Shown here: piece by piece, positions 1 through 64,000 of the stretch
Numbering within the stretch: the stretch's first letter is position 1
How the letters are laid out: every line of letters begins with the position of its first letter
Source of the DNA: Cryptosporangium minutisporangium
GTDB lineage: Bacteria > Actinomycetota > Actinomycetes > Mycobacteriales > Cryptosporangiaceae
Length of the DNA: 64,000 bases
Direction: 5' to 3'
NCBI RefSeq assembly: GCF_039536245.1
Contig: NZ_BAAAYN010000017.1
Coordinates: 567,302-631,301 of the forward strand
Notes under the pieces: generated by a model
What the model was told of the DNA's origin: nothing
The model's input: the letters and a program-made list of their open reading frames with translations, nothing else
The model's database searches: none
Program-made: the position numbers and the translations under genes

Positions 1-519
1 GGCGCCCGCCGCGACCGCGGCCCGGTAGGCGGTCAGCGCGGTCGCGTCGTTCACGAGGCTCTCACCCTGCAGCACCTGCAGATACCGCCGCGGCATGCCG
101 AGCTCGCGCCCGACCGCGGTGGCCGCCACCGCGTCGGGTGGCGCGACGATGGCCCCGAGCGCGAAAGCCGCGGCCAGCGGCATCCCGGGAATCAGCGCCC
201 AGGCGGCCACGGCCACCAGCACGGTGCTGAACAGCGTGTAGCCGATCGACATCAGCAGGATCGGCCGCTTGTTGAGCCGGAATCCGCGCGACGAGCTCCG
301 CCAGGCCGCCGAGTAGAGCAGCGGCGGCAGGAACAGCGCGAGGACGATCTCCGGATTCAGCGTGTAGTCCGGGACCCCCGGCAGATACGACACACCCAGC
401 CCGACGAGGACGAGCAGAATAGGCGGCGAAATGCGCAGTTTTCGGGCGAGTCCGGCGACGAACGCCGCCCCGATGATCAACCCGAACACCGCCACCAGAT
501 CCGCGGTCTCGAAATGCAC
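1..519 (-). CDS. Na+/H+ antiporter, CPA1/NhaP type (3' part lies outside the window)
   Basis: N-terminal part of a monovalent cation/proton antiporter that would exchange Na+ or K+ for H+ across the cytoplasmic membrane. About 173 residues are visible, starting VHFETADLVAVFG from a GTG. They form several hydrophobic helices and contain the family-typical stretch APPDAVAATAVGRELGMP followed by GESLVNDATA, which in this family carries the ion-binding acidic residues. A ribosome site AAGGAGG lies just upstream of the GTG and supports this start. The gene diverges from the UBP zinc-finger gene; in actinobacteria such zinc fingers are often next to, or fused with, antiporters of this type. Confidence 0.85.
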   Translation of the reverse strand, partial: MHFETADLVAVFGLIIGAAFVAGLARKLRISPPILLVLVGLGVSYLPGVPDYTLNPEIVLALFLPPLLYSAAWRSSSRGFRLNKRPILLMSIGYTLFSTVLVAVAAWALIPGMPLAAAFALGAIVAPPDAVAATAVGRELGMPRRYLQVLQGESLVNDATALTAYRAAVAAGA

Positions 520-615
520 CCGGCCTCCTTGTTCTCCGGCCTGCCGGCCGCCGCCTTTATCGTGCCAGCCGATCAACTTTCACCAGGAACAATGGGAGGC
601 GATCAAGGAGGCAAG

Positions 616-873
616 TTGGCAATCTGCACACATATCGCCGAGTCGAACGACACCCAGCCACGATCCACCGGCTGCGAGGAATGCCTGGAAATCGGTTGGC
701 GTTGGGTGCATCTCCGCACCTGCCTGGAGTGCGGGCACGTGGGCTGTTGTGACTCGTCTCGCGGCAAGCACGCGACCGCGCACTTCCACGACGTGAAGCA
801 CCCCGTGGTGCAGTCCGCGGAGCCGGGCGAGAGCTGGAAATGGTGCTTCGTGGACGAAGCGCTAGCACCGTGA
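616..873 (+). CDS. UBP-type zinc-finger protein
   Basis: Small protein of about 85 residues that is almost entirely a zf-UBP domain: paired cysteines (CTH, CEEC, CLECGHVGCC) and histidines (KHATAHFHDVKHPV) in the usual order, ending in WKWCFVDE. In eukaryotes this fold binds ubiquitin tails; the bacterial role is unknown and metal binding is the safe prediction. I chose the TTG at 616 because AAGGAGG lies four bases upstream and homologues begin directly at the first CTH; an ATG at 592 is the alternative. It is divergent from the antiporter gene, with under 100 bp between the starts, so co-regulation is plausible. Confidence 0.8.
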   Translation: MAICTHIAESNDTQPRSTGCEECLEIGWRWVHLRTCLECGHVGCCDSSRGKHATAHFHDVKHPVVQSAEPGESWKWCFVDEALAP

Positions 874-897
874 AAAACCTCCGTTAACGGATGCTTC

Positions 898-930
898 GGG
901 GGCGTTGTCGCAGGTCATGGCAGCGCCCCC
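898..930 (+). terminator. Possible terminator after the zinc-finger gene
   Basis: Ten-base arms GGGGGCGTTG and CAGCGCCCCC (one G-U pair) with a 13-base loop, about 25 bases after the stop codon. No T-tract. Just before it, at 880-891, is a perfect 12-bp palindrome TCCGTTAACGGA that could instead be a protein-binding site. Confidence 0.4.
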
Positions 931-963
931 CACAGCACCGGACAACAGGGCACACTAACCCGC

Positions 964-2757
964 ATGCGTAGTCTTCTGCTTACTTTCCGTAGAAGAAGCA
1001 ACAGCCGCCCCCCGGAACCTCAGAAACCACCGCCGCGCTCGTTACGGGTTCTGCTGCTGGTGTCGTCGTTCAACGGGCTGACCCAGCGGGTGTGGTGCGC
1101 GCTCCGCGAGCAAGGTCATACCGTGGCGGTCGAGTTCGCCCGCGACGAGGAATCGATCGCGGACGCGGCTCGGCGCGCCGACCCCCAACTGATCCTGTGC
1201 CCGTTCCTGAAAGAGCGGGTTCCGACCGAGGTCTGGCAGAAGTGGACCACGCTGATCATCCACCCGGGTCCGGTGGGTGACCGTGGCCCGTCGAGCCTCG
1301 ACTGGGCGATCAGCGAGGGGAAGACCGAGTGGGGCGTGACCGCGCTCCAGGCCGTCGAAGAGATGGACGCCGGCCCGGTCTGGGCGACCCGCACCTTCCC
1401 CCTCCCGGCCGACCCGCCGACGAAGTCGAGCCTGTACAACGGACCGATCGCCGACGCCGCGATGAGCTGCGTCGAGGAAGTGCTCGCCAAGCTGGACGAT
1501 CCGGACTTCCGACCCACGCCGCCCGAAGAGCTGGCGAAGATCCAGGTCCGACCCCAGATGCGCCAGGCCGATCGGGCCTTCTCCTGGTCCGAACCGGCCG
1601 AGGCGATCGTCCGCAAGATCCGCGCCGCCGACGGCACGCCGGGCGTCCGGACCGAGATCGCCGGGGTGCGCGTCTGGGCCTTCGACGCGTACGTCGGTCC
1701 GCGTCAGGCGGATCCTCCGGGCACCGTCGTCGCGTGCCGCGACGGAGCGGTGCTCGTCGCTGCCGGTACGGGCAGCGTGTGGCTCGGCCACCTCAAGAAA
1801 ATTCCGGACGAAACACCGCGCGCCAAAAATGGAGTCAAGCTACCGGCGGCGCTGGTACTCGCCGACCACCTCCCCGACGGGCTGACCTCGCCCACCGCCG
1901 CCGCGCCGACCGTCGAACAGTGCGGTCCGGGCCGGGTCCACTACGTGCGCCGGGGTGAGATCGGGTACGTCGTCCTGGACTGTTACAACGGCGCGCTCGC
2001 CACCGACGGCTGCAACCAGGCCCTGCACGCGCTGCGGCACGCCATCCGGCAGGACACGCTGGCGATCGTGCTGCGCGGTGGCTCCGGGCCGTTCTGCAAC
2101 GGCATCGATCTCAATCGCATCGAAGCCGCGAGCAACCCGGCCGCCGAGGCGTGGGCGAACATCACCGCGATCAACGACGTCTGCCGCGAGCTGATCACCT
2201 GCCGCAACCAGGTGACGATCGCCGCGTTCAGCGGCAGCGCCGGCGCCGGCGGTGTGATGCTCCCGTTCGGCGCCGACCTGGTCGTCGCCCGCGACGGGGT
2301 GGTGCTCAACCCGTTCTACGAGATGGGTCTCACCGGCTCCGAGCTGCACACCTACACGCTCCCCCGGCGCGTAGGCCCGGACGTGGCGAGGCGGCTCCTC
2401 ACCGACGCGCTGCCGGTCAACGTGACCACCGCGCAGCGACTGGGGTTGGTGGACGAGATCGGACCACGCGACCCCGGCCCGTTCGGCAACTGGCTGCACG
2501 AGGTGGCACTGCGCTACCTCGACCGCGGCCTGCGGGAGCGGACGCTGCGGCGGAAGGCGGAGGTCCTCGACCGGGACCTCAGCGTCCGGCCACTCGACGC
2601 CTACGAGGCCCGTGAGCTGGGCGAGATGGCCCAGGACATGTTCGACGACCGGCAGGGGTTCGACGCCGCCCGCCGAGCGTTCGTGCACAAGCACGCCCCC
2701 GAGCGCACGCCCGCGCGTCTAGCCCTCCATCGAGCGCCAGGTTTCGTCCGCGGATGA
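964..2757 (+). CDS. hypX: HypX/HoxX-like fusion: formyltransferase plus enoyl-CoA hydratase domains
   Basis: 597 residues with the architecture of hydrogenase maturation factor HypX. An N-terminal formyl-THF transferase-like domain (about 28-180, motif IIHPGPVGDRG near residue 100) and a C-terminal formyltransferase subdomain are followed by an enoyl-CoA hydratase/isomerase domain (about 325-530, SGPFCNGIDL and GSAGAGGVMLPFG). In known systems HypX makes the CO ligand of [NiFe]-hydrogenase from formyl-THF in air. No hydrogenase structural or hyp genes are present here, so it is an orphan in this window. The first 27 residues are a basic, proline-rich extension absent from typical HypX, so the true start may be later. 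The stop codon falls inside the first unit of the 14-bp tandem repeat. Confidence 0.85.
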   Translation: MRSLLLTFRRRSNSRPPEPQKPPPRSLRVLLLVSSFNGLTQRVWCALREQGHTVAVEFARDEESIADAARRADPQLILCPFLKERVPTEVWQKWTTLIIHPGPVGDRGPSSLDWAISEGKTEWGVTALQAVEEMDAGPVWATRTFPLPADPPTKSSLYNGPIADAAMSCVEEVLAKLDDPDFRPTPPEELAKIQVRPQMRQADRAFSWSEPAEAIVRKIRAADGTPGVRTEIAGVRVWAFDAYVGPRQADPPGTVVACRDGAVLVAAGTGSVWLGHLKKIPDETPRAKNGVKLPAALVLADHLPDGLTSPTAAAPTVEQCGPGRVHYVRRGEIGYVVLDCYNGALATDGCNQALHALRHAIRQDTLAIVLRGGSGPFCNGIDLNRIEAASNPAAEAWANITAINDVCRELITCRNQVTIAAFSGSAGAGGVMLPFGADLVVARDGVVLNPFYEMGLTGSELHTYTLPRRVGPDVARRLLTDALPVNVTTAQRLGLVDEIGPRDPGPFGNWLHEVALRYLDRGLRERTLRRKAEVLDRDLSVRPLDAYEARELGEMAQDMFDDRQGFDAARRAFVHKHAPERTPARLALHRAPGFVRG

Positions 2758-3249
2758 CGGTCCGCGGATGACGGTCCGCGGATGACGGTCCGCGGATGAC
2801 GGTCCGCGGATGACGGTCCGCGGATGACGGTCCGCGGATGACGGTCCGCGGATGACGGTCCGCGGATGACGGTCCGCGGATGACGGTCCGCGGATGACGG
2901 TCCGCGGATGACGGTCCGCGGATGACGGTCCGCGGATGACGGTCCGCGGATGACGGTCCGCGGATGACGGTCCGCGGATGACGGTCCGCGGATGACGGTC
3001 CGCGGATGACGGTCCGCGGATGACGGTCCGCGGATGACGGTCCGCGGATGACGGTCCGCGGATGACGGTCCGCGGATGACGGTCCGCGGATGACGGTCCG
3101 CGGATGACGGTCCGCGGATGACGGTCCGCGGATGACGGTCCGCGGATGACGGTCCGCGGATGACGGTCCGCGGATGACGGTCCGCGGATGACGGTCCGCG
3201 GATGACGGTCCGCGGATGACGGTCCGCGGATGACGGTCCGCGGATGACG
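2746..3249. repeat. Perfect tandem repeat: 36 copies of a 14-bp unit
   Basis: Unit GTCCGCGGATGACG repeated head to tail 36 times (504 bp) with no mismatch that I can find. Each unit contains the palindrome TCCGCGGA. The first unit supplies the last codons and the TGA of hypX. Because 14 is not a multiple of 3, all forward frames meet TGA, while one reverse frame stays open by chance. The array ends directly in a long hairpin. There are no spacers, so this is not CRISPR. Perfect identity suggests recent expansion by slippage or active homogenisation. Confidence 0.97.
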
Positions 3250-3293
3250 GCAAATGGACGTTATCGCAGGCAGCGATAACGTCCATTTGCCGT
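3247..3293. terminator. Long perfect hairpin between converging genes
   Basis: Inverted repeat with 21-bp perfect arms (3247-3267 and 3273-3293) around the loop AGGCA. The arms are unusually AT-rich for this genome (core AAATGGACGTTATCGC). It lies between hypX (+) and the small gene at 3331 (-), so it could terminate both. There is no T-tract, as is common in actinobacteria. Its left arm begins within the last tandem-repeat unit. Confidence 0.7.
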
Positions 3294-3330
3294 TGTGGCG
3301 AGGGGAACCTCTCGGGCTACAGAGTGCCGA

Positions 3331-3690
3331 TCACGCGGGACGCTGCACCGCGGCGAGCGTTGCTTCCCAGTCGATCGCGACGGCGTTGGCGTCGGTGGGT
3401 AGCACCCGGACCGCGAGATGCGCGCCCGGGAACGCGAGCGGCACCGCGGCTGGCGGTACCGGGTTGCCGATCCGGACCTCGTAGTCTTCGGCGTCCGGCC
3501 GGGTCACGGTCAACACGAACTCGTACAGGCTTACGCCGTAAGGGCTGCGCATGCCGAGCGGGCCGCTCGCCACGATCGTTGCCTCCGCCGGTGTTCCGGT
3601 CTCCAGCAGGTCGGCCGTGCTGGGCCCAGTGGCGTGATCGGATGGCAGGTCGTCGGTGTCGTTCACGTTCTGTTCAGCGAAAGGTCCCAT
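3331..3690 (-). CDS. Hypothetical protein
   Basis: 119 residues that I do not recognise. The first 30 are acidic and look disordered; the rest reads as a small beta-rich domain ([45 protein letters not shown]), resembling the short OB- or SH3-like modules found in many actinobacterial proteins of unknown function. No signal peptide or membrane segment. It sits alone between the long hairpin and the thiamine transport operon, 82 bp from the thiQ stop, and could be its own transcription unit. The start has only a weak ribosome site, so the N-terminus is uncertain. Confidence 0.6.
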
Positions 3691-3772
3691 GGCTCGCGAC
3701 CGTACAAACGTTGCCGGGGGATGTCGCCGGAACTGACGCGCACCCGTCAGTGCTTTCTGTCCCCGGAACGTC

Positions 3773-4759
3773 TTACTCGGGCGACTCGCGGGGAAGAACG
3801 ACGATCTGCGGCGGGTCGAACCGCACCGAGACCGTGTCCCCCGGCGCCGGTGCAGTGGCCGGCGGGCAGTGCGCCTCCAGCGGCGGCGCGCCCGGGATCG
3901 TCAGCAGTACCTCGACACGATCGCCCGCGAACGTCGCCACGTCCACCGTCGCCATGACGTCGCCTGCCGCCGGTGACAGCAGCACCCCGGCGGGCCGGAT
4001 CAGAAGTGAGTGCCCGGCGAACCCAGCCGGTACCGGCCCCCAGGGGGTAGCCGCCTGGCCGTCCGCGACGGCCACGTTCGCGAAGCCGAGGAATCGAGCG
4101 ACGAACTCGGACGCGGGCTGCTCCCAGACCTCGCGCGGCGTACCGATCTGGGCGATCCGCCCGGCGGCCATGACCACCACCCGGTCGGCCAGCGCGAATG
4201 CCTCTCGCTGGTCGTGGGTGACCGCCAGGACGGTGGTACCGAGACGGACGAACAGGCGCCGGAGCTCCACCACCAACCGCTCCCGCAGCGCCCGGTCGAG
4301 TTGCCCCAGCGGCTCGTCGAGCATCAGGAGCCGCGGCGACGGCGCCAGCGCCCTGGCCAGTGCCACCCGCTGCTGCTCGCCGCCGGAGAGCGTGTCGATC
4401 CGGCGTGACCCCGCGTCCGGAAGACCGACGAGTTCCAGCAGCGATGCGACGTCGACCCGGGAATTACCGAAGCGGATGTTGCCGGCCACATCGTGGTGCG
4501 GGAACAGCGCGTGATCCTGGAACATCAGCCCGACGCCACGGCGGTGCGGTGGTACCCGCGTGACGTCGGCGCCGTCCAGCACCACCCGTCCGGCAGACGG
4601 TTCCTGCAGCCCGGCAACCACACGTAGCAGCGTGCTCTTGCCGCTTCCGCTCGGGCCGAGGACGGCGACGACCTCGGAATCGGCAACGTCGAGGTCGACG
4701 TCGAGCAATGCGTTCTTCGACCCGAAGCGGACCGAGACGCCGGCGACCGACAGGCTCAC
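3773..4759 (-). CDS. thiQ: Thiamine ABC transporter ATP-binding protein
   Basis: ATPase subunit (328 residues) energising thiamine or thiamine pyrophosphate import. Walker [10 protein letters not shown] near residue 36, Q-loop ([11 protein letters not shown]), signature LSGGEQQR, Walker B LLMLDEP and switch His (AVTHDQ) are all present, followed by a C-terminal TOBE-like regulatory domain (about 240-325). The gene overlaps the upstream permease by 4 bp (ATGA), so translation is coupled. Sequence alone would also fit an iron or polyamine importer; the TPP riboswitch before the operon and the ThiB-like binding protein decide for thiamine. Confidence 0.85.
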
Positions 4760-6387
4760 AGCTCTCCTCCGGCGTTGCTCGGCCGCAGCCGGTCGAGCGT
4801 GATCAGCGTCGCCGCACAGACGACCATCAAGATCGTGGCCAGCGCCATCGCCTGGCCGCTGTTGATCGCGCCGGGCCGCCCGAGCAGCTGTGAGATCGCC
4901 ACCGGGATCGTGGGGCTATCGCCGCGAGCGATGAACACGGTCGCGCCGAACTCGCCGAGCGAGATCGCGAACGCGAACCCGGCGGCCGCGGCCAGCGGAC
5001 GCCAGATCAGCGGCGCGTCGACGCGCCACCAGACTTGCAGCGGGGGCGCTCCGAGCACCGCGGCGGCCTCGCGCAGCCGGTCGTCGATCGCCCGCAGCAC
5101 CGGCAGCACCGCACGGACGACGAACGGCACCGCCACCAGGGCTTGCGCGCAGGGCACCAGGAGAGCCGAGTCCCGCAGGTCGAGCGGGGGTTCGTCGAGC
5201 GCGATCAGGAACCCAAAACCGACGGTCACCGCCGAGGTGCCCAGCGGCAGCATCAGCAGCAGCCCGAACGGTCCGGTCAACCGCCCCGGCCGGGCGAGCA
5301 CGACCGCGGCGCAGACGCCGACCACCACCGCGATGACGGTCGCCGCGACCGCGTACCGGAGCGACGTCAGCACGGTCTCCCAGGCCGGAACCGGCAGCGC
5401 GCTGGACGCGTCGGCGTGGCCCAGCGCCCGCCAGTACGTGAGGCCGTAACCGTCCGCGGTCGCGAACGACCGCTCGACCAGCACGGCCAGCGGGATCAAC
5501 AGGAGCCCGACCAGTACGACGAGGTTGATGCCGACGAACGTCCACTCGCCCCAGCCGCGCGGGGGCCGGGGCGTCGGTTCCGCCAGCCGCGCCGCCCGCC
5601 GCCGTCCCGTCAACAGACCGTCGACGGCGAGCAGCACGGCGACAGCGGCGAACTGCACCAGCGAGAGCACCGCCGCGCCGGAGAGGTCGAGTTGGTAGAC
5701 GGTCCGGCGGTAGATCTCGACCTCGAGCGTGGCGTACTCCGGGCCGCCGAGGATCTGCACGATGCCGAACGAGGTGAACGTGAACAGGAACACCACCGAC
5801 GCGGCGGCGGCGATCGCGGGCCGGAGCGCCGGGAGCGTCACCCGCCGGAACGCAGCGAGTCGTGAGGCACCGAGGACCCGGGCGGCCTCCTCCTGACGCC
5901 GGTCGAGCTGCGCCCAGACGCCACCGACGAGCCGCACCACGACCGCGTAGTTGAAGAACACGTGCGCGGCGAGGATCGCCCAGACCGTCCGGTCCAGCTC
6001 GACGCCGAGCAGGCCGTCCGGGCCGATCAACGCCAGGAACGCCGCCCCGACCACCACGGTCGGCAGCACGAAGGGCACGATGACCAGCGCCTTGAGCAGT
6101 GCCCGGCCGGGGAGCCGGTACCGGGCCAGCATCGCGGCGCCGGGCAGCGCGATCAGCACGGTGAGAACCGTCGAGGCCACCGCCTGCCACACCGTGAACC
6201 AGAGCACGTGCCGGACACCGGGGCTCGCGAGGAGCTTCCCGGGTGAGCCCTCCCCGAAGCCGATCCCGAGCAGGGACGCGACCGGGTACGCGAAGAAGAG
6301 CGCGAGGAAGCTCAGCGGAACGAACGCCAGCACGCCTCGGCCCCACCGGACCGATGCCGGGCGCCGAAGACGCCCGGCACTCGGCAC
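4756..6387 (-). CDS. thiP: Thiamine ABC transporter permease, fused two-domain type
   Basis: About 543 residues with some 12 predicted membrane helices and two MetI-like permease domains in one chain, the layout of ThiP/FbpB proteins. Each half ends with the EAA-type loop that docks the ATPase (EEAARVLGASRLAAFRRVTLPAL in the first half, LREAAAVLGAPPLQVWWRV in the second). I chose the GTG three bases after the thiB stop; a GTG at 6426, overlapping thiB by 37 bases, is also possible and neither has a strong ribosome site. The middle gene of the thiB-thiP-thiQ operon. Confidence 0.85.
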   Translation of the reverse strand: MPSAGRLRRPASVRWGRGVLAFVPLSFLALFFAYPVASLLGIGFGEGSPGKLLASPGVRHVLWFTVWQAVASTVLTVLIALPGAAMLARYRLPGRALLKALVIVPFVLPTVVVGAAFLALIGPDGLLGVELDRTVWAILAAHVFFNYAVVVRLVGGVWAQLDRRQEEAARVLGASRLAAFRRVTLPALRPAIAAAASVVFLFTFTSFGIVQILGGPEYATLEVEIYRRTVYQLDLSGAAVLSLVQFAAVAVLLAVDGLLTGRRRAARLAEPTPRPPRGWGEWTFVGINLVVLVGLLLIPLAVLVERSFATADGYGLTYWRALGHADASSALPVPAWETVLTSLRYAVAATVIAVVVGVCAAVVLARPGRLTGPFGLLLMLPLGTSAVTVGFGFLIALDEPPLDLRDSALLVPCAQALVAVPFVVRAVLPVLRAIDDRLREAAAVLGAPPLQVWWRVDAPLIWRPLAAAAGFAFAISLGEFGATVFIARGDSPTIPVAISQLLGRPGAINSGQAMALATILMVVCAATLITLDRLRPSNAGGEL

Positions 6388-6389
6388 GG

Positions 6390-7442
6390 TCAGCGCAGGA
6401 CCGCGTTCGTCCACTCGTCGATCCACGCCTCACGGTTCTTCGTGATCTGGTCGGCAGGCAGCGTCAGCGGCTTCGCCGGGAGCGCCGCGTACTTCGTGAA
6501 CTCCGGCGGCAACGGCGTGTCGGTGACCGCGGGCCACACGAACATCTGCAACGGGACGTCCTTCTGGAACGTGGGCGAGAGCAGGAAGTCCAGCAGCTTC
6601 TTCCCGCCCCCCGGGTTCTCCGCACCGTCGAGCAGGCCGGCGTACTCGACCTGCCGGAAGCAGGTGTCGGTGACGACCCCGGACGGGGCGTCGGCCGGCT
6701 TCTTCTCCGCGTAGACCACCTCGGCCGGCGGGCTGGACGCGTACGAGACGACCAGCGGCCGGTCGCCCTTGCCCTGCGAGCCGACCGTGAAGCGCTGCTG
6801 GTACGCCTCCTCCCAGCCGTCGACGACGAGGGCGCCGTTCGCCTTCAGCTTCGCCCAGTAGTCCTTCCAGCCGTCCTCCCCGTAGGTGGCGACGCTGCCG
6901 AGCAGGAACGCCAGGCCGGGCGAGGACGTCGCCGGGTTCTCGACCACGAGCAGGTTCTTGTACTCGGGCTTCAGCAGGTCGGCGTAGCTCGTCGGAGGCG
7001 CCACCTTCTTGCCGGCGAACCAGGCCTTGTCGTAGTTGACGCAGACGTCGCCGAAGTCGACCGGGGTGGCCTTACCGTCCGTGCCCTGGGTGAGGGCCGA
7101 GGGCAGCGCGTCGCCGCCCTTCGCCGTGTAGGAGGTGAACACGCCTGCGTCCACGGCCCGGGACAGGAACGTGCTGTCGACGCCGAACAGGACGTCACCC
7201 TGCGGGTTGCCCTTGCTCAGCACCGCCTTGTTGACCAGCGCACCGGCGTCGCCGCTGCGTAGGACCTTGACCGTGAGGCCGCTCTGCTTCTGGAAGTCCT
7301 TCAGGACGTTCTCGCTGACCGCGAACGACTCGTGCGTGACGAGCGTGACGGTCTTCGAGTCGGATTTGCCGTCCTCCGACGACGAGCAGGCACCGAGTGC
7401 CGCTAGCAAAACTCCGACCGCCAGTAAACGTGGGGTGCGCAT
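6390..7442 (-). CDS. thiB: Thiamine-binding lipoprotein of the ABC transporter
   Basis: Extracellular substrate-binding protein of about 350 residues. It begins MRTPRLLAVGVLLAALGACSS: a basic N-region, a hydrophobic core and a lipobox (LGAC), so it should be lipid-anchored. The mature part has the ThiB/iron-binding family pattern (VTLVTHESFAVSENVL, QGDVLFGVDSTFLSRA, PTSYADLLKPEYKNLLVV, NPATSSPGLAFL). The ATG at 7442 has GGAGGG upstream. A longer reading frame continues 5' but only by translating the riboswitch, so it is rejected. First gene of the operon, controlled by the TPP riboswitch. Confidence 0.9.
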   Translation of the reverse strand: MRTPRLLAVGVLLAALGACSSSEDGKSDSKTVTLVTHESFAVSENVLKDFQKQSGLTVKVLRSGDAGALVNKAVLSKGNPQGDVLFGVDSTFLSRAVDAGVFTSYTAKGGDALPSALTQGTDGKATPVDFGDVCVNYDKAWFAGKKVAPPTSYADLLKPEYKNLLVVENPATSSPGLAFLLGSVATYGEDGWKDYWAKLKANGALVVDGWEEAYQQRFTVGSQGKGDRPLVVSYASSPPAEVVYAEKKPADAPSGVVTDTCFRQVEYAGLLDGAENPGGGKKLLDFLLSPTFQKDVPLQMFVWPAVTDTPLPPEFTKYAALPAKPLTLPADQITKNREAWIDEWTNAVLR

Positions 7443-7501
7443 CCGGTTCCCTCCGGAGTCGAGCACCGGGATGAGCCGTGGGGCGTGAAGTGTCCGGCGA
7501 G

Positions 7502-7600
7502 CGCCGGTTCTCCCTCCGCTGGCATTACCCAGAGCAGGTTCCACGGGTCGGCGATGAACGCTTGTCGCCCTCTCAGCCCGGCTGTCCCGAGCTCCCCGGC
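7502..7600 (-). promoter_or_regulatory. TPP riboswitch (THI element) upstream of thiBPQ
   Basis: Read on the minus strand, the region shows the conserved TPP-aptamer blocks in order: the CTGAGA box (7571-7576), the GGAACCTG block (around 7535-7542) and TAATGCCAGCGGAGGG (7512-7527), enclosed by a pairing P1 (CGCCGGGG near 7600 and CCGGCG near 7502). It ends about 60 bases before the thiB start, room for a ribosome-site sequestering or terminator platform. Binding of thiamine pyrophosphate should turn the importer off. Confidence 0.95.
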
Positions 7601-7676
7601 GGGTGGCTGACCACCCGCGACGACGATCCTAACCGCGAGTGGTTGAGACGACCCCATTGCGGTCACTACCTCGGTC

Positions 7677-9422
7677 ATGGATGGTCCACGGCTCGCCGGT
7701 GCGCTGGAGGCGTTGCGCGGCACCGTCGCGCGCGTGCACCTCGGTCTGGCGGTGGCGGACGCGGAGAGCGCGCGCCGGTCGCAGTCCGAACTCGTCGGGC
7801 AGGTGGACGATTACCTGCTTCCCCGGCTGCGCCAACTGGACGCACCGATGCTGGTCGCGGTCGGTGGCTCCACAGGAGCAGGCAAGTCGACGCTGGTGAA
7901 CACGTTGGTCGGCGCCGAGGTGACGAAGGCCGGCTGGCTGCGGCCGACGACCCGCGCTCCGGTGCTCGTCTGCCACCCCGACGACGTCGGATGGTTCGAG
8001 ACCGACCGCATCCTGCCCGGGCTGTCCAGAACGACCGGGCAGGCGACGCCGGAGACGTCCCGCGACAGCCACGGCGGCGAGCAGGGCATCCGGACGCTGC
8101 GGCTGGTGCCGCACCACAGCATCCCGCCGGGCCTGGCGCTGCTGGACCCGCCGGACATCGACTCGGTGGTCGCCGAGAACCGGGACCTCGCGGGTCAGTT
8201 GCTGGCCGCCGCGGACCTCTGGATCTTCGTCACCACCGCGGCCCGCTACGCCGACGCCGTGCCCTGGGATCTTCTGCACACCGCAGCCCGACGCACCACC
8301 GCACTGGCCGTGGTGCTCAACCGCGTGCCGCCCGAGGGCGTCGGGGAGATCGGCGACCACCTCCGCTCGATGCTCGCCGCCGAGAAGCTCGGCGAGGCCG
8401 AGGTGTTCGCGATCCCCGAGGTGGAGCTGGACGCCGAACGCATTCCGGATCCGCAGATCGCCCCGCTTCGCGCCTGGCTGGACGGGCTGGCCGCGGACGC
8501 CGAGGCACGCGACACCGTCATCCGCACGACGCTGACCGGCGCGCTGACCAGTCTTCACGACCGGGTCACCGTCCTGGCCGAGCACCTGGACGAGCAACTC
8601 GGGAGCGCCGACACGCTGCGTGGACAGGCCGTCGAGCGGTACAGCTCCGCGGTCGACGACGTCGACGAGGGCGTGCGAAGCGGCACCGTGTTGCGCGGCG
8701 AGGTGCTGGCCCGGTGGCAGGAGTTCGTCGGCACCGGCCAGTTCACCCGGAATCTCGAAGCCCGGATGGGGCAGCTACGCGATCGGGTCACCTCGTTCTT
8801 CACCGGACGGCCGCCGGCTGCCGAGGCCGTCGGGCAGGCGGTCGAGGGCAACCTGCACGCGCTGGTGCGGGCCGCGTCCGACCGGGCGGCCGAGCAGACC
8901 ACCGAGCTCTGGCGGTCCCACCCGGCCGGCCGAACGCTGATCCGGGACGACCTCCGCCGCTCGTCGGCCGAGTTCGGCCAGCGGTTGGAGGCGGAGATCC
9001 GCGCCTGGCAGCAGCGGGTGCTCGATCTCGTCCGGGACGAGGGTGGCCACCGCCGGAGCATCGCGCGGCTGACGTCGTTCGGCGTCAACGGTGCCGGGCT
9101 GGTGCTGATGCTCGCGGTGTTCGCCCAGACCGCGGGCCTCTCCGGCCTCGAGGTCGTCGTCGCAGGTGGGACGTCCGCGGTCAGCCAGAAAGTACTCGAG
9201 GCGATCTTCGGCGACGCGGCGGTCCGGACGCTCGCGGCCCGCGCCCGGGACGACCTGCTGAGCACCGTCGAGACACTGCTCGAAGACGAATTGCAACGGT
9301 TCGACGCGCTGGTCGACGACGCCGCGCCCACCGCCGACCAGGCGGCAGCGCTGCGCGAGACGCTCGCCGAGTTCGAGGGCGCGCTGGGCTCGTACCTGCG
9401 ACAGCCAGGACTGGTCCGATGA
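7677..9422 (+). CDS. Dynamin-like GTPase, first of a pair (DynA-like)
   Basis: 581-residue GTPase. G1 P-loop GGSTGAGKS (63-71), G3 LLDPPDID, G4 LNRVPP. The G domain is followed by a long helical region with a hydrophobic segment (about 460-500, GAGLVLMLAVFAQTAGLSGL) that could act as a membrane paddle, then a C-terminal helix bundle. It overlaps the next GTPase gene by ATGA. Paired bacterial dynamin-like proteins remodel or stabilise membranes; in Streptomyces the DynA/DynB pair supports septation during sporulation. The match to that pair rests on architecture and order, not on a database search. Confidence 0.7.
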   Translation: MDGPRLAGALEALRGTVARVHLGLAVADAESARRSQSELVGQVDDYLLPRLRQLDAPMLVAVGGSTGAGKSTLVNTLVGAEVTKAGWLRPTTRAPVLVCHPDDVGWFETDRILPGLSRTTGQATPETSRDSHGGEQGIRTLRLVPHHSIPPGLALLDPPDIDSVVAENRDLAGQLLAAADLWIFVTTAARYADAVPWDLLHTAARRTTALAVVLNRVPPEGVGEIGDHLRSMLAAEKLGEAEVFAIPEVELDAERIPDPQIAPLRAWLDGLAADAEARDTVIRTTLTGALTSLHDRVTVLAEHLDEQLGSADTLRGQAVERYSSAVDDVDEGVRSGTVLRGEVLARWQEFVGTGQFTRNLEARMGQLRDRVTSFFTGRPPAAEAVGQAVEGNLHALVRAASDRAAEQTTELWRSHPAGRTLIRDDLRRSSAEFGQRLEAEIRAWQQRVLDLVRDEGGHRRSIARLTSFGVNGAGLVLMLAVFAQTAGLSGLEVVVAGGTSAVSQKVLEAIFGDAAVRTLAARARDDLLSTVETLLEDELQRFDALVDDAAPTADQAAALRETLAEFEGALGSYLRQPGLVR

Positions 9423-11062
9423 CGCTGCTCACCCGATCGGCTCCGGAACCGGCGCTCGGACGCCGTCTCGCAGCGCTCGACCAGATCGTCGCGCTGGGCC
9501 CCGACCGGCTCGACCCGGAAGCGCTGCGGATCGCCGAGCGGCTGTCCGGCAAGGCGGCGCAGCGGCTCCGCCTCGGTGCCGAACACACCGTCGTGGCGCT
9601 CGCGGGCACCACGGGTAGCGGGAAGTCCTCGCTGTTCAACGCGCTCGTCGGCACCGAAATCGCGACGACGGGCATGCGCCGCCCGGTGACGTCCACGGCG
9701 CAGGCGGCGGTCTGGAGCCCGGACGGCGCGGCGCCGATGCTCGATTGGCTGGGTGTACAGCGTCGGCACCACCTGGGCGAAGAAGGTGCGGATGAACTCT
9801 CCGGCCTGGTGCTGCTCGACCTGCCGGACGTCGACTCGGTGAAGGTCGACCACCGGCTCGAGGTGGACCGGCTGGTGGAGCTCGTCGACCTCGTCGTCTG
9901 GGTGGTCGACCCGCAGAAGTACGCCGACGCCGCCCTGCACGACCACTACCTCCGCCCGCTGCAGACGCACGCCGACGTCACGGTCGTGGCGTTCAACCAG
10001 TTCGACCGGGTGCCGGCCGGTGCCCGGGACGGTGTGCTGGCGGACCTCCGCGGGCTGCTGAAGCGCGAAGGGCTGGGCAGCGTCCCGGTGCTGCCGGTCT
10101 CCGCACGAACCGGGGAAGGGCTACCGGCGCTGCGTGCGCGGCTGGTCGACGCGGTGGCCGCCCACGAGGCGTCGGTCCGCCGGTTGAGCGCCGACCTGGG
10201 TGCGCTCGCCGAGGAGCTCGCGCCGGTGTGCGGTCCGTCCGGGGCGACCGACGTCGATCGTGCCGACCGGACCGCGGTGGTCGGCGCGCTGACCGAGGCC
10301 TCCGGGGCAGACGCCGTCGCGGTCGCCGTCGCCCGTACCCACCGCAGCCGGACCCGTGCCGCCACCGGATGGCCGGTGACACGGTGGCTCGCCCGGATGC
10401 GTCCGAGCGCCGCGACGCGTCTCGGGCTGCCGGGTGCCCGACTATCCGGCACCGACGACCCGAGCGAGCTCGTCCGCACCGCACTCCCGGGCCCCTCAGC
10501 CGTGCAGCAAGCCCGAGTGGACACCGCACTCCGCAACCTCGTCGACCGCTCCGCCGCCGGCCTCCCCGACCCCTGGCCGACGGTGCTGACCCGCGCCGCC
10601 ACCGGACGCCGAGACCAACTCCCCGACCTCCTCGACCGCGCGGTCGCCGGAGCCGACCTCGGCCTGGGACGCCGTCCCCGCTGGTGGGCCCTGATCCGAG
10701 TCGTCCAGAACGTGCTGGCGCTGGTCGCGCTCGCCGGGGCGCTGTGGCTGCTCGGCCTGTTCGTCCTGGACTGGTTCCGGCTGCCGGAACCGCCGATGCC
10801 GGACGTCGACGCGGGTGGCTGGGAGTTCCCGGTGCCCACCCTGATGCTGCTCGGCGGTGTCGTCGTCGGGTTGGTCCTGGGCTTTCTCAGTGCACGCCTG
10901 GGAGCCCTCGGCGCCAGGAGGCGGGCAGCGCTCGCCCGGCGTCGGATCCGGAGCCGGGTCGAGCAGGTGGCCGCCGAAGCCGTGCTCGAGCCGGTCGGAG
11001 CCGAACTCGCGGCCCGCGGTGAGCTGTGTGCGGCGATCAGTCGCCTGCGAGCGCGCCGCTGA
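9419..11062 (+). CDS. Dynamin-like GTPase, second of the pair (DynB-like, membrane-anchored)
   Basis: About 547 residues starting at the ATG that overlaps the first GTPase stop. G1 GTTGSGKS (63-70), G3 LLDLPDVD, G4 FNQFD. Two transmembrane helices lie near the C-terminus (about 421-452 and 474-500), the arrangement described for the membrane-integral partner of Streptomyces DynA/DynB. The G domain also resembles ribosome-binding GTPases of the Era/YfjP group, a less likely alternative. Its 3' end overlaps the converging protease gene by 26 bp. Confidence 0.7.
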   Translation: MTLLTRSAPEPALGRRLAALDQIVALGPDRLDPEALRIAERLSGKAAQRLRLGAEHTVVALAGTTGSGKSSLFNALVGTEIATTGMRRPVTSTAQAAVWSPDGAAPMLDWLGVQRRHHLGEEGADELSGLVLLDLPDVDSVKVDHRLEVDRLVELVDLVVWVVDPQKYADAALHDHYLRPLQTHADVTVVAFNQFDRVPAGARDGVLADLRGLLKREGLGSVPVLPVSARTGEGLPALRARLVDAVAAHEASVRRLSADLGALAEELAPVCGPSGATDVDRADRTAVVGALTEASGADAVAVAVARTHRSRTRAATGWPVTRWLARMRPSAATRLGLPGARLSGTDDPSELVRTALPGPSAVQQARVDTALRNLVDRSAAGLPDPWPTVLTRAATGRRDQLPDLLDRAVAGADLGLGRRPRWWALIRVVQNVLALVALAGALWLLGLFVLDWFRLPEPPMPDVDAGGWEFPVPTLMLLGGVVVGLVLGFLSARLGALGARRRAALARRRIRSRVEQVAAEAVLEPVGAELAARGELCAAISRLRARR

Positions 11063-13952
11063 CGCCGTCGTTGCGACCGCTGACAAGCGTCGTCGCCTCC
11101 CCGGTGCCACCGTCGGACCAGCGGATCCGCGCGAGCCACCGCCCGGGCGCAGTGGTCGCCGGACCGCTCAGCCGCAGCGGGGTGCCTGCGTTCACCGAGC
11201 GCTCCGCGGCGGGTGCACCGTCCGGCACCAGGTAGGAGTCCATCCGCACCGGCAGTGGTCCGGAGCCGGGGGCCGCGATCAACCGGACGTACACGTCGTA
11301 CGTACCGGCTTCTGGTGTCGACAAATCGACGTGCTCGTCCGCGGCCGGTCCACTGCTGCGGCCCACTCGCTCGCCGCGCCGGTACACCGAGAGGTCGACG
11401 TCCGTGCCGAGCGGGTGGTCCTCGGAGGAGGTGGCGAAGCGGGCCAGCGCAGCGCCCTTCGGCACGGTCACCCGGAAGTGGGCGACACGGTCGGACGCCT
11501 CGGGATCGGACGCGTCGAACCGCGACGGCTTCCCGGTCACGCGCAGGCGCGCGGTGTGGCCCACACCGGGCACCGGTCCGGCGATCCGCGCGCTGAGCCG
11601 ACCGGTGAAGCCCGGGACCACGGTCACCGTCTCACCGAGCGGAACCGCCGACGGTGCCGCGACGACGACCGGTGTGACCGCGATCGGCATCCGCACCTGG
11701 TGCGCGCCGTCCGACCAGATCACGGATCCGGCCGCGAGCTGGTCGTACGGTGCCGAGACCCGATGCGCGGTCAGCGTGAACGCCGCGGTCTCGCCCGGCC
11801 GGAGCGTCAGTCGGCTGGGCCGGACCGCGACGTCCACGCCGACCGGCTCGTCCACGCGCGCGGTGTACACCGCCGTGGTCTGCCCGACGTTCGTCACGGT
11901 CCGCCGCACGGTCCGGACGCCGGCCAGCGCGCCGATCACGACCGCCGGAGTGTTCTGCGCGCTGTACGGCGCGGTGGCGGCTGCCGCCGAGTCGAAGATC
12001 AGCCCCGGCTCCAGTGCCCCCTGGACCGAGAGCGCACCCGCGCCGTACTCGGCCGGCCCGGCGATCTCGCCGCCCTGGGTACTGATCGGCGCTCCGGCCG
12101 CGTCCCGGGTCGTCGCGGACGTCAGCAGCGCGGACTTCACCGCAGCGGGTGACCACCGCGGATAGCGGCTGCGCAGCAGCGCCGCCGCGCCTGCGACCTG
12201 CGGTGTGGCCACCGACGTGCCCGACCGGAGCCCGAACGGCGAACCGGAGCGGGCCGGCGGTACCGCCGCGACGACGTCGGTGCCCGGCGCCATCAGATCG
12301 GGGGCGAGCGAATCACCGTCCGGACCGCGCGCGGAGTACTCCGCCACTTCTGGACGGGCGGCACCGACGCGGCGCATCCGCGCGGGCTCCAGCGCGGCAG
12401 TGGGGCGCTCCGACCGGAGGTAGTCCCGCAGCCGTTCGTAGGCGCGCTTGTCGACGTGCACGGTCGGGACCGGGTGCGTATCGGCGGTGAGCTCGTCGAC
12501 GTTCGAGTTGGCGAGCACCATGCCGACGCCCCCGGCCCGCGCGACCTCGGCGCTCTTCTCCACCCGGCCGTTCCCACCCCGGACGCAGAGCACGATCCGT
12601 CCGCGGACCTTCGCCGGGTCGAGGGACTGCCGCCGGCACCGCTCTGCGGACGTGTCTCGAACGCCGGGTGCGGCGGCGTCGGCGGCGTCGACCAGGCCGC
12701 GGTCCGGGACGCCGGAGCCCAGGCCGGCTCCGGTCAGCCGGGTACCGTCCCCGAGTCGCACCCCGGCCACCGGACGCCGATCCCAGGTACCGGCCCCGAC
12801 CGTGGTGAGCCACGGCTTGCCGTGCGCCGTGTCGGCGGCCGGTCCGCCGTTGCCTGCCGAAGCGGCGACGAACACCCCTGCTTGGGCCGCCCGGTACAGG
12901 GAAGCGGCGAGCGGGTCGTCGGCCGGCGAGCCACCGGACGCACCGTCGACCGCCACGCTCAGCACGTCGACGCCGTCGGCGACCGCCTGGTCCACCGCGG
13001 CGACCGTGTCGGACTCGGCACACGTCGCTTCGCCGTCGAGGCGCCAGCAGGCCTTGTAAGCGGCGATCCGGGCCGCGGGTGCGACCCCGGAGACGGGGCC
13101 CAGCGGCGTCGGAACGTCGTCGGCGCCTGCGGCCACCGCCGCCGTGTGCGTGCCGTGTCCGTCGGAATCGGCGGGCGAACGCGCCTCGGACGCGTCCGGC
13201 GTCTTGCCGCCGAGCCCGTTCAGGTACCAGCGGGCACCGGCGAGCGCGCCTCGGCAGCGAAAGGACCCGACGATGCGGCCGGCGTCGCACGTCCCCCGGA
13301 ATCGAGGCGCCGGTGGACGCTTCCCGGTGAAACTGGGGTGGTCCGCCAAGATGCCGGAGTCCACGAACCCGATCACCGTGCCGGCACCCGCTCGGTCGGG
13401 GCCGCCCAGCGACTTCCAGGCACCGCTCGGCCCGGGCAGACCCAGGAACTCGGTGGTGCCGACCGGCTCGACGGCGTCCAGCGTGTGGACGGAGTCCCGG
13501 GTGACCGACCGGACGCCGGGGAGCCGGCGCGCGGCCGCCACCTGGTCCGGTGTGAGCGCGGCCGCGAACCCGTTGAGTGCCCAGCGGTAGGCGTAGACCG
13601 GCCGGACGCCCGGCAGCTCGGCCAGCACCGCCCGGCGCTGTCGATCCAGGTGGTCGCGGTATCGCCGGACGGCGTCGGAGTCCAGCGCGAGCCGCTGTCC
13701 GCGCCGCGGACGCGTGCCGACGAGTTCCGTTGCCCCGGTGGACCGACCGCCCGGGTACGCGGCGATCGGCTCACCCCGGAGCTGGACGACGTGCATCACC
13801 GCGAGAACGTCGGGCGCGGGCACCGGAGTGGCGACGGCGCCCGACGTCCAGGCAAGACCGAGCGCCAATCCGGCAGAGGCCGCCCCGACCGGCCGTCGCA
13901 CGCCGGCCCAGGTCGCGGTGAACGCGGAGCGGTGCAGGTCCGTCGACGTCAC
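11037..13952 (-). CDS. Secreted subtilisin-like serine protease (S8) with PA and Fn3-like domains
   Basis: 971 residues. N-terminal signal or anchor (about 20-42), I9 propeptide-like region (about 50-155), then an S8 catalytic domain with the complete triad: Asp198 (GFVDSGI), His266 (DGHGTHTA), Ser580 (GTSVATPQVAGA), and oxyanion Asn368 (SAGNGG). A PA domain is inserted between Asn and Ser (about 425-520), as in plant-type subtilases. The C-terminal 330 residues are beta-rich, fibronectin-like modules. It should degrade protein outside the cell. It is transcribed alone, and its stop codon lies 26 bp inside the converging GTPase gene. Confidence 0.9.
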   Translation of the reverse strand: MTSTDLHRSAFTATWAGVRRPVGAASAGLALGLAWTSGAVATPVPAPDVLAVMHVVQLRGEPIAAYPGGRSTGATELVGTRPRRGQRLALDSDAVRRYRDHLDRQRRAVLAELPGVRPVYAYRWALNGFAAALTPDQVAAARRLPGVRSVTRDSVHTLDAVEPVGTTEFLGLPGPSGAWKSLGGPDRAGAGTVIGFVDSGILADHPSFTGKRPPAPRFRGTCDAGRIVGSFRCRGALAGARWYLNGLGGKTPDASEARSPADSDGHGTHTAAVAAGADDVPTPLGPVSGVAPAARIAAYKACWRLDGEATCAESDTVAAVDQAVADGVDVLSVAVDGASGGSPADDPLAASLYRAAQAGVFVAASAGNGGPAADTAHGKPWLTTVGAGTWDRRPVAGVRLGDGTRLTGAGLGSGVPDRGLVDAADAAAPGVRDTSAERCRRQSLDPAKVRGRIVLCVRGGNGRVEKSAEVARAGGVGMVLANSNVDELTADTHPVPTVHVDKRAYERLRDYLRSERPTAALEPARMRRVGAARPEVAEYSARGPDGDSLAPDLMAPGTDVVAAVPPARSGSPFGLRSGTSVATPQVAGAAALLRSRYPRWSPAAVKSALLTSATTRDAAGAPISTQGGEIAGPAEYGAGALSVQGALEPGLIFDSAAAATAPYSAQNTPAVVIGALAGVRTVRRTVTNVGQTTAVYTARVDEPVGVDVAVRPSRLTLRPGETAAFTLTAHRVSAPYDQLAAGSVIWSDGAHQVRMPIAVTPVVVAAPSAVPLGETVTVVPGFTGRLSARIAGPVPGVGHTARLRVTGKPSRFDASDPEASDRVAHFRVTVPKGAALARFATSSEDHPLGTDVDLSVYRRGERVGRSSGPAADEHVDLSTPEAGTYDVYVRLIAAPGSGPLPVRMDSYLVPDGAPAAERSVNAGTPLRLSGPATTAPGRWLARIRWSDGGTGEATTLVSGRNDGVSGALAGD

Positions 13953-14018
13953 CCCCAGGTTTGCTCAGACAATCACGAGCATACCCAAATGGGGCAAACC
14001 GACCAGTGTTAGCGAACC

Positions 14019-14801
14019 TCAGGCCGGTTGGTCGACCGGGACCGGAGGTGCCACGTGCACCCGCAGACCGCGGGCGACCAGCGCGTCCAGCACGTCCTTC
14101 GTCGCGTCGGAGTCGGTGATCACCGCGGTGATCGAGCTGAGGTCCGTGACCCGGTACTGCGAGACCCGGCCGAGCTTGGACGAGTCGGCCAGTACGTACC
14201 GCTCGAAGCTGCGCGCGATCATGTGACGCCGGACCGCGGCCTCCCCCTCGTGACAGCCGGTCAGACCGGCCTGCGGGTGGACACCCCCCGCACAGATCAG
14301 CGCGACGTCCGAGAATCCCCCGGCGAACACCCGCTCGGCCTCCGGGCCGGAGACCGACAAGTCGCCCTCGCGGACGTCGCCCGGCACCAGCTGCACCCGG
14401 GCGCCCGGGTGACCAGCGAGGTGCTGGGCGACGTGCCCCGAGGTGGTCAGGATCGAGCCCGCCCAGTCGGCGGGTAACGCCTTGGCCGCCTCGAGGACGG
14501 TGGTGCCCATGTCGAAGACGACCGTCTGTTGTGGCCGGAGCAGACGGACCGCATATCGGGCGATTGCACGTTTGGCCGACACCCGGGAGCCGACCCGCCG
14601 GTCCCAGTGCTCGGACCGCTTCGGCGCCCTGGTGGCTCCCCCGTACACCCGGGTGAGCTCACCACGTCGTTCCAACTCGTTCAGGTCGCGCCGAATGGTC
14701 TCGAGCGAGACGCCGAGTTGGGTTGCCAGGTCGTCCGCCCGCACCATGCCCCGCGTGCCCAGGGCGGTCACGATCTGCTGGCGGCGCTGTTCAGGGACCA
14801 T
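14019..14801 (-). CDS. DeoR/GlpR-family transcriptional regulator
   Basis: 260 residues: N-terminal winged helix (EQRRQQIVTALGTRGMVRADDLATQLGVSLETIRRDL, with the DeoR signature around residues 6-45) and a C-terminal DeoR sugar-phosphate sensor domain (VFDMGTTV, LTTSGHVAQHL, ICAGGVHPQAGLTG, DSSKLG). Regulators of this family usually repress sugar or polyol catabolic operons and respond to a phosphorylated intermediate. No sugar operon is adjacent, so the target is unknown. The 8-bp palindrome CAATATTG, about 50 bases upstream of the start, could be part of its own promoter or operator. Confidence 0.85.
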   Translation of the reverse strand: MVPEQRRQQIVTALGTRGMVRADDLATQLGVSLETIRRDLNELERRGELTRVYGGATRAPKRSEHWDRRVGSRVSAKRAIARYAVRLLRPQQTVVFDMGTTVLEAAKALPADWAGSILTTSGHVAQHLAGHPGARVQLVPGDVREGDLSVSGPEAERVFAGGFSDVALICAGGVHPQAGLTGCHEGEAAVRRHMIARSFERYVLADSSKLGRVSQYRVTDLSSITAVITDSDATKDVLDALVARGLRVHVAPPVPVDQPA

Positions 14802-15010
14802 CGCTCCTCGTCGGGGGAAGACGTCGGGAAACAGTGTGGACGCTGCACCAACCTCAATATTGCACAGCAGTCACACCCAAACAGCCGATCGACGATGTGC
14901 CCGAGGCTCCGGCTGCACCCAGGAGTGCACCGTGACCGGCGATGTCAGAGGGCCGTCGTGCCGCAACAGTCCTCTCTGGACAATCCTATGCCCAGAGGGA
15001 AGCAGATATG

Positions 15011-15045
15011 CCAGGGGGCCGGGCACCGAGTGCCCGGCCCCCTGG
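15011..15045 (-). terminator. Terminator after the PEBP-family gene
   Basis: Perfect 16-bp arms CCAGGGGGCCGGGCAC and its complement around a 3-base loop CGA, starting nine bases past the stop codon of the minus-strand gene at 15054. No strong T-tract. Confidence 0.75.
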
Positions 15046-15053
15046 AAGCCACG

Positions 15054-15590
15054 TCAGTGCTGGTAGGTCGGTACCAGCAGGGCACGCGCCAGGGTGTGGA
15101 ACGCCAGGTTGAACGAGACCACGGCGGGGGTCGCGTCCGGCGTGACGTCGAGCGCCTCGACACCCACCGCGTGCACCACGAAGTAGTAGCGGTGAACCTG
15201 GTCACCGGGCGGCGGAGCAGCGCCGCCGTAGTTCCGGGTCCCGTAGTCGTTCCGGACGTGGAACGCCCCACCCGGCAGGCTGTTGTCGTCGGCACCCGCG
15301 CCGGTCGGCAGTTCGGTGACCGAGGCGGGCAGGTTCACGGCGAGCCAGTGCCAGAACCCGGACGGCGTCGGCGCGTCCGGGTCGAAGCAGGTCACCGTGA
15401 AACTCTTCGTCTCGGCCGGGAAACCCGACCACGACAGCTGCGGTGAAACGTCCTGCCCACCGGCGTCCTTGGCCACCTGCGCCAGGTCCAGTTGGGCGTC
15501 CGCGCTCACGTCGGTGCTGGCCACCGTGAACGACGGAACCGCGGGCAGCAGCGCGTAGGGGTCGGGCGCCTGCGGACGGTCTAGCGGCAT
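15054..15590 (-). CDS. YbhB/YbcL-family (PEBP, Raf kinase inhibitor-like) protein
   Basis: 178-residue single-domain protein with the phosphatidylethanolamine-binding fold: [41 protein letters not shown] (shown here in parts: [11 protein letters not shown] and HWLAVNLP), then [26 protein letters not shown]. These carry the anion-pocket residues of the family. Bacterial members have no firmly established role. The ATG at 15590 is preceded by GAGGA; longer upstream reading is unsupported. Transcribed alone, ended by the hairpin at 15011-15045, and divergent from the next gene. Confidence 0.85.
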
Positions 15591-15723
15591 GGCTTCCTCC
15601 TCATCGATCGCTCCGGCAACCCTGCCACGCGACCGCACCACGACCCAGTCACTATGGGGTTTGTCGTCACCTAACGCGGGTACTGCCAAATCGCGTTCCC
15701 GCCGACATTTCGGAGGAGATCCC

Positions 15724-16311
15724 GTGCTGACCGACGTCGTCCGCCGCGTGGCGGACCCGGCGGAGAAGTTGCTCACCCAGTCCTTCCGCTTCGCGGGCTG
15801 GGTAGTCGGGCGAACGGCTGTGCCGGCGTTCAGGTTGGCCCGCTCGGCCGGTCGGCCGGTGGTCCACACGCTGGCCAAGGTCAGCCCGTCCGCCGCCGAA
15901 ACGCTCTGGTCGCTGCTGCCGGGCGGCCGCCCTACGCGCGAGCCAGTGACCCCGACGCCGCCGATCCAGCCACCGAAGGCGACCAGGCCGCCGCACGTCG
16001 CCACCGTGCCGTCCGCGGCCGGTGCGCCGACTCCGGCCGCCGCCCACGCGGAAGCCGCCGCTCTCCTCTCGGAGGTGAGCCCGGACGCCGCGAAGTCCCT
16101 CACCGCGGCCGACGACCTGCCGGTGAAGAACTGGGACGGGTTGACGATCGCCGCGATCCGTCAGCGCACCCGCTCGCTCAGCGACCAGGACGTGCTCACG
16201 CTCCTGGCGTACGAGCGCGCGCACGCTGCTCGACCGGCCGTCATCCTCAACCTGGAGAACCGGCTCGCGAAGCTGCACCGCGTCAACGGAGCGACCGTCA
16301 CTCAGCACTGA
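15724..16311 (+). CDS. Hypothetical protein with C-terminal DUF8129-like helical domain
   Basis: About 195 residues from a GTG with GGAGGAG seven bases upstream. The N-terminal 100 residues are amphipathic helices, the centre is proline- and alanine-rich, and the last 55 ([19 protein letters not shown], then [25 protein letters not shown]) match the short helical module found at the end of actinobacterial proteins annotated as lipid-droplet-associated. Membrane or lipid-surface association is an inference from the amphipathic N-terminus. It is followed by a strong terminator and diverges from the PEBP-family gene. Confidence 0.6.
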
Positions 16312-16324
16312 CAAATCGCCACTT

Positions 16325-16364
16325 ATACCGCTAGCCGCCTATAATGGCGGTTAGCGGTATTTTT
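16325..16364 (+). terminator. Rho-independent terminator with T-tract
   Basis: Fifteen-base arms ATACCGCTAGCCGCC and GGCGGTTAGCGGTAT (one G-U pair), loop TATAAT, followed by TTTTT. It lies 14 bases after the gene ending at 16311 and 22 bases before the histidine kinase start, so it may also act as an attenuator. The loop spells a perfect -10 hexamer. Confidence 0.85.
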
Positions 16365-16385
16365 GTGCTTCCCGGAGGGCGGTAG

Positions 16386-17648
16386 ATGGGGTTGGGCCGG
16401 ATCGACCGGGATGCGCTGATCGCACCGTACGACGTCATCGGTCATCCTCCGGCTCCGGACCTGAGCGCGCTCGCCGAACTGGCCGCCGAGATCGCCGTGG
16501 CGCCGACCGCCGTGATCAACCTGATGGGCGAGACCACCCAGCACTCGGTCGCCGGCTACGGACGCGACCCGGGTGTCTGCGATCGCGCCGACTCGATGTG
16601 CAACGTGGTCCTCGACGAGCCCGGTCAGGTCGTCGTCGAGGACACCCGCAGCGATCCCCGGTTCGCCGACAACCCGTTCGTCACCGGGGAGCGCGCGGCG
16701 TTCCGCTTCTACGCGGCGACCCACCTGCGTAATCCGCAGGGCTTGGTGCTCGGCACGCTGTGCGTCTTCGACGAGGAGACCCGCAGCCTCGACCACCGTC
16801 GGATCCGCGGTCTCGGCCTGCTCGCCCGCCAGGTGGACGACGCCCTCGAACTGCGTCGCCGAACATCCAAGCTGGTGGACGCCGTGGCGGAACTGGCCGA
16901 AGTCCGGGCGGAGCTGGCCCGCTCGAACGAAGCGTTGCACGCGTTCGCCGGCCAGGTCAGCCACGACCTGCGCAACCCACTGACCGCGATCAACGGGTTC
17001 CTCGAGGAGCTGCAGTACGAGGTTCCCCACGACACCCCGTCGTCCGAGTACGTGGCCAGGGCGCTGACGTCGACCCACCGGATGAGCGAGCTGATCACCG
17101 ACCTGCTCGGCTTCTCCAAGCTCGGTGGCCAGCTCCGCCGCGAGCCGGTCGCGCTGCGCAACCTCGTCGAAGAGGTCCGGCACGATCTCGCTCCGGCGCT
17201 GTCCGCGGTCGGCGCCCGGATGGACGTCGGCCCGCTGCCGACCGTCCGGGTGGACCCGGCCCAGTTGCGGGCCGTGCTGCAGAACCTGATCTCCAACGCA
17301 GCGAAGTACCGGCACCCGGAGCGATCGCCGCTGATCGCGCTGCACAGCTGCCGACAGGACCACGCCTGGCGCATCGAGGTCGTGGACAACGGCATCGGCG
17401 TTCCGCGCGACCGCCGCGAGGAGGCATTCAGCCCGCTCGCCCGGGTGCACGACCCGCACGATTCCAGCGCCGAGGGCGCCGGCATCGGGCTCGCCACCGC
17501 CCGTCGGATCATCACCGCGCACGGCGGCCAGATCGGTCTGGAGGCCAGTCCGACCGGGGGCACGGTCGCCTGGTTCACACTGCCCGACCCGCTCGAGGGT
17601 GGTTCCCACGGCGCCGGTCACCGGCCCCGATCGGCTCGCGTTTCCTAG
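16386..17648 (+). CDS. GAF-domain sensor histidine kinase, soluble
   Basis: 420 residues without membrane segments. N-terminal GAF domain (about 25-150, with FRFYAATHLRNPQGLVLGTLCV), short coiled coil (160-190), HisKA with the H-box VSHDLRNPLTAI (about 195-205) and a HATPase domain (NLISNAAKY, VDNGIGVP, GAGIGLATARRII). It should autophosphorylate on the H-box His after cytoplasmic ligand or redox sensing. No response regulator is adjacent, so it is an orphan. The short gap to the preceding terminator suggests transcription from its own promoter. Confidence 0.85.
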   Translation: MGLGRIDRDALIAPYDVIGHPPAPDLSALAELAAEIAVAPTAVINLMGETTQHSVAGYGRDPGVCDRADSMCNVVLDEPGQVVVEDTRSDPRFADNPFVTGERAAFRFYAATHLRNPQGLVLGTLCVFDEETRSLDHRRIRGLGLLARQVDDALELRRRTSKLVDAVAELAEVRAELARSNEALHAFAGQVSHDLRNPLTAINGFLEELQYEVPHDTPSSEYVARALTSTHRMSELITDLLGFSKLGGQLRREPVALRNLVEEVRHDLAPALSAVGARMDVGPLPTVRVDPAQLRAVLQNLISNAAKYRHPERSPLIALHSCRQDHAWRIEVVDNGIGVPRDRREEAFSPLARVHDPHDSSAEGAGIGLATARRIITAHGGQIGLEASPTGGTVAWFTLPDPLEGGSHGAGHRPRSARVS

Positions 17649-17665
17649 ATCTACGCCGCTCGGCG

Positions 17666-17703
17666 CACCACCGCAGCCCGTGCCCGCTCCTGCAGCGGTG
17701 GTG
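17666..17703. terminator. Possible terminator between converging kinase genes
   Basis: Nine-base perfect arms CACCACCGC and GCGGTGGTG with a 20-base loop, between the plus-strand kinase ending at 17648 and the minus-strand kinase ending at 17736. Confidence 0.4.
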
Positions 17704-17735
17704 ACCGACGTGCGCCTCGCCTCCCCCGGCCGGTC

Positions 17736-19001
17736 CTACTCCGGCTCCGCCCCGCCCTCGTCGTCGTCCGGAGCCGCCCGCAGGACGACCGTGACGACGA
17801 GCCCTCCGCCGTCCCGGGCGACCGCGGTGACACGGCCGCCGTGGGTGGTCGCTATCGCGCGAACGATCGACAGACCGAGCCCTGCGCCGTTGGCGGTGAC
17901 GCCTCGCTGCTCGGGCAGGCGGTGGAACGCCTCGAACAACGCGGGCAACTCGTGCGGCGGCACTGCCGGCCCCGTGTTGGCGACCTCGACTTCCACGGCG
18001 TCGTCCGCGCGCGTGCGGGTGACGAGCCGCACCCAGCCACCGTCGGTGTTGTAGCGGATGCCGTTCTCGACGAGGTTGTGCACGACGCGCTCCAGCAACT
18101 GGGCGTCCCCGACCGTGACCGCCTCGTCCAGTTCGTCCTGCAGCGTGACACCAGCGGTTCCGGCGTCCACCCCGGCCTGCGCCACCACGTGCGCGGCGAC
18201 GTCGGCCAGGTCGACCCGGCGACGTTCAGTGAGCTCGTTCTCCGACGTGGCCAGCAGCAGCAGCCCGGTGATCAACCGCTCGTGCCTGGCGTTGATCTGG
18301 AGCAGGTCCTCGCCGAGACGCCGGGTGTCGGCGGACGCGGTCTTGCGTTTCATCGCCAGCTCGACCAGCGCGCGCCCCACCGTCAGCGGCGTGCGCAGTT
18401 CATGGCTGGCGTTCGCGACGAACCGCCGCTGCCCGTCGAACGATCGGTCCAGGCGTTCGAGCATCGTGTTGAACGTGCCGGCGAGCTCCCGCACCTCGTC
18501 GTCCGGGCCACGTAGCGGTATTCGCTCGTGCAGTCCGCTGCCCGCCGCGGGCGCCGACGCGATCCGCCGCGCGGTGTCGGTGACCTGGTGGAGCGGCGCC
18601 AGTACCCGGCCCGCGATGAGCCAGCCCAACGCTCCGGCGACCATGCCCACCAAGCCGAGCGCGATAGCGCCCTGGGTGAGCATCGAGGTCGTCGCCGCCT
18701 CGCGGAGCCGTCGCCGTTCCTCCTCCACCGAGCGGAGAACGTCCTCCCTGGCCACCCTCGTATCAGCGTCCGGAGGCGCGGACGGTGTCGCCGCTGTCGA
18801 GGGCGCGGCGGCCGACGTCGAGACCACCGGACTCGGGCCGGGGCCGGTGATCAGCACCTGCGTCCGCCAACTCGCCAACTGCTGGTTGAACAACGCGTAG
18901 GTGGTAGCCAGGAGCACCAGGCCGGCAACGAGGAACAGCCCGCCGTAGAGGAGCGTCAGCCGTGCCCGCAGGGTGACCCGCCGTCGAGCCGAGCCGGTCA
19001 C
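17736..19001 (-). CDS. Membrane sensor histidine kinase of an OmpR-type pair
   Basis: 421 residues. Two membrane helices (about 12-40 and 105-132) enclose an extracytoplasmic loop rich in Pro, Ser, Thr and Ala. HAMP (135-195), HisKA with H-box NASHELRTPLTVG (about 197-210) and HATPase (NLVENGIRYN, GAGLGLSIVRAI) follow. It overlaps the response regulator gene by ATGA, so the two are made together. The pair diverges from the lipoprotein/MacB-type export operon at 19852 and probably controls it in response to a cell-envelope signal. Confidence 0.9.
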   Translation of the reverse strand: MTGSARRRVTLRARLTLLYGGLFLVAGLVLLATTYALFNQQLASWRTQVLITGPGPSPVVSTSAAAPSTAATPSAPPDADTRVAREDVLRSVEEERRRLREAATTSMLTQGAIALGLVGMVAGALGWLIAGRVLAPLHQVTDTARRIASAPAAGSGLHERIPLRGPDDEVRELAGTFNTMLERLDRSFDGQRRFVANASHELRTPLTVGRALVELAMKRKTASADTRRLGEDLLQINARHERLITGLLLLATSENELTERRRVDLADVAAHVVAQAGVDAGTAGVTLQDELDEAVTVGDAQLLERVVHNLVENGIRYNTDGGWVRLVTRTRADDAVEVEVANTGPAVPPHELPALFEAFHRLPEQRGVTANGAGLGLSIVRAIATTHGGRVTAVARDGGGLVVTVVLRAAPDDDEGGAEPE

Positions 19002-19654
19002 GGGATCCGATATCCGACCGCGGTCACGGTCTCGATGATCGGCGGATCACCGAGCTTGCGACGCAACTTGAGGATCGTCAGCCGAACCGCGGGGCTGAAC
19101 GGGTCGGCGTGCTCGTCCCAGACCTTCTCCAGCAGGAACTCCGCCGAGACCGGCGCACCGTTCGCCCGCAGCAACTCGGCGAGGACGCCGAACTCCTTCT
19201 TCGCCAGCGGAACGTAACTGCCGTCCCGGAACACTTTGTGCAGTGCCTGGTCCAACGTGACGCCGGCGCGGCTCAGGACCGGCGGTGCGGCCGGGCGGCT
19301 CCGTCTGCCCAGCGACTGCACGCGCGCCGCGAGTTCCGCGAACGCGAACGGCTTGACCAGGTAGTCGTCCGCGCCCAGGGTCAGCCCGGCGACCCGATCG
19401 GTGACGTCGGCGGCGGCGGTGAGCATCAGCACCCGCGCCGACGAGCCGGATTCGACGATCTGGCGGCAGACCTCGTCACCGTGGACCACGGGGAGGTTCC
19501 GGTCGAGCACGACGACGTCGTAGTCGTGCACGGCCACCCGCTCCAACGCCGCGTCGCCGTCGTTGGCGACGTCGACCGCATGGGCTTCTTCGCGGAGCCA
19601 CTCCGCGATGGTGTCCGCGAGTTTGGGCTCGTCCTCGACCACCAGTACGCGCAT
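18998..19654 (-). CDS. OmpR/PhoB-family response regulator
   Basis: 218 residues starting MRVLVVEDEPKL, preceded by GGAGAG; a longer upstream reading has no support. Receiver domain with acidic pocket (EDE near 7-9), phospho-acceptor Asp (VVVLDRNLP, about residue 51), Thr switch (MLTAA) and Lys (YLVKPF). The C-terminal winged helix (about 128-218, SPAVRLTILKLRRKLG) binds DNA. Partner of the kinase at 17736. Candidate binding sites are the inverted and direct repeats in the divergent promoter region at 19713-19780. Confidence 0.9.
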   Translation of the reverse strand: MRVLVVEDEPKLADTIAEWLREEAHAVDVANDGDAALERVAVHDYDVVVLDRNLPVVHGDEVCRQIVESGSSARVLMLTAAADVTDRVAGLTLGADDYLVKPFAFAELAARVQSLGRRSRPAAPPVLSRAGVTLDQALHKVFRDGSYVPLAKKEFGVLAELLRANGAPVSAEFLLEKVWDEHADPFSPAVRLTILKLRRKLGDPPIIETVTAVGYRIP

Positions 19655-19712
19655 CCGGGCCCACTCTCCGACAGCCTCGTCCAGCACCGCCACCATCGTC
19701 GCCGATCAGCGT

Positions 19713-19779
19713 GTTTCCTCCGCGTTGCGGCAGCACGAACGCGCCTCACCTGGGGAAACGCACAGTACACGGAGGAAAC
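19713..19779. promoter_or_regulatory. Candidate operator between the two-component pair and the export operon
   Basis: A perfect 10-base inverted repeat, GTTTCCTCCG (19713-19722) and CGGAGGAAAC (19770-19779), lies in the divergent promoter region. A third related half-site GGGGAAACG (19752-19760) makes a direct repeat with GGAGGAAACG spaced about 20 bp, two helical turns. OmpR-type regulators bind repeated half-sites, so this is a reasonable site for the adjacent regulator. Confidence 0.5.
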
Positions 19780-19851
19780 GGGACGCCGCGTTGGATCCAT
19801 CACCGACCGGCCGGAATCAGAGCGGCCGGCCCGATCGAAGGAGACGACGAC

Positions 19852-20358
19852 ATGCGGCGAACTCGGCCACTGGCCCTCGTGCCGTTTCTGCTGGCGCTCG
19901 TTCTGGCCGGATGCGGATCGGCCGACGCCGACGACCAAGTGGCGTCCGCGACCAACGGCGCGACCGCCGACACCAGCGCATCGGCCACCCTCTCCCCGGA
20001 CGAGATGGGCGTCAAGTTCGCGCAGTGCCTGCGGGAGAACGGCATCAACGTTGCCGACCCCGAGCCGGGCAAGGGCATCCGACTCCGGTTCGGCAAGGAC
20101 ACCCCCAAGGAGAAGGTCGACGCGGCGATGGAGGCCTGCCGCGAGTACAACCCGCAGGCCAACTCCACCGGAAGCCCGGAAATGGACGCCAAGAACCGGG
20201 AGTTCGCGCAGTGCATGCGGGAGCACGGCGTGGAGAAGTTCGCCGATCCCGAGCCGGGTCAGATGGGTATTCGGATCAACCCGGACATCGCCAATGATCC
20301 CGACTTCCCCGCCGCGCAGCAGGCCTGCGAGCCCGTCCTCACCGGTGGCCAGGGATGA
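19852..20358 (+). CDS. Secreted lipoprotein, first gene of a MacB-type export operon
   Basis: 168 residues starting MRRTRPLALVPFLLALVLAG with a lipobox (LAGC), so it should be a surface lipoprotein. The mature part contains two copies of a small unit: KFAQCLRENGINVADPEPGKG and EFAQCMREHGVEKFADPEPGQ (20 residues or fewer each as quoted in part: AQCLRENGINVADPEPG and AQCMREHGVEKFADPEPG), each with one more Cys downstream, suggesting paired disulfides. ATG preceded by AAGGAG. It overlaps the next gene by ATGA. The function is unknown; its constant position with the exporter suggests a sensor or accessory role. Confidence 0.8.
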   Translation: MRRTRPLALVPFLLALVLAGCGSADADDQVASATNGATADTSASATLSPDEMGVKFAQCLRENGINVADPEPGKGIRLRFGKDTPKEKVDAAMEACREYNPQANSTGSPEMDAKNREFAQCMREHGVEKFADPEPGQMGIRINPDIANDPDFPAAQQACEPVLTGGQG

Positions 20359-21467
20359 CGGTCACGGAGGTCGCGGAGCCCGCTACCGACAGCCGCCCAC
20401 CACGGCGGCGCCGACGGCGGGGCGTCACCGCGCTGTTGGTCGCCGTCGGCGTGGCCTGCGCGGCGGTGGCCGTGTTGATCGTCCGGGAGACCAGCAGTTC
20501 AGCTGCCGAGTCGGCGGCGAGCGATCTACCTCCGAACACGGCGCAGGTGGCCCGGCGGACGCTTCGGGACGCCCAGACCGTGGACGGGCAGCTCGGCTAC
20601 GGAACGGCCCGGACCGCGACCAGCCGCCTGGCCGGAACGCTCACCCGACTCCCGGACAGCGGGGCACAGATCAGCCGCGGGAAGGCGGTCTACATGATCG
20701 ACAACGAGCCGGTCGTCCTGATGTACGGCAGCGTTCCGGCATACCGGAGCCTCACGGTCGGCGCCGAAGGACCGGACGTCGCACAGCTCGAGCGGAATCT
20801 GCGGGCACTGGGCTACTCCGGGTTCACGGTCGACGACACCTACACGTCGTCCACCGCGGAGGCGGTGACCGAGTGGCAGGACGACCTGGGGCTGGACGAG
20901 ACCGGCACGGTAGAGCTCGGGCGCGTCCTGTTCGCTCCGGCGGCCGTGCGGGTGGACGGCCTGCAGGCGTCGGTCGGCGACCCGACCGGACCGGGCCGCC
21001 CGGTGCTGACCTACACCGGGACGGCGAAGGAGGTGACGGTCGAGCTGGACACCGCCGACCAGCGCCTGGCGAAGAAGGGTGCCGCGGTCACCGTCGCGCT
21101 ACCCGACGGGCAGACGATCGACGGCCGCGTCGCGTCCTCGACGACCGTGATCGAACCGGGCAGCCAGCAGGGGGAGGACCCGACGACCACGGTCGAGGTC
21201 GTCGTCGCGCTGACCGACCAGCAGGCGGCGAAGGACTACGTGCTCGCTTCGGTCGACGTCACGTTCACCGCGTCCGAGCGGGCGAACGTGCTCACGGTGC
21301 CGGTCGGCGCGCTCGTGGCCCTCGCCGAGGGCGGGTTCGGTGTCGAGGTCGTCGACGGTGGGACGACGCGCTACGTCCCGGTGCGGACCGGCCTGTTCTC
21401 CGGCGGACAGGTGGAGATCTCGGGCAGCGGCATCCGTGAGGGCACCGTCGTCGGGGTGCCGAAATGA
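20355..21467 (+). CDS. Membrane-fusion/adaptor protein with peptidoglycan-binding domain
   Basis: 370 residues: one N-terminal membrane helix (about 25-45), a peptidoglycan-binding-like domain (about 135-190, [16 protein letters not shown] and [14 protein letters not shown]), then barrel regions typical of HlyD/MacA-type adaptors and a C-terminal domain ([18 protein letters not shown]). In a Gram-positive envelope it would link the MacB-like permease to the wall. It shares ATGA overlaps with both neighbours, so the four genes form a tight operon. Confidence 0.85.
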
Positions 21468-22141
21468 TCGCGCTGACCGACGTGTCGAAGGTCTACGCCG
21501 GTGACGTGATCGCGCTGCGCGACGTGTCGCTGCGGGTCCAGCAGGGTGAGCTCGTCGGCATCGTCGGCCCGTCCGGGTCCGGCAAATCCACGATGCTCAA
21601 CGTGCTCGGCACGCTCGACCGTCCGACCTCGGGAGACGTGCAGATCGACGGTCACGACGTGGCCCGGCTCCGGGACGCCGAACTGTCCGCCCTCCGAGCG
21701 CACCGGATCGGGTTCGTGTTCCAGCAGTTCCACCTCGCCGCGGGCGTCACCGCGCTGGACAACGTCGCCGATGGGCAGCTCTACGCCGGGTTGTCACCCC
21801 GGGAGCGACGCCGCCGGGCGCTGGCCGCACTCGAGCGAGTCGGTCTGGCGCACCGGCTGAGTCATCGTCCGCACGAACTGTCCGGCGGTGAGCGGCAACG
21901 GGTGGCGATCGCGCGCGCCGTGGCCGGGGATCCGCCACTGCTGCTGGCCGACGAACCGACCGGAGCCCTGGATTCCGCGTCCGGTGACGGGGTGATGCGG
22001 TTGCTGCGCGAACTCTGCGCGAGCGGCACCACCGTGGTGGTCATCACCCACGACCGGGAGATCGCCGACAGCCTGCCGCGCCAGGTGCGCATGCGGGACG
22101 GGCAGATCGTCGCCGACTCGGGCACGGAGGCACGGCAGTGA
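21464..22141 (+). CDS. ABC transporter ATPase, MacB/LolD type
   Basis: 225 residues. Walker [10 protein letters not shown] (about 36-44), Q-loop VFQQFHL, signature LSGGERQR, Walker [13 protein letters not shown], switch His VITHD. The [10 protein letters not shown] form and the small size are typical of MacB/LolD ATPases that drive mechanotransmission permeases of the FtsX family. It works with the permease that follows, which overlaps it by 4 bp. Confidence 0.9.
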
Positions 22142-23340
22142 CGCGGCGCCCGCAGCCGGCGCGGTTACGCCCGGGCGACGTGGTCAGGGTCGGTCTGATC
22201 GGCTTGCGCACCCGGCCGCTCAGGGCGTTCCTGTCCGCGCTGGGCATCGCGATCGGTATCGCGTCGATGGTCGCTGTCGTCGGTATCTCGTCGTCGTCGC
22301 GGGCCGAGCTCGACCGGACGCTCGACACGCTCGGCACCAACCTGCTCACCGCTTCGGCAGGCACCACGCTCGTCGGCGAGCAAGCCCAGCTGCCGGACAC
22401 CGCGGAGGCGATGGTCGGCCGGATCCGGCCGGTGGACAGCGTGTCCGCGGTCGGCCGGGTCGGCGATACCAACGTGTACCGCACCGACAAGATCCCCGAG
22501 GTGCAGACGAACGGCATCGGCGTGTACGCGGCCCGCCTCGATCTGCTCGACGCCCTGGCCGCCCGGGTACGCAGCGGCACCTGGCTGAACCGGGCGACCA
22601 GCGGTTATCCCGCGACCGTGCTGGGCGCGGCGGCGGCCGAGCGGCTCGGGATCGGGCGGGCCGGGACGGACACCCGGGTGCTGCTCGGCGGGGAGTGGTT
22701 CACGGTGGTCGGGATCCTCGAGCCCGCGGCGCTCGCTCCCGAGCTCGACACCGCGGCGCTCGTCGGCTGGCAGGTCGCCGAAGCAGAACTCGGGTTCGAC
22801 GGTCACCCGACCACGATCTACACCCGCTCGCAGGACAGCCAGGTGCAGGTGGTCAGCGAGGTCCTGGGCGCGACGGCCAACCCGGCAGCGCCGAACGAGG
22901 TCGAGGTGTCGCGCCCGTCCGACGCCCTGACCGCGAAGCAGGCGGCCGGCGAAGCCTTCACCCGGCTGCTGCTCGGTCTGGGGGCGGTGGCGCTGCTGGT
23001 CGGCGGGATCGGTGTCGCGAACACCATGGTCATCTCCGTCCTGGAACGCCGCGGCGAGATCGGCCTGCGGCGCTCACTCGGAGCGACCAGGGGACACATC
23101 CGGACCCAGTTCCTGACCGAGTCCCTGCTGCTCGCGGCGCTCGGCGGCGTCGGCGGCGCAGCGCTGGGAGCGATCGGGACGACCGGGTACGCGCTGTTCC
23201 AAGACTGGACCCCGGTGATTCCGGCCTGGGCGGTGCTCGGCGGTGCTGCGGCGACCCTGGTGATCGGCGGTCTCGCCGGTCTCTACCCGGCCGTACGAGC
23301 GTCCCGGCTCTCGCCCACCGAGGCACTCGCCACCCCCTGA
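22138..23340 (+). CDS. ABC transporter permease, MacB/FtsX type
   Basis: 400 residues with four membrane helices: one near 22-45, then a large extracytoplasmic domain (about 50-280), and three at the C-terminus (285-310, 335-360, 370-392). Signature [19 protein letters not shown] precedes the last helices, as in FtsX-domain permeases. With the ATPase, adaptor and lipoprotein it probably exports a peptide, lipid or antibiotic, or signals envelope stress. Last gene of the operon; a bidirectional hairpin follows. Confidence 0.9.
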
Positions 23341-23348
23341 GCCAGGTA

Positions 23349-23380
23349 CGGCGTCGCGTCGGGCCGCCGACGCGACGCCG
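23349..23380. terminator. Bidirectional terminator hairpin
   Basis: Perfect 14-base arms CGGCGTCGCGTCGG and CCGACGCGACGCCG around GCCG, between the converging permease (+) and LLM oxidoreductase (-). Confidence 0.75.
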
Positions 23381-23387
23381 GCCGCGC

Positions 23388-24227
23388 TCACACGAGCCCG
23401 GCGTGCCGTTCGAGGAATGCTTCGACGTCGTCGGCGTCCTCGATCGGCAGCGGGTACACGACCAGCCGGTCGACGCCCAGCTCGGCGTAGCGGCGCGCGT
23501 CGTCCCTGCTCACCGGCTGGAGCGGCTGAAAGCTGATCTCCAGCCGACCCAGCCGGGCCGGCCGCTCGACCTCCGCCGCCGCATTCTCCAGACCGACGAG
23601 GTGCCGCGCCAGGTCGTCCGGGCTGTCGCCGACCCCGAGCCACCCGTGTGCGCGGGTCACCGCTCGCCGGAACGCACCCGGGCTGTGTCCGCCGACCACG
23701 ATCCGAGGGCCGTCCGGCTGCGTCGGCCGCGGATGAGCGTCGATGTTCGCGAACGACACGTGACGGCCCTGGTGGGCGGGCTGCTCCTGCGTCCACAGCG
23801 CCCGCATCGCGTCCAGGTAGTCGTCGGTTCGCGACCCACGCTCGGACATCGGGACGCCGAGCGCCGCCAGCTCCGGCTCCAGGTACCCGGCGCCCACTCC
23901 GAGCAGCAGGCGTCCTCCGGACAACACGTCCAGGCTCGCGACCTGCTTCGCCAGCACCAGCGGGTTGCGCTGGGGAAGGATCACGATCGCGGTGCCGAGC
24001 TCCATCCGTTCGGTCACCGCGGCGACGTAGGACAGGTGCACCAGCGGGTCCAGCACCGGATCGGCCGGATCCATCGGTGTCATCGCCGTCCGCGGACTGG
24101 GCAGCACGACGTGCTCCCCCGCCCACCACGAGGTGTATCCGAGTTCCTCGGCGCGCCGGGCCAGCCGGACGGTCACCGCCGGACCTATCGTCGCCTTCGC
24201 GTTCAGACCGGCAACCCCGAGTTCCAT
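23388..24227 (-). CDS. LLM-class F420-dependent oxidoreductase
   Basis: 279 residues with the luciferase-like TIM-barrel pattern: ARRAEELGYTSWWAGEHVV, ERMELGTAIVILPQRNPL, LDVLSGGRLLLGVGAGYL, then PRIVVGGHSPGAFRRA and a C-terminal DARRYAELGVDRLVV. Actinobacterial proteins of this length and pattern mostly use reduced F420, though FMN cannot be excluded. The substrate is unknown. The ATG at 24227 has AGGA upstream. It diverges from a LysR gene with 61 bp between starts, so it is the likely target of that regulator. Confidence 0.85.
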   Translation of the reverse strand: MELGVAGLNAKATIGPAVTVRLARRAEELGYTSWWAGEHVVLPSPRTAMTPMDPADPVLDPLVHLSYVAAVTERMELGTAIVILPQRNPLVLAKQVASLDVLSGGRLLLGVGAGYLEPELAALGVPMSERGSRTDDYLDAMRALWTQEQPAHQGRHVSFANIDAHPRPTQPDGPRIVVGGHSPGAFRRAVTRAHGWLGVGDSPDDLARHLVGLENAAAEVERPARLGRLEISFQPLQPVSRDDARRYAELGVDRLVVYPLPIEDADDVEAFLERHAGLV

Positions 24228-24288
24228 GGTTTCATCCTGTGGTGGCGCTCCGCTCCGCGTCCAAGACCGGTTCTTATAGCCTCTGGTT

Positions 24289-25215
24289 ATGGATGTCCGC
24301 GTCCAAGACCTGAGATACTTCGTCGCGGTGGCCGAGGAGCTGAGCTTCACCCGCGCCGCCACCGAGCGGCTGTTCATCTCCCAGCCGGCGTTGAGCAAAC
24401 AGATCCGTCAGCTGGAGCGCACCCTGCAGACCGCGCTCTTCGAGCGCACCCGGCGGTCGGTCGCACTGACCGCGGCGGGCGCGGCACTGCTGCCGCACGC
24501 CCGCCGCATCCTCCAGCAGTGGGACGACGCTCGGCGTGCCGTCGCCGGCGCGAACGACGCGGTCCTCACCGTGGGGTTCCAGACCCGGATCAGCCGTGGC
24601 CTGCTCCCTGCCGTCACCGTCGCGATGGAGCGGTTGCTGCCCGGCCGGCAGCTCCGGTTCCGGCAGATCTCCTGGGCGGATCCGACCACCGGGCTCGGTA
24701 GCGGCGAGGTCGACGTCGCGATCGCCTGGCTACCGGCGCCGGCGGGCTACGCGTCGAAGGTCGTGACCACCGAGGAACGCTGGGTGGCGCTGCCGACCGG
24801 GCATCCGCTCGCCGACCGGACGACGATCGGATTCGACGAACTCGTCGACGAGCCGTTCGTCGCGCTGCCGACGACCGCCGGTGCGCTCCGCGACTACTGG
24901 CTGGCCAGCGAGCACCGCGCGTCGCCCGCGCGGATCGCGGCGGTCGCGGAGACACCGGACGAATCGCTGGAGGCGGTCGCATCCGGGGTCGGCGTCGTCC
25001 TGCTCTCGGCCGGGAACGCCACGATCTACCAGCGGGACGACGTGGTGTGCCGGCCGGTGACCGGTCTGCCGCCCAGTGAGCTGGCGGTCGTCTGGCGCCC
25101 GGACGACGACCGGGAGATGGTCCGGGTGTTCGTCGACGCCTGCTGTCTGTGCGGTGCCGGCCCCGCGAGGCCGGTACGTTCAGCCGGAGGGTCGACGGGG
25201 AGGACACCGACGTGA
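24289..25215 (+). CDS. LysR-family transcriptional regulator
   Basis: 308 residues: N-terminal winged helix-turn-helix (residues 1-60; LRYFVAVAEELSFTRAAT and SQPALSKQIRQLERTL) and a periplasmic-binding-like effector domain (about 88-290). LysR proteins usually control the divergent gene and sense a small molecule linked to it, here the LLM oxidoreductase. The last 25 residues are low in structure. The stop codon overlaps the next small gene (GTGA), which may be co-translated. Confidence 0.88.
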   Translation: MDVRVQDLRYFVAVAEELSFTRAATERLFISQPALSKQIRQLERTLQTALFERTRRSVALTAAGAALLPHARRILQQWDDARRAVAGANDAVLTVGFQTRISRGLLPAVTVAMERLLPGRQLRFRQISWADPTTGLGSGEVDVAIAWLPAPAGYASKVVTTEERWVALPTGHPLADRTTIGFDELVDEPFVALPTTAGALRDYWLASEHRASPARIAAVAETPDESLEAVASGVGVVLLSAGNATIYQRDDVVCRPVTGLPPSELAVVWRPDDDREMVRVFVDACCLCGAGPARPVRSAGGSTGRTPT

Positions 25216-25382
25216 CGAGAGTCCGTATCGTTACCGCAGCTCACGAGGTGGAGGTCGAGGCCACGGACGCCGACCCCGACGAGTTGGCCAGCCTCGCGCT
25301 CTGGCTGCACGAGCAGACCCGGGACCCCAAGCTGAACCGCGCGTTCGGCGTCACCCACGCCGACACCCCGCTCCAGTACTGA
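25212..25382 (+). CDS. Small hypothetical protein overlapping the LysR gene
   Basis: 56 residues from a GTG that overlaps the LysR stop and has GGGAGGA eight bases before it. The sequence (VRIVTAAHEVEVEATDADPDE, then LASLALWLHEQ) looks like a beta-alpha mini-domain. I do not recognise a family. The short N-terminal beta segment plus a helix beginning DPDELASLALWL recalls the small adaptor-like proteins encoded beside regulators in actinobacteria, but that is only resemblance. Confidence 0.55.
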   Translation: MTRVRIVTAAHEVEVEATDADPDELASLALWLHEQTRDPKLNRAFGVTHADTPLQY

Positions 25383-25709
25383 GCCGGTTAGCGCACCGCG
25401 GGAGACCGCAGCGCGTCACTGCCGAGTGCGGGGTATGCGCGGAGGTATGACCGGAGCGTCTCCCGGTGAGCGACGCTCGTGGTGGCGCGATCCTGTCGCT
25501 ACCCGGTCGGCAGGATCGCGTCCTCTTCCCAAGATCGCCGGCTCCGTCGTTCCCGCTCCGTCCTCTCGGATCACGGGGCGACGGAGCCGGTGGGGTGCTG
25601 ATCGGTTGTCTCCGCCGCTCGGTTGCGTCGTTCCCCGGCTGCCGGTGCGGTCTCGGGGCGCGCGCCGGTTAGCGCTCGACGTGACGGGCTCGGGCCCGAT
25701 CAGCGGGGC
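25383..25709. other. Intergenic stretch, no supported gene
   Basis: 327 bp between two small genes. Open frames run through it on both strands but have strongly Arg/Pro/Ser-biased translations and no ribosome sites. It is rich in runs such as CTCCGTCGTTCCCGCTCCGTCCTC. I see no convincing hairpin, RNA or promoter. Confidence 0.4.
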
Positions 25710-25973
25710 ATGAGCTCCAACTTCACGATCCACGGTCTGCACGGCTACGACTCCACCGACAGCGCCACGCGCCTCGGCTGGCAGGTCGCGCAGCGAGTCC
25801 AGTACATCGTCAGCCAGGTGGCGCGCCAGAAAGCCGGTGAGTCGCCGGACGACATCGCCCGGGAACTGCACACCCGGCTGCGCCGCTTGGGCGTCGTCCC
25901 CAACAAGCGGGAAGTCGATGCCTACGCGGACCAGATCTCCGCCCTACCGGGCCGCAACGCGCCGCCGACCTGA
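25710..25973 (+). CDS. Small helical hypothetical protein
   Basis: 87 residues (MSSNFTIHGLHGYDSTDSAT, then mainly helix: VAQRVQYIVSQVARQKAGES and DDIARELHTRLRRLGVV). Composition and codon use fit a real gene; no membrane segment or known motif. The middle DDIARELHTRLRRLG resembles a three-helix DNA- or protein-binding bundle. Ribosome site is weak (GCGGGG). It converges on the MerR gene, 74 bp away. Confidence 0.55.
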   Translation: MSSNFTIHGLHGYDSTDSATRLGWQVAQRVQYIVSQVARQKAGESPDDIARELHTRLRRLGVVPNKREVDAYADQISALPGRNAPPT

Positions 25974-26047
25974 CGGACCGCCGCCGACGCCCTCACCGTC
26001 CACGTCCCGGCAGCTACGCTGCCGGGCCTCGGACGCTTGGTCGAGGT

Positions 26048-26869
26048 TCAGCGGTCGCCGTCGGGAGACTGCGTGCGGCCCTCCTTGGCGAGCGCGCTCA
26101 CCGCGTCGCCGAGCACCTGGTTGACCGCGCTCTCCATCGCCATCGCCAGCATCGCGTCCACGCTCTTGCGCGCCAGCGGGCGCAGCCGCTGCACGAGCGC
26201 GGCGGCCGCGGCCGGATCGTCGATCTCGGTCTGCTCGTCCCCGCCGCCGACGGACTCTTCCCCGACCTCACCCGGCGACAGGCTCGGCGTGATCGTGCCC
26301 TTGACCAGCGAGACGTACCGTTCGGCCACCCGCTCGATGTCGTGCATGCTGTCCTCGGCGACCTTGAGGACGACCGAGAGCGGATAACCCGCTTGGACCA
26401 GCTGCACGGCGATGTCGAGCAACTGCGGACTGGCGACGCGGAAGCGCGTGCCGTCGGGGCTCAACATCCCGGACGCGATCGCCCGGTCGAGCGTGCCGCG
26501 CTCCTCCTGCCTGCCGAAGAGCCGCTGCAACTCGCCGGCGGAGATCACGGTCTGCGGCTCTTCGCTCCACGGGCTGGTGAGCGCCGCTTCCAAGCCGAGC
26601 ACGTCCGCCAGGTCACGGCCGCGCTCCCAGGCCGAGATCAGCTCACCGATGTGGGCGAGCGAGTAACCGCGGTCGAGGAGCCGGGCGATCAGGCGGAGCC
26701 GGGCCAGGTGCGCCTCGCTGTACCACCCGACGCGTCCACGCCGCACCGGCGGCGGAAGGATGCGGCGCTCTTGGTAGAGCCGGATGTTGCGCACCGGGAT
26801 GCCTGACTCGCGGGCCAGGTCGTTGATCCGGTACTCGCCTGCCTGCTCGCCGTCTGGTCGGCTGGCCAT
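26048..26869 (-). CDS. MerR-family transcriptional regulator
   Basis: 273 residues. N-terminal MerR winged helix (about 12-80: YRINDLARESGIPVRNIRLY, then GWYSEAHLARLRLIARLLDRGYSL), a linker, and a long C-terminal helical domain (about 105-260) without the cysteines of metal-sensing MerR proteins, so an organic ligand or protein partner is more likely. An acidic insert (GEEVG-like, SPGEVGEESVGGGDEQTEID) splits the C-terminal domain. Homologues are common in actinobacteria without assigned function. No obvious target operon adjoins it. Confidence 0.8.
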   Translation of the reverse strand: MASRPDGEQAGEYRINDLARESGIPVRNIRLYQERRILPPPVRRGRVGWYSEAHLARLRLIARLLDRGYSLAHIGELISAWERGRDLADVLGLEAALTSPWSEEPQTVISAGELQRLFGRQEERGTLDRAIASGMLSPDGTRFRVASPQLLDIAVQLVQAGYPLSVVLKVAEDSMHDIERVAERYVSLVKGTITPSLSPGEVGEESVGGGDEQTEIDDPAAAAALVQRLRPLARKSVDAMLAMAMESAVNQVLGDAVSALAKEGRTQSPDGDR

Positions 26870-27147
26870 GCCCGGAACTCCCCTTTCGTCCAGCGCCCGT
26901 TTGCCGTGTCACGTGCGGTACGAGAGGCGACGCCCAGCGAACTCCGCAAGAGACAGTGCGTCTGCACCGTCCGTGTCGTCTAGGAAGTATTCCACCTTCG
27001 CTTGGTGGCCAGACCGCCGCCGTGGCGGCCGAAGCCTCGGTTGAGGTCCGTTGTCCGGTTCAGACGGCTGCAGCCGACCGATCGGCCTGCGCGTACTCGG
27101 TCGACCGGTTTGCCGCCGGGTGTCCGAGCCGACCGGTGGAGCCGCCT

Positions 27148-29115
27148 TTAGGCGACCGCGGCCGGGGTGCCGGTGGAGCGGGCCGCGCCGTCACCGGACG
27201 GCGGACGCCGGTCGGCGAGCCAACTGGTCAGCGGACCGGGACGACCCAGGCCGTAACCCTGCCCGTAGTCGACGCCGATCTCCCGGAGGATGGCGAGCGT
27301 CTCCTCGTCCTCGACGAACTCGGCCACGGTCCGAAGGCCCATCTCGTGGCCGATCTGATTGACCGCCGCGACCATCGTTCGGTCGACGGGATCGTGCGAG
27401 ATCGTACGGACGAAGCGCCCGTCGATCTTCAGGAAGTCGACCGGCAGGTTCTTCAGATAGGCGAAGGACGAGAGGCCGCTGCCGAAGTCGTCCAGCGCGA
27501 ACCGGCAGCCGGTGCTGCGCAGCTCGGTGATGAACCGGCGCGCGATCCCCAGGTTCGTGATCGCGACGGTCTCGGTGATCTCGAAACAGATCAGGCTGGG
27601 CGGCACCTGGTGCTCGGCAAGCTGGGCGTGGACGAACGCCAAGAACGTCTCGTCCCCGATCGACGGCCCCGCGAGGTTGATCGTGTAGAGATCGCCGTTC
27701 GTGGGCTCGTCGGGGCGGTAGTGCGCGGCCAGCAGCGCCAGGGCCTTCGCGACGACCCGACGGTCGAGCGCCGGCAGCAGGTCGTACCGCTCGGCGGCGG
27801 GGAAGAAGATCCCCGGCGAGATCAGCGCTCCGTCCGGTTCGCTGAGCCGGACCAGGATCTCACCGATCCGGGCGATCTCGTCCGGGGCCGGTGCGGTGGG
27901 CACGATCGGCTGGTAGACCAGCACGAGCCGGTCCTCGTGCAGCGCGTCCAGCAGCGCGCCGGCCCAGATCGAGTCGCTCTGCCTGCGGTTGAGTTCGGCG
28001 TCGCCCTGGTGGTGGACGTGCACCCGGCCGCGACCGGCTTCCTTCGCCGCGTAGAGCGCGGCGTCGGCGAGTTGCAGGGCCTCCTCGACGTACTGCACCT
28101 GGCCGAACAGCGGCAGCACTCCGATGCTCGCGCCGGCCGCGAACGTCCGCTCCTCGGCCCGGAACCGGTAGTCGGCGAGCGTCGCGCAGGCCGCCTCGGC
28201 CATCGCCACCGCCTCCTCGACGGTCGGACGCTCGATGAGCAGGCCGAACTCGTCGCCGCCGAGCCGGGCCAGCGTGTCGTCGGGATCCAGCACCTCGCTG
28301 AGCATCCAGCAGACCTCGACCAGCAAGCGGTCGCCCGCCGGGTGCCCGCAGGTGTCGTTCACGATCTTGAACCGGTCCAGGTCGAGGACGCAGACGACGG
28401 TTGCGCCGGTCTCCTCCACGCGGGTGAGCGCGTCGGTGATCCGGGTCTCGAACTCGCGCCGATTCAGCGCTCCGGTCAGCGGATCGTGGCTGACCTCGTA
28501 CTCCAACTGTTCGGTCAGCTGGCGCGTGGCGGACTCGGCCCGGTCGGTCAGCCGCCAGTTGGCGACGGCAGCGATGGCCGCACCGGTGACGTACGCGGCG
28601 TGGATCAGCGCGTACTTCACCGGGTCGTGCGCGGCAGCCGAGTGCCCGTAGACGTCGCTGGGCGCGAACACGCCGACGATCGCGTGTTCGAACGCCACGA
28701 ACGCGATGGCCAGCAGGAACGTCAGCCAGTCCTGGTAGAGCGTGATGACGAACAGCATCACGAAGAAGTGGAAGTGGGCCTCGGTCATCCCGTTCGCGAA
28801 CGAGACCACCACCGCGGAGGACGCCATGACGCCGAGCGTCGCGGCCCCCGCCCGCACCCGCTGGCCGAGGTGATCCGAGGAAGCGATGGCCGCTTGAAGG
28901 GCCAGCGGCGCCACCGACAGCAGGCACCGTCCCGGGCTGATCCCCTGGGCCAGCCCGTAGATCGGCAGCACGATGACGTGGCCGACCAGCACCAGGAGGA
29001 TCGTCCGGTGACGGGACGCCCAGGTGGGGTCGCCTGGCGGACGACCCCGTGGGAGCTTCTGCCAGAAGCTGCGGCCTAGCCAGGTCAGCACAATCCTGAC
29101 ATCGGCGCACATCAA
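27148..29115 (-). CDS. Membrane GGDEF-EAL c-di-GMP enzyme
   Basis: 655 residues. About six membrane helices (35-190), including a His-containing segment MTEAHFHFFVMLFVITLYQD found in a class of 5-6 TM sensor modules. GGDEF domain (about 205-365) with an intact active site RLGGDEFG, so a diguanylate cyclase. EAL domain (about 385-630): signature EILVRL keeps the catalytic Glu, and FEITET, DDFGSGLSS, LKIDG and VAEFVEDEE keep the other metal and general-base residues, so phosphodiesterase activity is also possible. It would set local c-di-GMP, which controls development and motility in actinobacteria. Monocistronic. Confidence 0.9.
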   Translation of the reverse strand: MMCADVRIVLTWLGRSFWQKLPRGRPPGDPTWASRHRTILLVLVGHVIVLPIYGLAQGISPGRCLLSVAPLALQAAIASSDHLGQRVRAGAATLGVMASSAVVVSFANGMTEAHFHFFVMLFVITLYQDWLTFLLAIAFVAFEHAIVGVFAPSDVYGHSAAAHDPVKYALIHAAYVTGAAIAAVANWRLTDRAESATRQLTEQLEYEVSHDPLTGALNRREFETRITDALTRVEETGATVVCVLDLDRFKIVNDTCGHPAGDRLLVEVCWMLSEVLDPDDTLARLGGDEFGLLIERPTVEEAVAMAEAACATLADYRFRAEERTFAAGASIGVLPLFGQVQYVEEALQLADAALYAAKEAGRGRVHVHHQGDAELNRRQSDSIWAGALLDALHEDRLVLVYQPIVPTAPAPDEIARIGEILVRLSEPDGALISPGIFFPAAERYDLLPALDRRVVAKALALLAAHYRPDEPTNGDLYTINLAGPSIGDETFLAFVHAQLAEHQVPPSLICFEITETVAITNLGIARRFITELRSTGCRFALDDFGSGLSSFAYLKNLPVDFLKIDGRFVRTISHDPVDRTMVAAVNQIGHEMGLRTVAEFVEDEETLAILREIGVDYGQGYGLGRPGPLTSWLADRRPPSGDGAARSTGTPAAVA

Positions 29116-29159
29116 GGGTGTTTGAGTCGTTGTCGCTCGGGATCGGGTTCGGAGTGAGA

Positions 29160-30344
29160 TCAGCCGCGGAACGCTGCGTGCCCGGTGAGTGCCTGACCGA
29201 GCACGAGCGTGTGCATCTCCACGGTGCCCTCGTACGTCAGCACCGACTCGAGGTTCGCCGAGTGCCGGATCACCGGGTACTCCAGCGAGATGCCGTTCGC
29301 GCCGAGGATCGTCCGTGCGGTCCGGCAGATCTCCAGCGCCTCGCGGACGTTGTTGAGCTTGCCGACGCTGACCTGCTCCGGCCGGAGGCTACCGGCGTCC
29401 TTCCGGCGGCCGAGGTGCAGCGCGAGCAACTGGCCCTTGGCCAGCTCGACGGCCATGTCGGCGAGCTTCTGCTGGGTCAGCTGGAACGCCGCGATCGGCT
29501 TGCCGAACTGCTCCCGTTCACCGGCGTACGCGAGCGCCGCCTCGAACGCCGACCGGCCGGCGCCCATCGCGCCCCAGACTATGCCGTAGCGCGCCTCGTT
29601 CAGGCAGGACAGCGGCCCTTTCAGCCCACGCACCCCGGGCAGCACGGCGTCCTCGGGCAGGCGGACGCCGTCGAGCACCAGCTCGCTGGTGACCGACGCG
29701 CGGAGCGACAGCTTGCGGGTGATCTCCGGCGCGTCGAAGCCGGGAGCGTCGGTCGGCACGACGAACCCCCGGACGCCGTCCTCGGTCTGCGCCCAGACCA
29801 CCGCGACGTCGGCCACCGAGCCGTTGGTGATCCACATCTTGCGGCCGTCGAGCACCCAGTCGCTGCCGTCTTTCCGCGCCCGGGTGCGCATGCCGGCCGG
29901 GTCGGAGCCGTGGTCGGGCTCGGTCAGGCCGAAGCAGCCGATGGACTCGCCGGCAGCCATCGACGGGAGCCAACGCTCCTTCTGCTCCTCGCTGCCGTGC
30001 TTCCAGATGGCGTACATCGCCAGCGAGCCCTGCACCGACACCAACGAGCGCAGCCCCGAGTCGGCGGCTTCGAGCTCCAGGCAGGCGAGCCCGTACTCGA
30101 CCGCGCTCATGCCGGCGCAGCCGTAGCCGGTCAGGTGCATGCCGAGCACGCCGAGCTCGCCGAACTCCTTGGCCAGTTCGCGGACCGGCAGGCGCCCGGT
30201 CTCGAACCACTCGGCGATGTTCGGAGCGATCACCGCCTCGCAGCGCGTCCGGACCGCGTCCCTGATCGCCTTCTCGTCCTCGGTCAGCAGGTCGTCGATG
30301 CCGATCGGATCGGACGGCTCGAATGGTGGCAACGGGCTGGTCAT
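29160..30344 (-). CDS. gcdH: Glutaryl-CoA dehydrogenase (acyl-CoA dehydrogenase family)
   Basis: 394 residues of the acyl-CoA dehydrogenase fold. FAD and substrate signatures are present: CFGLTEPDHGSDPAGM, WITNGSVADVAVVWA, and C-terminal EYPVIRHSANLESVLTYEGT, whose Glu in TYEGT is the catalytic base position of glutaryl-CoA dehydrogenase. It should oxidise and decarboxylate glutaryl-CoA to crotonyl-CoA in lysine and tryptophan breakdown. The ATG at 30344 is preceded by GGGAG. The upstream region contains the DnaA-box cluster. A generic acyl-CoA dehydrogenase is the alternative. Confidence 0.85.
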   Translation of the reverse strand: MTSPLPPFEPSDPIGIDDLLTEDEKAIRDAVRTRCEAVIAPNIAEWFETGRLPVRELAKEFGELGVLGMHLTGYGCAGMSAVEYGLACLELEAADSGLRSLVSVQGSLAMYAIWKHGSEEQKERWLPSMAAGESIGCFGLTEPDHGSDPAGMRTRARKDGSDWVLDGRKMWITNGSVADVAVVWAQTEDGVRGFVVPTDAPGFDAPEITRKLSLRASVTSELVLDGVRLPEDAVLPGVRGLKGPLSCLNEARYGIVWGAMGAGRSAFEAALAYAGEREQFGKPIAAFQLTQQKLADMAVELAKGQLLALHLGRRKDAGSLRPEQVSVGKLNNVREALEICRTARTILGANGISLEYPVIRHSANLESVLTYEGTVEMHTLVLGQALTGHAAFRG

Positions 30345-30462
30345 CACGGCTCCCGGGTGTGCGGTGCGGGGATACATGCGTACCGCAGAACACCCCGCGC
30401 TGTGCATGGAGTTGTGCCTTCTGTGGCATTCGCCGCGTCCGGTGGGACCGGTGAGAATAGTG

Positions 30463-30614
30463 ATGTCCACAGCGAAGACTGAGTTCGAACGGCGGGTGTC
30501 CCCGCTGCGGCCAGCCGACGCCCGGCCGTCACCGGTCCGTCATCCACAGCTGTGCACAGGGGTTGTCCACAGCTGGGGATGAACTTATCCACAGCCTGTG
30601 GATTGTGTGGATAA
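30463..30614. promoter_or_regulatory. Cluster of DnaA boxes outside oriC
   Basis: Within 152 bp there are three perfect boxes: TTGTCCACA (30563-30571), TTATCCACA (30585-30593) and, in reverse, TTATCCACA (30606-30614). Also present are TCATCCACA (30540-30548), which fits the Streptomyces consensus, and near-matches ATGTCCACA (30463-30471), CTGTGCACA (about 30550-30558) and reverse CAATCCACA (30597-30605). Six of the seven fall in 75 bp. There is no dnaA or dnaN here, so this is not oriC. It lies between the Gfo/Idh gene stop and the gcdH promoter; a DnaA-titrating or regulatory site is likely. Confidence 0.8.
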
Positions 30615-30615
30615 C

Positions 30616-31683
30616 TCAGACGTCTACAACCGTGCGGGTGGATGCGCTGCGGCGAGCGGCGTCCAGAACCGCCAACGCACGGATCGCATCCCGCGGATCG
30701 ACCGGCATCGGCGCACCGGTCGTGAGCGCGGTGACCACGCCCTCGTAGAACCGCGTCCACTCGCCGGTCAACGTCCGGTAGGGGCGCACAGCGTCGCCTG
30801 CGCCGACCTTGCCCCACTCCGCCGCAGGGCGTTCGCCGAAGTTCGGTGAGCCCGGCTTCCGACCGGCTCGCAGCGCCGCTTCCTGCGGGTCCATCCCCCA
30901 GGTGACGTACGCCCCGGCGTCGCCGAGCAGGCGGAAGCGGGGTGCGAGCTGACCCGCCAGCGCGGAGGCCCACAGATGGCTGCGCGCCCCGGACGCGTGG
31001 TGCAGCGCGAGGAAGACGTCGTCCTCCACCGCTGCGCCGGAGCGCCGGGTGTCGATCTCCGCGTAGACCGAGCGCACCGGTCCGAGCAGTACCAGCGCCT
31101 GGTCGACGAGGTGAGTGCCGAGGTCGAGCAGGATGCCGCCGGCGTCGGCCGCGCTCTCCTTCCAGGCACCGGCGGCCACCGTCGGGCGCCACCGGTCGAA
31201 CCGGCTCTCCAGCCGCAGCGGGTGTCCGACCGCCCCTGACGTCAGCAGCCGGCGCATCGTCCGGAAGTCACCGTCCCAGCGGCGGTTCTGGAAGACCGTG
31301 AGCGGTACCCGGGCCGCCTCCGCCTGCCTGAGCAGCCCTTTCGCCTCGGAGGCACTGCTCGCGAGCGGCTTGTCGACCACCACCGGGAGCCGGGCTTCGA
31401 TCGCCGCCTTGGCGAGCGGCACGTGGGTGCCGTTCGGGGTCGCGACGACCACCATGTCGTACGACTGCCGATCGGCCCAGACGTCGCCCGGTTCGGCGAG
31501 CACGTGGGCGTCCGGAAAGTCTCGGTGCACCTGGTCGCGGCGGGTCGGGTTGGACGTGACGACCGCGGTCAACGTCAGACCGTCGACGGCCGCGATCAAC
31601 GGCGCGTGGAAGTGGGCGCCGGCGGTGCCGTAACCCAGCAACGCGACCCGCAGCGCCTGGGCCCTCCGTGGCGGCTGGCCCAT
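30616..31683 (-). CDS. Gfo/Idh/MocA-family oxidoreductase
   Basis: 355 residues. N-terminal Rossmann fold for NAD(P) (RVALLGYGTAGAHFHAPLIA, about 11-30), the family motif VVVDKPLASSASEAKGLL with the catalytic-site Lys of the EKP/DKP loop, and the C-terminal beta-sheet domain (GGILLDLGTHLVDQALVLLG). It probably oxidises or reduces a sugar or cyclitol. The substrate is unknown. It is translationally coupled to the metallo-hydrolase upstream: stop and start codons overlap as TGATG. Its 3' end abuts the DnaA-box cluster. Confidence 0.85.
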   Translation of the reverse strand: MGQPPRRAQALRVALLGYGTAGAHFHAPLIAAVDGLTLTAVVTSNPTRRDQVHRDFPDAHVLAEPGDVWADRQSYDMVVVATPNGTHVPLAKAAIEARLPVVVDKPLASSASEAKGLLRQAEAARVPLTVFQNRRWDGDFRTMRRLLTSGAVGHPLRLESRFDRWRPTVAAGAWKESAADAGGILLDLGTHLVDQALVLLGPVRSVYAEIDTRRSGAAVEDDVFLALHHASGARSHLWASALAGQLAPRFRLLGDAGAYVTWGMDPQEAALRAGRKPGSPNFGERPAAEWGKVGAGDAVRPYRTLTGEWTRFYEGVVTALTTGAPMPVDPRDAIRALAVLDAARRSASTRTVVDV

Positions 31684-32315
31684 CAGTACTCCCGCGGCTC
31701 GCCGTCGTCGATGATCTCGACGGCGGTGCTCTGCGGGGCCAGCTTCGTCATGTTCTGGTAGTACATCGCCGGGAAGGCGGCGGCCTTCTCGTGGATCGGG
31801 ATCGCGATCCGGGGTGCGACCGCGCGCAGATAGTCCACCGCCTCCCAGAGCTTCAGCCAGGGCGCCGCGGTGGGCGCCCCCAGGATCTCGACCGGCCGGT
31901 CCGGCACGGTGAGCGCGTCACCTGGGTGGAAGAAACGACCGCCGAGCAGGTAACCGACGTTGGGGATGCCCGGAAGATCCGGGTGGATCACCGCGTGGTC
32001 GGCCCCGATCGCCTCGATGCTCAGGCCCCGGTTGGTGACCTCCGCGCCGGCGGCGATCCCTTCCGCTCGGATGCCCTTCTCGGCCAGCACGGCGGCGCTG
32101 CCCTGATCGGTGTGGACGACGACGTCCGGGTTGGCGTCGAGCAGGGCGGGTAGCCGATCGAGGTCGAGGTGGTCGGGGTGCTGGTGGGTGACGAGAACGG
32201 CGGTCAGGTCACGCAGCTTCTCCCACTCCGGGGAGAAAACACCCGGGTCGATGAGGACGCGCGCGTCCGCGTCCTCGACGAGTACGCAGGCATGGCCGAA
32301 CTTCTGGAACCGCAT
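31683..32315 (-). CDS. MBL-fold metallo-hydrolase
   Basis: 210 residues with the metallo-beta-lactamase fold of the UlaG/YcjX-like group: GHACVLVEDADARVLIDPG, the metal motif THQHPDHLD, FHPGDAL and a late His (PIHEKA). It should be a Zn- or Mn-dependent hydrolase of a phospho-ester, lactone or similar bond. I chose the ATG at 32315, with GAGAGGA about seven bases before it; a GTG two codons earlier is the alternative. First gene of a two-gene unit with the Gfo/Idh oxidoreductase; a long hairpin precedes it. Confidence 0.85.
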   Translation of the reverse strand: MRFQKFGHACVLVEDADARVLIDPGVFSPEWEKLRDLTAVLVTHQHPDHLDLDRLPALLDANPDVVVHTDQGSAAVLAEKGIRAEGIAAGAEVTNRGLSIEAIGADHAVIHPDLPGIPNVGYLLGGRFFHPGDALTVPDRPVEILGAPTAAPWLKLWEAVDYLRAVAPRIAIPIHEKAAAFPAMYYQNMTKLAPQSTAVEIIDDGEPREY

Positions 32316-32407
32316 CGACACGTCCTCTCCCGGTGGGTTCCTCTACTCCTATCCCATCCGGGTCGAGCTACGCCGCGCGCTCGCGGCCAGGCGTACCGCG
32401 CGAAGTT

Positions 32408-32452
32408 ACGCCGAATCGGCCTCCACGATCTGCGTGGAGGCCGATTCGGCGT
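32408..32452 (-). terminator. Long perfect terminator hairpin after the TROVE gene
   Basis: Perfect 20-base arms (32408-32427 and 32433-32452; core GCCGAATCGGCCTCCACG) around the loop ATCTG, 21 bases after the TROVE stop. Same design as the hairpin at 3247-3293: stem of 20 or more pairs, 5-base loop, no T-tract. Confidence 0.8.
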
Positions 32453-32473
32453 CAACCAGCGCTGCGGCGGGGC

Positions 32474-34099
32474 TCAGAACGGCCAGGTGGCGTTCCGTCC
32501 GGCCTCGAGGAGCGGGATCATCCGGAACGCCGCGTCGGAGAGGCCACCGAACGTGTGCCGGTTGTCCGCGCCGGACGGGCCGTGTCCGTACCGGTAACCG
32601 GCGAGGTTCCAGGTGTAGACCGGCACGTCCGCCGGCACCGCGCTGGTCGGATCCGCACCGCGATACCCGCCCCACACCTGCTCGTCGGTCACGATCACGA
32701 CCCGATCGTGCATCCGGTAGTGCTTCCGCACGGCGTCCGCCGTGTTCGTGCCGCCCAACCCGCCGAACCGCTCGAGCATCCGGAGTACCGACGTGCCGCG
32801 CGGCAGCCGCAGCTCCCGCGAGTTGGTGCCGAACTCCACCAGCGTCGCCTGCTCCGCCCGGACCGCGAGCGCGGTTCCGAACAGCGCCGCCGCGTCCGCA
32901 CGGGTCAGCTCGGACCGGGCCGACAGCGGGCCGAACATCGACCCGGACCGGTCGACTAGGACCAACGTCCGGCCGGACAGCGCCGGCACGTTCGCGAGGC
33001 TGGACGCCAGCGCGCTCTCCAGGGCGTGGCCCCACCGCAGCGACGGCGCGGCCCGGTACGCGGAGAGGAATCGCATCGGCAGCTGCCGGGACTTCGCGAC
33101 CTGCGCCGGATCCGCCAGCCGTGCCGCCACCGTGGCGGCGACGTCGTCCGGCACCCCGGCCTCGTCGAAGTTCCGCAGGTTACGCAGCAGCGCCATGTAT
33201 CCCATCGTCGGAATCAGCGACGTCCAGGCCGCGGCGTCCAGCGGACCCTGCAGCCAGCCGGCGACCGACTCCCACGTCATGCCGGCCGCACGCAGCCGCT
33301 CCGGGTCGAGCGCCGCGCGCCGCTCGTCCAGCGGCAGTGCAGTCAGCGCCGCCCGTGCCCGCAGCACGGTCAGCTCCTCCGGGAGCGGGTTCGGCCGGTC
33401 GTGACGACGATCGATCGCGTGCCGGAACAGCGCAGCCTGCCACGCTGAATTCTTTTCGACCGGCTCCCGCCGCGGTCGCGGAACCTGCGTCGATGCCGGA
33501 GGCTGAAAAGAGTTCAGTGCGCGGGGCGACGGGTGGGTCAGCTCCAGGACGTCGCCGAACCGGAAGCCGCGGCTGTCCGCGTCGTACTTGAGCAGCGACC
33601 GCTCGTCGTACAGACGGGAAGCAGCATCGGCGATGCCGCGCTTCACCGGCTTCGGGATCGACCGGCCGTACCGGGAGGTCCAGTAGGCCAGCAGCTCGCC
33701 CGGCTCGTCGGCACGCTGGAGCACCGACGCGACGACCTGGCGGGTCATCCCCGCCTCCCGCCGCTGGATCCGCTCGGCCGCGAAGGCCGCCGCGCCCACG
33801 AGCGACGCCGAGCGCATCGCAGCCGGGCCACGGAGCCAACCGAGGAACCGGGCGGTCCAGTCCGGGTCGGCGGTGGTCGCGGCGCGAACGAGCCGCTCGT
33901 ACCGGTCGTCGCGCTTCGCTCCGGTCTCGTAGAAGGTGTCCTCACCGACCATGTTCGCGACGGCCAGCAGGAAGAGCTCGGACTTGAGGTCCCGCGCGTA
34001 GCCGGGGCCACCCTCGTGGGTGAGCCCGGACGCGGTCGCCGCGCTGGTGATCGGCGAACCGGTGGCCGGCCGCACGGCACCGCGGTTGAACTTGGACAT
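32474..34099 (-). CDS. rsr: TROVE-domain protein, bacterial Ro60 (Rsr) homologue
   Basis: 541 residues. A TROVE HEAT-repeat ring (about 1-340; SELFLLAVANMVGEDTFYE, RFLGWLRGPAAMRSAS, FRFGDVLELTHPSPRA, LRNLRNFDEAGV) is followed by a vWA domain with an intact MIDAS (VLVDRSGSM, TNTADAV, VIVTDEQ). Ro60 rings bind misfolded RNA ends and Y RNAs and work with exonucleases. The Y RNA gene lies 26 bp upstream, which fits. The ATG at 34099 has GGAGG upstream. Odd point: residues 195-218 (LNSFQPP to EPVEKNS) are encoded by a dispersed palindromic element inserted between THPSPRA and AWQAALFRHAIDRRH, sequences contiguous in typical Ro60. Confidence 0.92.
   Translation of the reverse strand: MSKFNRGAVRPATGSPITSAATASGLTHEGGPGYARDLKSELFLLAVANMVGEDTFYETGAKRDDRYERLVRAATTADPDWTARFLGWLRGPAAMRSASLVGAAAFAAERIQRREAGMTRQVVASVLQRADEPGELLAYWTSRYGRSIPKPVKRGIADAASRLYDERSLLKYDADSRGFRFGDVLELTHPSPRALNSFQPPASTQVPRPRREPVEKNSAWQAALFRHAIDRRHDRPNPLPEELTVLRARAALTALPLDERRAALDPERLRAAGMTWESVAGWLQGPLDAAAWTSLIPTMGYMALLRNLRNFDEAGVPDDVAATVAARLADPAQVAKSRQLPMRFLSAYRAAPSLRWGHALESALASSLANVPALSGRTLVLVDRSGSMFGPLSARSELTRADAAALFGTALAVRAEQATLVEFGTNSRELRLPRGTSVLRMLERFGGLGGTNTADAVRKHYRMHDRVVIVTDEQVWGGYRGADPTSAVPADVPVYTWNLAGYRYGHGPSGADNRHTFGGLSDAAFRMIPLLEAGRNATWPF
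33446..33517 (-). repeat. Palindromic dispersed element, copy A (in frame inside the TROVE gene)
   Basis: 72 bp with nearly matching ends: CTGAACTCTTTTC at one side and GAAAAGAATTCAG at the other (12 of 13 bases complementary). It adds 24 codons in frame. Aligned without gaps to copy B at 45238-45310 in opposite plus-strand orientation; by eye about 75 percent identical, with the outer 13-20 bases almost invariant. Both strands of the element encode N-S-F near one end and E-K-N/S-S near the other. Confidence 0.85.
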
Positions 34100-34125
34100 G
34101 GGTCGACCTCCGATTCGGGGGCGGA

Positions 34126-34311
34126 GGGAGGCGAACCACACAGCGGAGCCCGACCGAGATCAAATCGCACAAGGTACGAAGATGCTCTACCGAATTGAGC
34201 TACAACACCCGAAGGTGCAGACCGGATTCGAACCGATAACCATCCCATTATCAGTGGAAGTAACCCTGCACTGCGCACCGGACGGGCACCGCTGTGTAGT
34301 TCGCGCCTCCC
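34126..34311 (-). ncRNA. yrlA: Bacterial Y RNA (Yrl) with circularly permuted tRNA module
   Basis: About 186 nt. The two ends (34311-34279 and 34156-34126) pair over about 29 base pairs, with one 2-nt bulge after GGGAGGCG and two U-U mismatches, forming the Y RNA stem. Inside, in 5'-3' order: an anticodon-like arm UUCCA-CUGAUAA-UGGGA (34259-34243), a 5-nt variable loop, a T arm AUCGG-UUCGAAU-CCGGU (34237-34221), an acceptor-like stem closed by a UUCG tetraloop (34220-34203), U8-A9, then a D arm GCUC-AAUUCGGUA-GAGC (34200-34184). That is a tRNA cut in the anticodon side and rejoined through the acceptor end, as established for YrlA RNAs. It lies directly upstream of the Ro60 homologue. Confidence 0.9.
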
Positions 34312-34323
34312 GAGATCACAGTT

Positions 34324-34394
34324 GACCGCGGCATTGCGAGAATTGAACTCGCAGGCCCGATGTGGACCTCTTACCAGGAGAAGTAGCCGTGGTC
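34324..34394 (-). ncRNA. Second tRNA-like element upstream of the Y RNA
   Basis: 71 nt closed by a 9-base stem GACCACGGC/GCCGCGGTC with one mismatch. It holds a canonical T arm GCGAG-UUCAAUU-CUCGC (34352-34336) and a second arm UUCUC-CUGGUAA-GAGGU (34382-34366) whose loop could be read as a D-loop with its GG or as a Thr anticodon loop (CU-GGU-AA). It cannot fold as a complete tRNA: there is one arm too few and extra bases between T arm and stem. It may be a degenerate tRNA, a second Y-type RNA or part of the Y RNA precursor. Confidence 0.5.
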
Positions 34395-34396
34395 TT

Positions 34397-34412
34397 CGCA
34401 CCGGGAGGTGCG
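34397..34412 (-). terminator. Small hairpin after the hemerythrin gene
   Basis: Perfect 6-base arms CGCACC/GGTGCG around TCCC, 49 bases after the stop codon of the hemerythrin gene and immediately before the second tRNA-like element. It could be a terminator or the capped end of that RNA. Confidence 0.4.
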
Positions 34413-34460
34413 TGAATGAGAGTGCCTCGTCCGGACTCGGTGAGCAACTGATATTCGCCG

Positions 34461-34922
34461 TCAATCGACGCCGAACATCCGGCCGACGTCGACGTCCTGA
34501 GTGGTCATCGCATCGAGGACGGCCACGAGTTGACGCTCTTCGTAGCCGAAGTGCGAATCCATGATCGCCTCGACCCCGTCGAGGTGCCGGGTCAGCTCGT
34601 CGGCCGTCGCGGTTCTCGCGACGCTCTCCAGGTCAGCGAGGAGCATCGACAGCAGCTCGTGATCCTGGCGCAGGTGTTCGACGACCGGCACGAGGTCGGG
34701 ATGTTCGGCCAGAATGCGCGGGAACAGCTCACCGTCCTCCGCGCGATGATGGCCGTTCAAAGCAACGCAGAACCCGATGCAGAACAGCCCGAGTTCGAGC
34801 GCGAATTCATCGCGCGGTGCATCCGCATCGATCTTCCCGCGGAGTAGGTCCATTCGCTGCCGGAGGGTGTGGTGCACATGCTGGAGTTCACGACCCCAGG
34901 CTCGTGCACGTTCGCGGTTCAC
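34461..34922 (-). CDS. Hemerythrin HHE-domain protein
   Basis: About 153 residues forming one hemerythrin four-helix bundle with the usual di-iron ligands: His in ELQHVHHTL, the GHHRAEDGELFP pair, His in LRQDHELL and HFGYEERQL near the end. Bacterial HHE proteins bind O2, NO or iron and often serve redox stress. I took the GTG that gives VNRERARAWGREL, where homologues usually begin; an upstream GTG at 35003 would add 27 residues with no obvious function, and neither start has a strong ribosome site. It lies upstream of the Y RNA/TROVE genes on the same strand. Confidence 0.8.
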   Translation of the reverse strand: MNRERARAWGRELQHVHHTLRQRMDLLRGKIDADAPRDEFALELGLFCIGFCVALNGHHRAEDGELFPRILAEHPDLVPVVEHLRQDHELLSMLLADLESVARTATADELTRHLDGVEAIMDSHFGYEERQLVAVLDAMTTQDVDVGRMFGVD

Positions 34923-35073
34923 CGCGCGGTCGGAGCGGTCTCCATCGTCCGAGCGTCCTTTATTTTCGGCGCCTCCATGCCTAACGCAGACCGTTACCGA
35001 CACGCGACGCTGGAAAGAAGATACAACAGGCGCTCCGAGTCCGGTATGGAGATCTCGTATTGACCGGGATTCG

Positions 35074-35823
35074 TCAGGCTCCGCGCTGTCCGACGAGCCA
35101 TTCGTCGAACGTCGTCGGCGCGATCCGCGCCTGGTCGCCGGGCAGCATCACGTTGCCGGCCATCTCGACGCCGAAGCCTGCCGACCAACTCGGCACCAGC
35201 CGCACCGAGCGGCCACGCGCCTCGTTCGTCCGCCGCGCCATGTCCACGAGATCCTGCGGCTCGGGTCCGGCGAGGTCCGGGTACCGCCCCTGCGGCGCAC
35301 CCAGCGCGATCTCGACCAGCACGTCGGCGACGTCCTCGGGCGCGACCGGCTGCACGAGCAGCGGCGGGAGCGCCGCCACCCCGTCGCTCTCGGTCCAGCT
35401 CGCCACCATCGCCGCGAAGTCGTGGAACTGCGTCGCCGGCACGATCGTCCACGGCACCGGCCCGGCGCTCACCAGTCGTTCCTGTTCCCGCTTGCCGGCG
35501 TAGTGCGGGTTGCCCTCGACCCGATCGAGTCCCGCGATCGAGAGCAGCACGTGGTGCCGGACACCGGCGCGCTGCTCCGCGGCGAGCAAGTTCCGGGTGG
35601 TGGTGCCGAAGTACGCGACGGCCTCGTCCCGGTCGGTCGCCGGACCGTTCGTGACGTCGATGACTGCGTCGACGCCGACCAGCACGTCGCCCAGGCCGTC
35701 GCCGCTCAACAGGTCGACGCCGCTCGAACGACTGATCCGCACCACGTCGTGCCCCTGACGTACGAGCCCGGCGACGGTGAGGGTTCCGATGTTGCCGGTG
35801 GCACCGGCGACTGCGATCCGCAT
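35074..35823 (-). CDS. NAD(P)-binding protein, NmrA/atypical SDR type
   Basis: 249 residues. N-terminal Rossmann motif VAGATGNIGTLTVAGL, then VDAVIDVTNGPATDRDEAVA, SIAGLDRVEGNPHYAGKREQE (YxxxK-like pair) and a variable C-terminal half with VAPEDVADVLVEIAL. The pattern is that of small NAD(P)H-binding reductases or redox-sensing SDR proteins (NmrA, QOR2, YwnB). The substrate cannot be told. It diverges from the Rrf2 regulator, with an inverted repeat in the shared promoter region, and is probably controlled by it. Confidence 0.8.
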   Translation of the reverse strand: MRIAVAGATGNIGTLTVAGLVRQGHDVVRISRSSGVDLLSGDGLGDVLVGVDAVIDVTNGPATDRDEAVAYFGTTTRNLLAAEQRAGVRHHVLLSIAGLDRVEGNPHYAGKREQERLVSAGPVPWTIVPATQFHDFAAMVASWTESDGVAALPPLLVQPVAPEDVADVLVEIALGAPQGRYPDLAGPEPQDLVDMARRTNEARGRSVRLVPSWSAGFGVEMAGNVMLPGDQARIAPTTFDEWLVGQRGA

Positions 35824-35870
35824 GGCGGCCTACCTCTCTCGTCCTCTCTGGTTCCGCGCCGACGTTATCT

Positions 35871-35896
35871 CGGATAAAACAGGTCCGCAATATCCG
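35871..35896. promoter_or_regulatory. Candidate Rrf2 operator
   Basis: Inverted repeat CGGATA-N14-TATCCG in the 89-bp region between the divergent reductase and Rrf2 genes, AT-rich relative to its surroundings. Rrf2 proteins commonly bind such dyads and control themselves and the neighbouring gene. Confidence 0.5.
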
Positions 35897-35912
35897 CGAT
35901 ACACTGACACCC

Positions 35913-36386
35913 GTGAAGCTTCCGGTGAGCACCGAGTGGGTCCTGCACTGCGCGACGACGTTGGCGCAGCTCGAGCCCGGAGCGACCGCCTCCGCAGCGC
36001 AGCTCGTCGCGTACTACGACCTCCCGGCAGCCTCACTCGCAAAGCACCTGCAGGCGCTCGTCCGGGCCGGCATCCTCTCCGCGACCCCCGGGCCGCGTGG
36101 TGGCTTCCGGCTGGCCCGTCCGGCCGCCGACATCACGCTGCTCGACATCGTGGAAGCGGTGGACGGCCCGTCGGAGCCCTACGTGTGCCGCGAGATCCGT
36201 CAGCAGGGCCGGGGCGCGCTGCCTCCCGAAGACTGCCGGAACACCTGCATCCTCGCCGCGAAGATGGCCGACGCACATCAGGCCTGGCGGCACAGCCTCG
36301 GCGGCGTCAGCCTCGCCGACGTCGTCGCCTCACTGCCCGCCACCGCACCGGCCCGTACCCGGGCGCTGCTCACGTCCGACCAGTGA
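35913..36386 (+). CDS. Rrf2-family transcriptional regulator
   Basis: 157 residues: Rrf2 winged helix (about 5-85; STEWVLHCATTLAQL, LAKHLQALVRAGILSATPGPRGGFRLAR) and the cysteine loop CREIRQQGRGALPPEDCRNTC, three Cys spaced like the ligands of Fe-S or thiol-sensing members (IscR, NsrR, CymR relatives). A redox or nitrosative signal is therefore likely. GTG start. It probably represses itself and the divergent reductase through the dyad at 35871-35896. Confidence 0.88.
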   Translation: MKLPVSTEWVLHCATTLAQLEPGATASAAQLVAYYDLPAASLAKHLQALVRAGILSATPGPRGGFRLARPAADITLLDIVEAVDGPSEPYVCREIRQQGRGALPPEDCRNTCILAAKMADAHQAWRHSLGGVSLADVVASLPATAPARTRALLTSDQ

Positions 36387-36714
36387 TCCGCAGGCGGCGG
36401 CCTATCGAGTGCATGTGCTGCACATGCCAGAGCCTCCTCATGCGCTCGGCCAGCGCAAGTGCACGTCCGCGCTGCACCTGGTGACGCCGCCGGCGTGGCC
36501 GTGCGAGCACGCGGCGCCCGACGGCTGCGCAGCGCCGGACGTATCGCCGTCGTCCTGGGAGCTGCTGCTCGGAGCCGGGCGGCTGCAATGGTCCGGAGAC
36601 CACGGGAAAACCGCCCGGCTCGGCCAGAGCGTATTCGTTGCCGTCAGCGTTGCCGTCAACCTCAGGTTGGACGCGGCGGGGGTGGCGCCGGAACCAGCGT
36701 CTTCCCAGCTAGCG
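36387..36714. other. Intergenic stretch before tRNA-Ser
   Basis: 328 bp with no convincing gene; frames across it run into the tRNA and lack ribosome sites. One clear feature is the near-perfect palindrome GCATGTGC-T-GCACATGC at 36411-36427, just after the Rrf2 stop codon, which could be a terminator stem or a protein-binding site. Confidence 0.4.
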
Positions 36715-36803
36715 CGGAGGGCGTGGGATTCGAACCCACGATGAGGCTTCCGCCCCATAGCAGTTTTCAAGACTGCCGCCATCGGCCACTAGGCGAGCCC
36801 TCC
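36715..36803 (-). tRNA. tRNA-Ser (anticodon UGA)
   Basis: 89-nt tRNA. Acceptor GGAGGGC/GCCCTCC with discriminator G, anticodon arm GCAGT-CTTGAAA-ACTGC giving UGA, a long class II variable arm (TATGGGGCGGAAGCCTCAT region) and T arm CGTGGG-TTCGAAT-CCCACG. The 3' CCA is not encoded. A class II tRNA with UGA decodes UCA/UCN serine codons. Confidence 0.97.
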
Positions 36804-36887
36804 TCGGCCGCGCGCAGCGACCAGGCGCAAGTCTGTCATGCGCCGACGCCGAACCGGCGGCACCTCCGCCAACTCTCCCCGCACCCC

Positions 36888-36901
36888 ATGACACATGTCA
36901 T
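36888..36901. promoter_or_regulatory. Candidate operator upstream of the ABC-2/DesKR operon
   Basis: Dyad ATGACA-CA-TGTCAT, 80 bp before the ATPase start. Further half-sites TGTCAT (about 36834) and TGACAT (about 36933) flank it. NarL/DesR-type regulators bind short dyads like this, so it is a plausible autoregulatory site for the pair at 38692-40670. Confidence 0.5.
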
Positions 36902-36980
36902 CGCCGACCCGTGTGAGCGCCCCCGCGAGTGCTGACATCGCGCACTGCAAACCCGAGAGCACCGGCCCGAGGCTGGAGCC

Positions 36981-37943
36981 ATGACGACATCACCCGAAAG
37001 CGCAGCTGTCGAGGTCTCGGACCTGCGCCGCCGCTACCGCGGCGGGTTCGAGGCGGTCCGCGGCGTCTCGTTCACCGTTCGACCCGGTGAACTGGTCGCA
37101 CTCCTGGGGACGAACGGCGCAGGCAAGACGTCGACGATGGAGGTGATCGAAGGACTCGCGGAGCCGAGCGGTGGCAGCGTCCGGGTACTGGGCAAGGACC
37201 CGATCCGGGACCGCACGACCGTCCGCCCGCACGTCGGGATCATGTTGCAGTCCAGCGGCATGCCCGGAGACCTCACCGTGGTCGAGTCGCTCCGGCTCTG
37301 GGCCGGTACCTGCGCCACGCCCCGGCCAGTGGACGAGGCGCTCGAGATGGTCAAGCTGGCCGACCGTGCGGCGACGCCGGTCAAGCAGCTCTCCGGCGGC
37401 GAACAGCGACGGCTCGACCTCGCGCTGGCGATCCTCGGGCGCCCCCGGGTGCTGTTCCTCGACGAGCCGACCACCGGGCTGGACCCGGAGAGCCGACGCG
37501 CCACCTGGGCGCTGCTCTCGACGCTGCTCGCCGAAGGCGTGTCGATGCTGCTCACGACCCACTACCTGGAGGAGGCCGAGCGTCTCGCCGACCGCCTGGT
37601 GATCCTCCATCAAGGCTCGGTGGTCGCGGCCGGCACCCTCGCTGACGTGGTGGCTGCCCACCCGGCGGAGATCCGGTACCGCGGCCTACGACCGCCCGCA
37701 TTGGTGGGCAACGAGACCGTTCGGGTGGAGGGCGACCGCGTCACGATCCGGACCCGCTCGTTGCAGGGCAGCCTCACCGCACTACTGGCCTGGGCCAGCG
37801 CGTCGCAGGTGGAGCTGGCCGAACTGGCGGCGACGCCGGCCACGTTGGAGACGGCCTTCCTGGCGCTGAGCGCCGAACGGGCGGCGGACGCCCAGCGGGA
37901 CAACGAGCAGGACCAGCTTCGGGACGAGGTGACGGTGCGATGA
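36981..37943 (+). CDS. ABC-2 type exporter ATPase
   Basis: 320 residues. Walker A GTNGAGKTS (about 45-53), Q-loop IMLQSSGMP, signature LSGGEQRRL, Walker B LFLDEPTTGLDPESRR and switch His LLTTHYLEEAE, followed by a C-terminal accessory region (about 225-320). This is the DrrA/CcmA-like class used for drug, lipid or peptide export. The next gene, its permease, overlaps by ATGA. The operon ends with a two-component pair, typical of self-regulated resistance exporters. Confidence 0.9.
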   Translation: MTTSPESAAVEVSDLRRRYRGGFEAVRGVSFTVRPGELVALLGTNGAGKTSTMEVIEGLAEPSGGSVRVLGKDPIRDRTTVRPHVGIMLQSSGMPGDLTVVESLRLWAGTCATPRPVDEALEMVKLADRAATPVKQLSGGEQRRLDLALAILGRPRVLFLDEPTTGLDPESRRATWALLSTLLAEGVSMLLTTHYLEEAERLADRLVILHQGSVVAAGTLADVVAAHPAEIRYRGLRPPALVGNETVRVEGDRVTIRTRSLQGSLTALLAWASASQVELAELAATPATLETAFLALSAERAADAQRDNEQDQLRDEVTVR

Positions 37944-38695
37944 TCCGGCGGATGAGGGCGCTCGCGCGGGCAGAGATGATCCTGCTGCGGCGCAACAAGG
38001 TGATGCTGTTCAACGCAGTGCTGTTCCCGGCGGGCTTGATCGCGATGCTCGCGGCGGGACAGGACGGCTCGACGGACCGAGACGGGCAAGCGATGTTGGT
38101 CGGCTCGTTCGTGGCGACCACGCTGCTGCTCGTCGTCTACTTCAACCTGCTCTGCGCCTACGTCGCCCGTCGCGAGGAGAGGGTGCTGGTGCGGCTCCGG
38201 GCGGGCGAATGTCGGGATGGGGAGATCCTCACCGGCACCGCGATCCCGGCGGTCGTGATCGCGCTCGGACAGGTGGCGATCCTGGTTCTGGCCGGCCTCG
38301 CGGTGCTCGACCTGCCGCTACCGAAGCAGCCCCTGGTCCTGCTCACCGCGGTGGGGCTCGGCTGCCTGACGTTCGTCGGGCTGGCGCTGCTGACGACGCT
38401 GATCACCCGCAACGTGGAGGCCGCCCAGGTGACGTCCCTGCCGCTGATCGCGGTGTGCTTCATCGCGTCGGGCGTCGCCGGACAGCCGGACTTCGTCCCC
38501 GAGATGCTGCTGCGAGTGATGCCGATGACGCCGGTGGTCGAGTTGACCCAGGTCGGCTGGATGGGCTCGCTCCCGGACGAGGCCGACACCGGGGTCCTGC
38601 AGGCGATGGCGCTGCCGCTGGCGGTCGGACTCGCGTGGGCGGCAGTCGGCATCCTCGCGGCCCGGCGCTGGTTCCGTTGGCAGGCCAGGGCATGA
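37940..38695 (+). CDS. ABC-2 type permease
   Basis: 251 residues with six predicted membrane helices (about 22-42, 53-73, 98-128, 138-160, 165-185, 222-243) and no large soluble domain, the layout of ABC-2 export permeases. It forms the membrane half of the exporter with the preceding ATPase; both ends overlap neighbours by ATGA. The exported compound is unknown. Confidence 0.88.
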   Translation: MIRRMRALARAEMILLRRNKVMLFNAVLFPAGLIAMLAAGQDGSTDRDGQAMLVGSFVATTLLLVVYFNLLCAYVARREERVLVRLRAGECRDGEILTGTAIPAVVIALGQVAILVLAGLAVLDLPLPKQPLVLLTAVGLGCLTFVGLALLTTLITRNVEAAQVTSLPLIAVCFIASGVAGQPDFVPEMLLRVMPMTPVVELTQVGWMGSLPDEADTGVLQAMALPLAVGLAWAAVGILAARRWFRWQARA

Positions 38696-40065
38696 GCGAC
38701 CCGATCCCGACGCGCCCGGCCGACCTCGGTCGGGCGCGTCCCGGACCGGGTCATCGGACGCATCCCGTGCGCCTCGGGACGGCGGATGCCGGATGGGAGA
38801 CTTCCACCGTGTGGACGATGCCCAAGCACTGGTGGCACCTCGCATGGGCAGGCCGCGACAACGTCGCCCGCGTGGACTACTACACCCGGGGGACGCTCTA
38901 CTTCTTACAGGCGAGCGAGCTGTTCGGCGTGCTGCTCTACCTGGAAACCACCCCCGGCTCGGGAAGCGGTTGGGCGGTCGGCGTCGGGATCACCCTGGTG
39001 CTGCTCCACACAGCGCTGTGTCTGTTCACGCTGCACACCACGATCACCGCGTCGCTCCGGGATTCGGGTCCGCCGCGGCGGCTCCTCGGGGCGCTCACCG
39101 CACTCACCGTCGCGCTCGGCTTGCTCGCGCTGTTCGTCCCCAGCCTGCTGCCGCACGCCGAACCGGGACCGACCGGCCGACCGGACGTCGATCCGGCGGT
39201 GCCCACCGTCGCTGCGCTGGTCGTGTACCTGATCGCCGCGGCCAGCCCGGTGCTCCGCAGCGTCACGCTGGGCCTGCTCGCCCTCCTCACGGGCGGGTTG
39301 ATCGGCCTGCTGGCCATCGGACGGGGCGTGCCGAGCGAGGAGATCGGGAAGGTCGCCACGATGACCGCGGTCGTCACGGTGTCCGCCGGCGTCACGTACA
39401 AGCTCTCGGTCTGGATCCTCCGGGTGATCGGAGATCTCGCCGAGGCGCGGCAGACCCGAGCGGCGCTGGCGGTGGCCGAGGAGCGGCTGCGGTTCTCCCG
39501 CGACCTGCACGACGTCCTGGGTAGCCAGCTCTCGGCTATCGCGGTGAAGAGCGAACTGGTGGCCGAGCTGGCTCGCCGGGGACTGCCCAGCGCGGTCGAC
39601 CAAGCCGGTGAGGTACGGCAGCTCGCGCACGACGCCTTGCGCGAGGTTCGCGACGTGGTGTCCGGCTATCGCCGCGCAGATCTCGCGACCGAGCTGGAGG
39701 GTTCGGCGTCGCTACTGCGGGCAGCCGGGGTCGACTGCCGACCGACCACCGAAGGGGTCCCACTGGACCGCGCGGCCCAGGAGGCGCTGGCCTGGGTGGT
39801 GCGCGAAGCCGCGACGAACGTGCTGCGGCACAGCGAGGCGACCCGGTGCGACATCGTGCTGCGGGCGGACGCCCGGCGGGCGGTGCTCACCGTCACGAAC
39901 GACGGAGTGCGGGAAGCGTCCGAGGACACCGACGACCACGGCGGCAACGGGTTGGCGGGACTGCGTGAACGGCTCGCCGCCCGGGGTGGATCGCTCCGCG
40001 TCCGCAGCCTGCCGCCGGAGAGTTTCAGTCTGGTCGCCGAGGTTCCGCTGGGAGGCGCACGATGA
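38692..40065 (+). CDS. DesK-type sensor histidine kinase
   Basis: About 457 residues if it starts at the ATG overlapping the permease stop; starts at 38809 (GTG) or 38818 (ATG) would drop a proline-rich leader. Five or six membrane helices (about 65-245) with little extracellular loop, then a HisKA_3 domain with the H-box FSRDLHDVLGSQLSAI and a HATPase domain (REAATNVLRHSEA, NGLAGLRERLAARGG). Kinases of this build sense membrane state or drugs in the bilayer. Cognate regulator follows with a 4-bp overlap. Confidence 0.88.
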   Translation: MSDPIPTRPADLGRARPGPGHRTHPVRLGTADAGWETSTVWTMPKHWWHLAWAGRDNVARVDYYTRGTLYFLQASELFGVLLYLETTPGSGSGWAVGVGITLVLLHTALCLFTLHTTITASLRDSGPPRRLLGALTALTVALGLLALFVPSLLPHAEPGPTGRPDVDPAVPTVAALVVYLIAAASPVLRSVTLGLLALLTGGLIGLLAIGRGVPSEEIGKVATMTAVVTVSAGVTYKLSVWILRVIGDLAEARQTRAALAVAEERLRFSRDLHDVLGSQLSAIAVKSELVAELARRGLPSAVDQAGEVRQLAHDALREVRDVVSGYRRADLATELEGSASLLRAAGVDCRPTTEGVPLDRAAQEALAWVVREAATNVLRHSEATRCDIVLRADARRAVLTVTNDGVREASEDTDDHGGNGLAGLRERLAARGGSLRVRSLPPESFSLVAEVPLGGAR

Positions 40066-40670
40066 CGATTCAGGTACTGCTCGCCGACGACGAGCACCTC
40101 GTGCGCACGGCGCTGGCCACGTTGCTCGACTTGGACGAGGATCTCGCGGTGGTGGCACAGGCGGCGACCGGGCCCGAGGCGGTTGCGATGGCGATGCTGC
40201 ACGAGCCGGACGTGGCCGTGCTCGATCTGCAGATGCCGGTCCTGGACGGGATCGCCGTGGCCACCGCGCTCCACCGTGACCTCCCGAAGTGCCGGACGAT
40301 CATCCTCACCAGCCACGGCCGCCCGGGCTACCTGAAGCGCGCGCTGGAGGTCGGCGTCCGCGGCTTCCTGCCGAAGACGACCTCCGGCACGGTGCTGGCG
40401 ACCGTGATCCGCTCCGTCCACACTGGCGGACGCTACGTCGACCCAGAGCTCGCCGCCGACGCGATCGCCACCGGCGACAGCCCGCTCACCCCTCGGGAGG
40501 CCGACGTCCTGGAGCTGGCCGCCGGCGGCGCACCAGTCGAGGAGATCGCCCAGCGCGCATCCCTCTCCCCCGGAACCGTCCGCAACTACCTCTCGTCCGC
40601 AGCCGGAAAACTCGGTGCTGCGAATCGACATGAAGCGGTCGCCACGGCACGCCGCCTTGGCTGGATCTGA
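40062..40670 (+). CDS. NarL/DesR-type response regulator
   Basis: 202 residues: receiver domain (ADDEHLVR, phospho-Asp in VAVLDLQMP, Thr/Ser switch ILTSHGRP, Lys in FLPKTTS) and a LuxR-type helix-turn-helix (LTPREADVLELAAGGAPVEE, LSPGTVRNYLSSAAGKLGAA). Activated by the preceding kinase; the target is probably its own operon through the dyad at 36888-36901. Last gene of the four-gene unit. Confidence 0.92.
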   Translation: MTIQVLLADDEHLVRTALATLLDLDEDLAVVAQAATGPEAVAMAMLHEPDVAVLDLQMPVLDGIAVATALHRDLPKCRTIILTSHGRPGYLKRALEVGVRGFLPKTTSGTVLATVIRSVHTGGRYVDPELAADAIATGDSPLTPREADVLELAAGGAPVEEIAQRASLSPGTVRNYLSSAAGKLGAANRHEAVATARRLGWI

Positions 40671-40855
40671 TTCAGCGCATCCTGAGTGGACGGACTGAAC
40701 CGATACCGTCGTCGAACCGTGTGAAGTGACGAGGGATTCGTGTTTGAAGTTCGTCCGTAAACGGCATTGATACTTCACCGGCCGCAGCCACCCCCAGCTG
40801 CCCGGCAGTGTTACCGCCCGAGATCATCGCCGTACTGGGAGCGAGGTGTTCGACG

Positions 40856-41050
40856 ATGTCCCCTTCACATCTCACCGTTTACTACTCCGACGGGTCGGAT
40901 GCTTCCTTCGATGACGTGACCTACCGCGTCTCCGACGATTACCTCTATGTCGAGCCGTCCAGCGGCGCCGCCCCCACGCCGATCGAGCTGTTCTCGGTAT
41001 ACAGCTGGGTAGCGCGCACCTCGCCGAAACTCACGGCGAAAGCGGCCTGA
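40856..41050 (+). CDS. Small hypothetical protein
   Basis: 64 residues (MSPSHLTVYYSDGSDASFDD, then YRVSDDYLYVEPSSGAAPTP and IELFSVYSWVARTSPK). It reads as a short all-beta domain. An upstream GGAG/GAGGTG supports the ATG at 40856. I do not recognise the family. It is its own unit, followed by copy C of the dispersed element and by a strong terminator. Confidence 0.6.
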   Translation: MSPSHLTVYYSDGSDASFDDVTYRVSDDYLYVEPSSGAAPTPIELFSVYSWVARTSPKLTAKAA

Positions 41051-41056
41051 GAGCCG

Positions 41057-41126
41057 CTGAACCCTCTCGACCGCCGGCCGACCGAGATCGAGCGACCTCG
41101 GCAGTCGCCGGTCGAGCAAAGTTCAC
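41057..41126 (+). repeat. Palindromic dispersed element, copy C (intergenic, decayed)
   Basis: About 70 bp beginning four bases after the stop of the small gene. Aligns with copy B: CTGAACCCTCTC at the left, an inner block GTCGAGCG(A)CCTC(G)GCAGTCGCCGGTCGA nearly identical to copy B, and AAGTTCAC at the right. The terminal arms no longer match each other well, so this copy looks older. Confidence 0.75.
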
Positions 41127-41135
41127 TCCCTGGAT

Positions 41136-41168
41136 ACGGGCCCCACCGGCGTTGCCGGTGGGGCCCGT
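41136..41168 (+). terminator. Terminator hairpin
   Basis: Perfect 15-base arms ACGGGCCCCACCGGC and complement around GTT, followed by TACTGTTT. It ends transcription of the small gene at 40856 and lies 71 bp before the alpha/beta hydrolase start. Confidence 0.8.
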
Positions 41169-41238
41169 TACTGTTTCCCGGCGCCGGTACCCTACTGGCG
41201 AGTAAACTCCGCCGCGTCGGCGACCGAGGGAGTGGGAC

Positions 41239-42255
41239 GTGGCAGCAAAGCGGAGAGCGGTTGTGGTGGGTGCGGCGGCGACGGCCGGGGCGGTGTACCT
41301 CCTCCGTCGTCAGGCACGGAGGGACGTCAGCGCGCTCGTTGATCCGCGGCTGGACGCCATGGCGCCGGTGCCACCGCGCACGGAGCAAACCGTGCGCTCC
41401 GCGGACGGCACCGCGATCCACGTCGCCGAGTACGGGCCGGCGGACGCGCCCACCGTGGTGCTCGCCCACGGCTGGACGTGCGCGATCGACTTCTACACCA
41501 ACCAGATCCGCGCGCTCTCCCGCGACCTGCACGTCGTCGCGTACGACCTACGCGGCCACGGCGCCAGCGCGGTGCCGGGCAAGGGACAGTTCACCACCGA
41601 CGCGCTCGCCGACGACCTCGCCGCGGTCCTCCGCGCCACCGTGCCGAACGGCCGGAAGGCAGTCCTCGTCGGACACAGCATGGGCGCGATGAGCATCGTG
41701 GCGCTGGCCGCCAAGCATCGGGCGCTGCTGCACGAGAAGGCCGCCGCCGCGCTGCTGGCGAACACCGGCGTCACCGACCTGGTCACCGGGTCGTTGCTGC
41801 AGCCCGGTCCGGAGGGCTTACGTCGGCTCACCGCCCCGGTCGGGCGCAAGTTGCTCGCCTCGACGCTGCCACTGGGACGTCGTCCCACGGCCGCTTCGAT
41901 GGTTTTGATGCGGTACATCGGTCTGGCTCCGACCGCGACGCCGGAGCAGGTCGCGTTCTGTGCCCACGTGGTCATGGAGACGCCGCGCCAGGTCCGGGGA
42001 GGTTTCGGAGCCACGCTCGGCTCGCTCGACCTGCGGACCGCGGTACCGCACCTCGATCTCCCGGCCACCGTCGTCACCGGCACGCTCGACCGGCTCACTC
42101 CGGCTCGACACGGACAGCGCCTCGCCGAGGACCTGCCGCTGGCACGGTTGGTGGAGATCGAGGGCGTCGGTCACATGACGCCGGTCGAGGCGCCGGACGT
42201 CTTGGAGCGGGAGATCAGGGCCCTCGTCGACGCCCACCTCACCGCCGCAGCCTGA
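41239..42255 (+). CDS. Alpha/beta hydrolase, membrane-anchored N-terminus
   Basis: 338 residues. A short hydrophobic N-terminus (VVVGAAATAGAVYLL) may anchor it or be a signal. The hydrolase domain (about 48-335) has the oxyanion strand VVLAHGWTCAIDF, nucleophile elbow GHSMGAM (Ser near 143), acid in GTLDRLTP and final His in GVGHMTPVE. Substrate unknown; relatives include lipases, epoxide hydrolases and peroxidases. GTG start with GAGGGAG upstream. A bidirectional hairpin separates it from the converging kinase gene. Confidence 0.85.
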   Translation: MAAKRRAVVVGAAATAGAVYLLRRQARRDVSALVDPRLDAMAPVPPRTEQTVRSADGTAIHVAEYGPADAPTVVLAHGWTCAIDFYTNQIRALSRDLHVVAYDLRGHGASAVPGKGQFTTDALADDLAAVLRATVPNGRKAVLVGHSMGAMSIVALAAKHRALLHEKAAAALLANTGVTDLVTGSLLQPGPEGLRRLTAPVGRKLLASTLPLGRRPTAASMVLMRYIGLAPTATPEQVAFCAHVVMETPRQVRGGFGATLGSLDLRTAVPHLDLPATVVTGTLDRLTPARHGQRLAEDLPLARLVEIEGVGHMTPVEAPDVLEREIRALVDAHLTAAA

Positions 42256-42261
42256 GGCTCG

Positions 42262-42291
42262 GGCGCGCCTCCGGCCGACCGGAGGCGCGCC
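42262..42291. terminator. Bidirectional terminator hairpin
   Basis: Perfect 13-base arms GGCGCGCCTCCGG and CCGGAGGCGCGCC around CCGA, between the converging hydrolase (+) and Ser/Thr kinase (-). Confidence 0.8.
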
Positions 42292-42301
42292 GGAGGTCCG
42301 G

Positions 42302-44350
42302 TCAGGGCTTCGGCGTGCTCACCGGCGGGGTCGTCTCCACCGGCGGGCAGGTCACCTGGACGCTGACCGGCTCGCCTTTGAATGCCTGAGGGCTGCTGAC
42401 CGAGAGGCTGAACGTCAACGTGCTGGTCTCCGGCTTGGCCAGGGTGAAGCTCATCCTGCCGCTGGCGGTGCCCGGCGCCGTCGAGGTAGCGGCTGAGCCG
42501 CTCTCCGCTGGCCCGCCCGTCTGAGTGACCGTCCACGCGACCCGAGTGGGAAGCGACACCACGATCGTCACGTCGACGACTACGTCCAGTGGCGTCGAGC
42601 AGTCCTTAGGGTTCAGTGGCGACGCCGAGAGCTCGGCCGACAGGACCTTCGGAACGGGCACCACGGTGGTCTCGCCAGGGCCCGGCGTGGTTTTACCAGG
42701 GCCCGGCGTGGTCTTGTCCGGCACCGGCTTCGCGCCGGTGGTGGTCGCGGACGGTGGGCCCGGCGTCGGCTCCATGGTGGGGGCGTCGTCGAGCGTCGTA
42801 TCTTGCACGGTGCCGGTGCGGGTCGCCTTCTCGGTGCGGTCTTCGCTGACGACGAGGTTAGCGATAACACCGGCACCGAGCGCCAACACGATGATCGTCA
42901 ACACGCCGAGCGCGCGTTTCCACCGTTGCCCGGCCGGCGGCGACGAGGCCGGAGCCGGCGGACGGAACGTGGGCGGCTGACCGCCCGACGAACCACTCGC
43001 ACCCGCGCCCGGTGCCCACGCCATCTCCCGCACCCCGGTGACCGGGATCCCCGTATGCGGTCCGGCGGCCAAAGCCTGCGCTCCCGCGTCACCGGAGAGC
43101 GGCCGCCCATACAGGGAGCCACCTGAGATCGGCGCGCCGGAAACAGGGCTCCCCGAGATCGGGCTGCCGGACACCGGGGCCCCGGAGATCGGACGACCGT
43201 AGACGGTGCCACCCGAGATCGGCGACCCACCCGACACCGGCCGAGCGGCGCCCGCGCCGGACACCGGGGCTGCGCCGGAGACCGGCCGCGGAATGTCGCC
43301 CGAGTCGCGCCGATTCTCCTCGCCCGACTGCCAGGCCAGCGGACGTAACTGCTGCGGCGCCTGGCCGGCGAACACCGCCGTGCTGTTCTCGGACGGCGGA
43401 TCGCCCTGTGGCGCACCGGGGATCGGAGCGGCACCGCGGCTCAGCCGGGTAGGTACCTCGTTGTCATCGGTGTCGACCCGGCCCGGCGGCGGCGGCACGA
43501 ACTCGCCCGCCTGGGTCGAGGAGTCGTCCTCCTCGTTGTCCACGATGGCCTTCAGCAGCGCACGGGCCTCCGCCCGCTCGAGCCGCTCGGCCGGGTTCTT
43601 CACCAGCAGCCCGTCGATCACCGCGGTGAGGCGCGGCCCGGCCCGCTTGGGCCGCGGGTGGGGACGGGTCGCGCTGGCGAACAGCCCGACGATCGTCTCC
43701 TTGGCGGTGAACGGCCCCACGCCCTCGGCCGCGAAGAACAGCGTCGCCCCGAGTGCGAACAAGTCACCGGCCGGCGTCGTCTCGCCGGTCATCAACCGCT
43801 CCGGCGCGATGTACCCGGGCGAGCCCAGCAGCGCGCCGGTCTTGGTGAGCGTCTCGGTGCCGAATACCGACGCGATCGAGAAGTCGGTGAGCTGCGCGAC
43901 CCCGTCCGGCTGGATCAGGACGTTGTGCGGCTTCACGTCGCGATGGATCACGTCGGCCGCGTGCGCCGCGGCCAGCGCGTCCAGCAGTTGCACGCCGATC
44001 AGAGCGACGACCTTGGCCGAGAGCGGCCCGTCACCGGCGACGGCCTGGTCGAGTGACCGGCCCTCGACGAAACGCATGATGATGAACGGCCGCTCGTCGC
44101 GAATGATGACGTCGTGCACCGGGACGATGTTCGGGTGGTCGAGTCGTCCGGCACTCTGCGCTTCCAGCAGCGCACGCTTGGTCAGGCTCTCGCGCTCCTC
44201 GGCGCTCAACGTGGAGGGGAATCGGACCTCTTTGACCGCGACCGTGCGGCCGAGACGCAGATCGAAGGCGCGCCAGACCACACCCATGCCGCCCGATCCG
44301 ACTACTTCGTCCAGGCGGTACCGGTCGTCGACTGTCCTCTGCTCCGCCAT
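42302..44350 (-). CDS. Receptor-type Ser/Thr protein kinase with PxSG repeats
   Basis: 682 residues. Kinase domain (about 10-270): Gly loop GSGGMGVVW, Lys40, HRDVKPHNV with Asp138, but DFS instead of DFG at 156-158. The linker (about 355-440) carries some twelve P-V/I-S-G units (SGAPVSG, SGSPISG and similar), then one membrane helix (LGVLTIIVLALGAGVIANLVV) and an extracellular beta domain of about 110 residues. It should phosphorylate cytoplasmic proteins in response to an outside cue. It is paralogous to the next kinase. ATG preceded by GGAGGA at very short spacing. Confidence 0.88.
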   Translation of the reverse strand: MAEQRTVDDRYRLDEVVGSGGMGVVWRAFDLRLGRTVAVKEVRFPSTLSAEERESLTKRALLEAQSAGRLDHPNIVPVHDVIIRDERPFIIMRFVEGRSLDQAVAGDGPLSAKVVALIGVQLLDALAAAHAADVIHRDVKPHNVLIQPDGVAQLTDFSIASVFGTETLTKTGALLGSPGYIAPERLMTGETTPAGDLFALGATLFFAAEGVGPFTAKETIVGLFASATRPHPRPKRAGPRLTAVIDGLLVKNPAERLERAEARALLKAIVDNEEDDSSTQAGEFVPPPPGRVDTDDNEVPTRLSRGAAPIPGAPQGDPPSENSTAVFAGQAPQQLRPLAWQSGEENRRDSGDIPRPVSGAAPVSGAGAARPVSGGSPISGGTVYGRPISGAPVSGSPISGSPVSGAPISGGSLYGRPLSGDAGAQALAAGPHTGIPVTGVREMAWAPGAGASGSSGGQPPTFRPPAPASSPPAGQRWKRALGVLTIIVLALGAGVIANLVVSEDRTEKATRTGTVQDTTLDDAPTMEPTPGPPSATTTGAKPVPDKTTPGPGKTTPGPGETTVVPVPKVLSAELSASPLNPKDCSTPLDVVVDVTIVVSLPTRVAWTVTQTGGPAESGSAATSTAPGTASGRMSFTLAKPETSTLTFSLSVSSPQAFKGEPVSVQVTCPPVETTPPVSTPKP

Positions 44351-44506
44351 TCCTCCGCCATCTGTCGCTGCGCACGACGGTAGCGACACCGTGCACACTG
44401 CCCCGAGGGGGTAATCGGATACCAGACAGGGCCGCACGAAGACACTAATTCACGGGTCCGACAACGCGCCGAAGATCACCTTCCGGCCAACTCGCGTTCC
44501 GAAGAA

Positions 44507-46177
44507 CTAGCCCACGCAAACGACGCGAATCTGGGCGGGAACCGGAGAGTATCGGGTCGGTGATTCCACGACCGCCTGGACCGCATACGTCCCGCTGCCC
44601 TGGGTGAAGTCCAGGCCGACCTGGTCGGAGCTGTCGAACGTCTGGTCCTCGTCCGCCGAACCGGCCCCGCCCGCGATCTCGCTGTCGCCGGGAGCCAGCG
44701 CGATCGTGTAGCGGACGTCGGTGGGTCCCTCGCTGACCGCCACCGAGATGTCGACCGTGAACTGCACCGGCTCGATACAGGAGCCGAGGTAGCTCGCCGG
44801 CGAAACCGAGAGTTCGGCGGCGGTCACCTGACCGATCGGCTTCGGCGACTTGCTCGGCTTGGGCTTCGCCGGCTTCGAGGCGGACGCCGACGCGGTGGGC
44901 GTCGGCGTCGGGCTGACGGTGGCCGAGGGGGACGGCGATCCGGCCGCCGGCGAGATCGGTGTGGCCCGATCGGTCACGGCCGGCGCGGCCAGCGATGCGG
45001 TCGTCGCACCGGGCCCGTCGTCGGTGCCGGCGTCCCGCTGCAGCACTGCCGCCGCGAGCAGGACGGCCGCGCAGACGGCTACGGCCAGGCCGCCGACGAG
45101 CGCCCGGAGGCGTCGGCCGCTCCGGGGGGCAACGTGCGTGGGCACCTCGCTGCGCAGCGGCGTGCTCGGCGTCGCGTCCGCCTCGGTGGTGTGCAGTTCC
45201 TCGGTCGGAGCGTCGTCCCTGGGAGCATCGGCCACGACTGAACTCTTTTCCACCTCCGGCCTTCTCCGAGGTCGAGCGTCCTCAGCAGTCGCCGGTCGAA
45301 AAGAATTCACTGACTCCGGGGCGCGGGCGACCGCGGCCAACTCGGCGCGCGTCCGGGTCAGATCCGGACGCGCGGCCGGATCCTTGTCCAGCAGTGCGTC
45401 CAGCAGCGGAGCCAGGGGCCCTGCCCGGCGCGGGGTGGGGTGCGGCGCGGTCGCGGTGGCGAGCAGCGCGGCCAGTGGGTCGGCGCGGTCGAACGGGCCG
45501 GAACCCTCCACCGCGCAGAACAGCGTCGCACCGAGGCCGAACAGGTCCGCCTCGGGGCCGGTGGAGTGACCGTTGAGCCGCTCCGGGGCGATGTAACCGG
45601 GCGATCCGAGGGCGCCACTTCCCGCGGACATCGTGCCGCGGAACGAGTCGGTGGCGATCGAGAAGTCGGTGAGGAGGACTTCACCGTCGTCGGTCAGCAG
45701 GACGTTCGACGGCTTGACGTCACGGTGGACCACACCGCCGCGATGGGCTGCGGCGAGCGCGTCCACCAGCGCGACACCGATCTCGGCCGTTCGGGCCGGG
45801 CTCAGCGGCCCGTGCATCCGCACGGTCTCCCCCAGCGACGATCCCTCGACCAATCGCATCACCAAACAGGGGAGCCCTCGGTCGGCGACGACGTCGTGCA
45901 CGGCGACGATGTTCGGGTGCGAGACCCGTGCGGCGTGCCGGGCCTCCGTCATCGCCCGTCGAGTGAGCACCGTCCGCTGGTCGTCGGTGGCGGTCGTCGG
46001 GAGGTTGACCTCTTTCACCGCCACCGGACGCCGTAACCGGGTGTCGTAACCACGCCAGACCGTGCCCATCGCGCCGGTGCCGACGACGTCCTCGATCCGG
46101 TAACGCCCACCGACGAGCCGCGCCGGGCGGTCACCCGCACTCGGCGCTCGCGTTGGCTCAGTTACCTCACGCACCAC
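44507..46177 (-). CDS. Receptor-type Ser/Thr protein kinase
   Basis: 556 residues: kinase domain (about 26-285; GTGAMGTVW, Lys55, HRDVKPSNV with Asp153, DFS at 171-173), a disordered linker, one membrane helix (about 358-382, ALVGGLAVAVCAAVLLAAAVL), a Thr/Ser/Pro-rich stalk and an extracellular domain beginning AAELSVSPASYLGSCIEPVQF that matches the one in the neighbouring kinase. Residues 290-313 (VNSFRPA to EVEKSS) are encoded by the dispersed palindromic element, placed just after the catalytic domain. Start GTG is weakly supported. Probably arose with its neighbour by tandem duplication. Confidence 0.87.
   Translation of the reverse strand: MVREVTEPTRAPSAGDRPARLVGGRYRIEDVVGTGAMGTVWRGYDTRLRRPVAVKEVNLPTTATDDQRTVLTRRAMTEARHAARVSHPNIVAVHDVVADRGLPCLVMRLVEGSSLGETVRMHGPLSPARTAEIGVALVDALAAAHRGGVVHRDVKPSNVLLTDDGEVLLTDFSIATDSFRGTMSAGSGALGSPGYIAPERLNGHSTGPEADLFGLGATLFCAVEGSGPFDRADPLAALLATATAPHPTPRRAGPLAPLLDALLDKDPAARPDLTRTRAELAAVARAPESVNSFRPATAEDARPRRRPEVEKSSVVADAPRDDAPTEELHTTEADATPSTPLRSEVPTHVAPRSGRRLRALVGGLAVAVCAAVLLAAAVLQRDAGTDDGPGATTASLAAPAVTDRATPISPAAGSPSPSATVSPTPTPTASASASKPAKPKPSKSPKPIGQVTAAELSVSPASYLGSCIEPVQFTVDISVAVSEGPTDVRYTIALAPGDSEIAGGAGSADEDQTFDSSDQVGLDFTQGSGTYAVQAVVESPTRYSPVPAQIRVVCVG
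45238..45310 (+). repeat. Palindromic dispersed element, copy B (in frame inside the second Ser/Thr kinase)
   Basis: 73 bp with ends CTGAACTCTTTTC and GAAAAGAATTCAC. It adds 24 codons to the kinase linker without breaking the frame. Its plus-strand sequence matches the minus strand of copy A, so relative to the host genes (both on the minus strand) the two are inserted in opposite orientations. The inner block is nearly identical to copy C. Confidence 0.85.
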
Positions 46178-46271
46178 TGGTCACCGTAGCCTTAATACCG
46201 GACGTAGCCCAACGCAGCGGGTTATCCGGCCCCATTCAGGGCCCTGTCCGGGTGTCCGGCACCATGAACTG

Positions 46272-49229
46272 GTGACGACGATCTCCGAGGGTGTTGACGC
46301 CGGTCGGCTCGAGCGGCGACTGCGGGCAGAAATCGCCGGCGACGTGGCGTTCGACGCGGGAGCACGCGCGCTCTACTCCGCCGACGCGTCCAACCACCGG
46401 CGGGTGCCGACCGGCGTCGTACTGCCGCGAAGCGTCGAGGACGTACTGGCCACGCTCGCGCTCTGCCACGAGGACGGCGTCCCGGTCACCATGCGCGGCG
46501 GCGGGACGACGATCGCCGGCAACGCAATCGGCCCCGGGGTCGTGCTCGATACGTCGCGCTACCTCAATCGCATCCTCGACGTGGACGTGCAGAACCGCAC
46601 CGCGGTGGTCGAGCCCGGTTTGGTGCTCGACGTGCTGCGCCGCCGGATCGCACCGGACGGCCTGGACTTCGGCCCGGACCCGTCGACGCACAGCCGCTGC
46701 ACGATCGGCGGCATGCTGGGCAACGACGCGTGCGGCTCGCACTCGATCGCCTGGGGCACGACGTCGGACAACACCGACGGTCTCGACGTCGTGCTCGCCG
46801 ACGGGACCCGGTTGGCACTGGGTCCGACGAAAAAAGACGAGTGGCTCCGCAAGGCCGCCGAGCCCACCCGCGAAGGTCGCCTCTACGCCGATCTGCGCAA
46901 TCTCGTGGACAGCAACCTCGCGCTGATCCGCACCACGTTCGGCCAGTTCAGCCGGCAGATCTCCGGCTACCCGCTGCACCGCCTGCTCCCGGAGCAGCAC
47001 GGCCAGCTGGCCCGCGCACTGGTCGGCACCGAGGGCACGTGTGCGGTCGTGCTCGGTGCGACGCTGCACCTCAATCGGGCGCCCCGCTCGCGCGCGCTCG
47101 TCGTCCTCGGTTACGCGGACGCGATCGCCGCGGCCGCTGCCGCGCCCGCCATCATCCCGTTGAAGCCGCTCACCATCGAGGGCATCGACCAGGCATTGGT
47201 CAATGCGCTGCTGACGCGCGGCCGCAAACCCGCACCGCTGCCGACCGGTCACGCCTGGCTGCTGGTCGAGGTCGGTGGCGAGACGCCGGCCGAGGCCGCC
47301 GACGCCGCGGCGAAGCTCGCGAAGGCCGTTCCCGGCGTCCCGCGGATCGTCACCGACCCGGCCGAGATGCGCTCGTTCTGGCGCATCCGCGAGGAGGGTG
47401 CCGGCCTGGCGACCCGAATGGCCGACGGCTCCGAGGCCTGGCCCGGCTGGGAGGACTCCGCGGTTCCGCCGGAACGGCTCGCCGACTACCTGCGCGAGTT
47501 CGCCGACCTCACCGACGAGTTCGGCTACCAGGGCGTCACCTACGGCCACTTCGGCGAGGGCTGCGTCCACGTGCGACTCGACTTCGACCTGGTGTCCATC
47601 GTGGGACGCGACCGCTACCAGGCATTCCTGCACCGGGCCGCGCAACTCGTCCTCAAGCACGGCGGGTCGCCGTCCGGCGAGCACGGGGACGGCATCGCCC
47701 GCTCGGCGCTGCTGGCCGAGGTCTACAGCCCGGAAGCGGTCGCGGTGATGGGCGCGTTCAAGCGGGCGTTCGATCCCACCGGCGCGCTGAACCCCGGCGT
47801 CATCGTCGACCCGCCCGCGGTCAACGAGATGATCCGGATCGCGTACACGCCGAAGCTCCTGCCGGTGAACGGCTTCTCGTACGCCGAGGACGGCGGGGAG
47901 TTCGACCGGGCGGTGCGACGCTGCGTCGGCGTCGGCAAGTGCCGCAACGATCACACGCCCGGCGGCGTGATGTGCCCCAGCTACCAGGCGACCGGGGACG
48001 AGAAGCACTCCACCCGCGGCCGGTCGCGACTGCTGTTGGAGATGCTGCGCGGTGAGGTGATCACCGACGGGTGGCAGTCCGACGAGGTCGCCGAGGCGCT
48101 CGACGGCTGCTTCTCCTGCAAGGGCTGCCTGAGCGACTGCCCGGTCAACGTGGACATGGCCACGTACAAGGCGGAGTTCTTGTACCAGCGGTACAAGGGC
48201 AAGCTGCGGCCCGCGGTGCACTACGCGATGGGCTGGCTCCCCGTCGCGCTGCGCGGCGCCGCGCTGGCGCCGCGCGTCGCCAACGCGGTGACCGCGTTCG
48301 AACCGGCCGCGGCGTTGATGAAGAAGGTCGCCGGCATCGCCCAGGAGCGGTCGGTCCCCCGGTTCGCCACCGGCGGCACGTTCAAGCAGCGCCTCCGCCG
48401 GAGATTCGGCCGCCGCGCCGACCCGGCCGCCGCTCACCGGGCCGAGCACCCCCGCCGCACGACGCGGCGCGGCGACGGGGCGGCGGCGCCCGGCCGCAAG
48501 GAAGTGCTGCTCTGGCCGGACACCTTCACCCAGTTCTTCGATCCGCAGATCGGCGAGGCCGCGGTCGAGGTGCTCGCCGCCGCGGGGTTCGTCGTCCGGG
48601 TCCCGAAGGGCGAATTGTGCTGCGGCCTGACCTGGATCTCGACCGGTCAGCTCGACGTCGCCCGCGCGGTCGCCAAGCGGACGCTGGACGCGCTCGAACC
48701 GCACTTGGACGCTGGCATTCCGATCGTCGGGCTCGAGCCCAGCTGCCTGGCCAACTTCAAGCACGACCTGCCCGCGCTGCTGCCCGACGATCCGCGGGCG
48801 AAGAAGCTCGCCGCACTCTCGATCACGCTCGCCGGTCTCCTGGAGCGCGACGCGCCGGACTGGACGCCTCCGCTGACCGAACGCCCGGCCATCACCCAGA
48901 TCCACTGTCACCAGCACGCGGTGCTCGGGGACAAGCCCGATCGGTCGCTGGCCGCACAGGCCGGCGTGGATCTCACCGTGCTGGACTCCGGATGCTGCGG
49001 CGTGGCAGGCAACTTCGGCTTCGAGGCCGGTCACTACGAGATGGCTCAGGCGGCCGGCGAACGGGTCCTGCTGCCTGCGGTGCGGGCGGCGAGTCCGGAG
49101 ACGATCGTCCTCGCGGACGGATTCAGCTGCCGGACGCAGATCCGGCAGAACACCGACCGCGATGCCCACCACCTCGCCGAGGTTCTCGCCGGACGACTGC
49201 GCACGCGTGGATCGACGGCTGACGGGTAG
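46272..49229 (+). CDS. FAD-linked oxidase fused to Fe-S and CCG domains (D-lactate/2-hydroxyacid dehydrogenase-like)
   Basis: 985 residues. FAD-binding domain (about 40-180; VTMRGGGTTIAGNAIGPGVV), FAD-oxidase C domain (about 215-525; HFGEGCVHVR, SGEHGDG), a ferredoxin-type pair of clusters (CVGVGKCRNDH with a later Cys near 553-572, and CFSCKGCLSDCP near 613), then two CCG domains (CCGLTW near 782 and CCGVAGNFG near 909). This is the layout of YdiJ/Dld-type enzymes that oxidise D-2-hydroxyacids and pass electrons to quinone. GTG start. It diverges from the kinase gene and stands alone. Confidence 0.9.
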   Translation: MTTISEGVDAGRLERRLRAEIAGDVAFDAGARALYSADASNHRRVPTGVVLPRSVEDVLATLALCHEDGVPVTMRGGGTTIAGNAIGPGVVLDTSRYLNRILDVDVQNRTAVVEPGLVLDVLRRRIAPDGLDFGPDPSTHSRCTIGGMLGNDACGSHSIAWGTTSDNTDGLDVVLADGTRLALGPTKKDEWLRKAAEPTREGRLYADLRNLVDSNLALIRTTFGQFSRQISGYPLHRLLPEQHGQLARALVGTEGTCAVVLGATLHLNRAPRSRALVVLGYADAIAAAAAAPAIIPLKPLTIEGIDQALVNALLTRGRKPAPLPTGHAWLLVEVGGETPAEAADAAAKLAKAVPGVPRIVTDPAEMRSFWRIREEGAGLATRMADGSEAWPGWEDSAVPPERLADYLREFADLTDEFGYQGVTYGHFGEGCVHVRLDFDLVSIVGRDRYQAFLHRAAQLVLKHGGSPSGEHGDGIARSALLAEVYSPEAVAVMGAFKRAFDPTGALNPGVIVDPPAVNEMIRIAYTPKLLPVNGFSYAEDGGEFDRAVRRCVGVGKCRNDHTPGGVMCPSYQATGDEKHSTRGRSRLLLEMLRGEVITDGWQSDEVAEALDGCFSCKGCLSDCPVNVDMATYKAEFLYQRYKGKLRPAVHYAMGWLPVALRGAALAPRVANAVTAFEPAAALMKKVAGIAQERSVPRFATGGTFKQRLRRRFGRRADPAAAHRAEHPRRTTRRGDGAAAPGRKEVLLWPDTFTQFFDPQIGEAAVEVLAAAGFVVRVPKGELCCGLTWISTGQLDVARAVAKRTLDALEPHLDAGIPIVGLEPSCLANFKHDLPALLPDDPRAKKLAALSITLAGLLERDAPDWTPPLTERPAITQIHCHQHAVLGDKPDRSLAAQAGVDLTVLDSGCCGVAGNFGFEAGHYEMAQAAGERVLLPAVRAASPETIVLADGFSCRTQIRQNTDRDAHHLAEVLAGRLRTRGSTADG

Positions 49230-49277
49230 CACCGGTGCGCGCGAGGTTCGCGCCGTACCGAACGAGGAGGGACGTCG

Positions 49278-49457
49278 ATGTCCGGACCCGAGCAGGACAC
49301 TCCCCACCAGGACCAGTGGGTGCTGCCCGACCCGGAAGGCCTCGCCGGGAGCCAGGACGTGGAAGCCGGCGATTCGGATGACTCGGACGACACCGCGGCC
49401 GGGCGCCAGGTCGAGGAGACGGTCGCCGTGCAGGAAAAGGTGGAACCGGCCGATTAG
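49278..49457 (+). CDS. Small acidic hypothetical protein
   Basis: 59 residues (MSGPEQDTPHQDQWVLPDPE, then Asp-rich to VQEKVEPAD), strongly acidic and probably disordered. A near-ideal ribosome site GAGGAGG lies seven bases before the ATG, and the frame is clean, so it looks real despite its size. It follows the FAD oxidase gene by 48 bp and could be in the same transcript. Function unknown. Confidence 0.6.
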   Translation: MSGPEQDTPHQDQWVLPDPEGLAGSQDVEAGDSDDSDDTAAGRQVEETVAVQEKVEPAD

Positions 49458-49576
49458 GACTGTGTTCGTCGTCACTTCCCGGTCATAACGCGACCAGCTG
49501 ACCGATACCCGGCTGACACCTCGTTCCACGCGATGGCATAGTCGAGAGCGATTGCCGGCTATCGCGGAGGTTTCTC

Positions 49577-50368
49577 GTGCCCGGGCGTTGGGCCAGCTAC
49601 GTGGCGATCGGTGACAGTTTCACCGAGGGTATGGACGACCCGTACGGAGACGGCACGTTCCGCGGCTGGGCTGACCTGGTCGCGGGATGCCTGGCCAAGG
49701 AGACCGACGGATTCCGCTACGCCAATCTGGCGGTACGCGGCCGGCTCCTGCCCGCGGTGGTGGACGCGCAGGTTCCGCTGGCCGCCGCGATGCGGCCCGA
49801 CCTGGTCACGTTCTCCGCGGGTGGCAACGACGCGCTGCGTCGTCGTTTCGACCCGGTCCGGATGATCGACGCCTTCGAAGGTGCGGTCGACCGTCTGACG
49901 TCCAGCGGCGCGACGGTGACGCTGTTCACCCCAGCCGACGTGACGGTCAACTACCCGTCGGCCACCCGGTACCTCGGGCCGCGTATCGAGTTCTTCATCG
50001 GCCTCGTCCAGCGCGTGGCCAAGGAGTACGACACCCACCTGGTCGACCTGTGGTCCGACGAGGGCTTCCGCGACCGGCGGCTGTGGAGCATCGATCGGCT
50101 GCACCTCAACGCCGCCGGCCACCGACGGGTCGCGCACCACGTCCTGTCGGTGCTGGGTGTCGAGTGCGACCCGGACTGGGTAGCCGCGCTGCCCGCGGCC
50201 CGCCCCGACCGGTGGATGGCCGCCCGCCGCGCCGATCTGCAGTGGGCGCGTGTGCACCTGGCGCCCTGGATCGGACGCCGCCTGACCGGTCGGTCGAGCG
50301 GCGACACGATCACGGCGAAGCGGCCCGAACTCATCGAACTCGAGCGGCGCCAGCACTCGCCCCGCTAG
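49577..50368 (+). CDS. SGNH/GDSL-family hydrolase
   Basis: 263 residues without a signal peptide. Block I GDSFTEG (nucleophile Ser near 14), block II Gly (RLLPAVVD region), block III GGND (near 82-85) and block V DRLHLN with the catalytic Asp and His (near 171-174). It should be an esterase, lipase or deacetylase in the cytoplasm. GTG start with GGAGG seven bases upstream. Its stop overlaps the converging gene by 4 bp. Confidence 0.88.
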   Translation: MPGRWASYVAIGDSFTEGMDDPYGDGTFRGWADLVAGCLAKETDGFRYANLAVRGRLLPAVVDAQVPLAAAMRPDLVTFSAGGNDALRRRFDPVRMIDAFEGAVDRLTSSGATVTLFTPADVTVNYPSATRYLGPRIEFFIGLVQRVAKEYDTHLVDLWSDEGFRDRRLWSIDRLHLNAAGHRRVAHHVLSVLGVECDPDWVAALPAARPDRWMAARRADLQWARVHLAPWIGRRLTGRSSGDTITAKRPELIELERRQHSPR

Positions 50369-50982
50369 TCGTCCTCGTCGCCGAGGCCCAGATCGCATTC
50401 GCCCGGTTCGTGCTCCGGCCGGGTCGGCGGCTCGAAACCGTAGCGATCGAGCAGGTCGTTGACCCGGTCGATGGCCGCATCCGGATCGGGCAGTTCGAGC
50501 AGCAGCGAGGCGAACGGCTCGTGTGAGTCGGCCCGCACCAGGTGCAGCACCAGGTCGGGCTCGATGCCCACGTCCGGGCAGTGCAGCGGCTCGTACCCGA
50601 CCGCGACCCTGGCGTCCAGATCGACGACCAAGCTGGCCGGCACGTCGGTGCCGTGGATCCGGGAGAGGGCCGACCGCAGGTCGTCCCAGAGCTCCACGGC
50701 AGTCGCCCATCGCTCGTCGTCGGAAGGCGCGAACCGGAGCACGCCCGCGTCCGACGCGAACGAGACCGTCACGAGGTCTTCGCGCTCTTCCCAGGCCTCA
50801 CCGTCGAGCGCCGGGCGCACGGCCGCCTCGAACGAGGCCAGCCGGTCGACGCCGGCCAGCCGCAGTTGGTCGACCAGTTGATCAATGCTCTCGACGACGG
50901 CATCCTGCCAGTCCAAGGCAGCTCGCTCGGCCGCCGCCCTGGCAGCCGTACGGCGAGCCCGCGCCTTTTCCAGCACGTCCAT
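50365..50982 (-). CDS. Hypothetical protein
   Basis: 205 residues that I do not recognise. The N-terminal 45 are a basic, alanine-rich helix (MDVLEKARARRTAARAAAER), the centre is alpha/beta (LVTVSFASDAGVLRFAPSDD, LVVDLDARVAVGYEPLHC) and the C-terminus is acidic (EHEPGECDLGLGDEDD). No signal or membrane segment. The ATG at 50982 has GGAGG upstream. Monocistronic, converging on the SGNH gene with a 4-bp overlap. Confidence 0.65.
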   Translation of the reverse strand: MDVLEKARARRTAARAAAERAALDWQDAVVESIDQLVDQLRLAGVDRLASFEAAVRPALDGEAWEEREDLVTVSFASDAGVLRFAPSDDERWATAVELWDDLRSALSRIHGTDVPASLVVDLDARVAVGYEPLHCPDVGIEPDLVLHLVRADSHEPFASLLLELPDPDAAIDRVNDLLDRYGFEPPTRPEHEPGECDLGLGDEDD

Positions 50983-51166
50983 CCCCGCCTCCACTGACGT
51001 TGAGGTACCAGCCGGTCGGGCGCTCGCCGGGGACGACGACGACCAGCCTTACCTTGATCCTCTCACTTTCCTCCGACCAGTCCCCCCGGCGACATGGCAG
51101 ACGGGCTTTATCGGGGCCCCGCCCTGCCGATAGGGACCGAAGTAGGACCCAGTTCGGGGAGGTCGG

Positions 51167-52342
51167 GTGGCAGCTTCATGGGTGAACGTGGGGTGTTCTG
51201 CCAACGTCGACTCGTACGTCGCCGGGGCGGAGGCCGCCCGGGCCGCGCTCTCCGCCGACGATCCCCAGCTCCTCGTCGTCTTCTTCGCGATCACCCACGA
51301 TCCCGAGCAGGTCTTGGCCGGGGTTCGGTCGGTGGGCGGCGCGGTTCCGCTGATCGGCTGCCCGACGTCGGGTGAGATCGCCGGTGACTGGGCCGGCGAC
51401 GGATCGGTCGTGGTCACCGCGATCGGTGGCCCCGGCGTCACCGTGCGCACGGCGGGGGTGGACGCGGCCGGATCCGCCTCGGAGGCCCTCCGGGACGCGG
51501 GAGCCCGTGCGGTGGCTCCACTCGCGGATCTGACGGGCGGCGAGCACCGGTTCGTCCTGCTGCTCACCGACGGCCAGGGTGGCAACCAGCAGGACATGCT
51601 GCGCGGCGCGTACGGGGCACTCGGCGCTGGGGTTCCGCTCGTCGGCGGGTGTGGTGCGACGACCAACATCGGCTCCACGATCACCGCTCCGCTGCTCCAC
51701 GACGACCGCATGCTGTGGGGACGAGCCGTCGTCGCGGCGTCGATCGCTTCCGACAACCCGTTCGGCATCGGCGTACGGCACGGCTGGGAGCGGACCGGCG
51801 AGGCGGTCGAGGTCACGTCCAGCATCCGCAACCGCGTCCTGGAACTGGACAATCGGCCCGCGCTCGACGTCTACCTGGAGCGTCTCGGCGCACCTGCCGC
51901 GTGCTGGACCGACCAGGCCTCGTTCCAGCGGTTCTCCCTCCTCCACCCGCTCGGCATCCGGCGGCCGAGCGGCGACGAGATGCGGGTCGTCGCATGGCCG
52001 GACTACGACCAGCGGTCGATTTCCTCGGCGGCGGACGTGCCGGAGGACTGCGTCGCCTGGTTGATGCGGGGCGACCCGGACTCGCTGCTCGCCGCCGCCG
52101 ATCAGGCCTGCGCGGACGCGATCGCCGGGCTGTCCGGCCGACCGCTGGCCGGACTGCTCGCGTTCGACTGCATCGGTCGCCGCCAGGCGTTCGCCGCCGA
52201 CGGCGTCACCGATGTCGCCCGCCTGGCCGCGCACGCGGGCGGGGCGCCGCTCGCCGGGTTCTACAGCCACGGCGAGATCGCGCGGACGCGAGGCGTCACC
52301 GGGTTCCACAACCAGGCCCTCGTCGTCCTGGCGCTGAGCTGA
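51167..52342 (+). CDS. FIST-domain sensory protein
   Basis: 391 residues made of FIST_N (about 15-215; LLVVFFAITHDPEQVLAG, PLIGCPTSGEIAGDW, LLLTDGQGGNQQDMLRG, PLVGGCGATTN) and FIST_C (about 215-390; ending LAGFYSHGEIARTRGVTGFH). FIST modules are predicted small-ligand sensors, probably for amino acids, linked to signalling enzymes. GTG start with GGGGAGG upstream. The GAF-GGDEF-EAL gene starts two bases after its stop, so it likely modulates c-di-GMP turnover by that enzyme. Confidence 0.9.
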   Translation: MAASWVNVGCSANVDSYVAGAEAARAALSADDPQLLVVFFAITHDPEQVLAGVRSVGGAVPLIGCPTSGEIAGDWAGDGSVVVTAIGGPGVTVRTAGVDAAGSASEALRDAGARAVAPLADLTGGEHRFVLLLTDGQGGNQQDMLRGAYGALGAGVPLVGGCGATTNIGSTITAPLLHDDRMLWGRAVVAASIASDNPFGIGVRHGWERTGEAVEVTSSIRNRVLELDNRPALDVYLERLGAPAACWTDQASFQRFSLLHPLGIRRPSGDEMRVVAWPDYDQRSISSAADVPEDCVAWLMRGDPDSLLAAADQACADAIAGLSGRPLAGLLAFDCIGRRQAFAADGVTDVARLAAHAGGAPLAGFYSHGEIARTRGVTGFHNQALVVLALS

Positions 52343-52343
52343 C

Positions 52344-54677
52344 GTGGGGCCGCCGACGACGTTCGACGGAGCTGGCGCCTCGGGCGGGTCCAGTTGGGCC
52401 GCGCAGCAGTTGCCGGAGTACCTCGCCGTGGTGTCGTCCCGGCCGGACGTCGGAGCGGCCGCCGGAGCCGCCGCGGAGTGGGCGGCCGAGCTGATGGAGG
52501 CCGAGGTCGGCGCGGTCGTGCTCGGCGACGCACTCGAGGCCCAGGTGGGCTTTCCCCGCGGCGCCGCACCGACGGCGACGCTGACCGCGGCCGCACGCGA
52601 GCGGCACACCACGCTCGACGTCCCTGGCCTGGGGCCGTGCCACTGCGCGTCGGTCGGTCTGGGCGCCGACACCTCCGGCTACCTGCTGGTGGCGCGGTGC
52701 GACCGGCCCTTCGGCACGGAAGAGCTCAGCCTGCTCCGCGGCATGGGCCGCATCCTCGGCCTGCAACTGCGCCAGCTCCGGACGCTCGCCAGCGAGCGGA
52801 CGCTGCGCCTGGAGTACGAGCAGCGAGTGGAGGAGAACGAGGAGCTGGTGCGGTCGCTGCAGCGGCGGCAGCGGTTGCTCGAGGAGTTCGGACGAGTCCA
52901 GCGTGCGATCACCACCCGGGCACCGCTGCAGCAGATCCTCGACGCGATCACCGCCGGTGCGCACGCGTTGTTCGAGCGGGACATGGTCTCGCTGCGGCTG
53001 ATCGACTCGGACGACCCCGCGTGGATGCTGCTCGCGTCGCACAGCGGGGTGCCCGTCTGGTACCGCACCGCCGCCTGGCGTCTGCCGGTGACCAGCGGTG
53101 GCATGCAGCGGGTGCTGGCGACCGGTGAGATCGTTCGGGTCGACCGGTCCGAGGCCGAGGAGCCGACGAACGACCCACAGATCTTGAACGCGATCCAGGC
53201 GGTCATGATCGCGCCGGTCAGCGAGGGCGGCGCCCGGGTCGGCTGTCTGCTGGTCGCCTCGTTCGACAAGAACCGCGACTACACCGAGTCGGACGCCGAG
53301 ATGCTCCGCGGTTTCGCCGACCACGTCAGCATGGCGCTCACCGACGCCCGTGGCGTCCAGGCCCTGCACCAGGCGCACCACGACGCGCTGACCGGCCTCC
53401 CGAACCGTACGCTACTCAAGGAGCGGCTGGGTCAGGCGCTTCGGCGTGGACGGTGCGGGCTGCTCTTCGTCGACCTGGACCGGTTCAAGCTGGTCAACGA
53501 CAGCCTGGGCCACGACGCGGGTGACCAGCTCCTGGTCGAGACCGCCGACCGACTCCGGAAGGCTGCCGGACCGGCGAACACGGTGGCGCGGTACGGCGGC
53601 GACGAGTTCGTCGTCCTCGTCGACCGCGTGGTGTCGGACGTCTCCGAGGTGACCGAGATCGGCGAGCGGATGCTCGCGGCGGTGCAACCACCGTTCGTAC
53701 TGGCGGGGCGGGAGTGCTCGGTGGGCGCGAGCATCGGCGTGACCGTGGCCGGGGCCGCCGGCCCGTACGAGCCCCCGACCGCCGACGAGGTGCTGCGCGA
53801 CGCCGACGTGGCGATGTACCGGGCCAAGCAGCAGGGGCGCGGCCGGGTCGAGGTGTTCCATCCGGAGATGCACGCGGTGTTGATGGACCGCCTGGACCTG
53901 GAGGCCGACCTCCGCCGGGCGGTGGACCAGCACGAGCTGTTCCTCGTCTACCAGCCGATCGTGGAGCTGGAGACGATGCGAGTGGTGCGCTTCGAGGCGC
54001 TCGCCCGGTGGAACCACCCGACTCGCGGCGTTCTGTCGCCGGGAACGTTCATTCCGCTGGCCGAGGAGACCGGGCTGATCGCGTCGATCGGGCGCTGGGT
54101 CATCGGCGAGGCGGTCGCGGCGGTACGACGGTGGGACGAACTGCTCCCGGGGCCGCGGCTGGGGATGAACGTGAACCTGGCCGTGTCCCACCTGCGGCTG
54201 CCCGGGGCGGTCGACGAGATCGCGGAGGCGGTTCGTGCCGCCGGGCTGACGCCGTCCCGGTTGTCGGTCGAGGTCACCGAGAACGAGCTGGTACGCGAGC
54301 ACGACGAAGCGGTGGACGCGCTGTTCGCCCTACGGGAGCTGGGGGTGTCGATCGCGGTCGACGACTTCGGTACCGGGTTCTCGTCGCTGCGGTATCTCCG
54401 GCAGCTTCCGGTCGACACCGTGAAGGTGGACCGCTCGTTCCTGGTCGACGTCGACACGTCGCCGGAGGGCCTGGCGTTCGTCCGGTCGATCGTCGGGCTG
54501 GGAACGGCGCTCAGCCTGCACACGGTGGCCGAGGGCATCGAGCGCCCCACCCAACTGGCCGAGCTACGCCGGATGGGCTGCCGCTACGGCCAGGGTTTCG
54601 CGCTGGCGAAGCCGCTGGGCGAACCCGACGTCATCCCGTGGCTCTCGTCCGCGGCCCCCGCGGTGGCCGTCGGCTGA
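52344..54677 (+). CDS. GAF-GGDEF-EAL c-di-GMP enzyme
   Basis: 777 residues, soluble. Two GAF-like domains (about 25-150 and 190-340) joined by a coiled coil (145-185, RLEYEQRVEENEELVRSLQRR region), GGDEF (about 350-505) with intact RYGGDEFV, and EAL (about 520-770) with FEALARW, VEVTENEL, DDFGTGFSS, VKVDRSF and AEGIE, all catalytic residues kept. It may both make and break c-di-GMP, the balance set by the GAF domains and the co-encoded FIST protein. GTG start at one-base distance from the upstream stop suggests translational coupling. Confidence 0.9.
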   Translation: MGPPTTFDGAGASGGSSWAAQQLPEYLAVVSSRPDVGAAAGAAAEWAAELMEAEVGAVVLGDALEAQVGFPRGAAPTATLTAAARERHTTLDVPGLGPCHCASVGLGADTSGYLLVARCDRPFGTEELSLLRGMGRILGLQLRQLRTLASERTLRLEYEQRVEENEELVRSLQRRQRLLEEFGRVQRAITTRAPLQQILDAITAGAHALFERDMVSLRLIDSDDPAWMLLASHSGVPVWYRTAAWRLPVTSGGMQRVLATGEIVRVDRSEAEEPTNDPQILNAIQAVMIAPVSEGGARVGCLLVASFDKNRDYTESDAEMLRGFADHVSMALTDARGVQALHQAHHDALTGLPNRTLLKERLGQALRRGRCGLLFVDLDRFKLVNDSLGHDAGDQLLVETADRLRKAAGPANTVARYGGDEFVVLVDRVVSDVSEVTEIGERMLAAVQPPFVLAGRECSVGASIGVTVAGAAGPYEPPTADEVLRDADVAMYRAKQQGRGRVEVFHPEMHAVLMDRLDLEADLRRAVDQHELFLVYQPIVELETMRVVRFEALARWNHPTRGVLSPGTFIPLAEETGLIASIGRWVIGEAVAAVRRWDELLPGPRLGMNVNLAVSHLRLPGAVDEIAEAVRAAGLTPSRLSVEVTENELVREHDEAVDALFALRELGVSIAVDDFGTGFSSLRYLRQLPVDTVKVDRSFLVDVDTSPEGLAFVRSIVGLGTALSLHTVAEGIERPTQLAELRRMGCRYGQGFALAKPLGEPDVIPWLSSAAPAVAVG

Positions 54678-54734
54678 GGCATTGCGCATTCGGCGCCGCT
54701 ATTGAGGCCGCAAACGTGCAACGCTGGGCGGCCC

Positions 54735-55253
54735 TTACGCGGGGACCGACACCCCGACGCCGCCCCGGGTCTGCCCGCCGAAGCGTTGCACCTCTGCTGC
54801 CAGGTCCAGCCGACGGATCTCGTTGCGCTTGGCCTTGATCTCATCGGTCAGCAGATCGGCCGGCACCAGCCACGACACCTCGAACTCGATGCCGTCCGGG
54901 TCCTTCGCGTAGAGCGCCTTGGTCGTCGAGTGGTCGCTCGCCCCGACCAGCGCGCCGAGCTCGGTGAGCCGTAACTCGATCCGCTGCAGCTCGGCGAGCG
55001 TGTCGACCTCCCACGCCAGGTGGTAGAGCCCGACCGTGCTCCGGCCGGCCGCGGATGCCCCCGCCTCCGCGCCGATCTGGAACAGCCCGAGGTCGTGGTC
55101 GTTCGTCGACCCTCCGGCCCGGAGGAACGCCGCTCCGGGGAACGCATCGCCGCCCTCGATGACGTCGAACCCGAGCGCCTCGCGGTAGAACGCCACGCTG
55201 CGGGCGACGTCGCGGACGTAGAGCACCGCGTGGTTCAGGCGCTGGATCGGCAT
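54735..55253 (-). CDS. VOC-family (glyoxalase/dioxygenase fold) protein
   Basis: 172 residues: one VOC module of about 130 residues (RLNHAVLYVRDVARSVAFYR, YHLAWEVDTLAELQRIELRL, LYAKDPDGIEFEVSWLV) and a charged helical tail. The metal ligands of the fold fit His in LNHAVL, His in YHLAWE and Glu in IEFEV. It resembles extradiol-dioxygenase-type VOC enzymes; the substrate is unknown. ATG preceded by GGAGG. Divergent from the permease gene at 55355. Confidence 0.85.
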   Translation of the reverse strand: MPIQRLNHAVLYVRDVARSVAFYREALGFDVIEGGDAFPGAAFLRAGGSTNDHDLGLFQIGAEAGASAAGRSTVGLYHLAWEVDTLAELQRIELRLTELGALVGASDHSTTKALYAKDPDGIEFEVSWLVPADLLTDEIKAKRNEIRRLDLAAEVQRFGGQTRGGVGVSVPA

Positions 55254-55354
55254 GGCGACCTCCGGGGTCGATCGGATGTCACCAACGATACGCGCGTTTT
55301 GTTTAGCGTTCAACGAAGTGCCACCCCCGGGCGCGCTCGGGATAACGTCAGCGC

Positions 55355-56380
55355 ATGTCGTCGCGTACTCCGGTGGGGGCCCGGGCCACCAAAAGCGACG
55401 CCACGGATTCGCACAGCGGCGCGATCGCGCTGCTGGTCGCCGCGATCGTGGCGGTGTTGATCGGCCGTCAGGTCCTCTCGCTCCTCATCGGCGGACGAGG
55501 CGGGGTCGCCACCTGGACCACGGTCTTCTGCGCGATCGTCGTGCAGGCCCTACCGTTCCTGCTGCTCGGCGTCGTGCTCTCCGGCGCGATCACCGCTTTT
55601 GTGCCGGCCCGGGTGTTCGCCGCGGTCCTGCCACGGCGCGCGGCGCTTGCCGTCCCGGTGGCCGGCGCGGCCGGGGCCCTGCTGCCCGGATGCGAGTGCG
55701 CTTCGGTGCCGGTGGCGGGCCGCCTGATCCAACGCGGCATCGTTCCGGCGGCCGCGCTCGCGTTCCTGCTGTCCGCCCCGGCGATCAACCCGATCGTGCT
55801 GATCTCGACCGCCGTCGCGTTCCCCGGTCAGCCGGAGATGGTGGTGGGCCGTTTCGTCGCGTCGCTGGCGACCGCGGTCGTCGTCGGCTGGATCTGGGCC
55901 CGGTTCGGCCGTCGGGAGTGGCTCGGCCGGTACATCGCGCGCCGGCTGCCGGACTCCGACGGATCTTCGTCGTCCCGATTCGAGACGTTCCGGCTGGCGG
56001 TCGCCCACGACTTCTTCGAAGCGGGCGGGTTCCTGGTGATCGGTGCGGCGGCTGCGGCGACGATGAACGTCGTCATCCCGCCGGACTGGATCACTACGGT
56101 CGCCGGTGTCCCGGTGCTCTCGATCCTCGTCCTGGCGGCGCTGGCAGTGGTCCTGTCGATCTGTTCGGAGGCCGACGCGTTCGTCGCGGCCAGCCTGACC
56201 GGCTTCCCGATGCCGGCCCAGCTCGCGTTCATGGTGGTCGGGCCGGTGGTCGACCTCAAGCTCATCGCGCTGCAGACCGGGACGTTCGGCCGGGCGTTCG
56301 CGGTCCGCTTCGCCCCGCTGACGTTCGTCGTCGCGGTCACGGCCGCGGTGATCACCGGCCTGCTGATCGGAGTGGCCTGA
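55355..56380 (+). CDS. Permease of the DUF318/ArsP-like family
   Basis: 341 residues, eight to ten membrane helices. The signature GCECASVPVAGRLIQRG (about 112-128) and the later SEADAFVAASL are hallmarks of the YraQ/DUF318 permeases; some members (ArsP) export organoarsenicals, others are linked to metal handling. Stop and next start overlap as TGATG, and this permease/TIGR03943 pairing is conserved across Gram-positive bacteria. Transported substrate unknown. Confidence 0.85.
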   Translation: MSSRTPVGARATKSDATDSHSGAIALLVAAIVAVLIGRQVLSLLIGGRGGVATWTTVFCAIVVQALPFLLLGVVLSGAITAFVPARVFAAVLPRRAALAVPVAGAAGALLPGCECASVPVAGRLIQRGIVPAAALAFLLSAPAINPIVLISTAVAFPGQPEMVVGRFVASLATAVVVGWIWARFGRREWLGRYIARRLPDSDGSSSSRFETFRLAVAHDFFEAGGFLVIGAAAAATMNVVIPPDWITTVAGVPVLSILVLAALAVVLSICSEADAFVAASLTGFPMPAQLAFMVVGPVVDLKLIALQTGTFGRAFAVRFAPLTFVVAVTAAVITGLLIGVA

Positions 56381-57231
56381 TGCGGCGGGAAGTCCAGGCG
56401 ATCGTCTTCGTCGTCCTCGGCGCGGTGCTGCTGAAGCTCGTCATCTCCGGCGAGTACCTGAATTACGTCCAGAGCCTGCTCAAGGTGCCGCTGATCGTCA
56501 CCGGCGTGGTGCTGATGGCGTTCGGCGCGCTCGGGTTCGCCCGCGACTGGCGCGGCCGCGCTGTGGTCGAACGGTCCCGGCAGCGGTCGGCGGAGGCCCG
56601 CGTCCGGACTCACGGCCCCGGCGCGGTTTCCGTTCCTACCGATGCGGACGACGATCAGCAGGCGCTCTCCGAGGCGGACGTGGACGCCGAGCACGCCGAC
56701 GCCGGGCACGCCGACGCCGGGGGGCACTCGCACGGCGGTGACACGCACGGCGTGGGCTGGCTCTGGGCAGTGCCGATCTTCGTCCTGGTGTTGGTACCGC
56801 CACCGGCGCTCGGGTCGTTCGCGGCGGAGCGTGGCGCGGTGACCGTGCCGAAGCCGCCCGAGTCGGTGACCTACCAGGCGCTGCGCGGCGCCGACCCGGT
56901 CCGGCTGGAGGTGCACGAGTACGCCCAGCGCGCGGTCTGGGATTCCGGCCGCACGCTGACCGGGCGGACCGTCGAGCTCAGCGGCTTCGTGGCGCCGCAC
57001 AGCGGCGGCACCTGGTACCTGACCCGGATGAAGGTGAACTGCTGCGCGGCGGACGCGCGGCCCTACCAGGTGGAGATCGTCGACTCACCGACCCGGGTGG
57101 CCAGGGACGCCTGGGTGAAGGTGACCGGTACCTGGGTAGCGAGCACGTCCAGCGATCCGTGGAAAGCGGTGCCGTTGCTCAAGGCCGTCACCGTCAGCGG
57201 GATCCCGACCCCGGCTCAGCCGTACGAGTAG
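56380..57231 (+). CDS. TIGR03943-family membrane protein
   Basis: 283 residues. Two N-terminal membrane helices (about 8-25, 38-56), a charged loop with a His/Asp-rich stretch (EHADAGHADAGGHSHGGD, about 102-120) that may bind metal, a third helix (about 128-147), then an extracellular domain (150-283; VELSGFVAPHSGGTWYLTRM with conserved MKVNCCAADA Cys pair). The partner of the preceding permease; together they may form a metal-related transporter. Its 3' end overlaps the converging gene by 38 bp. Confidence 0.83.
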   Translation: MRREVQAIVFVVLGAVLLKLVISGEYLNYVQSLLKVPLIVTGVVLMAFGALGFARDWRGRAVVERSRQRSAEARVRTHGPGAVSVPTDADDDQQALSEADVDAEHADAGHADAGGHSHGGDTHGVGWLWAVPIFVLVLVPPPALGSFAAERGAVTVPKPPESVTYQALRGADPVRLEVHEYAQRAVWDSGRTLTGRTVELSGFVAPHSGGTWYLTRMKVNCCAADARPYQVEIVDSPTRVARDAWVKVTGTWVASTSSDPWKAVPLLKAVTVSGIPTPAQPYE

Positions 57232-58387
57232 CGTCCCCGCTCTGCTCGGGCGCGGCCGAGGCGGGTGCGTCGGCGTCGGGGAAGGCCTGCCAGGCCGGCT
57301 CCGGAGAGGCCTCACCGATGCGCTCGGGAGCGGAACCGTCGGCTCGCCGGGTCACGGTCACCCCGCCAGCAGCGGCGCCCTCGGTGGCTTCCCCAGCGGC
57401 CGACGGGACCGGCGGGACGGTGAGCGCGACCACCGCACCGGTCAGCAGCGCGCTGCCGACGATGCCGCACCCGACCGCCGCGGTCCACGCACCCGCGACC
57501 CCGTCGATCCGCTCCGCCCCGTAGGCGGCGTCCGCGTAGAACGACTGCCAGAGCGTGACCACCCACTCCATCGCCGCGACCAGCGCCAGCGCGCCGAGCG
57601 CCAACCAGCGGAACAGCAGCCGCCCCGGCCGAGCCAGGATGGTGATCCCGGCCGCGACCAGCGCACCGACCGCGAGAGCTCCGCTGACCAGCGCGACGAA
57701 CGACCACTCGCTCGGCAGCTCGGCCTCACCGTCCAGCGGTCGCACCCACGCCACCGGGACGAGCAGCACCACCACCGTGCCGACCAGCGCCAGGATCCGC
57801 GCGGTGTTGATCGCCGCAGCGGACGACCCGACCGACGCCGCGCCCGCCGGTGCCGCCCACTGATCCGTCCGGGGGCGGAACCACCGCACCAAGGCGGCTC
57901 CCAGCACCACCGTAACCGCCGCGACGACTCCGGCGGTGCCCACCCCACCGCCGAACACCTGCCCGATGATCACGCTGCGATACGCCGGATCGCGGGTCTG
58001 CGGCGGCATCGCGTCCACGTACTCCTGGTAGCGGATGTACGTCGCCAGGTAAGCCAGCAACCGCGCGGGCAGCAGAACGACGATCGCTCCGCGCAGTGAC
58101 GCCAGGCCGAGCCGCGACCCGCGAAGGATGAGCACCGCGACGAGGCCGGACACCAGCGCGAACCCGAGCGAGAACCCGCCGAGTACGAACACCGTCGGCA
58201 ACGCGGTGCCCGGGTCGAGATTCTCGACCGTGTCGTCACCGCTACGCAGGGCGTTGTGGAGCATCCCGATCTCGCCGAGGAAACGGTACGCGCCGAGCAG
58301 GTCGCCGAACGCTCCGATCACGAGCAGACCGGCAACGATGCGGTCAAGTCCGCGATCCGTGCGGATGAGCCGCCGCTGAAGAGCCAT
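57194..58387 (-). CDS. Multi-pass membrane protein of unknown function
   Basis: About 397 residues: seven or eight hydrophobic helices spread over residues 15-335 and a 60-residue disordered, acidic C-terminal tail. A conserved-looking loop YIRYQEYVDAMPPQTRDPAY follows the third helix. I do not recognise a family. The start at 58387 has no good ribosome site. The last 38 bp overlap the converging TIGR03943 gene, so the true end or start of one of the two deserves caution. Confidence 0.65.
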   Translation of the reverse strand: MALQRRLIRTDRGLDRIVAGLLVIGAFGDLLGAYRFLGEIGMLHNALRSGDDTVENLDPGTALPTVFVLGGFSLGFALVSGLVAVLILRGSRLGLASLRGAIVVLLPARLLAYLATYIRYQEYVDAMPPQTRDPAYRSVIIGQVFGGGVGTAGVVAAVTVVLGAALVRWFRPRTDQWAAPAGAASVGSSAAAINTARILALVGTVVVLLVPVAWVRPLDGEAELPSEWSFVALVSGALAVGALVAAGITILARPGRLLFRWLALGALALVAAMEWVVTLWQSFYADAAYGAERIDGVAGAWTAAVGCGIVGSALLTGAVVALTVPPVPSAAGEATEGAAAGGVTVTRRADGSAPERIGEASPEPAWQAFPDADAPASAAPEQSGDATRTAEPGSGSR

Positions 58388-58425
58388 GCCGCATTGTTGC
58401 CGGAGTGGGACGGTGGCCACTAACG

Positions 58426-58463
58426 CGACCGGCCGGATGCTCGTAGGAGCATCCGGCCGGTCG
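58426..58463 (-). terminator. Terminator after the DEAD-box helicase gene
   Basis: Perfect 17-base arms CGACCGGCCGGATGCTC and complement around GTAG, 17 bases past the helicase stop codon. Confidence 0.8.
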
Positions 58464-58479
58464 GTTGGTTCACCCGCAA

Positions 58480-60186
58480 TCAGCGGGAACGACGGTCCTC
58501 GCCGGGACGGGACGAGCGCTGCTCCGGCGTCCACCGCGGACGCCCCGCCCGGTAGCCCTCGGAGCTGCCGCGGTCGGTGCGCTCGGCGCGGTTGCCCGCG
58601 GCCCGGTTGCCCTCGGCGCGGAACTCCCCGGCACGCTGTGCCGGTCGACGGTCGCCCCGGTCGAAGCCCCGGTCGGACCCACGGTCCGACCGCTCGCCGC
58701 GCTCGGACCAGCGCGGGCCGTCCGAACGACGCGGGCCGCCACGGAAGCCACCCTCACGCCGCTCGCCCGACCCGCTCCGCGGACCACGGCGCGGGTCGCG
58801 GCCACGGTCGCGGTCGGAGCCGAACGACTCACGACGCCGGTTGCGCCGGGCCTCGGCGGCAGCCAGCTCCTCCGCGGTCGGCGGCGGCGGTGCCGGCGGC
58901 AGCGCGTCGATCAGGACGCTCGGCAGCGGCGACTCCGGCGCGATCGTCGACCGGGTCGGGTTGATGCCCGCGAGCTTCGCCAGGCGGTGCGCGGACTTCC
59001 GGCTGTAGGGCGCGACCAGCGTGGCCACTACGCCGGACGCTCCAGCCCGCGCCGTACGTCCGGCCCGGTGCAGGTACGACTTCGGGTCGGTCGGCGGGTC
59101 GTAGTGCACGACCAGCCCGACGCCGTCGACGTGCACACCGCGCGCCGCGACGTCGGTCGCGACCAGGACCGGTGCACGCCCGTTCTTGAAGTTCGAGAGC
59201 ACCCGGTTGCGCTGGCCCTGCGTGCGGCCACCGTGCAGCGGCTCGGCGAAGATGCCGCGCTCGGTGAGCTGCTCGGCGAGCCGGTCCGCACCGGCCTGGG
59301 TCTTCACGAACATGATCGTGCGACCGGTCGACTTCACCAGCTCGGCGGCCACCCGCACCTTGTCCTGGTGGGTCACGTGGAGCATGTGGTGCTCCATCGT
59401 GTCGACCGACGCCGTGGACGGGGCCAGCGAGTGGGTCACCGGGTCGGTGAGGTACTCCCGGACGATCGTGTCGACGTCGTTGTCCAGCGTCGCGGAGAAC
59501 AGCAGGCGCTGGCCGTCGGACCGGACCTGGTCGAGCAGTGCCCGGACGACCGGCAGGAAGCCCATGTCGGCCATCTGGTCGGCCTCGTCGATCGCGGTGA
59601 TCTCGACGTCGTCGAGAACAGCGCTACCGCGCCGGATGTGGTCCTCGAGCCGGCCCGGCGTCGCGACGACGACGTGGACGCCGCGCCGCAGGTCTTCGAG
59701 CTGGCGGGACATCGCGGCGCCACCGACGACCGGACGCACCCGGACGCCGACCGCGCGGCCCAACGGAGCCAGCGCGTCGGTCACCTGGAGCGCGAGCTCC
59801 CGGGTGGGGACCAGCACCAGGCCCAGCGGACGTCCGGGACGGACCCGGGCACCGGCGAGCTTGGCCACCAGCGGCAACCCGAACGCCAGCGTTTTGCCGG
59901 AGCCGGTGGAGCCACGGCCGAGAACGTCGCGGCCGGCGAGAACCTCGGGGATCGTCGCGGCCTGGATCGGAAACGCGTTGACGAGTTCTTGCCGCTCGAG
60001 CGCGGTGACGATGGCGCGCGGAAGGCCCAGGTCAGCGAAGGAAACGGGAGTTTCGGCGGGATCCACCTCGGCGGTGTCCGCCTCGAGGTTTTCCAGGAGG
60101 AGTTCGTCATCGATGACGACGGCCTCGGGAAGGACCTCTTCGGTCGAGAAATCGGGCAGTTCAGATACAGCAGACAGCGTTGGCAC
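58480..60186 (-). CDS. DEAD-box RNA helicase, RhlE/CsdA type
   Basis: About 568 residues. RecA1 with Q motif (VSFADLGLPRAIVTALE), motif I GSTGSGKT, Ia PTRELALQ, II DEAD, III SAT; RecA2 with VKTQAGAD, ATDVAARGVH and HRAGRTARAG. The C-terminal 130 residues are Arg/Gly/Asp/Ser-rich (RGG-like), typical of actinobacterial cold-shock and ribosome-assembly helicases. I chose the GTG at 60186 with GGAAAG upstream; the 84 bases further up are open but look like leader. The long leader (to about 60540) suggests post-transcriptional control. Confidence 0.9.
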   Translation of the reverse strand: MPTLSAVSELPDFSTEEVLPEAVVIDDELLLENLEADTAEVDPAETPVSFADLGLPRAIVTALERQELVNAFPIQAATIPEVLAGRDVLGRGSTGSGKTLAFGLPLVAKLAGARVRPGRPLGLVLVPTRELALQVTDALAPLGRAVGVRVRPVVGGAAMSRQLEDLRRGVHVVVATPGRLEDHIRRGSAVLDDVEITAIDEADQMADMGFLPVVRALLDQVRSDGQRLLFSATLDNDVDTIVREYLTDPVTHSLAPSTASVDTMEHHMLHVTHQDKVRVAAELVKSTGRTIMFVKTQAGADRLAEQLTERGIFAEPLHGGRTQGQRNRVLSNFKNGRAPVLVATDVAARGVHVDGVGLVVHYDPPTDPKSYLHRAGRTARAGASGVVATLVAPYSRKSAHRLAKLAGINPTRSTIAPESPLPSVLIDALPPAPPPPTAEELAAAEARRNRRRESFGSDRDRGRDPRRGPRSGSGERREGGFRGGPRRSDGPRWSERGERSDRGSDRGFDRGDRRPAQRAGEFRAEGNRAAGNRAERTDRGSSEGYRAGRPRWTPEQRSSRPGEDRRSR

Positions 60187-60643
60187 AGAACGGCTTTCCG
60201 GGCGGACGACACAGCAGCCAGGGGTCATCCACCCCGGTCGGGGTAACAGGGATCGCAACGTCGAACCCACTGACCACCGGACGCACGGACCACCGGGACA
60301 CGGGTTTGCGACGAAACCTCGAAGGACTCTTCGGCCAAGTTACTCGGGCCCCATGAGCTGCTCTGGGTCTCCGAGGAGGCTTGGACTTAACAAGAATACC
60401 TGGTCCCTGTGTTCCCCGACCGAGGGCGTGACCTGACGCACCCGCAACCAGGCTCTCAGGGTGGTTCAGATCACCCGGATGGCTCACCACAACCACCGAT
60501 AGGCCACATCTTTCTCACAGCGGGTCGGCTGGTCTGAGTGGTTCTGGGTGCCTACCGTCTCAGGTATGGGAACAGGTGGACCCGGCCAAGTACCGGGGAA
60601 CAGCCAGCTCGCCGAGGCGGGCCGTCGCATGAGAGGAACCGCG
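60187..60643. other. Long leader/intergenic region between the helicase and a small zinc-ribbon-like gene
   Basis: 457 bp, less GC-rich than its surroundings, containing the divergent promoters. It includes several short hairpin-forming segments (for example GACTCTTCGGCC region near 60325) but no RNA family I can name. For the helicase it would be a leader of up to 350 nt. Confidence 0.45.
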
Positions 60644-60817
60644 ATGTACCGGCTGCACTGCCCAGAGTGCGCACGGCCCGGCGTCACGCGAACCAACCGT
60701 CGCGAGGTACAGGCGCTGGCCAACACGCACAACCAAATGCTCCACCGCGGCCGTCCGGTAGCAACCGTTCGGATGGCCGGCTGGAACCTTTTTCGGAGGG
60801 TGACCCGTCAGCACTGA
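60644..60817 (+). CDS. Small hypothetical protein with a CxxC knuckle
   Basis: 57 basic residues starting MYRLHCPECARPGVTRTNRR with GAGAGGA six bases upstream; an ATG five codons earlier and one at 60566 are possible. The single CPEC pair plus two His later (THNQMLH) could bind one zinc. Composition suggests nucleic-acid contact. Divergent from the DEAD-box helicase and followed by a strong terminator. Function unknown. Confidence 0.6.
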   Translation: MYRLHCPECARPGVTRTNRREVQALANTHNQMLHRGRPVATVRMAGWNLFRRVTRQH

Positions 60818-61001
60818 GGTAGTGAGCAGCTAGTCCTGGAGCGCAGCCCCTGCGCACCGGAAGACCCCGCAAGTAGCACTCGGCCGCCGGGCCGGGCCCG
60901 AGCACGCCCCGACGACCACCCGGATGTACCCCGGGACCGGTCCCGGCGCCGTACTCGGCTCGGACCGGCTGCGCAGTACCGAACACGCAGTGTCCTTCCC
61001 C

Positions 61002-61047
61002 AACCGATCCGGGGGTCCCGCGCACAACGCGGGGCCCCCGTTCGGTT
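61002..61047 (+). terminator. Terminator hairpin before the quinone oxidoreductase gene
   Basis: Core arms CGGGGGTCCCGCG and CGCGGGGCCCCCG (one G-U) around CACAA, extended by AACCGA/TCGGTT, lying between the small gene ending at 60817 and the start at 61088. Confidence 0.75.
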
Positions 61048-61087
61048 ACTCCGGCCCTGCTCGCCCTTTTTCCGTAGGGTTTGCGCC

Positions 61088-62062
61088 ATGCACGCGATCA
61101 CGATCACTGAACCTGGCGGACCCGAGGTGCTGCGCTGGACGGAGGTTCCCGACCTCCGGCCCGGGCCGGACGAAGTCCTGATCGACGTGGTCGCCTCCGC
61201 CGTCAACCGCGCGGACCTGCTCCAGCGTCAGGGCGCCTACCCACCACCGCCGGGCGCTTCCGAGTACCCGGGACTGGAATGCTCCGGGCGGATCGCCGCC
61301 GTGGGTCCCGGCGTCGAGGGCTGGAACGTCGGCGACGAGGTCTGTGCCCTGCTCGCCGGCGGCGGATACGCCGAGCAGGTCGTGGTACCGGCCGGCCAGG
61401 TGTTGCCGGTTCCCGACGGCGTCTCGCTCGCCGAGGCGGCCGGCCTGCCGGAGGTGTACTGCACGGTCTGGTCGAACGTCTTCGCGGTCGGACGCCTGGC
61501 GCCCGGCGACACGTTCCTGGTGCACGGAGGCGCCGGCGGGATCGGCACGGCCGCGATCCAGCTGGCCGCGGCGTACGGCGCCCGGGTGTTCTGCACCGCG
61601 AGCGCGGCGAAGCACAACGTCTGTCTCGCGCTGGGCGCCGAGCGTGCCATCGATTACCGCACCGAGGACTTCGTCGAGGTGGTGAAGGAGGCCACCGACG
61701 GCCGCGGCGTCGACGTCATCCTCGACAACATGGGGGCCAAGTACCTCGACCGCAACGTGGCCGCCCTGGCCACCAGCGGACGGCTGGTCGTGATCGGCAT
61801 GCAGGGCGGCGTGAAGGGTGAACTGAACCTCGCTGCGCTGCTGGCCAAGCGCGCCTCGATCACCGCCACCTCGCTGCGCGCCCGACCGGTGAGCGAGAAG
61901 ACGGAGATCGTCGAGGACGTCAAGACGCACGTCTGGCCGCTACTCGGGTTCGGCAAGATCCGGCCGATCATCGACCGCGCGATCGCCCTGCAGGACGCCG
62001 CCGAAGCACACCGGGTCCTCGAGTCCGGCGAGGCCACCGGCAAGGTCCTCCTGGTCCGCTGA
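61088..62062 (+). CDS. NAD(P)H-quinone oxidoreductase, zeta-crystallin/PIG3 type
   Basis: 324 residues of the medium-chain dehydrogenase family without the catalytic zinc ligands. Typical blocks: EVLIDVVASAVNRADLLQRQG, PGLECSGRIAAVGPGVEGW, the nucleotide-binding VHGGAGGIGTAAIQLAAAYG and ALQDAAEAHRVLESGEATGK at the end. It should reduce quinones or enals with NADPH. The ATG at 61088 begins MHAITITEPGGPE as in homologues. Converges on the GNAT gene. Confidence 0.9.
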   Translation: MHAITITEPGGPEVLRWTEVPDLRPGPDEVLIDVVASAVNRADLLQRQGAYPPPPGASEYPGLECSGRIAAVGPGVEGWNVGDEVCALLAGGGYAEQVVVPAGQVLPVPDGVSLAEAAGLPEVYCTVWSNVFAVGRLAPGDTFLVHGGAGGIGTAAIQLAAAYGARVFCTASAAKHNVCLALGAERAIDYRTEDFVEVVKEATDGRGVDVILDNMGAKYLDRNVAALATSGRLVVIGMQGGVKGELNLAALLAKRASITATSLRARPVSEKTEIVEDVKTHVWPLLGFGKIRPIIDRAIALQDAAEAHRVLESGEATGKVLLVR

Positions 62063-62078
62063 GCCCGCGGCGCGGCCG

Positions 62079-63077
62079 TCAGGCTCGGGGCGCCGGGGGA
62101 ACCAGCAGACGCCAGGTGTCGGCGGCGAACTGGAGCTCGAACCCGAGACCGGTGTAGAAACGCAGCGCGTTGTGCACGTTCTCGGTGTCCACCCCGAGCC
62201 CCACCGCACTCCGCCCCCGCTGGGCGAAGACCGCGAACGCGGTCCGCAGCAGCAGCGTGGCGATGCCGGTGCCCCGGGCGGCGGCCACCGTGCCGAGATT
62301 CTGCACCCAGCCGGTCGCTTCCCGCTCGTTGTGGCCGACGAGTACCCCGACGTCGACCAGCTGGCCGGTAGCGGCGTCGACCCGGGACGCGATCCAGGTC
62401 AGCGACCAGTCCCGGTGGTCGGCGTCCATGCGCTTGCGCCACTCCGCGTAGCTCGTCGCCTCGAAGCCGAAGTGCCCGGCGAAGGTCTCCTGGACCAGGC
62501 GGTAGGCGATCTCCTCGTCCGCCGGGGACGTCACCACCCGGATCTGGACGTCGCCCGGCACCTTCGGCGGAGAGTCGACGTCGACGGAGACCGGGCGGGT
62601 GAGGACGTGGTGCCGCCGGACGTTGCGCCAGCCTCGGGCCGGCAACGCGTGCACGGCCAGCACCGAGTCCGGCGTCAGCGCCAGATGCAGGTCGGCGTCG
62701 CCTGCTCCGGGCGTCGCGGCGGCGATCTCCGCCGACCGCACGATGAGCAGATCGAGCAGATGGATGCCGGCCGGGAGCGCGTCCCGCAGCACGTAGTGGT
62801 CGACGTCCAGCCGGAGACCGGACGAGGCCGGCCAGAGGATGGCGTAGGCGACCAGCCGATCGCGGTCGAACGCGAGCCAGGAGTCGCGGGCGAGGTCGGC
62901 GGTCCGTCGCAGGTCGGCTTCGACCTCCTCCACGGCGTATCCGCCCTCGCCGGTGTCGACCAGATCGACCTCGTTGATCAGCGTCCGGATGGCGGGCGCG
63001 TCGGCGAGCACGGCCGCCCGGACGGTGAGTCCCGGTGGAAGGGAGGTCGCAGGACTGGCGTCGGAACGAATGGGCAT
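62079..63077 (-). CDS. Tandem GNAT-family acetyltransferase
   Basis: 332 residues made of two GNAT folds. The N-terminal one (about 15-165) lacks a clear acetyl-CoA loop and is probably structural. The C-terminal one (about 180-330) has it: VQNLGTVAAARGTGIATLLL, followed by VGLGVDTENVHNALRFYTGL. The arrangement recalls mycothiol synthase (MshD) and antibiotic acetyltransferases, but the substrate cannot be assigned. ATG at 63077 with GGAGGG upstream. Divergent from the Bpa gene, 60 bp apart. Confidence 0.83.
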   Translation of the reverse strand: MPIRSDASPATSLPPGLTVRAAVLADAPAIRTLINEVDLVDTGEGGYAVEEVEADLRRTADLARDSWLAFDRDRLVAYAILWPASSGLRLDVDHYVLRDALPAGIHLLDLLIVRSAEIAAATPGAGDADLHLALTPDSVLAVHALPARGWRNVRRHHVLTRPVSVDVDSPPKVPGDVQIRVVTSPADEEIAYRLVQETFAGHFGFEATSYAEWRKRMDADHRDWSLTWIASRVDAATGQLVDVGVLVGHNEREATGWVQNLGTVAAARGTGIATLLLRTAFAVFAQRGRSAVGLGVDTENVHNALRFYTGLGFELQFAADTWRLLVPPAPRA

Positions 63078-63137
63078 ACCCTGCACCCTCCGCTACCGAC
63101 GTCCGCATGCACAATGCGATTGCGGGAGGATGGTCAT

Positions 63138-63701
63138 ATGACCGACACCCAGTCCCCGAATGAGCGCCCCGACTCCCCCGGTCAGACCATCATGGTCATG
63201 GGCCCGGACGGCTCGCCGGTCGGCGCGATGCCGGTGGAAGCCGGCAAGGAAGATCTCGACAACGATCCGTCCCGGCTGATCGAGCAACCCGGCAAGGTCA
63301 TGCGGATCGGCAGCATGATCAAACAGCTCCTCGAAGAGGTCCGGGCCGCTCCGCTCGACGAGGCGAGCCGTGCCCGGCTCAAGGAGATCCACGCCCGATC
63401 GATCGCCGAGCTGGAAGACGGCCTGGCGCCCGAGCTCCGCGACGAGCTGGAGCGGCTCTCGCTCCCGTTCACCGACGACGCGACGCCGTCGGAGCCGGAG
63501 CTGCGGATCGCCCAGGCCCAGCTGGTGGGGTGGCTGGAAGGGCTGTTCCACGGCATCCAGGCCGCGCTGGTGGCTCAACAGATGGCCGCCCGTATGCAGC
63601 TGGAGCAGATGCGCGGACGCCCAGCCCTGCCGCCGGGGCTCGGCGGCATCGTGTCCGGTGACGACCGGCCGACCCCGCACGGCACCGGCCAGTACCTGTA
63701 G
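63138..63701 (+). CDS. bpa: Bacterial proteasome activator Bpa/PafE
   Basis: 187 residues closely following the mycobacterial Bpa (Rv3780) pattern: QPGKVMRIGSMIKQLLEEVR, ARLKEIHARSIAELEDGL, LRIAQAQLVGWLEGLFHGIQ, MAARMQLEQM, and the C-terminal HbYX-like tail GTGQYL. Bpa forms dodecameric rings that dock this tail into the 20S proteasome and open its gate without ATP, feeding unfolded proteins. ATG with GGGAGGA upstream. The rest of the proteasome locus is not in the window, which is usual. Confidence 0.95.
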   Translation: MTDTQSPNERPDSPGQTIMVMGPDGSPVGAMPVEAGKEDLDNDPSRLIEQPGKVMRIGSMIKQLLEEVRAAPLDEASRARLKEIHARSIAELEDGLAPELRDELERLSLPFTDDATPSEPELRIAQAQLVGWLEGLFHGIQAALVAQQMAARMQLEQMRGRPALPPGLGGIVSGDDRPTPHGTGQYL

Positions 63702-63723
63702 GCCAGCGCCGGGGTGGCGAGCC

Positions 63724-64000
63724 CTACCTAGCTATCGCAGCTTCGTCCAGCAGGGCGTCGAGGTAGGTCGCCACCCCATCGGCGTCGTTTCCGGTGGTCA
63801 CCGTGTGCGCCACGGCGGCGGCCTCCGGGTGCGCGCCGGCCACGACGACGCCGCGCCCCGCCCAGCTGAGCATCGGGATGTCGTTGGGCATGTCGCCGAA
63901 CGCGAGCACGGTGTTCGGGTCGACGCCGCAGCGGCGGGCGACCCACTCGAGTCCGGTGGCCTTCGTGACGCCCGCAGCCGAGACCTCGATCAGGCCGCGG
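63724..64000 (-). CDS. HAD-superfamily hydrolase, Cof type (5' part lies outside the window)
   Basis: C-terminal about 92 residues: VTKATGLEWVARRCGVDPNT, FGDMPNDIPMLSWAG (HAD motif IV with GDxxND), then GVVVAGAHPEAAAVAHTVT and DGVATYLDALL. This is the end of a Cof/YbiV-like sugar or nucleotide phosphatase. The stop TAG at 63724-63726 lies 22 bp from the converging Bpa gene. Confidence 0.88.
   Translation of the reverse strand, partial: RGLIEVSAAGVTKATGLEWVARRCGVDPNTVLAFGDMPNDIPMLSWAGRGVVVAGAHPEAAAVAHTVTTGNDADGVATYLDALLDEAAIAR

What the first reader, a model, noticed from the sequence alone, without database searches (positions are those of the whole stretch)
34126..34311. Unannotated Y RNA carrying a circularly permuted tRNA, next to a Ro60 homologue
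Seen directly: two distant strands pair over about 29 bp, and between them lie anticodon arm, variable loop, T arm, acceptor strand, UUCG loop, other acceptor strand and D arm, in that order. That is a tRNA opened near the anticodon and rejoined at its acceptor end. Known: YrlA-type bacterial Y RNAs mimic tRNA in this way and bind Rsr/Ro60. The anticodon-like loop reads CUGAUAA, as in tRNA-Ile(GAU), which is unusually complete mimicry. Standard tRNA and gene callers would miss it.
Basis: partly seen in the sequence, partly recalled or inferred. Interest (0 to 1): 0.85.

Follow-up and report, generated by a model that had tools for sequence, protein, structure and literature searches.

The report
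Ro60 Y RNA mimicking a whole tRNA
Next to a bacterial Ro60 gene lie two small RNA genes, one of which folds into a long handle carrying a complete but circularly rearranged tRNA, anticodon arm included; the same design recurs, with strong compensatory base changes, in many actinobacteria and in several phages.

Summary
The minus strand at about 34311-34126 encodes a Y RNA 27 nt upstream of a TROVE/Ro60 gene. A second, unreported Y RNA lies just before it (34409-34304). Rfam YrlA matches only below its cut-off (36 versus 69 bits), and Rfam finds no Y RNA in 19 related loci. I collected 73 related bacterial loci, 49 viral loci and named phages. An alignment of 28 RNAs gives 94% paired cells and covariation 0.516, versus at most 0.114 when slid. 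The tRNA is not opened at the anticodon. The break is inside the 5' strand of the anticodon stem, between positions 28 and 29: pairs 27-43 and 28-42 use the strand after the D arm (25/25 each), pairs 29-31/39-41 the strand from the Y stem. The anticodon arm is therefore whole, with a 7-nt loop keeping U33, purine 37 and A38 while the triplet varies. The Levitt pair 15-48 covaries (39/40). In 395 genomes, all 49 with a strong match also carry TROVE. Known YrlA lacks the intact anticodon arm. Likely function: a Ro60 tether whose end recruits or decoys anticodon-loop enzymes (inferred). New variant of a known kind.

The parts
34126..34311 (-). Y RNA 2 (the finding), with its extended basal stem
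   Evidence: MFE -93.5, z -6.45; Rfam YrlA 36.3 bits below cut-off; R1 model 126 bits over 34286-34148, but the window copy is one of the 28 sequences used to build R1
34279..34286 (-). lower Y stem, 5' strand (pairs with 34156-34149); continues outward to 34311/34126
   Evidence: 95% of cells paired, 5 of 8 pairs with changes on both sides in 28 relatives
34272..34278 (-). conserved internal loop GUGCGCA, presumed Ro60-binding side (opposite 34166-34157, ...UUGAUCU)
   Evidence: near-invariant columns in A1; Ro60 binding itself inferred, not tested
34264..34271 (-). upper Y stem, 5' strand (pairs with 34174-34167)
   Evidence: 87% of cells paired, 7 of 8 pairs with double changes
34245..34257 (-). 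anticodon arm, inner part: CCA CUGAUAA UGG (29-31, loop 32-38, 39-41); anticodon-like GAU at 34252-34250
   Evidence: 30-40 pairs 25/25 and 31-39 24/25 in sequences not selected for pairing; U33 38/40, purine 37 40/40, A38 39/40
34243..34244 (-). positions 42-43, pairing with 27'-28' at 34182-34181
   Evidence: 39/40 each, all Watson-Crick; 25/25 unselected; 8/8 in viral copies
34221..34237 (-). T arm (49-65)
   Evidence: 100% of cells paired, 3 of 5 pairs with double changes
34203..34220 (-). acceptor stem closed by a UUCG loop (66-72 / 1-7), no CCA end
   Evidence: 92% of cells paired, 6 of 7 pairs with double changes
34184..34202 (-). U8 A9 and D arm (8-25) with GG of the D loop
   Evidence: 99% of cells paired; A15 covaries with position 48 (Levitt pair) 39/40
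34181..34182 (-). 27'-28' after the D arm, outer two pairs of the anticodon stem
34304..34409 (-). Y RNA 1, unreported: Y stem, hairpin, T arm 34352-34336, no permuted D arm
   Evidence: R1 52 bits, E 1e-10; MFE -47, z -3.56; conserved in the same-genus genome
32474..34099 (-). TROVE/Ro60 (Rsr) gene, ATG at 34099
   Evidence: Pfam TROVE 1e-13 plus VWA_2; PDB TROVE chains E 2e-29

Best explanation
The locus encodes two tandem Y RNAs and their Ro60 (TROVE) protein. Y RNA 2 is a long hairpin handle with the conserved internal loop expected to sit in the Ro60 ring. Its far end is a complete tRNA cloverleaf closed at the acceptor end by a tetraloop and opened within the 5' strand of the anticodon stem (28/29), where the handle is inserted as a three-way junction. 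Shown from sequence: the secondary structure, the 15-48 tertiary pair, the intact 7-nt anticodon loop, and the link to TROVE. Inferred from known Ro60/Y RNA biology: the handle binds Ro60 and the tRNA end brings a second, tRNA-recognising partner to it. Most likely extra role of the anticodon arm (inferred, about 0.35): to be seen by enzymes that read anticodon loops, above all anticodon nucleases, as a decoy or bait in a tRNA-damage and repair setting. It cannot be charged or translate, because it has no free acceptor end. The confidence below is for architecture plus Ro60-tether function; the decoy step alone is about 0.35.
For: Covariation: 94.3% of cells paired, 29/38 pairs with double changes, score 0.516 versus at most 0.114 slid. 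In sequences not selected for pairing: 27'-43 25/25, 28'-42 25/25, 30-40 25/25 (16 GC, 9 CG), while the rival 30'-40 pairs in only 5/25. Viral set, not used in the model: 8/8, 8/8, and Levitt 4 AU + 4 GC. The one viral locus known to copy a bacterial one, L154, falls outside those eight; the other eight were not checked for near-copies. Loop U33 38/40, R37 40/40, A38 39/40, with 34-36 near random. R1 model hits at E<=1e-12 in 49/395 genomes, all 49 within the 54 TROVE genomes, Fisher 3e-57. The model also finds them in Xanthomonas and Rhizobium phages. Repair context: RtcB ligase and tRNA arrays flank the locus in Acidimicrobiia; RNA ligase or tRNA arrays flank Ro60 in actinophages. The Salmonella rsr-yrlBA-rtcBA operon is induced by anticodon-loop-cleaved tRNAs, and its authors propose YrlA as a competitive inhibitor of the nuclease (PMC7790460).
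Against: No transcript or binding data. The nearest-neighbour MFE of the window copy does not contain the tRNA fold, though such energies omit tertiary contacts. In the sister species the loop is 9 nt, not 7. Anticodon triplets vary widely, so no single nuclease target is indicated, and Salmonella YrlA is not cleaved by the SOS anticodon nuclease (PMC7790460). RtcB is near TROVE in only 6 of 73 loci.
Confidence: 0.8

Rival explanations
1. An ordinary YrlA-type Y RNA with the known split anticodon stem; the hairpin with a 7-nt loop is incidental. It tethers Ro60 to PNPase or to tRNA-modifying enzymes, without any anticodon function.
For: Rfam YrlA matches at E 6e-5. In the window GGGAUG could also pair with CAUCUU. 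About 17-20 RNAs in the same loci are of the split type. The outer two pairs 27'-43 and 28'-42 are shared by both forms.
Against: In the hairpin class the split pairs 30'-40 and 31'-39 form in only 5/25 and 11/25, while the hairpin pairs form in 25/25 and 24/25 with GC/CG swaps. U33, R37 and A38 are kept. Score is about half of Rfam's gathering cut-off, and there are no hits in 19 loci.
Confidence: 0.2
2. A cis-acting leader (attenuator or RBS-masking structure) of the ro60 mRNA.
For: Same strand, 27 nt before the start codon; some relatives have a strong hairpin overlapping the Shine-Dalgarno (15/66 with z < -2).
Against: Y RNAs are repeated 1-5 times per locus, also occur away from TROVE, and conserve tRNA tertiary features that a leader would not need.
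Confidence: 0.08
3. A degenerate or real tRNA-Ile gene.
For: Rfam tRNA 27 bits over 34272-34213; callers name some relatives tRNA-Ile, -SeC, -Glu or -Arg.
Against: The D arm lies after the acceptor stem; ARAGORN/40 in native order and 40/40 when un-permuted (un-permuted calls partly by construction); no CCA end; below the tRNA cut-off.
Confidence: 0.02

Closest known systems
YrlA Y RNA of Salmonella and relatives (Rfam RF02553; crystal structure PDB 6CU1)
   Same: Gene next to Ro60/Rsr, long Y stem, T arm - acceptor hairpin - D arm in circularly permuted order, L-shaped tRNA mimicry.
   Different: YrlA is described as mimicking the D, T and acceptor arms only (PMC8394870), with the anticodon stem split and used as the join to the Y stem (Rfam consensus). 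Here the anticodon arm is a complete hairpin with a canonical 7-nt loop and the Y stem enters between 28 and 29. Not found by Rfam at its cut-off.
Deinococcus radiodurans Rsr-Y RNA-PNPase (RYPER)
   Same: Y RNA tethers a Ro60 orthologue to a partner enzyme; used here as the model for the tether function (cited in PMC8394870, PMC7790460).
   Different: That partner is PNPase; the partner here is unknown and the effector end is a whole tRNA mimic.
Salmonella rsr-yrlBA-rtcBA RNA repair operon (PMC7790460)
   Same: Ro60, Y RNAs and RtcB RNA ligase together; induced by tRNAs cut in the anticodon loop.
   Different: No RtcB was seen among the immediate neighbours examined around the window locus; RtcB plus tRNA arrays flank the Acidimicrobiia members.
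Permuted tRNA genes and viral tRNA-like structures
   Same: Circular permutation of the tRNA order.
   Different: Never restored to a real tRNA: the acceptor end is closed by a loop. Tandem tRNA-Asn genes with a 4-nt spacer give the same local order, a possible origin.

Membership tests
Bacterial Y RNA with a tRNA-like domain (the broad kind) | Gene adjacent to a Ro60/TROVE gene | tested here: met
   TROVE ATG 27 nt downstream; 49/49 strong model hits in TROVE genomes
Bacterial Y RNA with a tRNA-like domain (the broad kind) | Long stem made of the two RNA ends, with a conserved internal-loop site | tested here: met
   helices 1 and 2; invariant or near-invariant GUGCG / UCUCGG columns
Bacterial Y RNA with a tRNA-like domain (the broad kind) | T arm, acceptor hairpin, D arm in permuted order | tested here: met
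Bacterial Y RNA with a tRNA-like domain (the broad kind) | Transcribed and bound by Ro60 | not testable with these tools
   no expression or binding data
YrlA as curated (Rfam RF02553) | Score at or above the gathering cut-off of 69 bits | tested here: not met
   36.3 bits; no YrlA hit in 19 relatives at gathering
YrlA as curated (Rfam RF02553) | Split anticodon stem joining the tRNA-like domain to the Y stem | tested here: not met
   30'-40 5/25 and 31'-39 11/25 in the hairpin class, only 27'-28' shared
YrlA as curated (Rfam RF02553) | Modified by tRNA enzymes (TruB, DusA) | not testable with these tools
   target U in T and D loops present; no data
tRNA gene | 5'-3' order acceptor, D, anticodon, T, acceptor with a free 3' CCA end | tested here: not met
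   ARAGORN no call on the window copy and 0/40 in native order
Ro60 (TROVE) protein | TROVE domain plus vWA domain | tested here: met
   Pfam TROVE 51.7 bits over cut-off, VWA_2 at 7e-5 but below its cut-off; PDB TROVE chains E 2e-29

The most novel reading that the evidence does not exclude
A widespread class of Ro60-bound RNAs in actinobacteria and phages presents a whole tRNA, with conserved anticodon-loop geometry but a rapidly varying anticodon, as a panel of decoys or baits for anticodon nucleases, tied to tRNA repair (RtcB, RNA ligase) and replacement (tRNA arrays).
Probability: 0.3. Interest if true: 0.85.

Novelty: new variant of a known kind. Interest (0 to 1): 0.62.

Why it matters
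What bacterial Y RNAs do with their tRNA-like end is open. The known YrlA lacks an anticodon arm, so it could say nothing about enzymes that read that arm. A conserved class with an intact arm, built by joining strands from both sides of the handle, makes the decoy idea of PMC7790460 directly testable by deleting or swapping the arm. It also explains some tRNA annotations in phage genomes that are really Y RNAs, and gives a covariance model for a family that Rfam 15 does not detect at its cut-off.

Tried and rejected
Isotype mimicry as the rule: rejected in strict form, because anticodons vary and only some match the body (Glu-like body with CUC 6/14 versus 0/27, p 7e-4; hand-tallied counts). 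MFE folding as the test of the tRNA fold: uninformative. Streptomyces model hits without a Y stem: two examined were tandem tRNA-Asn pairs, not Y RNAs. DNA similarity to phages: only short T/D-arm matches. The key papers (Chen 2014, Wang 2018, Sim and Wolin 2018) are not held, so whether they already note an intact anticodon arm could not be checked. A promoter scan of the region found nothing and its only terminator-like site lies inside the RNA.

Full report
Observation. Rfam reports YrlA at 36.3 bits, E 6e-5, below the gathering score of 69, and a sub-threshold tRNA match. ARAGORN calls no tRNA here. The gene 27 nt downstream is TROVE/Ro60 (Pfam 1e-13; PDB TROVE chains).

A second Y RNA. 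The covariance model built here also finds 34409-34304 (-), 52 bits. It folds with z -3.56, has a perfect T arm, and is conserved in a same-genus genome.

Relatives. The TROVE protein retrieved 73 loci in actinobacteria and 49 viral contigs; 61 phage records carry TROVE. Upstream of TROVE lie one to five Y RNAs. Two architectures occur: a split one, where the strand after the D arm pairs with 39-43 as in YrlA, and a hairpin one, where an anticodon arm is intact. By a strict rule that itself requires the three inner anticodon pairs, 40 RNAs from 36 loci (window included) are of the hairpin type.

Where the tRNA is opened. In 25 hairpin-length RNAs not selected for pairing, 27'-43 and 28'-42 pair 25/25, 30-40 25/25 and 31-39 24/25, while the split pairs 30'-40 and 31'-39 fall to 5 and 11. 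RNAalifold on its own chose the hairpin but assigned UU of ACUUC to 42-43; those pairs never change on both sides, whereas 27'-28' with 42-43 do. So the anticodon stem takes two pairs from the strand after the D arm and three from the strand after the Y stem; the Y stem enters at 28/29. Over all 38 pairs, 94.3% of cells pair and the covariation score is 0.516 against at most 0.114 for slid versions. Related sequences are not independent, which the slid control addresses only in part. Viral copies not used in the model give 8/8, 8/8 and 8/8 for 27'-43, 28'-42 and 15-48. L154 copies the Nonomuraea locus L022, but it falls outside that set of eight; I did not check whether others of the eight are near-copies of bacterial loci.

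tRNA features. The Levitt pair 15-48 is A-U or G-C in 39/40. U33 is kept in 38/40, purine 37 in 40/40, A38 in 39/40, while 34-36 vary widely. Un-permuted, 40/40 are called tRNAs and the window copy reads tRNA-Ile(GAU); in native order 0/40. The un-permuted result is partly by construction. By body, the window copy is closest to the genome's tRNA-Asn. Tandem tRNA-Asn genes with a 4-nt spacer match the model's core at 60 bits, which suggests an origin from such a pair (inference).

Distribution. In 395 genomes of the class, 49 have a full-length match at E<=1e-12 and all 49 have TROVE; 54 have TROVE in all. The model also finds members in Xanthomonas phage Olaya (E 2e-22) and Rhizobium phage Y65 (E 7e-19), where the TROVE proteins are only about 30-37% identical over the matched part. 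Rfam finds no Y RNA at gathering in 19 actinobacterial loci.

Mechanism. The tether function is carried over from D. radiodurans and Salmonella (reviewed in PMC8394870; PMC7790460). A role in tRNA damage is suggested by neighbours: RtcB and tRNA arrays in Acidimicrobiia, tRNA arrays or an RNA ligase beside phage Ro60, and by the Salmonella operon being switched on by cleaved tRNAs, whose authors propose YrlA as a competitive inhibitor of the nuclease. An intact, variable anticodon loop fits a decoy or bait better than the YrlA form does. This step is inference.

Limits. No expression or binding data. The window copy's MFE does not show the tRNA fold. The sister species has a 9-nt loop. The founding papers on bacterial Y RNAs could not be read here, so priority for the anticodon arm is unverified.

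Noticed in passing
L070, L076, L082 (Acidimicrobiia), about 1-2850: Arrays of about 9-13 tRNA genes with an embedded RtcB ligase gene lie directly upstream of the Y RNAs and TROVE.
   Followed up: partly
L204 2704-2775 (Gordonia phage VanLee) and L203 2769-2843 (Streptomyces phage GiJojo): GenBank tRNA-Arg(tct) and tRNA-Arg(cct) next to Ro60 are parts of Y RNAs (model 117 and 52 bits).
   Followed up: yes
L015 2450-2522, L031 2413-2484, L071 12-79: ARAGORN calls Y RNAs tRNA-SeC, tRNA-Glu and tRNA-Ile, so such RNAs can create false tRNA annotations, including selenocysteine tRNA.
   Followed up: partly
L213 about 1280-1420 (Rhizobium phage RHph_Y65): One Y stem in an array of at least five Y RNAs appears to hold a tRNA-Arg-like domain in the normal, non-permuted order.
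   Followed up: no
L147 1837-1693 (-) and L150 1885-2042: Y RNAs away from TROVE in two TROVE genomes of one genus, between genes that look like metK and priA (ORF reading only).
   Followed up: no
G000 C8:80326-82943 and C6:281017-281627: The window's own genome carries arrays of about 21 and 8 tRNA-like genes, many with low tRNA scores.
   Followed up: no
window 34131-34099 and the same place in relatives: CCUCCG...CGGAGG could mask the TROVE Shine-Dalgarno; some relatives have strong terminator-like hairpins there (15/66 with z < -2).
   Followed up: partly
L207 2229-2981 (Streptomyces phage Kela): A gene annotated as RNA ligase lies about 20 nt upstream of the Ro60-like gene.
   Followed up: no
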